From: Lutibacter sp.
Lineage (GTDB): Bacteria; Bacteroidota; Bacteroidia; Flavobacteriales; Flavobacteriaceae
Assembly (NCBI GenBank): GCA_002733665.1
Contig: NVWM01000033.1
Location: forward strand, 1 to 39,805
Reading direction: 5' to 3'
Length of the DNA: 39,805 nucleotides
The position numbers and the translations under genes were made by a program. A model generated the notes under the pieces. It was not told where the DNA came from. It made no database searches and worked only from the letters and a program-made list of their open reading frames with translations. Below, piece by piece: positions 1-39,805 of this stretch. Each line of letters opens with the position of its first letter. Positions within the stretch are counted from its first letter, which is position 1.

Positions 1-1
1 A

Positions 2-967
2 ATTTTGTCAAAACGTGTAATTGAGGATGCAATTGAGAACACACGAACTTTAGACGGACAGTCAGATAAAAAGAATCCGCAAGATTTTGCACTTTGGAAA
101 CGTGCAGAAGCAGAACATATACAACGCTGGAATTCACCTTGGTCAGAAGGTTTTCCTGGATGGCACTTAGAGTGTACAGTAATGAGTACGAAATATTTAG
201 GTGAGCAGTTTGATATTCACGGAGGTGGAATGGACTTAAAATTTCCTCACCACGAATGTGAAATAGCACAAGCACAAGCCTGTAATCATAAAGCACCAGT
301 AAATTATTGGATGCATACCAATATGTTGAATTTGAATGGCAAGAAAATGTCAAAATCGACAGGAAATTCCATTTTACCAAGCGAAATCTACGAAGGTAAT
401 AATGAAGTTTTGTCAAAAGCATTCTCGCCAAGTGTCACACGGTTTTTTATGATGCAAGCACATTATTCAAGTGTCTTGGATTTGTCAAATGATGCACTTT
501 TAGCCGCAGAAAAAGGATTTTCAAAATTGATGGAAGCCGTAAAAGAGTTAAATAGTTTGAGTAGTTCAGAAGTATCAACAATTGATGTGAAAAGTTGGAA
601 GCAAAAATGTTACAACGCAATGAATGATGATTTTAATACGCCTATTTTAATTGCCAATTTGTTTGAGGGTACAAAATATATCAATCTAATAAAGGAAGGG
701 AAAGAAACTGTTTCTAGCGATGATTTAAAAGAATTAAAAACTACAATGGATACTTTTGTTTTTGATGTTTTAGGGTTAGAAAATTCTAAAGAAACAAGTC
801 AAGGAGAAACGAAACTTTCTGGAGTTGTAGAAATGCTTATCAAGATGCGAAAAGATGCAAGAGACAATAAAGATTGGGCGTTATCAGACAAGATCCGTGA
901 TGAATTATTTGCGTTAGGAATTCAGTTAAAAGATGGTAAGGGAGGCACAACATTTTCAGTTAGTTAA
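2..967 (+). CDS. cysS: Cysteinyl-tRNA synthetase, 5'-truncated by window edge
   Basis: Class I aminoacyl-tRNA synthetase that charges tRNA-Cys with cysteine in the cytoplasm. The open frame enters from the left edge, so the N-terminal Rossmann half with the HIGH motif is outside the window; about 320 residues of a family near 490 are visible. The zinc-site segments GWHLEC and PHHECEIAQ are present, followed by KMSKS in the phrase [12 protein letters not shown] and the DALR-type helical tail with a KIRDEL segment near the C-terminus. The TTG at position 5 is only the first start-like codon in the visible frame and should not be taken as the real start. The stop overlaps the yidD start (TAATG), implying co-transcription. 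The identification is firm. Confidence 0.96.
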
Positions 968-1224
968 TGATTCAAAAAATCACAAAAATTATTGCAATTC
1001 CGTTTATTTGGATTGTTCGCTTTTATCAAGCAGCAATATCTCCATACACACCTTCAGCATGTAGGTTTACACCAACATGTTCAAGTTATGCAGTTGAAGC
1101 TTTGCAAAAACACGGTCTTTTTTCAGGTGGATTTTTGGCTATAAAGCGTATTTTTAGTTGCCATCCTTGGGGAAAAAGCGGTTACGATCCAGTGCCAGAA
1201 AAGAAAAAGAAATCATCAGAATAA
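967..1224 (+). CDS. yidD: YidD, membrane protein insertion efficiency factor
   Basis: Small (85 aa) membrane-associated protein that in other bacteria assists YidC-dependent membrane insertion. The family signature is complete: an N-terminal hydrophobic/amphipathic stretch, FYQAAISP, then [14 protein letters not shown] with two cysteines, a third cysteine in FSCHPW, and the GYDPVP motif before a lysine-rich tail. Length is normal. The ATG shares its A with the cysS stop codon, so translation is probably coupled. The usual neighbours rpmH/rnpA/yidC are not here; cysS-yidD-lgt is instead an arrangement I recall from flavobacteria. A palindromic repeat follows the stop at 1230-1260. Confidence 0.94.
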
Positions 1225-1229
1225 AAACA

Positions 1230-1260
1230 ATGTCCCCTCGAGCGGAGTCGAGAGGTTATT
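1230..1260. repeat. Dispersed CTCGAG/GTCGAG palindrome, copy 1
   Basis: The core CCTCGAGCGGAGTCGAGAGG lies between yidD and lgt. Nearly the same sequence, with the same flanking ATGTC and GGTTATT, occurs in opposite orientation at 30702-30733, and a related copy lies at 30743-30780. It could fold into a short hairpin and may act as a weak terminator after yidD, but there is no T-run. Repeats of this kind are widespread between genes in flavobacteria. Confidence 0.7.
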
Positions 1261-1317
1261 CTTAATAAGAAAACATTAAAATAAAATAATATATTTACCA
1301 AAAAATAAAACGATACT

Positions 1318-2262
1318 ATGTTACAACTTGGAATAGATTGGAATCCTTCACCAGAAATATTTAGAATTGGTTCACTACCAATAAGATATTATGGACTTAT
1401 GTTTGTAGTTGCATTTTTATTGGGAATTAGAATAATGAAGAGAATCTATAAGAACGAAAGTGTTTCAGAAGATTATATAGATTCTTTGTTTATGTATGTT
1501 GTTCTTGCTACTTTGATTGGAGCTAGATTAGGTGAAGTTTTCTTTTATAGTTGGGATAGTTTTAAACATAAGCCATTAGAAATATTTTTGCCAATTGCAA
1601 AAGATGCAAATGGAACATTGTTTGGTTTTATTGAGGGTTATACTTTTACAGGTTTTACAGGTTTAGCGAGCCATGGAGCAGCTGTAGGTATTATTGTTGC
1701 AATGCTATTGTATCGTATAAAATATAAATATAAAAGTTTATTGTGGATACTTGATAGAATTGTAATTCCGGTTGCTTCAGGTGCGGCATTTGTTCGTTTG
1801 GGAAATTTGATGAATTCTGAGATTGTAGGTAAGGAAACGGGATCTAATTTCGGTTTTAGATTTATTAGAGATCATTTTTCAAAAAGAGACGCAATGACTA
1901 TTACAAATACCAATGATTATGAAAAGGCGTATGATTTAATAGGCAATAGCGTAAAATATAAACATTATTTAGCAGAAGTTCCATTAAGGTATCCAACTCA
2001 AATTTTTGAATCACTTAGTTATGTGTGTGTATTTTTGATTTTGTGGTTTGTTTATTGGAAAACAGAAAAGAAAGAAAAGCCAGGGTATTTGTTTGGGTTG
2101 TTTATGGTTTTATTATGGTCTGTACGATTTGTAATAGAGTTTTTTAAAGAATGGCAAGGAGGCTTAGAGACTATATTTATGGTAAACTTAAACACAGGCC
2201 AACTACTTAGTATTCCTATGATTTTAGTAGGATTATATTTCATGTTTAGAAAAACAAAATAA
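1318..2262 (+). CDS. lgt: Prolipoprotein diacylglyceryl transferase
   Basis: Inner-membrane enzyme that transfers diacylglycerol from phosphatidylglycerol to the lipobox cysteine, the first step of lipoprotein maturation. The 314-residue product has about seven hydrophobic segments. It begins with IGSLPIRYYGLM, contains ASHGAAVG (the HG segment around the catalytic region), and carries the Lgt signature as VRLGNLMNSEIVG, with Val where many homologues have Gly. The C-terminal RFVIEFFKEWQ matches the REPD/EFFRE region of the family. It is slightly longer than E. coli Lgt (291 aa) because of an insertion around residues 185-220. The start follows an A/T-rich leader without an SD. It would process the four lipoproteins encoded in this window. 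Confidence 0.95.
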   Translation: MLQLGIDWNPSPEIFRIGSLPIRYYGLMFVVAFLLGIRIMKRIYKNESVSEDYIDSLFMYVVLATLIGARLGEVFFYSWDSFKHKPLEIFLPIAKDANGTLFGFIEGYTFTGFTGLASHGAAVGIIVAMLLYRIKYKYKSLLWILDRIVIPVASGAAFVRLGNLMNSEIVGKETGSNFGFRFIRDHFSKRDAMTITNTNDYEKAYDLIGNSVKYKHYLAEVPLRYPTQIFESLSYVCVFLILWFVYWKTEKKEKPGYLFGLFMVLLWSVRFVIEFFKEWQGGLETIFMVNLNTGQLLSIPMILVGLYFMFRKTK

Positions 2263-2371
2263 ATTTATCAACATAATACGCTATTTTTCAGCCAATTAAA
2301 CGCTTTAATAATATTATAGGAGTGTTTGCGTTTTTTTTGGTAAAAAACTTAATTTTTTGTTAAAAAAAGCA

Positions 2372-2379
2372 TATTTTTG
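2372..2379 (+). promoter_or_regulatory. -7 box TATTTTTG upstream of the TonB receptor operon
   Basis: TATTTTTG fits the Bacteroidota TAnnTTTG element and sits 38 nt before the receptor ATG. No -33 TTTG is found at the usual 19-nt spacing; the nearest TTG is 12 nt upstream. The 155-bp gap after lgt otherwise contains only A/T-rich sequence. Transcription from here would cover the receptor and the three lipoprotein genes. Confidence 0.5.
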
Positions 2380-2417
2380 CGAGATACTAATTTAAACAAT
2401 TAAACAATTAAATAATT

Positions 2418-5246
2418 ATGAAATTAAAAATTTACTTTTTAACTATGTTATTTTTTGTATCACTTACAACATTAGCCCAATCTTATGAGGTTAGTGGAGT
2501 TGTTACAGATGATAGCAATGACCCTTTACCAGCAGTTTCTGTTAGTGTAAAAGGAGATGCAAGCGGAACATCTTCCGACTTTGATGGTAAATACTCATTG
2601 AGTGTTTCACAAGGCGATGTTTTAGTCTATTCTTATGTGGGATTTAACTCTAAAGAAGTTACTATGGATGGATCTTCAACAGTTAATGTTGTTTTAACAT
2701 CAGGAGTTGCTTTAGATGAAATCGTTGTTGTAGGTTCAAGAAATGCAAACAGAACAGCAGTTGACACACCAGTGCCAGTTGATGTTATTGATATTTCAGA
2801 ATTGATATCTACAGGGCCACAAGTAAACTTAAATCAAATATTAAATTATGTTGCACCTTCATTTGCATCAAACACACAAACAATTTCTGATGGAACAGAT
2901 CATATTGATCCAGCTTCATTAAGAGGTCTTGGTCCTGACCAAGTATTAGTGTTGATTAATGGGAAAAGAAGACATACAACATCATTGGTGAATGTTAATG
3001 GTACAGTAGGTAGAGGTTCAGTAGGAACTGATTTAAACTCAATTCCAGCTGCATCAATTGCTCGTGTAGAGGTACTTAGAGATGGTGCTTCGGCACAATA
3101 TGGTTCTGATGCTATTGCAGGTGTTATTAATATTGTATTAAAAAAGAATACAAACGAACTTACTGTAAATGTTACTGCAGGAGCAAATTTCTCTTCAAAT
3201 GCTAATAGCCTTAAAGGTGGAGTAGATGGAGAAACAATTAATACAAGTGTTAATTACGGTATTGATTTAGGAGAAAATGGAGGGTATATTAACTTTACTG
3301 GAGATTTAGAAACAAGAGAACCAACCAATAGAATGGGAAGTTTTACTGGGATGATATTTCATGGGTATAATGCTATACAAAGAGTCGCTGCAGCAAGTGG
3401 AGCAAATGTAGATGATTTATCTTTTGCTGAAACTCAATTTTTTGCACAAGGAGTTAATCATTTTACACCACAACTTCAAAGTGCTATAGCTAGTGCAACT
3501 TCACAAGATGAGATTGTAGCATTATTATCAAATAGTGGAGGACCAATTGATTTTACAGAAGCTGAACTTTCTGCAAGAGGTCAAACTCGTGATGACTATA
3601 ACATGAGAGTTGGTCAGTCAAAATTAAGAGCTGGAAAGTTTATGGCTAATCTATCTTTACCAATTGGTGATAATGGATCAGAATTATATGCGTTTGGAGG
3701 TATTAGTTACAGAAAAGGTAATGCTGCTGGTTTTTATAGATTACCACATCAAACAAGATCTTACTCTAACGTAAATCCAAATGGTTTCTTACCAAATATT
3801 AATTCAGACATTAAAGATAAGTCTTTTGCAGTTGGAATTAAAGGTAAAGCAGGAGATTGGGATGTAGATTTTAGTAATACTTTTGGTCAAAACAGTTTTG
3901 ACTTTACAGTATCTAATTCATTCAATGCATCACAAGGTACAGCATCAGCTACAAGTTTTAGCGCTGGTGGATTTGCATTCTCACAAAACACAACAAATTT
4001 AGATTTTTCTAAATTCTTTGAAGATAAGTGGGAAGGTTTAAATGTTGCATTTGGAGCAGAATTTAGAGTAGAAAACTACCAAATTTTAGAAGGTGAAGAA
4101 TCATCTTATACAAATTATAATCATGCACCAGACTTTTTTGGAAGATCTTATCCAGGAGGAGCACAAGTTTTTCCAGGTTTTAGACCAGAAAATGCACTTT
4201 CTGAATTCAGAAACAGTATGGCAGGATATTTAGATTTAGATGCTGAGTTTTCTTCTAAATTTATGATGACTGGAGCATTGAGATATGAAAATTATAGTGA
4301 TTTTGGTGGGACATTAAATTTTAAAGTTGCATCTCGTTTTAAAGTTAGTGAAAACTTTAATTTACGTAGTGCAGTAAGTACAGGGTTTAGAGCACCATCG
4401 TTACACCAATTATATTATAACGCTACAGCAACTCAATTTGATGACAATGGTATTCCTCAAGAAGTTGGAACATTTTCTAATGATAGTCGAGTAGCACAAG
4501 AATTAGGTATTCCTAAACTTAAGCAAGAAGAGTCTGCAAGTGCAAGTATTGGATTTACAGCAACATTGCCAGAATCTAATATTAAAATAGCAATTGATGG
4601 TTACTTCATTGCAATAGAAGATAGAGTTACTTTAACAGATACGTTCTCAGCAAGTTCTCCTGAATTAGTTGAAGCTTTTGAAAGAGCTGGAGCTGGTAAA
4701 GCAGCATTATTTGCTAATGCAATTGATACTGAGTCTAAAGGATTAGATATTGTAATTACTCATAAAGCAACTGTAAATGATGTAAGAATTAAAACTGATT
4801 TATCTGGAACATTTGCACAAACAAGACAAGTTGATGATATTCATGCTTCTCAAATTTTAGTAAATGGAGGACAGTTAAATAGTTATTTTAGTAATAATTC
4901 AAGAACTTATTTAGAAGACGCTACAGTAAATACTAAGATTAATTTATCAAATACAATTTCTTTTGATAAATGGAATATTTTCTTTAGAAACGTTTATTTT
5001 GGAGATGTTACAAGTACAACAGGTCAGGTATTTGCACCAAGAACTGTAACAGATTTGTCTGTTGCGTATGACTATAATGATGATGTAACATTTACTGTAG
5101 GAGCAAATAACTTAATGGATGTTTATCCAGATGAGAATTTCTCAGGAAATAACAGTAGTGGAAGATTTGTTTACTCACGTAGAGCTCAACAGTTTGGGAC
5201 TAACGGTAGATTCCTTTTTGCAAGATTAAGTATCAATTTAAAATAA
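2418..5246 (+). CDS. TonB-dependent outer-membrane receptor with CarboxypepD_reg-like N-domain
   Basis: Outer-membrane active transporter of 942 aa. Order of parts: signal peptide about 1-20 (ends LTTLAQ); carboxypeptidase-D regulatory-like beta-sandwich about 24-97 (VSGVVTDDSNDPLPAVSVSV, DGKYSLSV, LVYSYVGF); a TonB-box-like DEIVVVGSR near 101-109; plug about 115-240 with SLRGLGPDQVLVLINGKRRH and IPAASIARVEVLRDGASAQYG followed by DAIAGVINIVLK; then a 22-strand-type barrel ending in an aromatic/hydrophobic strand (FLFARLSINLK). The substrate cannot be read from the sequence. No SusD homologue follows; instead three lipoproteins are encoded 20-45 bp apart on the same strand, so they are likely partners. 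The family assignment is firm and the ligand unknown. Confidence 0.93.
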   Translation: MKLKIYFLTMLFFVSLTTLAQSYEVSGVVTDDSNDPLPAVSVSVKGDASGTSSDFDGKYSLSVSQGDVLVYSYVGFNSKEVTMDGSSTVNVVLTSGVALDEIVVVGSRNANRTAVDTPVPVDVIDISELISTGPQVNLNQILNYVAPSFASNTQTISDGTDHIDPASLRGLGPDQVLVLINGKRRHTTSLVNVNGTVGRGSVGTDLNSIPAASIARVEVLRDGASAQYGSDAIAGVINIVLKKNTNELTVNVTAGANFSSNANSLKGGVDGETINTSVNYGIDLGENGGYINFTGDLETREPTNRMGSFTGMIFHGYNAIQRVAAASGANVDDLSFAETQFFAQGVNHFTPQLQSAIASATSQDEIVALLSNSGGPIDFTEAELSARGQTRDDYNMRVGQSKLRAGKFMANLSLPIGDNGSELYAFGGISYRKGNAAGFYRLPHQTRSYSNVNPNGFLPNINSDIKDKSFAVGIKGKAGDWDVDFSNTFGQNSFDFTVSNSFNASQGTASATSFSAGGFAFSQNTTNLDFSKFFEDKWEGLNVAFGAEFRVENYQILEGEESSYTNYNHAPDFFGRSYPGGAQVFPGFRPENALSEFRNSMAGYLDLDAEFSSKFMMTGALRYENYSDFGGTLNFKVASRFKVSENFNLRSAVSTGFRAPSLHQLYYNATATQFDDNGIPQEVGTFSNDSRVAQELGIPKLKQEESASASIGFTATLPESNIKIAIDGYFIAIEDRVTLTDTFSASSPELVEAFERAGAGKAALFANAIDTESKGLDIVITHKATVNDVRIKTDLSGTFAQTRQVDDIHASQILVNGGQLNSYFSNNSRTYLEDATVNTKINLSNTISFDKWNIFFRNVYFGDVTSTTGQVFAPRTVTDLSVAYDYNDDVTFTVGANNLMDVYPDENFSGNNSSGRFVYSRRAQQFGTNGRFLFARLSINLK

Positions 5247-5266
5247 AATATAATAAAATATAAATT

Positions 5267-6034
5267 ATGAAAAACATAAAATTTATACCATTATTTTTAA
5301 TAGCATTTTCAATGATAATTTCATCATGTGCTATTGATGATGATGATGCAATAATACCTGTTGGAAACAATGTAACTGCTTCATTAGATAAAACAGGAGA
5401 AATATATGCTTTTGCAGGTACTGATATTAATGTTGGTTTTGTTTTATCAAGAACAATAAGTAATCCTACACTTTTCTCTTACACTTTAAATGGTGTTGAA
5501 AATTCAGTTAATTTGGCTATAGGTGCTCAATCTGTTTCTATAACAATACCTAATGTTGTTGGAGAAACTAATACTATTGTCCTTACAGAAGCGTCTGCTT
5601 TGACTAACGATATTGTTTCAGTTGGTACTACAAATACTTCTGTTACATTTATTGGTGTACCAGCAATTAACCCAAATGCTTTATCGGTAGTAATGACTTG
5701 GAGTAATATGGATCAAAATGATTTGGATTTATGGATAACTGATGAGCCACCTACAACTGGTTTTGTAACAAGTCAATCTGTTACACCTAGTGAAGATGTT
5801 TCTTTTGCTAATACTTTTCCAGATGCAACATATAATATTTTGCCAAGAGTATGGTCTGCAGCAGATGCATCAGTAGATGTTAAAATGATTTTAGTACATC
5901 CAAATGGAACTGTTGAAATTTTTGAAGATTCTGTAGCAGGAGATACTCCACAGGCATTTTACTATATGATAAAAATGGATAAAGTAGGCGATGTTTATAC
6001 TACTACTCAAGTTCCAACTGTATCAGTATTTTAA
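5267..6034 (+). CDS. Putative surface lipoprotein 1 of the receptor operon
   Basis: I do not recognise a named family. The 255-aa product has a type II signal peptide with lipobox ISSC (Cys21), followed by AIDDDDA. An acidic run just after the cysteine resembles the lipoprotein export signal of Bacteroidota, so surface exposure is likely (inference). The rest is beta-rich and Ser/Thr/Val-rich. The segment from about residue 145 to the end (NDLDLWI at ~150, HPNGTVEIFED at ~211, VGDVYTTTQ near the end) matches the C-terminal part of lipoprotein 3 (6839-7723), so the two are paralogous there. It starts 20 bp after the receptor stop and is probably co-transcribed. A ligand-capturing or accessory role is inference from context. 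Confidence 0.85.
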   Translation: MKNIKFIPLFLIAFSMIISSCAIDDDDAIIPVGNNVTASLDKTGEIYAFAGTDINVGFVLSRTISNPTLFSYTLNGVENSVNLAIGAQSVSITIPNVVGETNTIVLTEASALTNDIVSVGTTNTSVTFIGVPAINPNALSVVMTWSNMDQNDLDLWITDEPPTTGFVTSQSVTPSEDVSFANTFPDATYNILPRVWSAADASVDVKMILVHPNGTVEIFEDSVAGDTPQAFYYMIKMDKVGDVYTTTQVPTVSVF

Positions 6035-6066
6035 TAAACAAAATCTAAAAATTTAAATAACAAATT

Positions 6067-6795
6067 ATGAAAAATAATAAAATATATTTAATAACTTTAT
6101 TTATAGCACTTGGCTTTATAGTTAATTCTTGTGATGTAAATACTGAAGAATATAAAGCGGTTTCGCCAGTTGATTCTTTTGTATCAACATCAGCGTCAGT
6201 GATTGTTGATTCTGACAATGTTACATTTGAGGTTATTGTTGCAGCTTCAGAAGCATATACTGCTGACCGTTCTGTACCAATTGAAATAGGTAGTGCTTCA
6301 ACAGGAAGTGGACTAGATTATAATTTTAGCGGTAATGTAGATATTCCTGCAGGTCAACTTACAGGTTCTACTACGATAAAATTTAATTATGATCCAATAA
6401 CTCCTAATAATGAAAGAGAACTTGTTCTTAGACTAGTATCAACATCTGAAGAAATTACAATTTCATATACAAAACCAGTGATTTTTTATGATATTGAATT
6501 AACTATTAATTTTGATAATTTTCCAACAGAAACAAGTTGGGAGATAACGGATTCATCAAGTTCAGTTGTTGCTACATCAGGAGGTACATATCCTGGAGGA
6601 TCTACTGTTTTAAATGAAACTATCTCACTTGTAGAAGGTGATTACACTTTTACAATATATGATGCTTTTGGAGATGGATTATGTTGTAGTTGGGGTATCG
6701 GTAATTATGAATTAATCGAAGTTGCTGGAGGAACTACTCTTGCTGCAGGAGCATCTTTTGGTGCATCTGAAGCAACTGCATTTTCTTTACCATAA
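6067..6795 (+). CDS. Putative surface lipoprotein 2 of the receptor operon
   Basis: A 242-aa lipoprotein of no named family. The signal peptide ends with the lipobox VNSC (Cys22), followed by DVNTEE. Residues ~35-145 look like a beta-sandwich (FVSTSASVIVDSDNVTFEV, then VPIEIGSASTGSGLDY and NNERELVLRLVS), recalling Calx-beta or other extracellular Ig-like domains. The C-terminal part (~150-242) holds TSWEITDSSSSVVATSGG and YDAFGDGLCCSWGIGNYEL (~198-216), a Gly/Asp/Cys motif that I recall from secreted proteins of Bacteroidota. The adjacent cysteines could form a vicinal disulfide or bind metal (inference). It differs from lipoproteins 1 and 3. The gap to the preceding gene is 32 bp. Confidence 0.82.
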   Translation: MKNNKIYLITLFIALGFIVNSCDVNTEEYKAVSPVDSFVSTSASVIVDSDNVTFEVIVAASEAYTADRSVPIEIGSASTGSGLDYNFSGNVDIPAGQLTGSTTIKFNYDPITPNNERELVLRLVSTSEEITISYTKPVIFYDIELTINFDNFPTETSWEITDSSSSVVATSGGTYPGGSTVLNETISLVEGDYTFTIYDAFGDGLCCSWGIGNYELIEVAGGTTLAAGASFGASEATAFSLP

Positions 6796-6838
6796 GTTTG
6801 AAGACTTTTAAGAATGTTTAACTTTTAAATAATAAAAA

Positions 6839-7723
6839 ATGAAAATAAATAAATATATAGCTATACTGGCAGTTACATTATTTTTCGCATCATGTGAAAG
6901 AGATGATGACACAGCTGTAGCGATACAAACAAGTAATATACAAGTAATTGTAGAACCTTTTGCTACTATTTCTGCTACTGACATTATTGGGCAAATAGGA
7001 CCTAACACTGCAGAAATTGATTTTGGGTTTAGATTAACTGAATTTTCTACTACTTATTTCGGTTCAGATGTAGTTATTACATTTGATGGAAATGAATATA
7101 CAATTAGTCCTGTATTAGATAGTAATGGTATTTTAGTGCCAGGAACTGATGAAGTAGTTGTTGGACCAACGATGGTTGGTTTTGATATATCTCCTACTGG
7201 ATCAATTCCTTTTAATGGATTAGTTTCTGTATCTCAAATTGATTTGAGTGATACAGTCTTTGATTTGGAGGTTCTTAATAGACCAAATGATTTAGTTCTT
7301 TTAAAAGGAGAGGGAGGATCATTAGACGTCATTACAACTGTTTATGGTCAATTGCCACCTGTAACTGCTGGTCAAGTAAACTTCTTATTTGATTGGAGTC
7401 CAAATGATGATGCAGGAAATGATTTAGATTTAAGACTTAGAATGATGCCTGGAGATATTGGTATTGATTATTCTGGTTCAGTTTCTAATTATGAAGATAC
7501 TGCTTTAGCAGATGGAGATGCAGATGGAATGTATCAAGTTAAAGCTGATGCATGGTCAACAATTGGAGGAACAATTTCTGGAATCTTGTTTGCAATGCAT
7601 CCTGATGGAACATTAGAAGTTTTTGAAACAGATTTAACAGGAATTTCTTCTGGAGGAGTATCAGCAGAAGTAGTGTTAGTAAATATAGTTAAAGCTGGAA
7701 GTACATATACTTTATCTCAATAG
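6839..7723 (+). CDS. Putative surface lipoprotein 3, paralogous to lipoprotein 1
   Basis: A 294-aa lipoprotein: signal peptide, lipobox FASC (Cys19), then ERDDD, again an acidic stretch like a Bacteroidota surface-export signal. The body is beta-rich, Asp/Gly/Thr-rich and has no further cysteines that I can see. Its C-terminal ~100 residues (NDLDLRL at ~194, HPDGTLEVFE at ~254, VKAGSTYTLSQ at the end) parallel lipoprotein 1, suggesting duplication and divergence inside the operon, with the N-terminal half differing. It is the last gene before the strong hairpin at 7744-7773. Function is unknown; partnership with the receptor is inferred only from the operon. Confidence 0.84.
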   Translation: MKINKYIAILAVTLFFASCERDDDTAVAIQTSNIQVIVEPFATISATDIIGQIGPNTAEIDFGFRLTEFSTTYFGSDVVITFDGNEYTISPVLDSNGILVPGTDEVVVGPTMVGFDISPTGSIPFNGLVSVSQIDLSDTVFDLEVLNRPNDLVLLKGEGGSLDVITTVYGQLPPVTAGQVNFLFDWSPNDDAGNDLDLRLRMMPGDIGIDYSGSVSNYEDTALADGDADGMYQVKADAWSTIGGTISGILFAMHPDGTLEVFETDLTGISSGGVSAEVVLVNIVKAGSTYTLSQ

Positions 7724-7743
7724 ATAAAAATTATATAAAATTT

Positions 7744-7775
7744 AAAAAGCCACTGAATTTTCAGTGGCTTTTTTT
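7744..7775. terminator. Bidirectional intrinsic terminator
   Basis: A 14-bp perfect stem, AAAAAGCCACTGAA paired with TTCAGTGGCTTTTT, has a 2-nt loop and U-tracts on both sides. It ends the receptor-lipoprotein operon on the plus strand. On the minus strand it follows directly after the restored stop codon (7774-7776) of the frameshifted gene. Confidence 0.93.
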
Positions 7776-8558
7776 AGTTCTTTATTCTTAGATAATCAAT
7801 ACTCTCTTCGGTAAGAATATCGATAAGTTTCATAATTTTATTTTGTTTATATAATTTATTTATATTTCTATACTCACAATAAGTAATAAAATGATAAATC
7901 TTATTTTTTGGTATTTTTAATTCATTTGTAAAGAATTCTTGTCCAAATTCATAAATTAATTTATTTGGAAAGCTCTTTTTAGCCCTTAATTCACGTCTTA
8001 ATATATTTTCGTTGTCTTTGATTGGAATTCAACAGAACCTCCTCCACTCATTTGTATTGGGTTCACATCGTTCATGACAGGTTTTTCAAAGTTTGTTTCT
8101 ACTATATACTCACTTGGCACCTCTTTTGAAATTGCAATAATTTCAGCAATCAAATCATGTTTCTTGGTAATTGTATCGTTTGTATTACTGATTGCATCAG
8201 TAAATAAACTTCCTGTTAAACTATGATTTTTAATAGTTACCGTATTTAGATAATTTGTCATTGATTTAAGTTCAACAATTATAATACCTTGCTTTATATG
8301 CATATTAGTAATTATTGTTATTTTAGTTTGATATTCTAAATGCGATATTTTTAAGGTGTCATTTTTCTTAACCAATATTTTAAATTCACCTATATCATTA
8401 CTTGTTTCGCCATAGTTTGTAGTTATATTATGTATATGGACGTTGCTAATAGGTGTATCAATAAATGTAATTTTTCCATTAATTGTGGTTCGTTGATCTT
8501 GTGAAAATCCGAAGTGAAAGAAAAGAATGGTTAAAATTAGAGTTAATAGTTGTTTCAT
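7774..8558 (-). pseudogene. Carboxypeptidase-D-regulatory-like protein, single-base frameshift
   Basis: The uninterrupted frame runs only from 8558 to a stop at 7998-8000 (186 aa): signal peptide (ILFFHFGFSQ), CarboxypepD_reg-like domain (INGKITFIDTPISNVHI, then GEFKILVKKNDTLKISHLEY) and a linker ending GGGSVEF. In the +1 frame from about 8029 the reading continues PIKDNENILRRELRAKK, then PNKLIYEFGQEFFTNELKI, then YHFITYCEYRN, and stops at 7774-7776 beside the terminator. That tail matches what I recall of a ~260-aa flavobacterial family, with a tail of the type EFFTNELKIP...YLEYC. Restoring one base in GGAATTCAAC (plus strand, 8025-8034) gives 261 codons of the expected layout. It is either a real disruption or a sequencing error. 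Role unknown; probably envelope. Confidence 0.85.
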
Positions 8559-8750
8559 TTCTACAAATAAAGAGTTTGGATTGCTAAAATTATATTAAAG
8601 CATTTATAAAATTTTGTTAAAAGCGTATTTTTAGATTACATTTGATAAAACTTATTTTTTGATGAATCGAGCATGTCAAAATCATTATCACGCAAGGAAA
8701 ATGATTACTAGCGAACACATGTGACAGTTAAAAATAATAGAAATGAACAC

Positions 8751-9458
8751 ATGAAAAACTTATTTATTGCAAGTACTTCAACAGTACACGGAAAGGGATA
8801 TTTAGAATACATTTTACCGGAATTATCAATATTCTTTAGAGGTGTTTCTGAAGTGCTTTTCATTCCTTATGCACGTCCTGGAGGAATAACTTATGATGAG
8901 TATACTGCTATTGCAAAAAAAGGTTTTGCTAATATAGATATTAATCTAAAAGGAATTCATGAGTTTGACAATCCAATTGAAGCAGTCAAAAATGCACAAG
9001 GAATTTTTACGGGAGGAGGAAACACCTTTGAATTGGTCAATAAACTATATGAGAATGACTTAATTGAATTGATAAAAAGGGTTGTAGAAAATGGTACTCC
9101 ATATTTCGGCACAAGTGCGGGAAGTAATATTACTGGAGTTTCTATGAAAACAACAAATGATATGCCAATCATTTATCCGCCTAGTTTTGATACTTTAAAT
9201 TTAATAAATTTTAATATCAATCCACATTATTTAGATCCTGATCCAAACTCTAAACATATGGGAGAAACGCGTGAAACACGTATCAAAGAGTTTCATAAAT
9301 TTAACGATATCCCAGTTTTAGGATTACGTGAAGGAAGTTGGCTAAGAGTAGAAGGTAAGCAAGTATTTCTTAGGGGAGAATTATCTGCAAGATTATTTTT
9401 GAAAGATGAAAAAGCAAAAGAACTTCCTACAAATTCTGATGTTAGTTTTTTAATGTAA
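8751..9458 (+). CDS. pepE: Peptidase E (alpha-aspartyl dipeptidase, family S51)
   Basis: Cytoplasmic serine peptidase that cleaves dipeptides with N-terminal aspartate. With the start at 8751 the protein has 235 aa (Salmonella/E. coli PepE 229) and begins MKNLFIASTSTVHGKGYLEY like the family. The nucleophile lies in FGTSAGSN (Ser122), NDMPI gives a candidate acidic residue (Asp137), and NPHYLDPD gives the histidine (His159). GIFTGGGNTFELV, also conserved, precedes the active site. An upstream GTG at 8721 would add ten unlikely residues, so I prefer the ATG. The gene overlaps the convergent DUF4369 gene by 9 bp at the 3' end. Confidence 0.93.
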   Translation: MKNLFIASTSTVHGKGYLEYILPELSIFFRGVSEVLFIPYARPGGITYDEYTAIAKKGFANIDINLKGIHEFDNPIEAVKNAQGIFTGGGNTFELVNKLYENDLIELIKRVVENGTPYFGTSAGSNITGVSMKTTNDMPIIYPPSFDTLNLINFNINPHYLDPDPNSKHMGETRETRIKEFHKFNDIPVLGLREGSWLRVEGKQVFLRGELSARLFLKDEKAKELPTNSDVSFLM

Positions 9459-10145
9459 CTCTGTTATAAACGACGCAACTCTTTGAGCGTCAACACTTTT
9501 CTTAACATTGTCGCTAAGTGCATTATAAGTGTCTGTTAACTTTTTTAGATCTATTGAGTCTCTTCTAGACAAGTCATTCAAAATCATTGCGGAAATAAAA
9601 GAATTAGGATTTTCTTTTGAATAGTTGAAGTTAAAATTAATATTCTCCTGTTCAATGATTGTCATTTTCATTGAGATTTCTTGAAGTTTTTTAGCATCAT
9701 TTTCTAAACGTGCTCGTTGCATATCAGGAAATAAAGGATCTATCTTATTATATATTTTTTCTGATTGTTTTTGTACATTAAACAATTCATTATTTAATTT
9801 CGAACCAACAATTTTTGAATTAATTAAATCTTTGTTTCTGATTTCTATAGTTATACTATCGTTTTCTAAAACAATCATTTTTCCACCAAAGTAGCCTTCA
9901 ATAGTAATTAAATAGCGTTGTGGAGTATCTACACTTCCTTTAAAAAGTGCTATTCCATTCTCTATTTGAGTTGAATCAATTACTGTTGAATTTGCTAGTT
10001 TCTGTAGATATACGGTATTATTACTTCCGTTTTCTGTAGAAACACTTAAAAAATAGGTATCACTTTTTAAAACTTTCGTTTTATCTTTTGTGCAAGAACT
10101 TAGAGTTAAAAATAGCAGAAAAAACAAAGAAATATTTTTAAACAT
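9450..10145 (-). CDS. DUF4369-type lipoprotein without thioredoxin domain
   Basis: A 231-aa lipoprotein (lipobox LSSC, Cys18). The residues after the cysteine are TKDKTK, basic rather than acidic, so periplasmic retention is more likely than surface export. The region ~30-115 (VYLQKLANSTVIDSTQIENG, FKGSVDTPQRYLI, VLENDSITIEI) matches the DUF4369 beta domain, which often sits before a TlpA-like thioredoxin domain in Bacteroidota. Here the protein stops after the helical linker (~130-231) with no CxxC, so it is the standalone form. It lies 9 bp after ribB and is likely the last gene of that run. Function unknown. Confidence 0.82.
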   Translation of the reverse strand: MFKNISLFFLLFLTLSSCTKDKTKVLKSDTYFLSVSTENGSNNTVYLQKLANSTVIDSTQIENGIALFKGSVDTPQRYLITIEGYFGGKMIVLENDSITIEIRNKDLINSKIVGSKLNNELFNVQKQSEKIYNKIDPLFPDMQRARLENDAKKLQEISMKMTIIEQENINFNFNYSKENPNSFISAMILNDLSRRDSIDLKKLTDTYNALSDNVKKSVDAQRVASFITELH

Positions 10146-10154
10146 TTTTTATAA

Positions 10155-11279
10155 TTAATAGTTAATATACTCTACAATTTCAAGTCCGTAACCAGTCATT
10201 CCAACACGTTTAATAATGTTTTCAGCATTGGTAACTACACGTAGTTTTGAAATGCCTAAATCATGTAGAATCTGTGCTCCAATACCATAATCTTTCTTAT
10301 CTATTTCAGCCTTAGATTTAGAACCTTTCCCTTTCAATCGTGAAAGATTATTTAAAATATTTTGCGATTTATTTTCTTGATTAACAAATACAATTGCACC
10401 TGTACCTTCTTTATTTATCAAATCAAAAATACGATCAAAGCGTTCATCAGATTTTTGCATCAAAATTCCTAAAGTATTATTGATAAGTGTAGAGTTTACT
10501 TTTACTAATACTTTATCACTTGGTTTCCATGAACCAGTTGTAAGCGCAATATGAATTTGATCATTGTTTGTTTGCTTATAGGCTCTCAACCTAAAATTAC
10601 CAAAACGAGTATCTATATCAAAATCTTCAATTTTTTCTATCAAAGAATCATGTTTCATTCTATAAGCAACTAAATCTTCAATAGATATTAGTTTTAAATC
10701 GAATTGTTTTGCAACTTTAATTAGTTGAGGCAACCTTGCCATAGTCCCATTTTCATTTAGAATTTCAACCAATATTCCTGCAGGTTTAAAACCCGCTAAA
10801 CGAGCTAAATCTACTGCTGCTTCTGTATGACCAGTTCTTCGTAAAACACCTCCATTTTTTGCTCTTAAAGGAAAGATATGTCCAGGTTTCCCTAAATCAT
10901 ATCCTTTTGTATCATCATTAACTAATGCTAGTATCGTTTTTGCTCTATCATGCACAGATATTCCAGTAGTGCAACCGTGACCAATTAAATCTACTGAAAC
11001 TGTAAATTGTGTATGATGCATTACTGTATTGTTTTGCACCATCATTTCAAGTTCCAACTCGTTACGTCTATCTTCTGTTATAGGAGCACAAATTAGCCCT
11101 CTACCATGAGTAGCCATAAAGTTAATCATTTCTGGAGTTACTTTTTCTGCTGCTGCAATAAAATCTCCTTCATTTTCACGATTTTCATCATCAACTACAA
11201 TAACTACTTTACCGTTTTTGATATCTTCAATTGCTTCTTCAATTGTATTTAGTTGTATATTTTTAGAAATAACTTCCAT
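10155..11279 (-). CDS. ribB: 3,4-dihydroxy-2-butanone-4-phosphate synthase with degenerate GTP cyclohydrolase II-like C-half
   Basis: Converts ribulose 5-phosphate to 3,4-dihydroxy-2-butanone 4-phosphate for riboflavin synthesis. Residues 1-205 are a full RibB domain: DDENRENEGD (30-39), THGRGLICAPI, GISVHDRAKTI, GHIFPLRAKNGGVLRRTGHT, and EILNENGTMARLPQL. Residues ~212-374 have the fold signature of GTP cyclohydrolase II, including KDYGIGAQILHDLGI, but no cysteine occurs in this half, so the zinc-binding C-x2-G...RCDCG region is absent and GTP cyclohydrolase activity is not expected. I recall such RibBA-like proteins as common in Bacteroidota, with a separate RibA elsewhere. It begins directly after the lptF/G stop with no gap. 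Confidence 0.92.
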   Translation of the reverse strand: MEVISKNIQLNTIEEAIEDIKNGKVVIVVDDENRENEGDFIAAAEKVTPEMINFMATHGRGLICAPITEDRRNELELEMMVQNNTVMHHTQFTVSVDLIGHGCTTGISVHDRAKTILALVNDDTKGYDLGKPGHIFPLRAKNGGVLRRTGHTEAAVDLARLAGFKPAGILVEILNENGTMARLPQLIKVAKQFDLKLISIEDLVAYRMKHDSLIEKIEDFDIDTRFGNFRLRAYKQTNNDQIHIALTTGSWKPSDKVLVKVNSTLINNTLGILMQKSDERFDRIFDLINKEGTGAIVFVNQENKSQNILNNLSRLKGKGSKSKAEIDKKDYGIGAQILHDLGISKLRVVTNAENIIKRVGMTGYGLEIVEYINY

Positions 11280-12722
11280 TTAAGTTGATTTTTTTTGTTT
11301 AGAACTGTTAAATAATTTTTTAATTGAATCAAAGAACGTATCAATATTAAACAATCCCATATCTTTTGCGGCTCTTCTTGTGAGTAATATTCCGAATGGT
11401 AATAAAATAGCTGTTGATATCCATCCTCCAACAATCGCTGTTAGAGCGCTTTCTTCAGCTAAATTCTTGCCTAATTCTGAAATGAAAAAATAAATAACAA
11501 AAATAACAATTGCCATAACCATTGGCAAGCCAAAACCACCTTTTCTAATGATAGACCCTAAAGGTGCACCAATAAAAAACAATACTAAACAAGCAAATGA
11601 AAACGCAATACGTTTGTGAAACTCGTGATCGTATTGGTTTAAATATTTTCGTTGATTTTTAAAACGTGGAGTTGAAGTCTTCACATTTTTGATTTGCCTC
11701 TCTATTATTAGTAGTGCATTATCTAAAACGGTTATTTTTTCTTTTAATTTAAAATTATCTAAAATTGGGCTTACAAGATCTTGTTTTATAATTGAATCAG
11801 GATATGAATGCAAATTTTTTGCTCCAGAAGCAACATAAAACCGTAAGGCTCTATTTTTTTGACTTATATCATAATCTATTTTAAGAGTATCAGATCGTGT
11901 TTTTATTTGTGATAAGCTCAACATTTGACGATCAGTCTTGTTTTTTTCATCTTCAAGACCTACATCACTAAAAGATGATACATCAACATTTATAGTGTAA
12001 GTTTCAAAAGTTGCTTTTGAAGCAGGCATTTTTCTCCGCTCATCCTTTTTCTTTCCTCTGTAACTATACTCTTCAAAAAAGTGACCATCTTTAAGAATAA
12101 ATGCCATATACTTACTTCCTTCCTCTGTAGTTATTTCAGCTTCTTTAGCAGTGATAATCTTTACTTTTCCATGGCGAGCACTTAAATCAGATATTTGAAC
12201 ATTTTTTAAAAAGTTATTTTCTTCTCCATATTTCTCATCAAATTTTATAATATAACCAGGAATTGCAGTATTAAAAGTTCCAGGAATCAAAGCCAATGCA
12301 GGTTGTTTCTTTTTAACATTGTTAAACATGTTTTTTTGCTTTAACGTTGCATGAGGAAAAACATAATTTAGAAACAAGAAATTGATACTACTTAAAAAAA
12401 CTGTAAGAAGTGCTATCGGAAGAATAAATCTTTTTAATGATATTCCAGCAGACTTAATTGCTGCAAACTCATAGTTTTCAGCAAAATCTCCTAGAGCCAT
12501 AATTGAAGAAAGTAAAATTCCTATAGGCATAGCCATAGGAACAACAGTAAGTGCCAAATAACCAATGAATTTTAGGATAAAACTCATGGAAACACCTTTA
12601 CCAGAAATTTCATCAAAACCTACCCAAACTGCTTGCATTACAAGCACAAATAGAATGATGAAAAAAGTGGCGAAAAAGGGCTTTAAAAAACTCTTTATGA
12701 TATAAATATCGAGTTTTTTCAA
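11280..12722 (-). CDS. LptF/LptG family (YjgP/YjgQ) LPS-transport permease
   Basis: Inner-membrane subunit of the LPS extraction ABC transporter (with LptB). The 480-aa protein has three N-terminal hydrophobic segments (~12-105: FFATFFIILFVLVMQAVW, then ALTVVPMAMPIGILLSSIMALG), a large beta-jellyroll-type periplasmic region (~135-370), and three C-terminal segments (IAFSFACLVLFFIGAPLGSI onward). The short form MALGDFAENYEFAAIKSAGIS is the family signature. Whether it is LptF or LptG cannot be decided here, so I give no symbol. Its neighbours, a LolA-like carrier upstream and ribB downstream, fit a block of envelope and housekeeping genes. Only 6 bp separate it from the LolA-like gene. Confidence 0.92.
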   Translation of the reverse strand: MKKLDIYIIKSFLKPFFATFFIILFVLVMQAVWVGFDEISGKGVSMSFILKFIGYLALTVVPMAMPIGILLSSIMALGDFAENYEFAAIKSAGISLKRFILPIALLTVFLSSINFLFLNYVFPHATLKQKNMFNNVKKKQPALALIPGTFNTAIPGYIIKFDEKYGEENNFLKNVQISDLSARHGKVKIITAKEAEITTEEGSKYMAFILKDGHFFEEYSYRGKKKDERRKMPASKATFETYTINVDVSSFSDVGLEDEKNKTDRQMLSLSQIKTRSDTLKIDYDISQKNRALRFYVASGAKNLHSYPDSIIKQDLVSPILDNFKLKEKITVLDNALLIIERQIKNVKTSTPRFKNQRKYLNQYDHEFHKRIAFSFACLVLFFIGAPLGSIIRKGGFGLPMVMAIVIFVIYFFISELGKNLAEESALTAIVGGWISTAILLPFGILLTRRAAKDMGLFNIDTFFDSIKKLFNSSKQKKST

Positions 12723-12728
12723 AAAACT

Positions 12729-13373
12729 TTATTTAGGTTCAGTAATGTCATATCCTTTATCTTCAAATTTAGATCTGTCAAAGGTAAATAACTTATTTGA
12801 AATAGATTGGTTTGTGGCGAATTTTGATATCGTTACTGTTGTTATAGTATCATCTTTACCAGTTTCAATAACTTTATATATGTGTTTAGTAACATTATCT
12901 ATTCCAAGTAATATGTGTTTTAAATCAGAATCACTATCAATTGGAACTAATTTTACATATTGAATTTTTCTTCCTTTTATATTTTGTAAAATATCCATTT
13001 TATAGGTAAATCCTTTTTCGTAAAAAGTCAAAAATTTTGAAGGAGTTAGTGTTGTAGCATCGTCAGAATTACCTACTTTTTTTATGACTACATCTTCAAA
13101 TTCAGGAGTAATCATGTATATTTTTTTCCCATCAAATAATTGTTCGAGACCCATAAAATCAAAATGATACATTTCACCTTTGAGTGTAGCATTACCACGA
13201 GTTTTATCGTGAATATTTGCAACAGTATTATCAAATGTATGTTCGAATTCGATATAAATATTATCGTATGATTGTACTTTTTTTGTAACATCATCTAATA
13301 GTGTCTTTGCATTTTGACTAAATCCAAAGGATGTTATTATTAAGAATACTAAAAGGATTACTTTTTTATTCAT
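12729..13373 (-). CDS. LolA-like outer-membrane lipoprotein carrier
   Basis: Periplasmic protein related to LolA, which ferries lipoproteins from the inner to the outer membrane. The 214-aa product has a signal peptide (LLVFLIITSFGFSQ), then AKTLLDDVTKKVQSYDNIYI and a curved beta-barrel pattern with KGEMYHFDFMGLEQLFDGKK and the segment TPSKFLTFYEKGFTY. In Bacteroidota this subfamily is often annotated as LolA family, and its precise cargo is less certain than in Proteobacteria. It sits between ftsK (19 bp upstream) and the LptF/G-type permease (6 bp downstream), which supports an envelope role. Confidence 0.88.
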   Translation of the reverse strand: MNKKVILLVFLIITSFGFSQNAKTLLDDVTKKVQSYDNIYIEFEHTFDNTVANIHDKTRGNATLKGEMYHFDFMGLEQLFDGKKIYMITPEFEDVVIKKVGNSDDATTLTPSKFLTFYEKGFTYKMDILQNIKGRKIQYVKLVPIDSDSDLKHILLGIDNVTKHIYKVIETGKDDTITTVTISKFATNQSISNKLFTFDRSKFEDKGYDITEPK

Positions 13374-13392
13374 GACTATTTTATTTTATATA

Positions 13393-15801
13393 TTATTTTT
13401 TTTCGTTTTCTAATAATTGATTTAAAGCCATTTCATCTGGAACATAAACTTGCCTTGCTTTACTACCTTCAAAATGTCCAACAATTCCTGCTGCTTCTAA
13501 TTGATCAATAATTCTTCCAGCTCTGTTGTATCCTAATTTTAATTTTCGTTGTAATAACGATGCTGAACCTTGTTGTGCATTCACAATAACCAAAGCAGCA
13601 TCTTTAAACAAAGAATCTCTATCGTTTATATCTATATCAAGACTTGTGCCACTTTCTTCACCAGAATATTCTGGTAATAAATAAGCCTCAGGATATGCTC
13701 TTTGAGAACCAATAAAATCAGTAATTTTTTCAATTTCTGGAGTATCAACAAATGCACATTGAATACGCACCATTTCATTTCCGTTGGTAAATAGCATATC
13801 TCCTTTTCCAATAAGTTGATCTGCGCCTCCGCTATCAAGAATTGTTCTCGAATCTATTTTTGAAGTCACTCTAAATGCAACTCTTGCAGGGAAATTTGCT
13901 TTAATAATACCTGTAATTACATTAACAGATGGTCTTTGTGTTGCTACAATTAAATGTATTCCGATAGCACGAGCTAATTGTGCCAAACGTGCAATAGGAG
14001 TTTCAACTTCTTTTCCAGCGGTCATAATTAAATCCGCAAACTCATCAATAACCAAAACGATATAAGGTAAGAATTTATGTCCGTTTTCAGGGTTCAATTT
14101 CCGCGCTTTAAACTTGGTATTGTACTCTTTGATGTTTCTAACCATTGCATCCTTAAGCAAGTCATAACGAGCGTCCATTTCAATACATAATGAGTTCAAT
14201 GTATTTACAACTTTGGTAGTATCAGTAATTATTGCCTCTTCAGAATCTGGAAGTTTCGCTAAATAATGACGTTCAATTTTGTTGAACAATGTCAATTCTA
14301 CTTTTTTAGGATCAACTAAAACAAACTTTACTTCAGCTGGATGTTTTTTGTATAAAAGTGATGTCAAAACAACATTTAACCCAACAGATTTCCCTTGTCC
14401 TGTTGCTCCAGCCATCAATAAGTGAGGCATTTTTGCTAAATCAACAACAAAACTTTCGTTAGAAATAGTTTTACCAAAAGCAATTGGCAATTCCATTTCT
14501 GATTTTTGAAATTTACTTGATGATATCATTGATTTCATAGAAACCATCGTAGCATTTTTATTAGGAACTTCAATACCAATAGTTCCTCTTCCTGGAATTG
14601 GTGCAATAATTCTAATTCCAAGTGCTGCTAATGATAAAGCAATATCATCCTCAAGATTTTTAATTTTCGAAATTCGTACACCTGCTTCTGGTACAATTTC
14701 ATATAAGGTTACTGTTGGTCCTACGGTTGCTTTAATTTTTGCAATACCAATTTTATAATTGTTTAGTGTTTCAACAATTTTATTTTTATTGGCCTCAAGT
14801 TCTTCTTGATTTATAGAAATACTTTCATTGAATTCTCTCAATAAGTTAAGTGTTGGAAATTTATAATTTCCTAAATCTAATGTTGGATCAAATTCACCAA
14901 AATCTTTAACGAGTTTGTCTGATAAATTTTTTGTTTCATGATCTTCTTCAACAATTTTTTCTACATCAATTTTAACTTCAGTTTCTTCAGGTTTTTTAAG
15001 TTCGATGTCTAAAGTTAAATCTTCTTTTTCTTTAACTTTTTCATCTTTTTTACCCAAGTAATTACTGATGGTTGGCTTCAAATCTTCAACCGACATTTCA
15101 AATTCTGATTTTGTCTCGCTTACAGCATCTAATTCTATATTAGTATTTTCTTGAGTACTCGTTTCTTCGATAATATCACCTGTAGAATCATCAGTAATAA
15201 GTTTTTCTTTCTTTTTAAATAGAGATGAAATATGGTTTGCATTTAACTTAAACCTAATGGCTAAATAGGCGAGAAGTGAGAAGAGTAACAGCAAAGCAAT
15301 ACCAGTTCTCCCAAGAAATTGCTGTAAATAATCATTTAATTCAAATCCTACAATCCCTGATAAAAGAGAATCGTTTATGGCAAAAAAACCGAAGAGAATA
15401 GCAAACCATAACATTCCGAGAAGTCCCCAAAACCAAGATTTTCTAATCTTTTTTAAGCTCACTTGAAAAAGAATATACATTCCACTTAAAAATAAGAGTA
15501 TAGGAATAATAAATGCAGCAACTCCAAAACCTTTGTAAATAAAGAAATTACTAAAAGTATGCCCAATTTTTCCGAGTAGATTCTTTACAGATGAACTTCT
15601 ATTAGTAAACTCCATCAACTCGCTTTGATCTGCTTTCCAACTAAATAGAAATGAAATAAATGCTGCAAAAAGGAAAACAGAAAATAGAACTAAGAAAAAT
15701 CCAAATACAGTTTGTGCTTGTCGATTCTTAAAAAACGATTTCAAACCTTGAAAACGTGGAGTTTTTGCCTTTTTTACAGTTGTTTTTTTCTTCTTTGCCA
15801 T
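13393..15801 (-). CDS. ftsK: FtsK/SpoIIIE DNA translocase
   Basis: Septum-anchored DNA pump that clears and resolves chromosome termini during division. The 802-aa protein has a basic N-terminus, four hydrophobic segments between ~30 and ~190, an acidic/charged linker (~195-300, KEKEDLTLDIELKKPEETEV), the alpha domain (KIKATVGPTVTLYEIVPEAG), the RecA-like motor with Walker A GATGQGKSVG (~463-472) and Walker B VLVIDEFADL (~578-587), and the C-terminal gamma winged-helix (~735-802, LLQRKLKLGYNRAGRIIDQL) that reads KOPS-type polarity sites. It is shorter than E. coli FtsK because the linker is short. It lies 54 bp after dgkA on the same strand. Confidence 0.96.
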   Translation of the reverse strand: MAKKKKTTVKKAKTPRFQGLKSFFKNRQAQTVFGFFLVLFSVFLFAAFISFLFSWKADQSELMEFTNRSSSVKNLLGKIGHTFSNFFIYKGFGVAAFIIPILLFLSGMYILFQVSLKKIRKSWFWGLLGMLWFAILFGFFAINDSLLSGIVGFELNDYLQQFLGRTGIALLLLFSLLAYLAIRFKLNANHISSLFKKKEKLITDDSTGDIIEETSTQENTNIELDAVSETKSEFEMSVEDLKPTISNYLGKKDEKVKEKEDLTLDIELKKPEETEVKIDVEKIVEEDHETKNLSDKLVKDFGEFDPTLDLGNYKFPTLNLLREFNESISINQEELEANKNKIVETLNNYKIGIAKIKATVGPTVTLYEIVPEAGVRISKIKNLEDDIALSLAALGIRIIAPIPGRGTIGIEVPNKNATMVSMKSMISSSKFQKSEMELPIAFGKTISNESFVVDLAKMPHLLMAGATGQGKSVGLNVVLTSLLYKKHPAEVKFVLVDPKKVELTLFNKIERHYLAKLPDSEEAIITDTTKVVNTLNSLCIEMDARYDLLKDAMVRNIKEYNTKFKARKLNPENGHKFLPYIVLVIDEFADLIMTAGKEVETPIARLAQLARAIGIHLIVATQRPSVNVITGIIKANFPARVAFRVTSKIDSRTILDSGGADQLIGKGDMLFTNGNEMVRIQCAFVDTPEIEKITDFIGSQRAYPEAYLLPEYSGEESGTSLDIDINDRDSLFKDAALVIVNAQQGSASLLQRKLKLGYNRAGRIIDQLEAAGIVGHFEGSKARQVYVPDEMALNQLLENEKK

Positions 15802-15855
15802 TTAGTTATTGTATTCTCACAAAAATATAGAAAATAAAGTGAGTTTATAGTTTTA

Positions 15856-16224
15856 TCAGATAAATTTTGGAACGTATATAATCAAACCAATAATTATTGC
15901 AAATATTGCTGCAATAAATGGAATTCCTGCTGCAATATCTTTGATAAAGCCCATCTTTTTATGATGTTCAGGATGTATAAAATCGCATAAATATTCAACT
16001 GAAGTATTTGCTGCTTCAGCGACAAGAACAAGACCTATTGCTATTGTTTGAAACATCCATTCTGTAGCAGTAAGTTGCATAACAAAACCAAATATTGTCA
16101 TTAAAACTCCAATAATTGATTGTGCAATGATACTATGTTCTGTTGTTAAAAGTATCTGAGCACCTTTAGCAGCATATTTCACACTTTTTAACCTTCCAAT
16201 TAGAAAATTATCTTTTGATTTCAT
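15856..16224 (-). CDS. dgkA: Diacylglycerol/undecaprenol kinase (DgkA family)
   Basis: Small trimeric membrane kinase that phosphorylates diacylglycerol or undecaprenol. It has 122 aa with three transmembrane helices (~35-55, 57-75, 97-120). The catalytic family motif appears as AEAANTSVEYLCDF (the E-x-x-N-T-x-x-E core) followed by MGFIKDIAAG, equivalent to the KD-x-[AG]-A/S segment. The N-terminal amphipathic segment SVKYAAKGAQILLTTEHS is typical. Sequence alone cannot decide lipid specificity; many non-Proteobacterial members are undecaprenol kinases. It is 4 bp after tpx, so co-translation is likely. Confidence 0.92.
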   Translation of the reverse strand: MKSKDNFLIGRLKSVKYAAKGAQILLTTEHSIIAQSIIGVLMTIFGFVMQLTATEWMFQTIAIGLVLVAEAANTSVEYLCDFIHPEHHKKMGFIKDIAAGIPFIAAIFAIIIGLIIYVPKFI

Positions 16225-16228
16225 TCAT

Positions 16229-16729
16229 TTATTTTAATACATTTAATGCTGCTTCATAATTTGGCTCGTCAACAGTTTCAGAAACTTGCTCTGTGTGAAT
16301 GATAATTCCATTTTCATCAATTACAACAATAGAACGAGAGTTTAAACCTTCTAAAGGGCCATCGATAATATTTAATCCATAATCATTTCCAAAATCTCCT
16401 GAGATAAAATCTGAAAGCATTACTACATTTTCAATTCCTTCTGCTCCACAAAAACGTCCTTGAGCAAATGGTAAATCACGAGAAATACACAAGACTTTTG
16501 TGTTTTCTAAATCAGATGCAGTTTTATTAAATGTTCTTACTGATGTTGCACACGTTCCTGTGTCTATACTTGGGAAGATGTTGAGAATCAATTTTGAACC
16601 TTTATAATCATTCAATGATTTTTTTGATAAATCTCCTGCAACAAGTGTAAAGTCTGTTGCTTTAGTACCAATCAATGGTAATTTACCAGAAGTGTGTATT
16701 TCGTTTCCTTTAAGAGTTATAGTAGCCAT
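16229..16729 (-). CDS. tpx: Thiol peroxidase, atypical 2-Cys peroxiredoxin
   Basis: Reduces lipid hydroperoxides and H2O2 using thioredoxin. The 166-aa protein has the Tpx pattern: peroxidatic Cys60 in SIDTGTCATSVRTFN and resolving Cys94 in DLPFAQGRFCG, on helix alpha-3 as in atypical 2-Cys enzymes. The N-terminus (ITLKGNEIHTSGKLPLIG) is a family hallmark. A -7 box TATTTTTG lies 21 nt before the ATG on this strand, just past the terminator that ends the preceding thioredoxin group, so tpx probably begins its own transcript with dgkA and ftsK. It is one of three peroxiredoxins in this window. Confidence 0.95.
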   Translation of the reverse strand: MATITLKGNEIHTSGKLPLIGTKATDFTLVAGDLSKKSLNDYKGSKLILNIFPSIDTGTCATSVRTFNKTASDLENTKVLCISRDLPFAQGRFCGAEGIENVVMLSDFISGDFGNDYGLNIIDGPLEGLNSRSIVVIDENGIIIHTEQVSETVDEPNYEAALNVLK

Positions 16730-16749
16730 AATATTTTATTTTATATTAT

Positions 16750-16757
16750 CAAAAATA
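16750..16757 (-). promoter_or_regulatory. -7 box TATTTTTG before tpx
   Basis: The plus strand reads CAAAAATA, so the minus strand has TATTTTTG, a full match to TAnnTTTG, 21 nt before the tpx start and right after the terminator hairpin. No TTTG was found at the -33 spacing, which falls in the terminator stem. Confidence 0.5.
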
Positions 16758-16768
16758 AGAATAAAAAG

Positions 16769-16798
16769 AAAAACTCCCGAATTTCTTCGAGAGTTTTT
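16769..16798 (-). terminator. Intrinsic terminator after the 85-aa gene
   Basis: On the minus strand AAAACTCTCGAA pairs with TTCGGGAGTTTT (one G-U) around a 4-nt loop, followed by TTTTTCTTTTTATT. It separates the peroxiredoxin-thioredoxin-85 aa group from tpx. Confidence 0.8.
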
Positions 16799-16820
16799 AA
16801 ACGATGTTGTTAACAAAAAT

Positions 16821-17078
16821 TTATTGATCAATAGATCCTAAAACTCGTTTCATAAAACTATTCATAGCTTCTTTTTTAGGAGTCCCTTTTTTAATTTCTT
16901 TATGTACTTCAAGAGCGCCGTACATATTAGAGATTAATTCGCCGATAATATCTAGTTCCTCATCTTTAAGTGATGCTACTTCTGTTAAATCTTCCAATAC
17001 CTCTAAGGCTTCGTTGATATAATCTTCATCATTGTTTTCAATGAAAGTTGTCAATTGTTTTATGATAGGTATTTTCAT
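16821..17078 (-). CDS. Conserved small protein after thioredoxin (DUF6952-like)
   Basis: An acidic, predicted all-helical 85-aa cytoplasmic protein with no signal peptide, membrane segment or cysteine. I recall a flavobacterial family of this size next to thioredoxin-like genes (DUF6952), but no biochemical function. Visible pattern: MKIPIIKQLTTFIENNDEDY, an acidic helix (NEALEVLEDLTEV), and a lysine-rich C-terminal part ending FMKRVLGSID. It starts 11 bp after the thioredoxin stop and is followed by a terminator, so its expression is tied to the thioredoxin. A role in thiol redox or in regulating the thioredoxin is only inference from position. Confidence 0.78.
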   Translation of the reverse strand: MKIPIIKQLTTFIENNDEDYINEALEVLEDLTEVASLKDEELDIIGELISNMYGALEVHKEIKKGTPKKEAMNSFMKRVLGSIDQ

Positions 17079-17089
17079 CTATTCTTTTT

Positions 17090-17398
17090 TTACAATATTC
17101 CTTCAACCAATTCTTTCAAAATATCAAACTTATTAGTTTGTGTTTGATTGACTTTCTCTCCGTTTTTAAACGTAGCAAAAGTTGGTAAATTGTCAACAGT
17201 TGCTAATTTACGTGATTCAGGAAATTTTTCTGCATCTACAAGTACAAAAGCAATATTTTCATTTTCTCCTGCCAATTTCTTGAATTTAGGTTTCATTATT
17301 CTACAGTTTCCACACCAAGTTGCTGAATATTGCACAACAACAGTATCATTTTCTGCAATGATTTGTGCTAAGTTGTCTTCGTTTAATTCTGTTAACAT
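17090..17398 (-). CDS. Thioredoxin-family protein (WCGNC)
   Basis: A 102-aa stand-alone thioredoxin fold without a signal peptide, so cytoplasmic. The redox motif is WCGNC (residues 28-32) instead of the classical WCGPC; Asn in place of Pro probably shifts the redox potential (inference). The cis-proline loop is present as DNLPTFATFKNG. It is likely the electron donor for neighbouring peroxiredoxins: the AhpC-type peroxiredoxin lies upstream and tpx downstream on the same strand. A repeat-rich 195-bp gap separates it from the peroxiredoxin gene, so they may be separate transcripts. Confidence 0.92.
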   Translation of the reverse strand: MLTELNEDNLAQIIAENDTVVVQYSATWCGNCRIMKPKFKKLAGENENIAFVLVDAEKFPESRKLATVDNLPTFATFKNGEKVNQTQTNKFDILKELVEGIL

Positions 17399-17421
17399 AA
17401 TTGTCTTTTATTTTTTGATAA

Positions 17422-17534
17422 CGTCACTTCGAGTAATTTAATGAAGTGATAACGTAATTAAATTGTATCGAGAAGTATTTTAATTGTTCTCGATACAATT
17501 CCATTCGTTCCTCTTGGAATCACTCGAACTGACG
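17422..17534. repeat. Nested palindromic intergenic repeat
   Basis: The gap between peroxiredoxin and thioredoxin holds nested inverted repeats. The outer arms are CGTCACTTCGAGT (17422-17434) and ACTCGAACTGACG (17522-17534), matching at 12 of 13 positions. The inner arms AATTGTATCGAGAA (17461-17474) and TTCTCGATACAATT (17487-17500) pair perfectly over 14 bp. A further CACTTC/GAAGTG hairpin lies at 17425-17448. The sequence resembles dispersed flavobacterial repeats and may limit read-through between the two genes. Confidence 0.75.
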
Positions 17535-17593
17535 AAGTACTTTGACCTCAGCAAACAAAATGTCAACTGAAGATTAAAATACGGTGTAGTCTT

Positions 17594-18232
17594 TTAGTGT
17601 TTTGCTAAATAATCAGCAGTACTTTTTCTATCTGCATTCATAGCATCTTTTCCTTCTTCCCAATTTGCAGGACATACTTCACCTTTTTCTTGTACATGTG
17701 TAAATGCATCAATCAAACGTAAGTATTCATTTACATTTCTACCAAGAGGCATATCGTTTACACTTTCGTGAAACACTCTTCCGTCTTCGTCAATCAAATA
17801 GGTTGCTCTAAAAGTTACATTTGATCCAACAAGTTCTATTGAGTCATAATCTTCGTTATATACTTCTTCATCTATATCAAGAATACCTAAAACGTTTGAT
17901 AGATTACGAGTAGTATCTGCCAATAATGGATAAGTAACACCTTCAATTCCTCCATTGTCCTTTGCTGTGTTTAACCATGCAAAGTGAACTTCATTAGTAT
18001 CACAAGATGCTCCAATAACGATTGTGTTACGTTTTTCGAACTCACCAAGTGCCTCTTGAAACGCATGTAATTCTGTTGGACATACAAATGTAAAATCCTT
18101 TGGATACCAAAATAATAATACTTTTTTCTTGTTGTTTACCGCTTCCTCAAATACGTTAATTCTAAGATCGTCACCCATTTCTGAGATTGCATCTACTGTA
18201 ATGCTTGGAAATTTTTTACCTACTAATGCCAT
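17594..18232 (-). CDS. Typical 2-Cys peroxiredoxin (AhpC/Prx1 type)
   Basis: Cytoplasmic thiol peroxidase that reduces H2O2 and organic hydroperoxides. It has 212 aa with peroxidatic Cys51 in FTFVCPTELHAF and resolving Cys187 in GEVCPANWEEG near the C-terminus, the arrangement of the typical 2-Cys class. YPKDFTFVCP and the GRVFHESVNDMPLGRNVNEYLRL region are typical (quoted only in part). The electron donor is probably the thioredoxin encoded downstream, because no AhpF is visible. A TAAATTTG -7 box lies 38 nt before the ATG. OxyR control is plausible since an OxyR gene lies in this window, but I see no clear site here. Confidence 0.94.
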   Translation of the reverse strand: MALVGKKFPSITVDAISEMGDDLRINVFEEAVNNKKKVLLFWYPKDFTFVCPTELHAFQEALGEFEKRNTIVIGASCDTNEVHFAWLNTAKDNGGIEGVTYPLLADTTRNLSNVLGILDIDEEVYNEDYDSIELVGSNVTFRATYLIDEDGRVFHESVNDMPLGRNVNEYLRLIDAFTHVQEKGEVCPANWEEGKDAMNADRKSTADYLAKH

Positions 18233-18270
18233 TGTTTTATATTTTATAATTAATAACTTATTTTCAACTA

Positions 18271-18278
18271 CAAATTTA
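18271..18278 (-). promoter_or_regulatory. -7 box TAAATTTG before the 2-Cys peroxiredoxin
   Basis: The minus strand reads TAAATTTG, matching TAnnTTTG, 38 nt upstream of the start. I found no TTTG at the -33 spacing. Confidence 0.45.
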
Positions 18279-18388
18279 CGGACTTTACTTAAGTATTTGT
18301 ATGATTATAGATTGTAAATTTTTATCTCTTTATAGAAGTTGTTTATAGTAGAATTTTAGTTCCGTTTTTTTTATTTAACTTCGTGGTT

Positions 18389-20032
18389 ATGCGAAACTTT
18401 AATTCACCTTTGGATGCTTTTCTGTATTGGGAAGACCAAAAACCTAACGAAACATTCTTAGTACAACCAATTAATGATACAATAATCCGATACACTTTTG
18501 CTCAAGCAGGAGATGAAGCAAGAAAAATAGCTGCAGCTATTAATGAGTATAACTTACCGAATCGCAGTAACATAGCCTTATTGTCAAAAAACTGTGCTCA
18601 TTGGATACTATCTGATTTGGCAATTATGATGTCAGGACATGTTTCAATACCACTGTATCCTACTTTAAATGCAGATTCTATTCAACATATTTTGGAACAT
18701 AGTGAGTCTAAAGCGATAATAATTGGGAAATTGGATGATTTTTCTTCTCAAAAATCTGGTATTCCCGATATTCATAAAATTAGTATTGCATTGTATGGAG
18801 AGAATGAAGGTCAGTCATGGGAGGAAATTGTATTGACACAAGAACCGATTTTTGACTATCCTGAAATAAAATCAGAAGATTTGCATACCATTATTTATAC
18901 TTCTGGAACTACAGGAAACCCTAAGGGAGCAATGCATACAGTAGGTAATTTAATGGAAAGCACAAATATTATAAAATCTATAATGAAACTGCCCCAAGGA
19001 GCACATTTGTTTTCGTTTTTACCATTAGCACATGTTGCCGAACGCATAGGAATAGGAACTCATGGAATAATTATTGGTGCAGAACTTTCATTTCCAGAAT
19101 CATTAGAAACTTTTGCTTCTGATTTAGAAAAATGTCAACCTCATATTTTCTTTGCTGTACCAAGAATTTGGACAAAATTTCAAGAGAAAATTTTAGAAAA
19201 TGTTCCTCAAAATAAATTAAACTTCCTTCTAAATATACCTCTTTTAAGTTCAGTAATTAAACGTAAATTAAAGAAAAAATTAGGTCTTTCGAATGCCGGA
19301 TTTATAATATCAGGTGCAGCTCCTTTATCAAGTAATGTTATGAAATGGTATAAAAAAATAGGTATTGAGATATTACAAGGTTATGGAATGACTGAAGATT
19401 GTATTATTTCACATTTCAATTTACCTGGAAATAATAAAATAGGAACTGTAGGAAAGAAACTTCCAACTGTGGATATAAAGTTTTCTCATGATGGAGAAAT
19501 CTTAATTAGAAACGGTTGTTTATTTAAAGGCTATTATAAAGATTCTGAAACAACAGCTTTAGTATTTGATGAAAAAGGTTTCTTTAAAACTGGCGATAAA
19601 GGGGAGTATGATCATGATGGTTATTTGACAATTACAGGTCGTATAAAAGACCAATTTAAGACTGATAAAGGGAAATATATTTCTCCATCTTCTATTGAAT
19701 TGAAAATGACTAAAAACCTTGATATAGAACTAATATGTCTTGTAGGCTCAGGAGTTCCTCAACCTATTGCTTTGATTACGTTGTCTGAAACAGGTAGTGT
19801 TAAAACTAGGGAATCTTTGTCACAGAGTTTAATGAGTACACTGCTAGAAGTAAATAAAAACTTAAAAAAGCATGAAAAGGTTGGAAAAGTAATTGTAATG
19901 AAGGAAGATTGGACTGTTGATAATGGATTGATTACACCGACTTTAAAAGTAAAGCGTAGTAGTATTGAAAAGATTCATCAAGAATATTATAGTTCTTGGT
20001 ATAAAAATGATGAGAAAGTGATTTTTGAATAA
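18389..20032 (+). CDS. AMP-forming long-chain acyl-CoA synthetase-like ligase
   Basis: ANL-superfamily enzyme that adenylates a fatty acid and forms its CoA thioester. Visible motifs: the P-loop-like IIYTSGTTGNPKGAM (~170-184), the A5 motif GYGMTEDCIISHF, the A7 region FKTGDKGEYDHDGYLTITGR and the hinge/A10 region DQFKTDKGKYISPSSIE. At 547 aa it is near the family size, slightly short. The GTG at 18383 would add two residues, but the ATG at 18389 is preferred; a near-consensus TAACTTCG at 18376-18383 lies only 5 nt before it, so the mRNA leader may be very short. Chain-length specificity is not readable. It is monocistronic by position. Confidence 0.88.
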   Translation: MRNFNSPLDAFLYWEDQKPNETFLVQPINDTIIRYTFAQAGDEARKIAAAINEYNLPNRSNIALLSKNCAHWILSDLAIMMSGHVSIPLYPTLNADSIQHILEHSESKAIIIGKLDDFSSQKSGIPDIHKISIALYGENEGQSWEEIVLTQEPIFDYPEIKSEDLHTIIYTSGTTGNPKGAMHTVGNLMESTNIIKSIMKLPQGAHLFSFLPLAHVAERIGIGTHGIIIGAELSFPESLETFASDLEKCQPHIFFAVPRIWTKFQEKILENVPQNKLNFLLNIPLLSSVIKRKLKKKLGLSNAGFIISGAAPLSSNVMKWYKKIGIEILQGYGMTEDCIISHFNLPGNNKIGTVGKKLPTVDIKFSHDGEILIRNGCLFKGYYKDSETTALVFDEKGFFKTGDKGEYDHDGYLTITGRIKDQFKTDKGKYISPSSIELKMTKNLDIELICLVGSGVPQPIALITLSETGSVKTRESLSQSLMSTLLEVNKNLKKHEKVGKVIVMKEDWTVDNGLITPTLKVKRSSIEKIHQEYYSSWYKNDEKVIFE

Positions 20033-20108
20033 TTACCTAAATTTTTTATTTTTAAAAACAGTATCTTCGCTTATCGTCTCATATAAATCATTAAAACGAT
20101 TCATATTT

Positions 20109-20427
20109 AGCCTTTGTTGTTGTTTTTCACCAACAAATAATTACACACTCCAATAGTTCTTTAGCCTTTGTTGGTGTTTTTACCAACAAATAATTACACA
20201 CTCTAAATAGTTATTAAAAAACTGTTGGTGAAAAACACCAACACTGGCATTTAAATACTAAATTAGAGTTTAACTAAAGGCAGTTGTATTTTTATCATCT
20301 TCATAATTCAACCTTTGTTTGTGTTTTTACTTAGCCTTTGTTGGTGTTTTTCACCAACAAATAATTACACACTCCAATAGTTCTTAAAAAACTGTTGGTG
20401 AAAAAACACCAACATTGGCATTTAAAA
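20109..20427. repeat. Cluster of hairpin-forming direct repeats (A and B units)
   Basis: Unit A (~54 bp; starts 20109, 20163, 20333) begins AGCCTTTGTTGGTG and holds the perfect hairpin TTTGTTGGTG/CACCAACAAA plus the constant tail ATAATTACACACTC. Unit B (~42 bp; ~20214-20256 and ~20385-20427) holds GTTGGTG-A5/6-CACCAAC and ends GGCATTTAAA. A+B occurs as a ~94-bp direct repeat (20163-20256 and 20333-20427); copy A1 lacks B, and a short A remnant lies at 20309-20330. The hairpin of B is the reverse complement of that of A, so A and B can also pair with each other. The whole 489-bp gap (20033-20521) contains no credible gene. Confidence 0.85.
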
Positions 20428-20521
20428 ATAAAGTATTTCAATCCAACTTTCCAACAAACCAATCTTTTCTGCAATAAAACAAACTTAGAATATTACATTT
20501 GTCAATTCTAAGAACTAACCA

Positions 20522-21907
20522 TTGAATTTAAGTAATTACACATCAGAATTTAAAACAAACTTAAAACTATCAGCACCAGTAATATTGGGTTTGTTAGGGC
20601 ATACATTTGTTGGGTTTGTAGACAATATTATGGTTGGTCAATTAGGTCCAGCACATTTAGCAGCAGTATCTTTGGGTAATAGTTTTGTGTTTATTGGTAT
20701 GTCTTTAGGAATTGGTTTTTCTACGGCAATTACTTCACTCACTGCCGAAGCAGACACCGAAAACGATGCTGTAAAAGCAAAATCGGTTTTTAAAAACGGC
20801 TTATTTTTATGTACAGTTTTAGGATTGTTAGTGTTTTTGGGAGTATTACTCGCCAAACCATTAATGTATTCTATGGATCAGCCAAAAGAAGTTGTAGAAT
20901 TGGCAATTCCATATTTAAATTTAGTTGCATTTTCATTATTTCCATTAGTTGTATTTCAAGGTTTTAAACAATTCTCAGACGGTTTGTCGATGACGCGATA
21001 TCCAATGTATGCAACCTTGATTGCCAATGTTGTGAATGTGGTTTTAAACTATGTATTAATCTTTGGTAAGTTTGGTTTTCCTGAATTAGGAATTATTGGC
21101 GCAGCATATGGAACTTTAGTTTCACGTTTTGCAATGTTGTTCTATTTATGGTGGTTGTTGAGAGGGAAAGAGAAATCAAAAGCACTGGTAAGCAATATTA
21201 AATTATTTGTTTTAGACAGTGTAGTTATTAAAAAAATATTGAGTTTGGGCTTTCCAAGTGCTATGCAAATGCTATTTGAAGTTGCTATTTTTACAGCAGC
21301 CATTTGGTTGAGTGGTACGTTGGGAAAAAATGCACAAGCCGCAAATCAGATTGCATTAAACTTATCATCAATGACCTTTATGGTTGCCATGGGATTAGGA
21401 GTTACTGCAACAATACGAGTAGGAAATCAGAAAGGATTGAGAAACTTTAAAGAACTTCGAAGAGTCGCATTTTCAATCTTTTTTCTTGTGATTTTACTCG
21501 ATATTTTCTTTGCAATAGTTTTCCTTGTATTCCGAGAATTTTTACCAACTTTATATGTTGATTTAAATGACACAGTCAATTTTGTAGATAATAGCGAGGT
21601 AATAGCAATCGCAACAAAATTACTACTTGCAGCCGCTATTTTTCAAATTTCAGACGGAATTCAAGTTGTGGTTCTTGGCGCGCTTCGAGGATTACAAGAC
21701 GTTAAGATTCCAACAATTATGACCTTTATTTCTTATTGGATAGTTGGTTTTCCTGTGAGTTATTACTTAGGGCAATCAGAACGATATGGAAGTTTTGGTA
21801 TATGGCTTGGTTTATTGGCAGGATTGACATCTGCAGCAATATTACTATCTTTGCGATTCAATTATTTAACAAACAAACTAATTATAAAAAAGCATGGAAC
21901 TACCTAA
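20522..21907 (+). CDS. MATE-family multidrug/Na+ exporter (NorM-like), TTG start
   Basis: Inner-membrane antiporter with 12 predicted helices; 461 aa is the normal MATE length. Hallmarks: LSAPVILGLLGHTFVGFVDN in helix 1, MVGQLGPAHLAAVSLGNS, and the second-half repeat LGFPSAMQMLFEVAIFTAAI. Substrate unknown. The start is unusual: an in-frame stop (TAA, 20516-20518) lies 3 nt before TTG at 20522, and the first internal ATG is near residue 37, inside helix 1, so TTG is the only start giving an intact N-terminus. The gene overlaps the 75-aa gene by 14 nt and follows the repeat cluster. Confidence 0.92.
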   Translation: MNLSNYTSEFKTNLKLSAPVILGLLGHTFVGFVDNIMVGQLGPAHLAAVSLGNSFVFIGMSLGIGFSTAITSLTAEADTENDAVKAKSVFKNGLFLCTVLGLLVFLGVLLAKPLMYSMDQPKEVVELAIPYLNLVAFSLFPLVVFQGFKQFSDGLSMTRYPMYATLIANVVNVVLNYVLIFGKFGFPELGIIGAAYGTLVSRFAMLFYLWWLLRGKEKSKALVSNIKLFVLDSVVIKKILSLGFPSAMQMLFEVAIFTAAIWLSGTLGKNAQAANQIALNLSSMTFMVAMGLGVTATIRVGNQKGLRNFKELRRVAFSIFFLVILLDIFFAIVFLVFREFLPTLYVDLNDTVNFVDNSEVIAIATKLLLAAAIFQISDGIQVVVLGALRGLQDVKIPTIMTFISYWIVGFPVSYYLGQSERYGSFGIWLGLLAGLTSAAILLSLRFNYLTNKLIIKKHGTT

Positions 21908-22121
21908 ATTTTTAATGGGCGATAATTCAGATCATCAAGATGCAATCTATATTATACATACAGAATATCCTAGATTTATCATCAATTTAGTAGATGATGA
22001 AATAGAATGGTTTGAATCTCTAGAGCGTACTGACGAAGAACAATTAGCAATTGAAGTAGCAGGATTGATAGAAGAAGCAAGTGCTTTTTATGACCGAGAA
22101 ATGGAACAATTTCAAGATTAA
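21894..22121 (+). CDS. Conserved acidic 75-aa protein overlapping the MATE gene
   Basis: A small, strongly acidic soluble protein with no cysteine, signal or membrane segment. The pattern starts MELPKFLMGDNSDHQDAIYI, then HTEYPRFIINLVDDEIEW, and ends in a helix rich in Glu (IEEASAFYDREMEQF). I recall near-identical short proteins in flavobacteria but no function. It overlaps the end of the MATE gene by 14 nt in another frame, so it is probably translationally coupled to it. The codon pattern and conserved look support a real gene. Confidence 0.75.
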   Translation: MELPKFLMGDNSDHQDAIYIIHTEYPRFIINLVDDEIEWFESLERTDEEQLAIEVAGLIEEASAFYDREMEQFQD

Positions 22122-22130
22122 TTATCATAT

Positions 22131-22162
22131 AAAAAAAGTGCCATTTCTTTCAAAATGACACT
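22131..22162 (-). terminator. Terminator between convergent genes
   Basis: On the minus strand GTGTCATTT pairs with AAATGGCAC (one G-U), followed by TTTTTTT, ending the HhH/OmpA transcript. On the plus strand the same hairpin follows the 75-aa gene but its T-tract is weaker (CATATTTT). Confidence 0.82.
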
Positions 22163-22186
22163 CATATTTTAAATACTATTTATTGG

Positions 22187-22687
22187 CTATAAACCTCCAT
22201 CAAGTTCGTCTTGCCATTTTTTCAATTCAGCCCATTTTCCATCTCGAGCAAGTGCTGCTTGTTCTGCCCAAGTCTTAGGATTATGCATTTTGTACCTTGG
22301 TCCTGCAGCATCCAACACTCCTTGAATACGTGCAATTGAGCTTGCTGCTAGTTGAGCAAAACTCCAAATACCATCATTATTTAGATGTTCTTGTATTTTT
22401 GGCCCTATTCCTTCAACTTTTTTTAAGTCATCTTTCACAGAATCATCTGCTGTTACAACTGCTGCAGCAAAACTACTTGCAGTTGAAGAACCTGAACTTG
22501 CAATTGAAGTAGTAGCTGAAGTTTCCACACCATTACAACGATCACAATTTTTACAACGATCACAATCTTTTGATTTATTGAAAGATCTACTCAAGAACCA
22601 TCCTAATAAGAATGAACCTAACATCCATAAAAAAAGTTCGAATAAATGACAACTATTTTGTCCTGAAAATATACATAAGTTTAACAT
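22187..22687 (-). CDS. Membrane-anchored helix-hairpin-helix protein with CxxC pairs
   Basis: A 166-aa protein of unproven function. Residues ~14-34 form one membrane segment (LFELFLWMLGSFLLGWFL). Directly after a basic patch come two CDRC units (Cys42, 45, 48, 51, i.e. CDRCKNCDRC), then a Ser/Thr/Ala-rich linker (~54-82) and a C-terminal HhH-type domain (~84-166) with DDLKKVEGIGPKIQEHLNND and IWSFAQLA. This HhH type, found in DUF4332-like proteins and ribosomal L17/L21 fusions, does not by itself prove DNA binding. The basic patch after the helix suggests a cytoplasmic C-terminus. It lies 14 bp after the OmpA-like gene in an operon that ends at 22131-22162. Confidence 0.8.
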   Translation of the reverse strand: MLNLCIFSGQNSCHLFELFLWMLGSFLLGWFLSRSFNKSKDCDRCKNCDRCNGVETSATTSIASSGSSTASSFAAAVVTADDSVKDDLKKVEGIGPKIQEHLNNDGIWSFAQLAASSIARIQGVLDAAGPRYKMHNPKTWAEQAALARDGKWAELKKWQDELDGGL

Positions 22688-22701
22688 GATTTTTTATTTT
22701 T

Positions 22702-23613
22702 TTAATTAACTGTTATTTGAATTCTTCTATTTAATGCTCTTCCTTGTTCAGTGTCATTTGTAGCAATAGGATCTGTTTCTCCTTTAGAGCCAGAATTTAA
22801 TTTTTCTAATGAAACCCCTTGTGAAGCAAGGTAATCTTTTACTTGATTGGCTCTTTTTAGTCCAAGATTGTAGTTTGGTTGCTCCTCTCCAACATTGTCT
22901 GTGTGTCCAGTAACACTAATAGATTTCTCAGGATATTTTACAAGGTAATTTTTAAGTCCAAAAGCATATCCTTGAAGATTTCGATCTGCTTTAAATTCAG
23001 CATCTCCAAAGTTTGAATACAAAGTTTTATTGGCAATTCCTCCTTCAATTTCTGCCAAGTGCTCTTCAGAAATATTTCTAAAATGTAAGGAAATTGCACT
23101 ATCACTTATTCCATTTGCGCTATAATTATATTCTGATAATACTGCTTCAGAAACAATTCTATCTCCGTTAATTCCTGATTTTATCAAAACATTTTTCAAG
23201 AATTGTGCTCTTGACATTCCCCAATTAATATCGCCTGTTACTTCAGAAGAAAGGTATTTTGCTTTTAGCAATAATTCTTTTCCTTGGTGTAGGTTTAAAT
23301 AATTAAAGATAGAATCTTTAAATCCAGCAATGTTATTTGGGATTTCTATATTGCCATTTTTGGAGTTTGTAATAAATCCTTCGGGAAAATTAAAGATTGA
23401 CTTACCGTCAAGGTTTGCAATAGAAAAAGCAGTTTTTATGTTTTCGTCATTTGCATCTGTTTCTACTTTATTCACATCTTTTTTTACTTCACATAATGTA
23501 TCATGAGGTGTTGTACACGCATCACAAAATTTATTGCTTTGGGTTTGATGAAACCACAAAGCAAAAAGTGCCCATAAAAGAAAGATGAGTAAAGCCAAGA
23601 GGAATTTTCTCAT
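22702..23613 (-). CDS. OmpA-family protein with N-terminal membrane anchor
   Basis: A 303-aa envelope protein. Residues 4-21 form an uncleaved-looking hydrophobic anchor (FLLALLIFLLWALFALWF). FCDAC (Cys30, Cys33) and Cys41 follow directly, then a ~100-residue region of unknown type, and a C-terminal OmpA/Pal/MotB peptidoglycan-binding domain (~195-303) with SISVTGHTDNVGEEQPNYNL, GLKRANQVKDYL and RALNRRIQITVN. The middle region also shows an OmpA-like repeat (MSRAQFLKNVLIKSGI), so there may be two such domains in tandem. It probably anchors the membrane to peptidoglycan. It is the first gene of a pair with the HhH protein. Confidence 0.88.
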   Translation of the reverse strand: MRKFLLALLIFLLWALFALWFHQTQSNKFCDACTTPHDTLCEVKKDVNKVETDANDENIKTAFSIANLDGKSIFNFPEGFITNSKNGNIEIPNNIAGFKDSIFNYLNLHQGKELLLKAKYLSSEVTGDINWGMSRAQFLKNVLIKSGINGDRIVSEAVLSEYNYSANGISDSAISLHFRNISEEHLAEIEGGIANKTLYSNFGDAEFKADRNLQGYAFGLKNYLVKYPEKSISVTGHTDNVGEEQPNYNLGLKRANQVKDYLASQGVSLEKLNSGSKGETDPIATNDTEQGRALNRRIQITVN

Positions 23614-23698
23614 AATTTCTATAAAGTTTTAGTTAAGATTAAGTTCTCTAAGTTATGAAAATAATCTTTAACAAGCAAATAATGAAGTGATTAAGGGG

Positions 23699-25903
23699 TT
23701 ATTTTGCTGCTTGTACCAATTCTAATTTATTTATATTGGCTTTAGTAGTTAGGAATCCATAATTGATAGTTGCGATATTTTTTTCAACTTTTTCAATAGT
23801 TCCAGTAGATGTTGCATTTATTAAACGAACTTTATCGTTAGGTTTAAAATTATAGTCTGCCTTTTGTTTTTCAATTTTTTTGGCGATTTCTTTTTTTACT
23901 TCTCTTACTTTTTCAACTTTTTCGAGGATTTCCTTTTCTATTTTTTCGAATGTTGCTTTTTTCTCTTTAGCAACAACTTTTATTTTTTTCTTTTCTGATT
24001 TTGTTTTCTTTACTGGCGGATTTTTCTTCAAGTATTTTGCTCGCTCAATCGTTGCCCATTTTGTGAATTCGGAAATAAGTTCTTTTTTGTTATTGGTTTG
24101 AAAAAACTTATTAGCCAATTCATTTATTTTTCGTCCAGTTACCAACATTCTTTGGTTGGTATCATATAACTCTTGAAAAAGTTCTAGTTTATGCTGTATT
24201 TTATCTTGTTTTACTGATAAATTTTCAGAATGTTTTTTTGCTTTATCTTGTTCTTTTTCAAGACCTTCAGATGTTTTTTGAAGTTTATTTCGCTCTTTTT
24301 GAAGTTTTGAAATTGTTTTGTCTAAGCGTATTTTTTCACCTTCTACTTTCTTTTTTGCACGATTAATTAAACTATAAGGAATCCCGTTTTTTTGAGCAAC
24401 TTCAAATGTAAACGAACTTCCAGCCTGACCAATAAATAGTTTGAATAGCGGCTCTAAACTACGCTCATCAAATTGCATATTTGCATTGACTACATTTTCT
24501 AATTCATCCGCTAAAACTTTAAGATTAGCATAATGTGTTGTGATAATTCCGAAGGCTTTTTTCTCATAAAATTCTTCTAAAAATATTTCTGCCAATGCAC
24601 CACCAAGTTCAGGGTCAGAACCTGTACCAAATTCGTCAATCAAAAAGAGTGTCTTATCGTTACATTTCTTTAAAAACTGACGCATATTCTTCAATCGATA
24701 ACTATAAGTGCTTAGTTGATTTTCAATAGATTGATTGTCACCAATGTCAGTAAGTATTTTGTCAAAAATAGTTGTGCTACTTTTTTCATCCACAGGAATT
24801 AAAATTCCGCTTTGAAGCATCACTTGAAGCAAACCAATAGTTTTTAGTGTAATACTTTTCCCTCCAGCATTTGGACCTGAAATTACAATGATTTGTTGTT
24901 GTTCGTTCAGTTCTAATGTTTGTGGAATTGTTTTGAGTTTATTTTCTTTATTTTTTTCTAATAGAATAGGATGAAAAGCATTCTTAAAAAATACTTTTTT
25001 ATCAGTAGATATTTTTGGTAAAACAGCATTTATATGATGCGCATATTTTGCTTTTGCACCAATCAAATCTAAATCTGTAAGATACGTTTGATACTGTACT
25101 AATAACGGCTGAAAAATGCGAAGTTCATCAGTCAGTATTTTAAGAATTAGGATAACTTCTTGCTTTTCTTCAAAGATTAAATTTTCTAATTCACGGGTAT
25201 GTTGTAGTGTTGCTTGAGGTGCAATATAAGTGATGCTTCCAGTTTTAGAAGTTCCTAATAGCGAACCTTTAATTTTCCTTCTGTGCATTGATGTGACAGC
25301 CAAAACACGTTGATTTTCAACAACGGATTCTCGTATATCATCTAAATATCCTGCGCTGTGAAACTTACTTAATGCTCTGCTAAAGCTTTCGTTTATCTGA
25401 CTACGAGTATGTGTAATTTCTTTGCGAATCAATTTTAAATTCTGTGATGCTTTATCATCTACTTCACCAAAAGAAGTGATGATTTTTTTGATACTATCAA
25501 TATGTTGCGTTGTAAACTCTACTTCTTGAGAATGCTGAAACAAAATTGGATAAATTTCTTTGAACTTTTTAAGAAATTTCAATTGCTCATTAACTGTTTC
25601 TGAAATGTTTAAAACCTTGAGGAAACTTTCAGGAGATAAATAACTATTTTCTATATCCAATAAACTGATTTCCTTTAAAATGTCATCAAACGAATGGTTT
25701 GGAATACGATTGTCATTGGCAAACGAAGTCAAGTATTCATCTACTTTTTTGAGTTCGGAAAGTAAAATTTCTTTTTGGAGGAATGGTTTTATGTTTTGTG
25801 AAGCCTTTCTTCCTAAATCAGAAACACAGAAAGTTTCTACACGCAGTAAAATAGTGTCAAATTCTAAATCGTTTAATGTTTTTTCTGATATTGTTATTGC
25901 CAA
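23699..25903 (-). CDS. mutS2: MutS2-family ATPase lacking the Smr domain
   Basis: MutS2 homologue, linked in other bacteria to recombination control or ribosome rescue rather than mismatch repair. The 734-aa protein has the core/lever helical region (1-~300), the ATPase with Walker A GPNAGGKSITLKT (~341-353) and Walker B LFLIDEFGTGSDPE (~418-431), TTHYANLK, a long Lys/Glu coiled coil (~505-660), and a KOW-like C-terminal beta segment (NDKVRLINATSTGTIEKVEK). It ends there without the Smr nuclease domain (no LDLRG-type motif). I recall this short form as usual in flavobacteria. It is followed on the same strand by the OmpA/HhH pair. Confidence 0.92.
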   Translation of the reverse strand: MAITISEKTLNDLEFDTILLRVETFCVSDLGRKASQNIKPFLQKEILLSELKKVDEYLTSFANDNRIPNHSFDDILKEISLLDIENSYLSPESFLKVLNISETVNEQLKFLKKFKEIYPILFQHSQEVEFTTQHIDSIKKIITSFGEVDDKASQNLKLIRKEITHTRSQINESFSRALSKFHSAGYLDDIRESVVENQRVLAVTSMHRRKIKGSLLGTSKTGSITYIAPQATLQHTRELENLIFEEKQEVILILKILTDELRIFQPLLVQYQTYLTDLDLIGAKAKYAHHINAVLPKISTDKKVFFKNAFHPILLEKNKENKLKTIPQTLELNEQQQIIVISGPNAGGKSITLKTIGLLQVMLQSGILIPVDEKSSTTIFDKILTDIGDNQSIENQLSTYSYRLKNMRQFLKKCNDKTLFLIDEFGTGSDPELGGALAEIFLEEFYEKKAFGIITTHYANLKVLADELENVVNANMQFDERSLEPLFKLFIGQAGSSFTFEVAQKNGIPYSLINRAKKKVEGEKIRLDKTISKLQKERNKLQKTSEGLEKEQDKAKKHSENLSVKQDKIQHKLELFQELYDTNQRMLVTGRKINELANKFFQTNNKKELISEFTKWATIERAKYLKKNPPVKKTKSEKKKIKVVAKEKKATFEKIEKEILEKVEKVREVKKEIAKKIEKQKADYNFKPNDKVRLINATSTGTIEKVEKNIATINYGFLTTKANINKLELVQAAK

Positions 25904-25908
25904 AATTG

Positions 25909-25916
25909 TATCTTTG
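25909..25916 (+). promoter_or_regulatory. -7 box TATCTTTG pointing toward ung
   Basis: TATCTTTG matches TAnnTTTG, lies just upstream of mutS2 and points right. It may be the original ung promoter, now separated from ung by the inserted GIY-YIG mini-element. No -33 element is clear. Confidence 0.4.
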
Positions 25917-25981
25917 AATCGGATGTAAAAATAAAAGAAAATTTAGAATGAACTCTTAATAATTCTTGTAATTATGAGTTG

Positions 25982-26211
25982 TTGTCATTCCTGCGAAGGC
26001 AGGAATCCATAAACAGGAAAATAAATGAAAACGATTCATCAATATTATGTATATATCCTGTCAAGTAAAATTCGAGGAACTTTATATATTGGAATAACAA
26101 ATGATTTACAAAGAAGAGTTTATGAACATAAATCAGGAATAAAAAAGGGATTCACCCAAAAATATGGAGTTAATAGATTAGTTTGGATTCCTGCCTTCGC
26201 AGGAGTGACAA
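25982..26211. mobile_element. Mini-element: 28-bp terminal inverted repeats around a GIY-YIG ORF
   Basis: The left arm at 25982-26009 and right arm at 26184-26211 are inverted copies of one 28-bp sequence with a single mismatch (core ATTCCTGCGAAGGCAGGAAT on the left). Each arm is itself a hairpin (ATTCCTGC-GAAG-GCAGGAAT). The 230-bp unit contains only a shortened GIY-YIG ORF that reads through the right arm. It lies between mutS2 and ung. A degenerate third arm lies at 26908-26935 beyond ung. I found no obvious target-site duplication. It looks like a deletion derivative of a REP- or MITE-like element, which is inference. Confidence 0.8.
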
Positions 26212-26237
26212 ATATTCAAGTGATAAATAATTTTTGA
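26025..26237 (+). CDS. Shortened GIY-YIG nuclease-family protein
   Basis: 70 aa. The N-terminal part is a clear GIY-YIG module: YYVYILSSKIRGTLYIGITN (GIY and YIG core), then RRVYEHKSG with the conserved Arg and the GFTQKYGVNRLVW stretch. Stand-alone members usually have about 80-100 aa and continue after GV-x-x-LV into a segment with the catalytic Glu (ExxxREK-type). Here the frame runs instead into the right inverted repeat, read as WIPAFAGVT, and stops soon after. The catalytic Glu region is therefore missing and nuclease activity is unlikely. The gene lies fully inside the inverted-repeat element except for its last residues. Confidence 0.7.
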   Translation: MKTIHQYYVYILSSKIRGTLYIGITNDLQRRVYEHKSGIKKGFTQKYGVNRLVWIPAFAGVTNIQVINNF

Positions 26238-26238
26238 A

Positions 26239-26904
26239 ATGAACATAAATATACCAGAAAGTTGGAAACCAATTTTTCAAGAAGAATTTGAGAAGCTATA
26301 TTTCAAAGAATTGCAAAACTTTGTAAAGTCAGAATATACTGATCATAAATGTTTTCCACCAGAAAATCAAATCTTCTCAGCTTTTGATTTTTGTTCGTTT
26401 GATGACCTTAAGGTTGTTATTATTGGTCAAGATCCATATCACGATAAGGGACAAGCAAACGGCTTGTGCTTTTCAGTAAATGATGGAGTAAAACATCCAC
26501 CATCACTCAAAAATATATTTAAAGAAATAGAAACAGATTTAGGAAATAAAGTTCCTAAAAGTGGTAATTTAGAGCGTTGGGCACAAGAAGGTGTATTGTT
26601 GCTTAATGCAACATTGACAGTTCGTGCGCACAATGCTGGAAGCCATCAAAAGAATGGCTGGGAACAATTTACGGATGCTATAATTCAATATGTTTCAGAT
26701 AATAAGCAAGATGTAGTTTTCCTGCTTTGGGGAGGTTTTGCAAAGAAAAAAGGAAAGAGGATTGACAAAAACAAACATCATGTTTTAGAAACAGGACACC
26801 CTTCTCCGTTAAGCGCCAATCGTGGTTATTGGTTTGGAAACAAGCATTTTAGTAAGGCTAATGAGTTTTTAGTGGATAAAAATTTAAAAATTATAAGTTG
26901 GTAA
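26239..26904 (+). CDS. ung: Uracil-DNA glycosylase
   Basis: Removes uracil from DNA and starts base-excision repair. The 221-aa family-1 UDG has all main motifs: water-activating GQDPYHDKGQANGLCFS (Asp65), the PPSLKNIFKE helix, LLLNATLTVR, and the DNA-intercalating loop HPSPLSANRGYW near the C-terminus. Length is normal. The start lies 27 bp after the right arm of the GIY-YIG element, and a TAATTTTTG sequence (one base more than TAnnTTTG) lies just before it. Downstream a degenerate copy of the repeat and a partial second ung 3' end follow (see separate entries). Confidence 0.96.
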   Translation: MNINIPESWKPIFQEEFEKLYFKELQNFVKSEYTDHKCFPPENQIFSAFDFCSFDDLKVVIIGQDPYHDKGQANGLCFSVNDGVKHPPSLKNIFKEIETDLGNKVPKSGNLERWAQEGVLLLNATLTVRAHNAGSHQKNGWEQFTDAIIQYVSDNKQDVVFLLWGGFAKKKGKRIDKNKHHVLETGHPSPLSANRGYWFGNKHFSKANEFLVDKNLKIISW

Positions 26905-26907
26905 TTT

Positions 26908-26935
26908 GGCATTCCTGCCTTCGAAGGAATTACAG
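26908..26935. repeat. Degenerate copy of the GIY-YIG element arm
   Basis: GGCATTCCTGCCTTCGAAGG, followed by AATTACA, resembles the right arm at 26184-26211 (GGATTCCTGCCTTCGCAGG, then AGTGACA). It begins 3 nt after the ung stop and is followed directly by the ung remnant. Confidence 0.65.
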
Positions 26936-26938
26936 GTG

Positions 26939-27001
26939 TTAAGTGCTAGTAGAGGTTATTACTCTGGAAACAAGCACTTTATTGAGGTTAATGAGTTTTA
27001 G
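26939..27001 (+). pseudogene. Remnant of a second ung 3' end
   Basis: Read in frame the stretch gives LSASRGYYSGNKHFIEVNEF and a stop, matching 14 of 20 residues of the ung C-terminal segment LSANRGYWFGNKHFSKANEF. At the DNA level 48 of 60 bases agree with 26809-26868, with no gap. No other part of ung precedes it. It is a truncated relic, from a partial duplication or from replacement of the resident ung by a related allele. Confidence 0.8.
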
Positions 27002-27047
27002 AGTTTTAGAAGAAATTTATTGGTAGATATCATTCCAATCTTTTTAT

Positions 27048-27947
27048 TTATAAAATATCATTCAACGCATCATTTAAACTCTCAAATTGAAAATTAAAGC
27101 CAGCATTTTTAATTTTTTCTGAAGAAACTCGACTTCCATTCAATAATAATGAACCCATTTCTCCGAATAACCTGGAGATAACAAATTTTGGAATGTTAGG
27201 TAATAGTATAGGACGATTTATTACTTTTCCAATCTGTTTTGTGAGTTCAATATTTGTAACATATTCTGGAGAAACGGCATTGAATGTGCCTTCTAATTGA
27301 TTGCTATTCAGGATGAAATGAAACATGTTAGACAAGTCTTGAATGTGAATCCATGGCATATACTGATTTCCTGTTCCAATTCCTGAGCCAATTCTATATT
27401 TTATCGGTTGCACAATTTTTTTAAGCGCTCCATCATTTTTTGCTAGAATAATTCCAATTCTTACAATTGCTACTCTTTTGGCAATAGCACTTGATTTAAA
27501 TTTATGTGCTGCCTTTTCCCATTTATCACAAACATCACTTAAAAAATCATTTCCTTTTGGGCTTTTTTCATCAAAAATAATATTTGTAGTTATCGTTCCA
27601 TAATATCCTACAGCAGATGCCGAAATAAATGTGTCAATGGTTATTTGATGTTCTTTTAATTTCTCAAAAATTAAATTTGCAGTGTCAATTCGACTAGAGT
27701 AAATATGCTCTTTCACTTCTTCTGTCCACCTTTTTTCTGCAATTGAAGAACCAGCAAGATGAATGATTGTGTGAATATTTTTTAATGCATTTGCATCAAT
27801 ATAACTGTTCTTCAAATCCCATAAATACTCATTATCATTTGTTACTTTTCGCGTTAAGAATCTAACTTCATATTCACTCTCCAATTGTTTGGTTAAGTGT
27901 TTGGAAAGCATGCCATTCGCTCCAGTAATTAAAATAATTTTCTTCAC
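27048..27947 (-). CDS. TIGR01777-type NAD(P)-dependent epimerase (SDR39U1-like)
   Basis: An atypical extended short-chain dehydrogenase of 299 aa with unknown substrate. The N-terminal dinucleotide site is ILITGANGMLSKHL (the usual form is GGTGFIG), followed by HTIIHLAGSSIAEKRW, a hallmark of this family. SASAVGYYG carries the catalytic Tyr region, MPWIHIQDLSNMFHFIL and TFNAVSPEYVTN are further family segments, and the C-terminal region INRPILLPNIPKFV precedes LLLNGSRVSSEK (the usual GSQRV motif). It reads toward ung and has no visible operon partner. Confidence 0.88.
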   Translation of the reverse strand: MKKIILITGANGMLSKHLTKQLESEYEVRFLTRKVTNDNEYLWDLKNSYIDANALKNIHTIIHLAGSSIAEKRWTEEVKEHIYSSRIDTANLIFEKLKEHQITIDTFISASAVGYYGTITTNIIFDEKSPKGNDFLSDVCDKWEKAAHKFKSSAIAKRVAIVRIGIILAKNDGALKKIVQPIKYRIGSGIGTGNQYMPWIHIQDLSNMFHFILNSNQLEGTFNAVSPEYVTNIELTKQIGKVINRPILLPNIPKFVISRLFGEMGSLLLNGSRVSSEKIKNAGFNFQFESLNDALNDIL

Positions 27948-28098
27948 TTTTTTATAAGATTATTCAGATAGTTTCGTACTCTTCAAAACGATGTTCTCTA
28001 GTTGGTTTGATTTTGTTATGATTAAGGATGCATTTAAAATTTACTTTTATGTAATAACCAAAAATACCATTTATAAACAACAAGTTGAAACCATAAAC

Positions 28099-28130
28099 CA
28101 AAAAAAGCCCATCAATTTGATGGGCTTTGG
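28099..28130 (-). terminator. Terminator of the cold-shock gene
   Basis: AAAGCCCATCAA (28104-28115) and TTGATGGGCTTT (28117-28128) form a perfect 12-bp stem; on the minus strand a T-run follows. It ends the csp transcript about 20 bp after the stop codon. Confidence 0.92.
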
Positions 28131-28150
28131 TAAAACTAGTTATGTATATA

Positions 28151-28342
28151 TTATATTACTTTTACATTTACTGCGTTTAATCCTTTTTTTCCTTCTTCTA
28201 AATCAAATTCGACGTTATCGCCTTCTGTTATTTGATCTACTAATCCAGAAATGTGAACAAAATGTTCGGTGTTTGAACCTTCTTCAACGATAAAACCAAA
28301 TCCTTTGGCCTCGTTAAAAAATTTTACTGTTCCTTTACTCAT
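28151..28342 (-). CDS. Cold-shock protein (CspA family)
   Basis: A 63-aa single OB-fold RNA chaperone that binds single-stranded nucleic acids. RNP1 is present as KGFGFI and RNP2 as HFVHIS, with MSKGTVKFFNEAKGFGFIVE at the start and a C-terminal strand VNVKVI. Length is typical of flavobacterial Csp. The gene is monocistronic, with a long A/T-rich leader (28343-28429 is shared with the divergent dipeptidase gene), which may carry temperature-responsive structure, although I cannot show one. A strong terminator follows. Confidence 0.95.
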   Translation of the reverse strand: MSKGTVKFFNEAKGFGFIVEEGSNTEHFVHISGLVDQITEGDNVEFDLEEGKKGLNAVNVKVI

Positions 28343-28429
28343 GTTATTATATTTAATTATTAATATTACTAAGGAGTTTGCAATTATGATGCCAAAAATG
28401 TTAAAAGTTATTTATTGTAACTTTACAAA

Positions 28430-29095
28430 ATGAGATTTGTATTAAAAACACTGCTATTTTTTAGTTGCTTTAACGTATTTGCACAGTTGGAAGAAGGTTT
28501 TGTGTATGTAACAGATGAGATTCCATCAATCAAAGTAGAATTGCGTTATTTCTCGGAGAATAACTTTGTTGGTCAAAAAATTGAAGGCTATAATTCCAAT
28601 GTTGTTATTTTATCACACGAAGCAACAAAGACCTTAAAGAAAGTTCAAAGTGAATTGCTAAAAGATAGTTTGTCACTTAAAATTTTTGATGCATATCGTC
28701 CGCAGCGCGCAGTAAATCATTTTAGAAAATGGGCAAGAAATGTAAATGATACATTGACAAAACAAGATTTTTATCCGAAGGTAAAGAAGAAAAACTTGTT
28801 TAAAGAGGGTTATATTTCAACACATTCAAGGCATAGTAGTGGAAGTACATTAGATATTACAGTGGTTGATTTAAAAACTTGTAAAGAGTTGGATATGGGA
28901 ACTGCATATGATCATTTCGGAAAAGAATCACATACTTTTTATGGCGGAATCACCCAAAAACAAAAAGCCAACAGAATGTTTTTAAAAACTGTGATGAGTA
29001 AGCACGGTTTTCGTAATTATCCTCAAGAATGGTGGCATTTCACCTTAAGAGGTGAACCATTTTTGAATCAATACTTTGATTTTGCAGTGGAATAA
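28430..29095 (+). CDS. D-alanyl-D-alanine dipeptidase, VanX/DdpX type (M15D)
   Basis: Zinc dipeptidase with an N-terminal signal peptide (LLFFSCFNVFAQ), so periplasmic. The 221-aa protein has the VanX active site: Arg90 in FDAYRPQRA, zinc ligands His135 and Asp142 in SRHSSGSTLDITV, general base Glu200 and third zinc ligand His203 in PQEWWHF. The Gly/Tyr segment MGTAYDHFGKESHTFYG is also conserved. It likely recycles D-Ala-D-Ala from peptidoglycan; nothing here (no VanH, VanA or VanRS neighbours) suggests glycopeptide resistance. A TAACTTTA box lies only 4 nt before the ATG, so the transcript may be almost leaderless. Confidence 0.92.
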   Translation: MRFVLKTLLFFSCFNVFAQLEEGFVYVTDEIPSIKVELRYFSENNFVGQKIEGYNSNVVILSHEATKTLKKVQSELLKDSLSLKIFDAYRPQRAVNHFRKWARNVNDTLTKQDFYPKVKKKNLFKEGYISTHSRHSSGSTLDITVVDLKTCKELDMGTAYDHFGKESHTFYGGITQKQKANRMFLKTVMSKHGFRNYPQEWWHFTLRGEPFLNQYFDFAVE

Positions 29096-29099
29096 TTAT

Positions 29100-30689
29100 T
29101 TATTCAAACTCACTTGTAAAATGTAACTTCACAGAAGGATACTTACTTTGTGTCATTTGAATTGTAAAGCCAGAATCAGCAAAGAAAACCATCTGATTGT
29201 GCTTGTCTTTGGCAAGATAACGCTGTTTTACACGTCTAAATTCTTTAAACTCTTCGTTTTTAATATCGTCAGGATCAACCCAACAAACCTTGTGCATTGG
29301 TAAGTTTTCGTAGGTACATTTTGCACCATATTCATGTTCTAATCTGTATTGAATAACTTCGTATTGAAGTGCACCAACAGTTCCGATTATTTTTCTACCG
29401 TTTATATCAAGCGTAAATAATTGTGCAACACCTTCATCCATTAATTGATCTAAACCTTTTTGTAACTGCTTAGATTTCATTGGATCTGCATTGTTCACAT
29501 ATCTGAAATGCTCTGGAGAAAAACTTGGTATCCCTTTGAAATTTAAGATTTCTCCTTCGGTTAATGTATCTCCGATTTTGAAGTTTCCAGTGTCGTGTAA
29601 TCCTACAATATCTCCAGGAAATGATTCGTCTACAATTTCCTTTTTTTCTGCAAAGAAAGCATTTGGACTAGAAAATTTCATTTTTTTATTATTTCTAACG
29701 TGTAGATATGGAGCGTTTCGTTTAAAAACTCCAGAAACAATCTTAACAAACGCCAATCTATCTCTGTGTTTTGGGTCCATATTTGCATGAATTTTAAACA
29801 CAAATCCCGTTAATTTCTCTTCTTTTGAATCAACCAAACGTTCTTCAGCCATTTTTGGCTGTGGAGTAGGAGCAATCTCAGTAAAACAATCTAACAATTC
29901 TTTAACACCAAAATTATTCAATGCCGAACCAAAAAATACAGGCTGTAAATCTCCTTGTAAGTACTCTTCGTTATTAAATTTCGGATATACTTCATACACC
30001 AATTCTAATTCTTCTCTTAATTCATTTGCTGCTTTTTCACCAACAATTTCATCTAATTGAGGGTCGTCTAAGTCACTAAATTCAACACCTTCAGAAACAG
30101 TTTGTTTATTATCTGCTGAAAAAAGATTCAGTTTCTTTCCCCAAATGTTATATATACCTTTGAAGTCATAACCCATTCCGATTGGAAAACTCAAAGGTGT
30201 AACTCGCAAGCCTAATTTTTGTTCTACTTCGTCTAGCAAATCAAACGCATCTTTTCCTTCTCTATCCATTTTGTTGATAAAAACGATGATTGGAATCTTA
30301 CGCATTCTACAAACTTCCACTAATTTTTCGGTTTGAGCCTCTACACCTTTTGCAACATCAATTACAACAATAACGCTATCTACAGCAGTCAATGTTCTAA
30401 AAGTATCTTCAGCAAAATCTTTGTGTCCAGGAGTGTCGAGAATGTTTATTTTTTTGTCTTTATAGATAAATGCTAGTACAGAAGTTGCCACAGAAATCCC
30501 TCTTTGACGCTCAATCTCCATAAAATCGGAAGTCGCTCCCTTTTTTATTTTATTGTTTTTTACAGCACCTGCTTCTTTAATAGCTCCACCAAATAATAAT
30601 AACTTCTCAGTCAAAGTTGTTTTCCCAGCATCAGGATGCGAAATAATTCCAAAAGTGCGTCTGCGTTCTAATTCTTCTAAAAAAGACAT
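29100..30689 (-). CDS. prfC: Peptide chain release factor 3
   Basis: Translational GTPase that removes RF1/RF2 from ribosomes after termination. It has 529 aa, equal to the E. coli length. G1 is SHPDAGKTTLTEKLL, the switch I region is GATSDFMEIERQRGISV, G3 is DTPGHKDF and G4 is NKMD. Later come the RF3 elements HANMDPKHRDRLAFVKIVSG and VGALQYEVIQYRLEHEYG. The gene is convergent to the dipeptidase (4-bp gap) and its start lies next to a pair of palindromic repeats at 30702-30780. Identification is firm. Confidence 0.97.
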   Translation of the reverse strand: MSFLEELERRRTFGIISHPDAGKTTLTEKLLLFGGAIKEAGAVKNNKIKKGATSDFMEIERQRGISVATSVLAFIYKDKKINILDTPGHKDFAEDTFRTLTAVDSVIVVIDVAKGVEAQTEKLVEVCRMRKIPIIVFINKMDREGKDAFDLLDEVEQKLGLRVTPLSFPIGMGYDFKGIYNIWGKKLNLFSADNKQTVSEGVEFSDLDDPQLDEIVGEKAANELREELELVYEVYPKFNNEEYLQGDLQPVFFGSALNNFGVKELLDCFTEIAPTPQPKMAEERLVDSKEEKLTGFVFKIHANMDPKHRDRLAFVKIVSGVFKRNAPYLHVRNNKKMKFSSPNAFFAEKKEIVDESFPGDIVGLHDTGNFKIGDTLTEGEILNFKGIPSFSPEHFRYVNNADPMKSKQLQKGLDQLMDEGVAQLFTLDINGRKIIGTVGALQYEVIQYRLEHEYGAKCTYENLPMHKVCWVDPDDIKNEEFKEFRRVKQRYLAKDKHNQMVFFADSGFTIQMTQSKYPSVKLHFTSEFE

Positions 30690-30701
30690 ATTTTTCTTTT
30701 A

Positions 30702-30780
30702 AATAACCTCTCGACTGCGCTCGAGGAGACATTAATAATCAAAATGTCAGGTCGAGCGCAGTCGAGACCTATTTGACATT
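30702..30780. repeat. Two CTCGAC/GTCGAG palindromes back to back
   Basis: 30702-30733 (core CCTCTCGACTGCGCTCGAGG) is an inverted copy of 1230-1260, and 30743-30780 carries AATGTCAGGTCGAGCGCAGT, then CGAGACC, closed by TGACATT. The two copies face each other between divergent prfC and idi. They may shape the promoter region or insulate the two genes. Confidence 0.75.
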
Positions 30781-30845
30781 AGAGATAAATAAAAATTGCG
30801 ATTGCAAAGATACACTATCATTGCCAATAGTTGTAATGCTTTTTC

Positions 30846-30853
30846 TATATTTG
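30846..30853 (+). promoter_or_regulatory. -7 box TATATTTG abutting the idi start codon
   Basis: TATATTTG fits TAnnTTTG and ends only 4 nt before the ATG at 30858. A TTG at 30821-30823 sits 22 nt upstream, slightly long for a -33 box. If transcription starts where it normally does, the idi mRNA has almost no 5' leader. Confidence 0.6.
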
Positions 30854-30857
30854 TAAA

Positions 30858-31376
30858 ATGACGGAAGAACACGTAATTTTAGTTGATAAAAACGACAAAC
30901 AAATTGGCTTGATGCCAAAAATGGAAGCACATGAAAAGGCATTATTGCATAGAGCGTTTTCTGTTTTTGTTTTTAATGATGATGGAGAACTGATGTTGCA
31001 GCAACGTGCAGCAGAAAAATACCATTCGCCTTTACTATGGACAAATACTTGCTGTAGCCATCAACGCGATGGAGAAACTAGTTTGGAAGCAGGAAAACGT
31101 AGATTACAAGAGGAAATGGGTTTTGAATGTGATTTAAAAGAGGTTTTTTCTTTTATTTACCAAGCACCTTTTGATAATGGGTTGACAGAACATGAATTAG
31201 ATCATGTAATGGTTGGGCATTTTAATGATAATCCGAAGGTAAACAAAGAAGAAGTTCAAGATTTTAAATGGATGACTTTGCAAGAAGTAAAAGTTGATAT
31301 GGAGTTTAATCCAGACAATTATACTGCTTGGTTTCAGATTATTTTTGAGAAATATTATAATTTTATAAGTAAATAA
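30858..31376 (+). CDS. idi: Isopentenyl-diphosphate delta-isomerase, type 1
   Basis: Interconverts IPP and DMAPP for isoprenoid synthesis. The 172-aa Nudix-fold enzyme has the catalytic cysteine region TNTCCSHQRDGE (Cys65 or Cys66), the metal-binding histidines of SHQR, and the Nudix-like helix EAGKRRLQEEMGF; ELDHVMVGHF provides the glutamate region. Length matches E. coli Idi (182 aa). It is the first gene of a four-gene run with TAATG or 2-bp junctions (queD-like, bcp, manA). The other members belong to unrelated pathways, so this is a housekeeping operon and not a pathway operon. Confidence 0.95.
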   Translation: MTEEHVILVDKNDKQIGLMPKMEAHEKALLHRAFSVFVFNDDGELMLQQRAAEKYHSPLLWTNTCCSHQRDGETSLEAGKRRLQEEMGFECDLKEVFSFIYQAPFDNGLTEHELDHVMVGHFNDNPKVNKEEVQDFKWMTLQEVKVDMEFNPDNYTAWFQIIFEKYYNFISK

Positions 31377-31789
31377 TGGCAAAAGTTACCGTACATAGAA
31401 AAGCACATTTTAATGCAGCACATCGTTTGTATAACGGTGAATGGAGTGATGCTCGCAATGCAACTGTTTTTGGTAAATGTGCAAATCCACATTATCACGG
31501 ACATAATTATGAGTTGATTGTTGCTGTAAAAGGTGAAATAGATAAAGAAACAGGTTTTGTGATGGATATGAAAATTTTAAAAGATTTGATTGAAGTCGAA
31601 ATTGAAGAAAAATTAGATCATAAAAATTTGAATGAAGAAGTTGAAGAATTTAAAACGTTGAATCCAACGGCAGAAAATATTGCAGTTATAATTTGGAATA
31701 TATTGCGAACTAAAATTGATTCAATTCTTGAATTAACAGTAACTTTATATGAAACACCTCGTAATTTTGTGGTGTATAGCGGAGAGTAA
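31376..31789 (+). CDS. queD: 6-carboxytetrahydropterin/6-pyruvoyltetrahydropterin synthase family (QueD-like)
   Basis: T-fold enzyme that acts on dihydroneopterin triphosphate; in bacteria it usually makes 6-carboxytetrahydropterin for queuosine. The 137-aa protein has zinc ligands His16 (NAAHRLYN) and His41/His43 (HYHGHNYEL), catalytic Cys35 in GKCANPHYHG, the DMKILKDLI segment, LDHKNLNE with the catalytic His/Asp region, and PTAENIAVIIWNIL. The Cys-x3-His arrangement supports an active enzyme. The other queuosine genes are not in the window, so a biopterin-type role cannot be excluded. It overlaps the idi stop by one base. Confidence 0.88.
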   Translation: MAKVTVHRKAHFNAAHRLYNGEWSDARNATVFGKCANPHYHGHNYELIVAVKGEIDKETGFVMDMKILKDLIEVEIEEKLDHKNLNEEVEEFKTLNPTAENIAVIIWNILRTKIDSILELTVTLYETPRNFVVYSGE

Positions 31790-31791
31790 TT

Positions 31792-32250
31792 ATGATAGAT
31801 TTAGAAGATAAAATACCGTTATTCACACTAAAAGATCAAGAAGATAATGATTTTTCTATTGAAAATCTTATAGGAAAGAAATCCTTGGTAATTTTCTTTT
31901 ATCCAAAGGATTTTACTCCAGGATGTGTGCGAGAAGTTTGTGCATTTAGAGATCAGTATCAAGATTTTTTAGATTGCGGAGTTGAAGTAATAGGTATAAG
32001 TTCTGATGGTTTAAACTCACATAAAAAATTTGCAGAAAAACATAATTTGCCATTTACATTATTATCAGATGTGAAAGGAAAGATTAGAAAATTATTTGGC
32101 GTTCCAAGTAGTTTTTTAGGTTTACTTCCAGGAAGAATGACCTTTGTGATAGATAAACAAGGGATTGTGAAAATGAGATTTAACAATCAGTTTGGTGCAG
32201 AAAAGCATATTTCAGCATCTTTAAAAGTATTAAAAGCAACAAAAAATTAA
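31792..32250 (+). CDS. bcp: Peroxiredoxin, BCP/PrxQ type
   Basis: Thioredoxin-dependent peroxidase of 152 aa. Peroxidatic Cys45 lies in YPKDFTPGCVREVCAF and the putative resolving Cys50 is five residues later, the PrxQ arrangement. GVEVIGISSDGLNSHKKFAE, the Ser/Asp region, and LLSDVKGKIRKLFG follow the family, and the C-terminal MTFVIDKQGIVKMRF is typical. It lacks a signal peptide and is cytoplasmic. Two bases separate it from the queD-like gene and it overlaps manA by one base. It is the third peroxiredoxin of the window and sits apart from the others. Confidence 0.93.
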   Translation: MIDLEDKIPLFTLKDQEDNDFSIENLIGKKSLVIFFYPKDFTPGCVREVCAFRDQYQDFLDCGVEVIGISSDGLNSHKKFAEKHNLPFTLLSDVKGKIRKLFGVPSSFLGLLPGRMTFVIDKQGIVKMRFNNQFGAEKHISASLKVLKATKN

Positions 32251-33230
32251 TGAGTATTAAGTATCCAATAAAATTCGTTCCTATATTGAAAGAGAAAATT
32301 TGGGGAGGAGAAAAACTTATGAATTTGTTGGGTAAGAAATCTGACAAAAAAAACATTGGAGAAAGTTGGGAAATATCTGATGTTGAGGGAGATACGTCGG
32401 TTGTGGCCAACGGGGAGTTGAAAGGGAAAACTCTTAAGGAATTGATTGCTAAATATCAGGGAAGTTTAGTTGGAGAGAAAATATACAAAGAATTCGGAAC
32501 GAAATTTCCGCTTTTAATAAAATTTATTGATGCAAAAACACCTTTGAGTATTCAGTTGCATCCTCACGATAGGTTGGCAAAAGAGAGGCATAATTCTTTT
32601 GGAAAAACAGAAATGTGGTATGTAATGCAAGCAGACAGGAAATCAAATTTGATTGTTGGTTTTAAAGAAGATACGAATTCAGAAGAATATTTAAAGCATT
32701 TAGAAAATAAAACTTTAGTCGATATTTTAAATTTTGATGAAGTAGAGAAAGGCGATGCGTATTTTATTTCAGAAGGAAGAATACATGCAATTGGAGCAGG
32801 AATATTACTTGCAGAAATTCAACAAACATCAGATATAACCTACCGTATTTATGATTGGGATAGAGTTGATGATAATGGTAATGCTAGGGATTTGCATATT
32901 TCGGAAACTATAGATGCAATTAATTATAAATCACAGGAAAGTTATAAAACAAATTATATTCACTCTCAAAATAAGTCAACACTTATTGTTGAATGCACAT
33001 ACTTTACAACAAATATTCTTCCAGTAAAAGGAACCGTAAGTTTTAACCATATAGACAAAGATTCTTTTGTGATATATATGTGTGTAGACGGTCATGTTAC
33101 CTTTGAATATGGCGAAAATCAACTTGTGGAATTAAATGAAGGAGAAACAATTCTAATTCCTGCTATCTTAAAAAAGGGAGTAATTTTTTCAGAAATTGAT
33201 TCCAAATTATTAGAAATATTTATAGCTTAA
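32250..33230 (+). CDS. manA: Mannose-6-phosphate isomerase, class I
   Basis: Zinc enzyme that interconverts mannose 6-phosphate and fructose 6-phosphate, supplying GDP-mannose synthesis. The 326-aa short form has the cupin zinc site: SIQLHPHD, KTEMWYVM, and GRIHAIGAGILLAEIQQTSD, which also carries the catalytic region TYRIYDWDR. NLGKK-type loops near the N-terminus (KIWGGEKLMNLLGKKS) are typical. The C-terminal cupin (~255-326) ends GETILIPAILKKG. It is the last gene of the idi run and is followed by a strong terminator at 33245-33280. Confidence 0.94.
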   Translation: MSIKYPIKFVPILKEKIWGGEKLMNLLGKKSDKKNIGESWEISDVEGDTSVVANGELKGKTLKELIAKYQGSLVGEKIYKEFGTKFPLLIKFIDAKTPLSIQLHPHDRLAKERHNSFGKTEMWYVMQADRKSNLIVGFKEDTNSEEYLKHLENKTLVDILNFDEVEKGDAYFISEGRIHAIGAGILLAEIQQTSDITYRIYDWDRVDDNGNARDLHISETIDAINYKSQESYKTNYIHSQNKSTLIVECTYFTTNILPVKGTVSFNHIDKDSFVIYMCVDGHVTFEYGENQLVELNEGETILIPAILKKGVIFSEIDSKLLEIFIA

Positions 33231-33244
33231 TAAGTGTATAAAAC

Positions 33245-33280
33245 AAACAGGTCTTTAATAAAAATTAAAGACCTGTTTTA
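33245..33280 (+). terminator. Terminator of the idi-manA operon
   Basis: A perfect 15-bp stem, AAACAGGTCTTTAAT (33245-33259) with ATTAAAGACCTGTTT (33264-33278), and a 4-A loop follow the manA stop by about 14 bp. The T-tract is short and partly in the stem. Confidence 0.9.
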
Positions 33281-33350
33281 CCTTCTTTGATTAAAGCCCC
33301 CACAATAATCACTACAAATATATATTCTTTTTTGAAGATATTTACAGGAA

Positions 33351-33375
33351 AAACCCCTTTTTTTTTTAAGGGTTT
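33351..33375 (-). terminator. Probable terminator of the hotdog-like gene
   Basis: On the minus strand AAACCC and GGGTTT flank an A-rich loop of about 13 nt, followed by TTCC. The stem is short and the large loop makes it weak, but it sits 16 bp after the stop codon of the 118-aa gene. Confidence 0.5.
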
Positions 33376-33390
33376 ATCCTTTATCTTAAT

Positions 33391-33747
33391 TTAAGACACT
33401 TTTTTAACACTATTTTCTTTTAATAAAAAGCTAAAAAAGGCATTGCAGATAACATCATTGCAACTGTCTGATCTGACGACTTCAACAGTTATTTGAAGTT
33501 CATTTTTATCTAATTTTTTGATATTGCTACTCAATTGTAGACTATCATTAAGAAAAGCATTTTTTAAAATATTCAATTTTTTGAGAGCAGGTTTTGAAAT
33601 AATAACATGCTCAAATGGACTCACAGATTTTAAAACAAAAGTTTCCATTTTTTTATATAAAACATTTGGAAGAAGCGTTTTGTTATTATTTATATAGTTG
33701 TTGGTAACTATAAAGTTTGAAGTGTTTTTATTTATGATTCTTTCCAT
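33391..33747 (-). CDS. Hotdog-fold thioesterase-like protein (118 aa)
   Basis: I place this in the hotdog-fold acyl-CoA thioesterase group by pattern only. NKTLLPNVLYKKMETFVLKS corresponds to the N-terminal helix entry (usual form NxxGxLxGGxLMxWMDxxA); PALKKLNILKNAFLNDSLQL fits the strand with F-x-x-P/N and G-D; NIKKLDKNELQITVEV and NAFFSFLLKE fit the last strands. The Gly-Gly and catalytic Asp of classic YciA-like enzymes are replaced (MET at the MDE position), so activity is doubtful. It starts 4 bp after the 74-aa ORF and lies behind the attenuator-like leader at 34013-34254. Confidence 0.55.
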   Translation of the reverse strand: MERIINKNTSNFIVTNNYINNNKTLLPNVLYKKMETFVLKSVSPFEHVIISKPALKKLNILKNAFLNDSLQLSSNIKKLDKNELQITVEVVRSDSCNDVICNAFFSFLLKENSVKKVS

Positions 33748-33751
33748 AATA

Positions 33752-33976
33752 TTATGTTTCTAGATAGATGAGATTGGGAGTTAGTTTTTGATTGCTTTTG
33801 CTAAATTTAAGAACTGTTTGCATGTGTTTTAAAACCTGTTTGATAGATTGCATTGTTTTCATGTGTTTATATTTATTGTTTTCAATGGTCATGCTTCGAC
33901 TTCGCTCAGTACATGCATGCTGTTCGCTATCAATCATTCTTTTGGTTGATAATTTTTTTTTGTTTGCTCGTTTCAT
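33752..33976 (-). CDS. Uncertain 74-aa ORF carrying a palindromic repeat in frame
   Basis: A Lys/Gln/Met-rich ORF with no recognised domain. Residues ~20-30 (HACTERSRSMT) are encoded by the dispersed palindrome at 33887-33925, read in frame without a stop. After that come TIENNKYKHMKTMQSIKQVL and a basic tail. The start has a typical A/T-rich flavobacterial leader (AATTATGAAA), and only 4 bp separate its stop from the hotdog-like gene, which favours real translation. Against it, nothing matches a known family and the repeat may have created the frame. If real it is a small basic cytoplasmic protein, or a leader for the next gene. Confidence 0.4.
   Translation of the reverse strand: MKRANKKKLSTKRMIDSEQHACTERSRSMTIENNKYKHMKTMQSIKQVLKHMQTVLKFSKSNQKLTPNLIYLET
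33887..33925. repeat. ACTGAGCGAAGTCGAAG-type palindrome
   Basis: On the minus strand the core ACTGAGCGAAGTCGAAG lies between CATGCATGT and CATGACC, giving imperfect inverted arms. This repeat is widespread in Bacteroidota, is often read as CTERSRS in annotated ORFs, and is here embedded in the 74-aa ORF. Confidence 0.75.
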
Positions 33977-34006
33977 AATTGATGATTTAAATTAAAATAA
34001 TGATAT

Positions 34007-34040
34007 AAAAAAAAGGTGCTTTTCGTTAGAAAAGCACCTT
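34007..34040 (-). terminator. Intrinsic terminator, part of attenuator-like leader
   Basis: On the minus strand AAGGTGCTTTTC (34040-34029) pairs perfectly with GAAAAGCACCTT (34024-34013) around a 4-nt loop, followed by eight T. It lies 26 bp after the stop of the 49-codon ORF and 30 bp before the 74-aa ORF. GAAAAGCACC also occurs at 34099-34090 inside the 49-codon ORF and can pair with the same arm, so the terminator has a competing structure. Confidence 0.9.
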
Positions 34041-34065
34041 GTGGTTATTATTGGTTAATTTTTGG

Positions 34066-34215
34066 TTATTTATGTTTACAAAAATGATTGGTGCTTTTCT
34101 CAATATATATATGCTGTTTCTGAATCTTAGGCATATGCATTTTCGACCAAAGATTGCGAAGAATCGTGGTTGAAACAGTCATAATATGAGAAATAATGTG
34201 TTGCATTTTATTCAT
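34066..34215 (-). CDS. Putative 49-aa leader peptide
   Basis: A short ORF starting ATG AAT AAA and ending TAA. The peptide is rich in His (6 of 49: positions 6, 10, 27, 35, 44, 48) and Met (5), starts MNKMQHIISHIMTVS and ends TNHFCKHK. It has no signal or membrane segment. Evidence for translation: a consensus promoter directly upstream, the purine-rich GGGGGATAA just before the ATG, and a matched terminator downstream. Codons 39-42 encode EKST and contain the 10-nt segment that can pair with the terminator arm, so ribosome position would decide which hairpin forms. It could also be a free-standing small protein gene whose terminator merely shares sequence. I know no homologue. Confidence 0.55.
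   Translation of the reverse strand: MNKMQHIISHIMTVSTTILRNLWSKMHMPKIQKQHIYIEKSTNHFCKHK
34090..34099 (-). promoter_or_regulatory. Candidate antiterminator segment within the leader ORF
   Basis: GAAAAGCACC on the minus strand is identical to the 3' arm of the terminator and complementary to its 5' arm (34038-34029). Pairing 34099-34090 with 34038-34029 would prevent the terminator. The segment is located in codons 39-42 of the 49-codon ORF. Confidence 0.55.
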
Positions 34216-34223
34216 TTATCCCC

Positions 34224-34254
34224 CAAAAATAGAAATATTTTATTTCTTTCCAAA
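34224..34254 (-). promoter_or_regulatory. Consensus Bacteroidota promoter for the leader transcript
   Basis: On the minus strand TTTG (34254-34251) is followed after exactly 19 nt by TATTTTTG (34231-34224), matching the TTTG-N19-TAnnTTTG consensus in both boxes and spacing. The leader ATG is 8 nt further on. A second TAnnTTTG (TATATTTG, 34258-34251) overlaps the -33 box and might serve as an alternative. Confidence 0.7.
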
Positions 34255-34285
34255 TATATTTGAGTATTTAAATTACTATTTGCCT

Positions 34286-34293
34286 TATTTTTG
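34286..34293 (+). promoter_or_regulatory. -7 box TATTTTTG before the HAD gene
   Basis: TATTTTTG, 21 nt before the ATG at 34315, matches TAnnTTTG. TTTG at 34259-34262 lies 23 nt upstream, a little far. It is divergent from the leader promoter. Confidence 0.5.
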
Positions 34294-34314
34294 AATAATT
34301 AATTCTTTCTAATT

Positions 34315-35007
34315 ATGTATAAAAATATAAAAGTAATTGCTTTTGATGCTGATGACACGTTATGGGTAAATGAACCTTATTTTAGAGATGTAGAACATGA
34401 GTTTGCCAAACTATTGGCTATTTATGAAACAGAGAATAAAATAAACCAAGAGCTCTTTAAAAAAGAAATGGAAAATCTTGAGTTATATGGCTATGGTGTA
34501 AAAGGGTTTGTATTGTCAATGATCGAGTCGGCAATTGAATTGTCTAATAATATGATTACAGCAAGTGAAATCAAAAAGATTTTAAACTTCGGAAAGGAAA
34601 TGCTTAACAAGCCAATTGAACTGCTAGATGGAGTAGAAGAGGTTTTAAAAATATTGAGTGATGATTATACAATAATCTTGGCTACAAAGGGAGATTTATT
34701 AGATCAAGAAAGGAAGTTAGAAAAATCAGGTTTGATGAAGTATTTTTCTCATATTGAAGTCCTGAGTGATAAAAAAGAGAAGAATTATAAGAGGTTGATA
34801 CAGTTTTTAAAGATACATCCTTCAGAATTTTTAATGATTGGTAATTCATTGAAGTCAGACGTTTTACCACTTGTCAACCTCAATGCAGAAGCAATTCACG
34901 TGCCATATCACACAACTTGGGAGCACGAGAAAGTTTCGTTAAATGAAGAAAATACGAATTATAAAACTGTAAACTCATTAAAAGAAATTCTTCCGTATTT
35001 AATATAA
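34315..35007 (+). CDS. HAD-superfamily hydrolase (phosphatase)
   Basis: A 230-aa cytoplasmic haloacid-dehalogenase-type phosphatase of unknown substrate. Motif I is IAFDADDTLW (nucleophile Asp11, acid/base Asp13), motif II is ILATKGD (Thr), motif III the lysine of KKEKNYKRL, and motif IV MIGNSLKSDVLP. A helical C1 cap lies between residues ~20 and ~95. The end HVPYHTTWEHE is a feature of a common flavobacterial HAD subgroup. It has its own promoter and is followed by a promoter for the next gene overlapping its stop, so it is probably monocistronic. Confidence 0.92.
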   Translation: MYKNIKVIAFDADDTLWVNEPYFRDVEHEFAKLLAIYETENKINQELFKKEMENLELYGYGVKGFVLSMIESAIELSNNMITASEIKKILNFGKEMLNKPIELLDGVEEVLKILSDDYTIILATKGDLLDQERKLEKSGLMKYFSHIEVLSDKKEKNYKRLIQFLKIHPSEFLMIGNSLKSDVLPLVNLNAEAIHVPYHTTWEHEKVSLNEENTNYKTVNSLKEILPYLI

Positions 35008-35015
35008 AAAAGATG

Positions 35016-35023
35016 TACTTTTG
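35016..35023 (+). promoter_or_regulatory. -7 box TACTTTTG before the 88-aa gene
   Basis: TACTTTTG matches TAnnTTTG, 9 nt after the HAD stop codon and 23 nt before the ATG at 35046. No TTTG was seen at -33. Confidence 0.5.
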
Positions 35024-35045
35024 CATCAAATTAAAATAAGAGATT

Positions 35046-35312
35046 ATGGCAAGTGTAAAAAACTTAAAAAAAGATATTAATTATATCCTTGGTGATATAA
35101 TTGAAGAATGTTATATGTGGGAATTGACGAACCCAAAAGCAGACACAAAAAAATCGCAAGCAGTGATTGAAGATGCAATTAAAAGTTTTGATAGCTTACT
35201 TGAAAAAGTAAATGCTAAAAAAGTTGAAGATAAAAGAGCACATTATAAATCAGTACAGTCTGATTTAGAGATGGTTGCTTCAAAATTATTAGAAAAAGTA
35301 AATAAGTTATAA
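35046..35312 (+). CDS. Conserved small helical protein (88 aa)
   Basis: No named family. It is a Lys/Glu-rich, predicted all-alpha soluble protein: MASVKNLKKDINYILGDIIE, then ECYMWELTNPKADTKKSQAV and a C-terminal amphipathic helix (DLEMVASKLLEKVNKL). One cysteine (position 22). I recall near-identical proteins in many flavobacteria with no function attached. It has its own -7 box, and the next gene, also small, follows after 65 bp. The strong flavobacterial look of codons and start context supports a real gene. Confidence 0.8.
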   Translation: MASVKNLKKDINYILGDIIEECYMWELTNPKADTKKSQAVIEDAIKSFDSLLEKVNAKKVEDKRAHYKSVQSDLEMVASKLLEKVNKL

Positions 35313-35377
35313 TTTACAGCATACTAAAGTTCTTTTTTTTTCGTTTAGTAAATATTAATCTTTAATATATATTTTCT

Positions 35378-35575
35378 ATGTCAAGAGCAATGTTCGAGTA
35401 CACTAAAACTGTACTTAAAAAGGTGAGTTTTAATACCGAGTTATTTTGCAAAGAATTAGAAAAAGCTATAAAAAGATTACTACCATATGAAATAAATGAA
35501 CTCCGAATCTGGTTGAGTGAGTTTGCACTTGAGAAACCAGAATTAAATGAGTGTCTATTATTGATCAAAAAATAA
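35378..35575 (+). CDS. Conserved small protein (65 aa)
   Basis: A short soluble protein of unknown role, MSRAMFEYTKTVLKKVSFNT at the start, then LFCKELEKAIKRLLPYEINE and LRIWLSEFALEKPELNECLL. It is predicted helical with two cysteines (24 and 59). I recall this as a conserved flavobacterial protein; no function is known to me. It is followed immediately by a hairpin terminator shared with the convergent oxyR gene. It may be co-transcribed with the 88-aa gene (65-bp gap without a clear terminator). Confidence 0.75.
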   Translation: MSRAMFEYTKTVLKKVSFNTELFCKELEKAIKRLLPYEINELRIWLSEFALEKPELNECLLLIKK

Positions 35576-35601
35576 AAAAAGGAGCGTTATGCTCCTTTTT
35601 T
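35574..35601. terminator. Bidirectional terminator between the 65-aa gene and oxyR
   Basis: AAAAAAAGGAGC-GTTAT-GCTCCTTTTTT forms a hairpin with T-tracts on both strands. The last codons and stop of oxyR (35587-35589) lie inside the hairpin. Confidence 0.88.
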
Positions 35602-36537
35602 CATTTCTAAAGGACTGATAATTTTCACGTCATTAAAAGAAATAGCACCTCTTACTATACTATCAATCACAGTTTTTAGACTTTCAATTAATTGCATTTT
35701 TAGTTGAGACTTATGATATATCAAACTCACTTCTCGCGCAGGAGCAGGAGCATTAAACTCTCGTAAATGTTTTTTATCTGTTTCATTTAAATCTAAAGTA
35801 TGTAAATATGGTAAAAGCGTCATTCCCATATTTTCTTTCGATAGTTTTACAAGCGTACTAAAACTTCCGCTTTCTAAATGAAAATGTGATGAAGTATCTT
35901 TCTTAAATGCTTTACATAGATTTAAAACACTTGCCTTGAAACAATGACCATCTTCAAGTAGTAGAATGTCATTGAGTTCCAAGTCATTTGGATTGATATT
36001 TTTTGAACTATACAAACGATGGTTTTCTGGAATAAATCCAACAAAAGGTTCATAATAAATCACTCTTTCTTTGATTGATTCATTTTCTAACGGAGTTGCA
36101 GCAATTGCAGCATCTATATGACCATCAGAAAGTTTTTTGACAATTTCTTCAGTTGTTAATTCCTCGATAATCAAATTTACCTTCGGATATTTTTTTATAA
36201 ACGTTTTTAAAAACATTGGCAAAAGTGTAGGCATAATAGTTGGAATAATTCCGAGTTTAAATTCGCCTCCGATATATCCTTTTTGTTGGTCTACAATGTC
36301 TGTAATTCGATTGCTTTCATCAACAATAGTTTTGGCTTGTTCAACTATTTTTAAACCAATATCAGTTAGTTGAATTGGCTTTTTACTCCTGTTAAATATC
36401 TTTATATCAAGTTGATCTTCAAGTTTCTGTATCTGCATACTCAGTGTTGGTTGCGTAACAAAACAATGCTCCGAAGCAACAGTAAAATTTTGATGTTCTG
36501 CAACTGCAAGAACGTATTTTAATTGGGTAATTGTCAT
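35587..36537 (-). CDS. oxyR: OxyR, LysR-type peroxide sensor-regulator
   Basis: Redox-sensing transcription factor. With the start at 36537 (MTITQLKYVLAVAEHQNFT) it has 316 aa and a normal LysR winged-helix domain (1-60; TQPTLSMQIQKLEDQLDIKI). The effector domain has the redox pair Cys199 (EDGHCFKASV) and Cys208 (LNLCKAF), which correspond in position and spacing to E. coli OxyR Cys199/Cys208. The upstream in-frame codons to 36576 would add 13 hydrophobic residues and are not used. dps is divergent, and the intervening region contains a LysR-type dyad. Peroxiredoxin genes in this window are other plausible targets. Confidence 0.93.
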   Translation of the reverse strand: MTITQLKYVLAVAEHQNFTVASEHCFVTQPTLSMQIQKLEDQLDIKIFNRSKKPIQLTDIGLKIVEQAKTIVDESNRITDIVDQQKGYIGGEFKLGIIPTIMPTLLPMFLKTFIKKYPKVNLIIEELTTEEIVKKLSDGHIDAAIAATPLENESIKERVIYYEPFVGFIPENHRLYSSKNINPNDLELNDILLLEDGHCFKASVLNLCKAFKKDTSSHFHLESGSFSTLVKLSKENMGMTLLPYLHTLDLNETDKKHLREFNAPAPAREVSLIYHKSQLKMQLIESLKTVIDSIVRGAISFNDVKIISPLEMKKGA

Positions 36538-36553
36538 CAGTATAGGTTTTGAC

Positions 36554-36574
36554 GATAAAGGTATTAAAATTATC
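36554..36574. promoter_or_regulatory. Candidate OxyR/LysR operator between oxyR and dps
   Basis: GATAA (36554-36558) and TTATC (36570-36574) form a dyad of the T-N11-A type in the oxyR-dps gap. It is about 37 bp upstream of the dps -7 box and close to the oxyR start, suited to activation of dps and autoregulation. This is pattern-based only. Confidence 0.4.
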
Positions 36575-36610
36575 AATAATATTTATACTTATTCTCTTTT
36601 TATTTCAAAC

Positions 36611-36618
36611 TATCTTTG
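36611..36618 (+). promoter_or_regulatory. -7 box TATCTTTG of dps
   Basis: TATCTTTG matches TAnnTTTG, 35 nt before the dps ATG. No TTTG at -33, consistent with a promoter that needs an activator such as OxyR (inference). Confidence 0.55.
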
Positions 36619-36653
36619 TGTTAGTAAATAATAACACTAAAACCAGCATAATT

Positions 36654-37124
36654 ATGAACACTACAATATTAGGATTAGACAAAAAGAAAACAGCAAATTT
36701 AGTAATTGATTTAAATGGATTATTGGCAAATTTTCAAGTGTATTATCAAAATTTAAGAGGATTGCATTGGAACATTAAGGGAAAAAATTTCTTTGATTTA
36801 CACATAAAATTTGAAGAGTTTTATACAGATTCACAAGAGAAAATAGATTTGATAGCAGAGCGTATTTTGACTTTAGAAGGTGTGCCAATGCATACATTTG
36901 AAGAATATAGCAAAATAGCGACTGTTCCTGTAGGAATTAATATTTCTAAAGATGTAGAAGCTGTTAAGTTGGTTGTAACGTCCTTATCAGAATTATTAAA
37001 GATTGAACGCGCTATTTTAAATTCATCTGACGATGCAAATGATGAAGGAACAAATTCAATGATGAGTGATTTTATTGCTGAGCAAGAGAAAACACTTTGG
37101 ATGCTAAATTCTTGGTTAGGATAA
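36654..37124 (+). CDS. dps: Dps-family ferritin-like DNA/iron protection protein
   Basis: Dodecameric mini-ferritin that oxidises Fe(II) with H2O2 and shields DNA. The start at 36654 gives 156 aa (MNTTILGLDKKKTANLVIDL); the longer frame from 36549 would add a hydrophobic stretch overlapping the promoter and is rejected. Inter-subunit ferroxidase ligands are visible: GLHWNIKGKNFFDLHIKFEE with His, His and Glu, and TDSQEKIDLIAERIL with Asp and Glu. The C-terminus ends MLNSWLG as in the family. It is divergent from oxyR, with a -7 box and a putative OxyR site between them, so peroxide induction is likely. Confidence 0.95.
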   Translation: MNTTILGLDKKKTANLVIDLNGLLANFQVYYQNLRGLHWNIKGKNFFDLHIKFEEFYTDSQEKIDLIAERILTLEGVPMHTFEEYSKIATVPVGINISKDVEAVKLVVTSLSELLKIERAILNSSDDANDEGTNSMMSDFIAEQEKTLWMLNSWLG

Positions 37125-37129
37125 ATTAT

Positions 37130-37945
37130 TTAATTCTTCCAGAACTTACGTTTTTTATTAAGTTCTTCAACAGATTTTAAGTATTCATCTTTAGCTTTAG
37201 AATCAACCTTTATAAAAGAGGGATGCTGTTCAATTGCCATTTCAATTTTTGAAACAATATTTTCAACAGTATCATTTTCATAATCTATTTCTAATGGTTT
37301 TTTAATCACCAAAGATTGCAGTATTCCTCTTTTTTTAATCAACAATCCTTTCTTGTCAAACGAGCGTCTAAAACCATCTATAACAATAGGAATCACAATA
37401 GGTTTATAAGTTCTTATAATATGTGCAGTTCCTCTTCTAATAGGTTTAAAAGGTGTTGTTGTTCCTTGCGGAAAAGTAATTACCCAACCATCATCAAGCG
37501 CAATACCAATATTTGAAATATCAGACATTTTTACTTGTCTATTCACATTTTTCCCTTCACTTCTCCAAGTTCGTTGGATAGAAATAGAACCGATATACGC
37601 AAATATTTTTGGCAACAAGCCTGATTTCATCGTTTCAGAAGCCGCGATATAGTAGATGTTTAATTTTGGATGCCATATATAACCAATATTCTTTATGTTG
37701 TCTACACGCCCTTTTAGAGAAGCATTAAACACATGAAGCATCGCTGCAACATCAGCAAAATATGTTTGATGATTGGCAACAAAAAGCACATTATTATGAG
37801 GTAAATCACGAATAATCTCAGAACCTTCTATCTGTAGATCATTAAACCTACGATAGCGACCGTGAGAAATAATTCCGAAGATACGGATAATCCATTTTTT
37901 GATGAATAATATATGTCCAAAAGGATTTCTTTTGAAGAGTGCCAT
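37130..37945 (-). CDS. plsC: 1-acyl-glycerol-3-phosphate acyltransferase family (PlsC)
   Basis: Membrane-associated acyltransferase of phospholipid synthesis. From the ATG at 37945 it has 271 aa and begins MALFKRNPFGHILFIKKWII. The catalytic H-x4-D motif is NHQTYFAD (58-65), and the substrate-binding motif appears as TFPQGTTTPF (usual FPEGTRS), a variant I recall as typical of Bacteroidota. IVIPIVIDGFRRSF is the fourth block. The frame extends to a TTG at 37972, but a promoter lies across that point. The acyl donor specificity is not readable. It follows the Nudix gene on the same strand with its own promoter. Confidence 0.9.
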   Translation of the reverse strand: MALFKRNPFGHILFIKKWIIRIFGIISHGRYRRFNDLQIEGSEIIRDLPHNNVLFVANHQTYFADVAAMLHVFNASLKGRVDNIKNIGYIWHPKLNIYYIAASETMKSGLLPKIFAYIGSISIQRTWRSEGKNVNRQVKMSDISNIGIALDDGWVITFPQGTTTPFKPIRRGTAHIIRTYKPIVIPIVIDGFRRSFDKKGLLIKKRGILQSLVIKKPLEIDYENDTVENIVSKIEMAIEQHPSFIKVDSKAKDEYLKSVEELNKKRKFWKN

Positions 37946-37969
37946 ATAGTTTTTTGATTTATAAGAAAA

Positions 37970-37998
37970 CAAACTTACAAAATAAAAATGGTTACAAA
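37970..37998 (-). promoter_or_regulatory. Promoter of plsC
   Basis: On the minus strand TTTG (37998-37995) is followed after 17 nt by TAAGTTTG (37977-37970). It overlaps the end of the Nudix gene and lies 24 nt before the preferred ATG at 37945, which supports that start over the TTG at 37972. Confidence 0.6.
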
Positions 37999-38624
37999 GA
38001 CTTTAGTACATCTTTGATTTCACTAAGCATCATAGCAGTTGCGCCCCAAACTATATAACCGTTTAGTTTAAAGCAAGGTATGTCAATACTTTCCATATAG
38101 GAAGTACTCATGTTTTTTATAGTGATGTTAGAATCATCCAATAAATCTGAGAGTTTTACCTCGATAAGTTCTTCAACTTCATCATTGGTAGTAAAAATTG
38201 GTGTTTCGTTAATAACTCCCATAAACGGAGTTACCAAAAAATTACTTGGCGGAATATATGCATCTGTAAATTGTCTAATAATTGAGATGTTTTCCATTTT
38301 TACGCCCACTTCTTCAAACGTTTCTCGTTTTGCAGTATGTATAAAATCAAGGTCTTCTTTTTCAGATTTTCCTCCAGGAAAACTTATTTGTGCAGAATGT
38401 GTACCATTATAACTTGCTCTCAAAGTGAGCAAAAAACGTGTTTTTTGTTCGTTATCTGGATAAAAAAGTGCTAAAACGGCTGCTTTTTTAGGATTATTAG
38501 CCTTTATCTTATTTTCTGAATATTGAACTCTCATTTTCGGAGCCAATCGAAATTGCGATGCAAGACCACCTAAAACGGCTTTTTCTATAGTTGGAATATG
38601 AGATTGAAAAGTGTTGAAATTCAT
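37992..38624 (-). CDS. CoA-pyrophosphatase-type Nudix hydrolase
   Basis: A 210-aa Nudix hydrolase of the NudL/Pcd1 group that cleaves CoA and its derivatives to 3',5'-ADP and phosphopantetheine. The NuCoA motif is visible as LLTLRASYNGTHSAQISFPG, directly followed by the Nudix box GGKSEKE...AKRETFEEVGV (84-108), with the REx2EE core intact. The last part has the YIVWGATAMML segment typical of this group. It lies upstream of plsC on the same strand, with a separate promoter. Role in CoA or acyl-CoA turnover is inferred from the motif. Confidence 0.9.
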   Translation of the reverse strand: MNFNTFQSHIPTIEKAVLGGLASQFRLAPKMRVQYSENKIKANNPKKAAVLALFYPDNEQKTRFLLTLRASYNGTHSAQISFPGGKSEKEDLDFIHTAKRETFEEVGVKMENISIIRQFTDAYIPPSNFLVTPFMGVINETPIFTTNDEVEELIEVKLSDLLDDSNITIKNMSTSYMESIDIPCFKLNGYIVWGATAMMLSEIKDVLKSL

Positions 38625-38663
38625 TGTGTAAATTTAATTCTTTTTTATAACATTTTAGAACGC

Positions 38664-38694
38664 TTGATTTAAAGTTTTAAAAATGGTATTTTCG
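38664..38694 (+). promoter_or_regulatory. Promoter of the DUF2188 gene
   Basis: TTG (38664-38666), then 20 nt, then TATTTTCG (38687-38694), one base off TAnnTTTG. It lies 31 nt before the ATG at 38726. Confidence 0.5.
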
Positions 38695-38725
38695 CTAAGT
38701 ACACATATTTAACACAAAAATACAG

Positions 38726-39016
38726 ATGCCAGAAGACAGTAAAGTAACATCTTGGTTAAAAGTTTTATTAGAAATTATAACAGCATTTTTTGATAGTTCT
38801 TTGAAAGCCAACAGAAAAAGAACATGGCATCAGCACGTTGTACCATATCAAGACGATTGGGCAGTGCGCCGTGAAGGTAATAAACGCATCACTTCTAAGC
38901 ATCGAAAGCAATCTACGGCAATTAATAAAGCCAAGACTATTGCAAGAAAGCACAAAGCCGATGTTATTATACACCGAACAGATGGTACGATACGAGATCG
39001 TATTAATTATGATTGA
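38726..39016 (+). CDS. DUF2188-domain protein
   Basis: A basic 96-aa protein. The N-terminal ~30 residues include a short hydrophobic stretch (WLKVLLEIITAFF), then the DUF2188 repeat: HQHVVPYQDDWAVRREGNKR, ITSKHRKQSTAINKAKTIAR and ADVIIHRTDGTIRDR. The His-Val-Val-Pro start and IHxxDGxIRD end are the family hallmarks. Function of DUF2188 is unknown; such proteins are small and often near stress genes. Many Lys/Arg suggest nucleic-acid contact (inference). It has its own promoter-like element and is the last gene before the gene-free region. Confidence 0.86.
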   Translation: MPEDSKVTSWLKVLLEIITAFFDSSLKANRKRTWHQHVVPYQDDWAVRREGNKRITSKHRKQSTAINKAKTIARKHKADVIIHRTDGTIRDRINYD

Positions 39017-39131
39017 GAACTTAAAGTTTGTACTATTTTTTAATTTAAAAAATGAAGGAGTAATATATTCTTAGCAAACTATTGTTTATAACTAATCTAA
39101 GTTTTGTCTAGTTACATACGGCTCAATTTCT

Positions 39132-39242
39132 TATATTTGAATGATAAAAAATTGCAACTATCACTTATTTTATAAAATTATTACAGGAATAAAAGTTCTT
39201 GTTATCTGGTTATAGGAACCGATAAACACGTTAATAAGTGAT
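39132..39242 (+). other. Gene-free segment: -7 box plus long-range inverted repeat
   Basis: TATATTTG (39132-39139) is a full -7 box with no ORF behind it. ATCACTTATT (39160-39169) and AATAAGTGAT (39233-39242) are perfect 10-bp inverted arms around a 63-nt loop. The combination could mark a small RNA, but no terminator with a T-run is evident. The rest of 39017-39452 is A/T-rich sequence without a coding frame I can support. Confidence 0.3.
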
Positions 39243-39452
39243 GTTATAACTAGTTGTATTCAATGCTGAGATTCTTCAAATTCGAAAATTTAGTTATTAA
39301 CCTCAACTTTTAAGGATCAAACGAAAAACTCACTTTTACGGAATTTTAAGAAGAGTTTTAATTGAAAAATTAAAGGAATTTAAAAAAATTCATTGTTGAG
39401 AAAATTGATTTTTAAAATTTAAAAAATTAAGAATTCAATATTTAAAAGGAAA

Positions 39453-39661
39453 AATTCTAACTAGTTTTCGAAGTGAATATCTTTACGTGATTACTCATAC
39501 GCTGAAAACCAATCTTTATGGATTTCGTTTTCATAGAATAATTCTAACTAACTTTCGATACGAATTTATTTACGTGATTACTCATACGCAAAATCAATCT
39601 TTATGGAACCTCATCAAAGAAAAATTCTAACTAACTTTCGAAGTGAATATCTCTATGATTA
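39453..39661. repeat. Three imperfect tandem repeats (~85 bp)
   Basis: Units start at 39453, 39540 and 39623 with AATTCTAACTA. Units 1 and 2 share TTACGTGATTACTCATACGC exactly and CAATCTTTATGGA; unit 3 keeps only about the first 40 bp (TTTCGAAGTGAATATCTC). Period 87 and then 83 bp. There are no conserved short repeats with unique spacers, so it is not a CRISPR. No ORF is present, and sequence after 39661 shows nothing I recognise. Confidence 0.8.
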
Positions 39662-39805
39662 AAATTAAACCAGTAAAGCACAAAATACAACAACATATAT
39701 AGTTCATTGCTTTTTATCGCTTATTTGGAAAACCTTATAGAATTATTCGAAGTAAGTGATTTATTTAGTAAATTAGTCGCTTAAAACACGCAACAAACCA
39801 TATAC

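Follow-up and report, generated by a model that had tools for sequence, protein, structure and literature searches.

A conserved attenuator-like leader with two short open reading frames precedes the gene for a divergent hotdog-fold protein in Flavobacteriaceae

Leader peptides and competing hairpins are familiar ahead of amino-acid operons and drug-resistance genes, where leader-peptide attenuation is textbook knowledge; what, then, would such an arrangement be doing in front of a single gene for a hotdog-fold protein? The question is raised by a window of 39,805 nucleotides from a Lutibacter genome (contig NVWM01000033.1), in which all the elements of the leader lie on the minus strand. A sequence-only reading had placed there a promoter, a 49-codon open reading frame, an intrinsic terminator and a segment copied from that terminator, and the position of each of them held up. 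The promoter is of the Bacteroidetes type (34224..34254), with TTTG at 34254-34251, a spacer of 19 nt and TATTTTTG at 34231-34224. It is followed by the leader ORF, L1 (34066..34215), which has 49 codons from the ATG at 34215 and 46 from a genus-conserved ATG at 34206. The terminator is a perfect 12-bp stem (34040-34013) formed by a 5' arm, T5 (AAGGTGCTTTTC, 34029..34040), a TAAC loop (34028-34025) and a 3' arm, T3 (GAAAAGCACCTT, 34013..34024), with a run of six T's behind it (34007..34012). Within L1, the segment GAAAAGCACC (34090..34099; here AT, for anti-terminator) had been described as an exact copy of the terminator 3' arm that could pair with the 5' arm; this was confirmed by reading, AT at 34099-34090 being complementary to 34038-34029, and T5 is common to the terminator and the anti-terminator. 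Further downstream come a second short ORF, L2 (33752..33976), of 74 aa with a conserved core from the ATG at 33862, which stops 4 nt 5' of the hotdog ATG, and the target gene itself (33391..33747), encoding a 118-aa divergent protein predicted by AlphaFold2 and Foldseek to have a hotdog fold.

Both hairpins are stable for their composition. Folded alone, the terminator reaches -16.8 kcal/mol (z -7.5), and the alternative hairpin, with the 3' arm left out of the fold, -14.7 kcal/mol (z -4.7), with 0/200 shuffles as low in either case. Terminator-like sites number seven between 32500 and 35500, against a shuffle mean of 0.8. A separate 15-bp hairpin with a 4-base loop, at 33245-33278, lies just beyond the 3' end of a convergent gene that is named mannose-6-phosphate-isomerase-like by sequence appearance, and is probably a terminator.

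The layout recurs throughout the genus. Among 14 genomes examined, some match was found in 13 and a real leader in 12; the two genomes lacking it, G010 (a false match, locus L014) and G007 (no match), are represented by assemblies that are 77-78% complete. Eleven of these leaders precede an intact hotdog gene, and the twelfth (L013, at about 1390-2050 of contig C1 in genome G002) keeps L1 and the terminator ahead of a frameshifted one. Relatives therefore retain L1, the copied segment and the terminator as a set, the leader being present in 12 of the 14 genomes, which is the outcome on which the sequence-only reading had staked itself, rather than survival of the terminator by itself. The named records closest to the window are from uncultured Flavobacteriaceae, followed by Urechidicola and Lutibacter genomes.

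At the level of the family, a search of 397 genomes with a hotdog profile gave matches in 33, of which 29 (in 18 genera) were strong and four weak. Combining the family-search loci with those from named genomes and from the genus, and leaving out the weak matches in G083, G160 and G403 as well as L093 (the weak match in G279, an ordinary thioesterase-type hotdog without the leader), we obtained 44 distinct members. L1 and an intrinsic terminator lie upstream of the hotdog gene at 44/44 of these loci, nearly all from Flavobacteriaceae (for L091 the terminator arm T5, and for L048 the L1, was assigned by hand). Formosa, Mariniflexile and Lutibacter are among the culturable carriers. In every terminator a GTGC core is accompanied by a T run, the stem being perfect in 32 and bulged or imperfect in the other 12. 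A further 296 genomes of the order contributed five members from two other families, again with L1 and terminator in 5/5, so that the pair is present in all 49 family members read, across three families. As a control, we took ordinary hotdog thioesterases from a phylum search: of its 13 non-own places, 12 were read (L130-L141, thioesterases by appearance; L142 was left out), and 0/12 had a perfect terminator within 350 nt upstream, a criterion similar to the one that catches 32/44 members. Judged from these comparisons, the layout of L1 and two competing hairpins is kept over long evolutionary time in marine flavobacteria and some of their relatives.

The pairing of AT with T5 is visible in other leaders too. 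In 39/44 leaders, the final 40 nt of L1 contain a run of at least seven pairs over the T5 core, compared with 21% of early-L1 windows, 11% of downstream windows and 16% of shuffles; by this contiguous test L004, L011, L024, L035 and L089 have a weak AT or none. When the register is set to favour pairing, the AT:T5 core is paired in 41-44 of the 44 at five successive positions. Double changes from C-G to T-A are seen in L032 and L091, which belong to one genus, and in L090, and distant members change both sides, as in L125, where T5 reads GGTGCTTTCGAT and AT reads ATCGAAAGTATCT; in L127 the best duplex differs from the expected one. Among 24 leaders with distinct T5 sequences, each AT pairs with its own T5 at a mean of -13.06 kcal/mol versus -11.34 kcal/mol when partners are swapped, and in a hand-picked divergent set of 20 the values are -12.65 and -10.89 kcal/mol; in both, 0/5000 permutations were as good, in a test that ignores the relatedness of the leaders. 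Because the T5s all resemble one another, only 4/24 leaders pair best of all with their own T5, although it usually ranks high (with a median of 3.5 of the 23 others better). By the double changes and the permutations, then, the alternative pairing that the earlier reading had drawn from one genome covaries among relatives. Moreover, the pairing probability of the anti-terminator core before T3 is synthesized exceeds 0.5 in 42/44 leaders.

Single leaders are less eloquent when set against synonymous-codon controls, falling below 0.05 in 13/44 by the contiguous score and 10/44 by energy, most being non-significant, although these controls are conservative as their codons are drawn from the L1s themselves. 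Such mostly weak individual results, and the shortness of the motifs, are what one would expect of chance hairpins in AT-rich DNA; but the placement of L1 together with the terminator in every member read from the three families, and the absence of any permutation matching the observed pairings, make chance a very improbable account.

L1 in turn behaves as a coding sequence. Its pooled pN/pS is 0.47 (19 pairs of L1s), its length changes are multiples of three in the window genus, and it is open as far as AT and closed ahead of T5 in 44/44 leaders versus 6.7% of dinucleotide shuffles, a comparison that flatters L1 since it had been picked as an ORF. Within the genus the peptides align with a conserved QKQ and a K-S stretch, and the KST codons are the anti-terminator segment; the Ser at AT is written AGC in 10/11 L1s with an intact hotdog gene, a codon that accounts for 7/129 Ser codons in nine window genes and is thus rare. 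From genus to genus the peptides diverge strongly, with QKQ and SQQW among the conserved stretches. Across the 44 leaders AT falls in all three reading frames of L1, and L049 retains it through a frame change, which argues that the nucleotides are conserved and not the peptide alone.

The sequence-only reading had begun L1 at 34215. In the genus, the conserved start is instead its Met4, nearly invariant (at least 90%) among 11 aligned L1s, and the true start codon is likely the ATG at 34206, as far as the alignment can tell. The first ATG of L050 makes its L1 too long, and it was trimmed for the coding, duplex, promoter, geometry and frame analyses. In 35/44 leaders a TAnnTTT[GA] box ends 4-9 nt 5' of the L1 ATG; the distance is 17-28 nt in 6/44, and 3/44 have no box within 45 nt. 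The fuller two-box match, TTG-N17-24-TAnnTTT[GA], is found upstream of L1 in 20/44 and between the terminator and the hotdog gene in 0/44; the lone -7 box occurs in 42/44 and 15/44 of these regions, at a density per 100 nt of 1.85 upstream of L1 versus 0.19 between terminator and hotdog gene. In Bacteroidota, transcription starts fall a few bases past the -7 box. Given this habit and the 4-9 nt left before the ATG, in most genera the L1 mRNA is probably leaderless or almost so. With the lone box present in 15/44, an internal promoter may precede some of the hotdog genes.

There is a rival reading, in which L1 is a functional small protein (or its transcript a terminated small RNA), the terminator ends that transcript, and the hotdog gene is served by constant read-through or by a weak promoter of its own. 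The selection on L1 with its QKQ and SQQW stretches, the retention of L1 and terminator in L013 despite the broken hotdog gene, and the internal -7 boxes could all be accommodated in this way; but the strong variation of the peptides by genus sits poorly with it, as does an AT that is kept across frames, covaries with T5 and would be superfluous for a plain terminator. We accordingly regard it as unlikely.

In light of these observations, it seems to us quite probable that the translating ribosome controls, by transcription attenuation in this leader, a single gene, the one encoding the divergent hotdog protein. Transcription would begin beside the L1 start codon, and RNA polymerase would make AT near the end of L1 and, in this genome, T5 about 50 nt later. 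A ribosome that keeps pace with the polymerase and lies over AT while T3 is made would leave T5 free to pair with T3, resulting in termination. Should translation of L1 be slow or arrested upstream of AT, AT would pair with T5, the terminator would fail to form, and transcription would continue across L2 and the hotdog gene, whose translation L2 would then probably couple or gate. Of the readings considered, the one in which translation of L1 would decide the outcome has the best support.

The spacing of the elements refines this scheme. From the AT core to the L1 stop the median distance is 16.5 nt (range 6-29), and from the stop to T5 it is 30 nt (range 24-39). Of the 11 genus leaders that precede an intact hotdog gene, nine have the 3' end of AT 21-22 nt upstream of the stop (of the remaining two, L004 has it at 17 nt and L011 has no clear segment), so that a ribosome on the stop codon would just have cleared AT and masking in the window genus must come from a ribosome in transit. 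The proposal that a ribosome finishing L1 covers AT hence does not suit the window genus, but it fits many other genera, where AT ends 1-10 nt before the stop. A second adjustment concerns the fate of a transcript without a ribosome, for which the earlier reading had foreseen read-through. RNAalifold pointed to a pairing of L1 codons 4-9 (AAGATGTCATATAA) with the anti-terminator region (TTATATGCATCTT), and the duplex test agreed in one clade, the pairing being strong in L028, L034, L048, L053, L055, L060 and L075. In that clade, where an early segment pairs with the anti-terminator, absence of a ribosome should give termination, and the forecast of read-through does not carry over to it. Overall, this protector (1:2) pairing falls below 0.05 in 14/44 leaders, with a median p of 0.30, and it is inconsistent in the window genus, L001 having 7 pairs at p 0.1. 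A universal trp-like protector segment was therefore dropped as not general and retained for the one clade only.

A pairing switch alone does not prove what decides between its two states, and the same terminator and anti-terminator could be governed by a ligand, a protein or a tRNA, in the manner of riboswitches, T-boxes or protein-controlled leaders. ACAG within L1 and ATA in the pre-terminator spacer are invariant in an alignment of 19 leaders. These unexplained invariant positions, together with the lack of a visible regulatory codon run in L1, could be taken to favour such a decider. Weighing against it, Rfam returned no cis-regulatory RNA match at the gathering score and nothing credible at a relaxed E-value, the only conserved structure seen besides the terminator is the 1:2 pairing of one clade, and L1 is under coding selection and open past AT in all 44 members. 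This too we hold to be improbable, and control by the ribosome translating L1 is the reading pursued below.

To what might such a ribosome respond? Reading of the 49 L1 peptides revealed no run of regulatory codons. The only recurrent candidate is a Trp codon, present singly in 32/49 and absent from 17/49; with the codon missing from so many L1s, starvation for Trp is not convincing as the trigger. Our best guess is general translation stress or a shortage of aminoacyl-tRNA. A variant compatible with attenuation would make the leader a sensor of antibiotics or other translation inhibitors, like those ahead of ABC-F, HflXr and topAI genes, and the hotdog protein a stress or resistance factor. 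The absence of an amino-acid codon run and the probably leaderless L1 agree with it, and in one clade a ribosome halted on the L1 start or within its first codons would mask the protector at codons 4-9; yet that segment is inconsistent in the window genus, and no connection of hotdog proteins with drugs that target the ribosome is known to us, leaving the variant less likely than not. In the antibiotic-sensing uORFs of toiL-topAI (PMC12121999), vmlR (PMC9226507) and HflXr (PMC6310831), stalling on the uORF is reported to change RNA structure, and at toiL tetracycline reportedly stalls ribosomes at the start or early codons. According to PMC12121999, toiL acts on translation and on Rho-dependent termination, whereas an intrinsic terminator and an unrelated target are found here.

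The second short ORF is nearly as constant as the first. L2 is present in 43/44 members (41 found by script, L044 by reading its twin L118, and L061 with a corrected hotdog start) and is missing from L092; in L118 it overlaps the hotdog start, and among the five order-level members a reading of L124 and L126 shows an L2-like ORF. Its stop lies 3-14 nt upstream of the hotdog ATG in the 41 loci. The 74-aa ORF reported by the sequence-only reading is indeed there, but as a longer version of an ORF that usually has 33-50 aa (39/41 listed loci, the window's included). The window L2 is about 28 codons longer than that of L004, its nearest relative, and the extra stretch is in frame and contains TGAGCGAAGTCGAAGC, which resembles a dispersed flavobacterial repeat. 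At the C-terminus, L2 ends in Pro-stop in 29/41 and in Tyr-Pro-stop in 20/41, the window's own ending being Thr-stop, and its last seven codons have a pN/pS of 0.21 versus 0.42 for the rest. The arrest peptide TnaC also ends in Pro-stop. From its position, L2 probably couples or gates translation of the hotdog gene. More speculatively, and with appreciably less confidence than we place in the attenuator itself, the two ORFs might constitute a tandem two-tier unit of the Flavobacteriales, in which a leaderless L1 gates transcription, L2 arrests or couples ribosomes, and the hotdog protein, possibly non-enzymatic, acts as an effector of translation stress; we hold this to be less likely than not.

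The target protein is predicted to adopt the hotdog fold (AlphaFold2 pLDDT 84.8), and the best Foldseek match is the acyl-CoA hydrolase 5egk, with an E of 6e-7, a TM-score (query) of 0.74 and 13% identity. Sequence searches give marginal matches only, both in Pfam and NCBIfam, where the best value, 5.7e-4, is that of one member with a FapR model, and in the PDB, where a thioesterase is matched at E 0.0026. The catalytic residue of YciA/PaaI-type hotdog enzymes is an Asp in the central helix, which fits the Asp43Ala mutant named in the title of 5egk. The corresponding YciA-like column is a gap in all 15 aligned members, though the gap may be an error of alignment; elsewhere in that stretch of the helix, one column has Glu in 13/25 (E35 in the window's protein), Lys in nine, Gln in two and Ser in one. 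Residue conservation thus speaks neither for nor against an active thioesterase.

How far is this leader from known ones? In the trp attenuator model, a leader ORF is combined with mutually exclusive terminator and anti-terminator structures. With the trp, his and phe leaders the present one shares the short ORF, the terminator, the mutually exclusive anti-terminator and, in one clade, the 1:2 protector; it differs in having no regulatory codon run, a single hotdog target in place of a biosynthetic one, and a second ORF after the terminator. Bacteroidota initiate translation independently of Shine-Dalgarno sites, and it is in this phylum that the attenuator-like leader is tied, without exception among the members read, to a hotdog protein as yet uncharacterised. 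Given its conservation, one can readily test whether the coupling of transcription to translation in Bacteroidota is tight enough for attenuation by ribosomes, and identification of the trigger would lead quickly towards what the hotdog protein does. Leader-peptide attenuation has been proposed within the same family, from 5' RNAs upstream of amino-acid biosynthesis operons in Flavobacterium psychrophilum, with structured 5' elements at pheA, hisG, ftsY, acsA, alaS and rimP (PMC9723704); the section of that paper on attenuators does not name a hotdog gene, and the paper also states the absence of Shine-Dalgarno sites. For the Sinorhizobium meliloti trpL, PMC7298713 reports a transcript that begins at the ATG of a 14-aa leader ORF before the trp genes, which is leaderless, as predicted here for most genera; unlike anything proposed for L1, both the small RNA and the peptide of trpL are trans-acting. 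In the open-licence literature on flavobacterial and Bacteroidetes attenuation, hotdog leaders, arrest peptides, leaderless attenuators and antibiotic uORFs, we found neither this leader nor a tandem attenuator with a hotdog effector described. Within the literature searched, the kind of mechanism is thus known, and the leader and its target appear to be undescribed. Together, the comparative observations indicate that the leader is real, old and conserved, attenuator-like in its anatomy, and set apart by the unusual gene that it precedes and by the presence of L2.

Finally, we asked whether the leader serves other genes. In its own genome, no further copy of the leader DNA was found besides the window; a slightly longer query gave one more match, of 39 nt over the promoter region (E 7e-4, L020). 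A covariance model built from 19 hotdog leaders was run on 299 family genomes, and all 12 matches above 55 bits are at hotdog loci, several of them being the model's own sequences. Below 55 bits, hotdog and other loci mix: a match of 53.3 bits in G076 is a gene-end terminator, and the window itself scores 42.3. There are many weaker matches, one of them a second match in the window's own genome. Of 16 lower-scoring loci that were read, one is a hotdog locus (L118), fourteen are at or near gene ends, and L117 is ambiguous; a regulon extending beyond hotdog genes was thus set aside, none appearing among these 16. In several Flavobacteriaceae the leader model also matches terminators between OmpH-like and glutamate-racemase-like genes (L108, L110, L111, L116 and L123), both so named from the appearance of their sequences.
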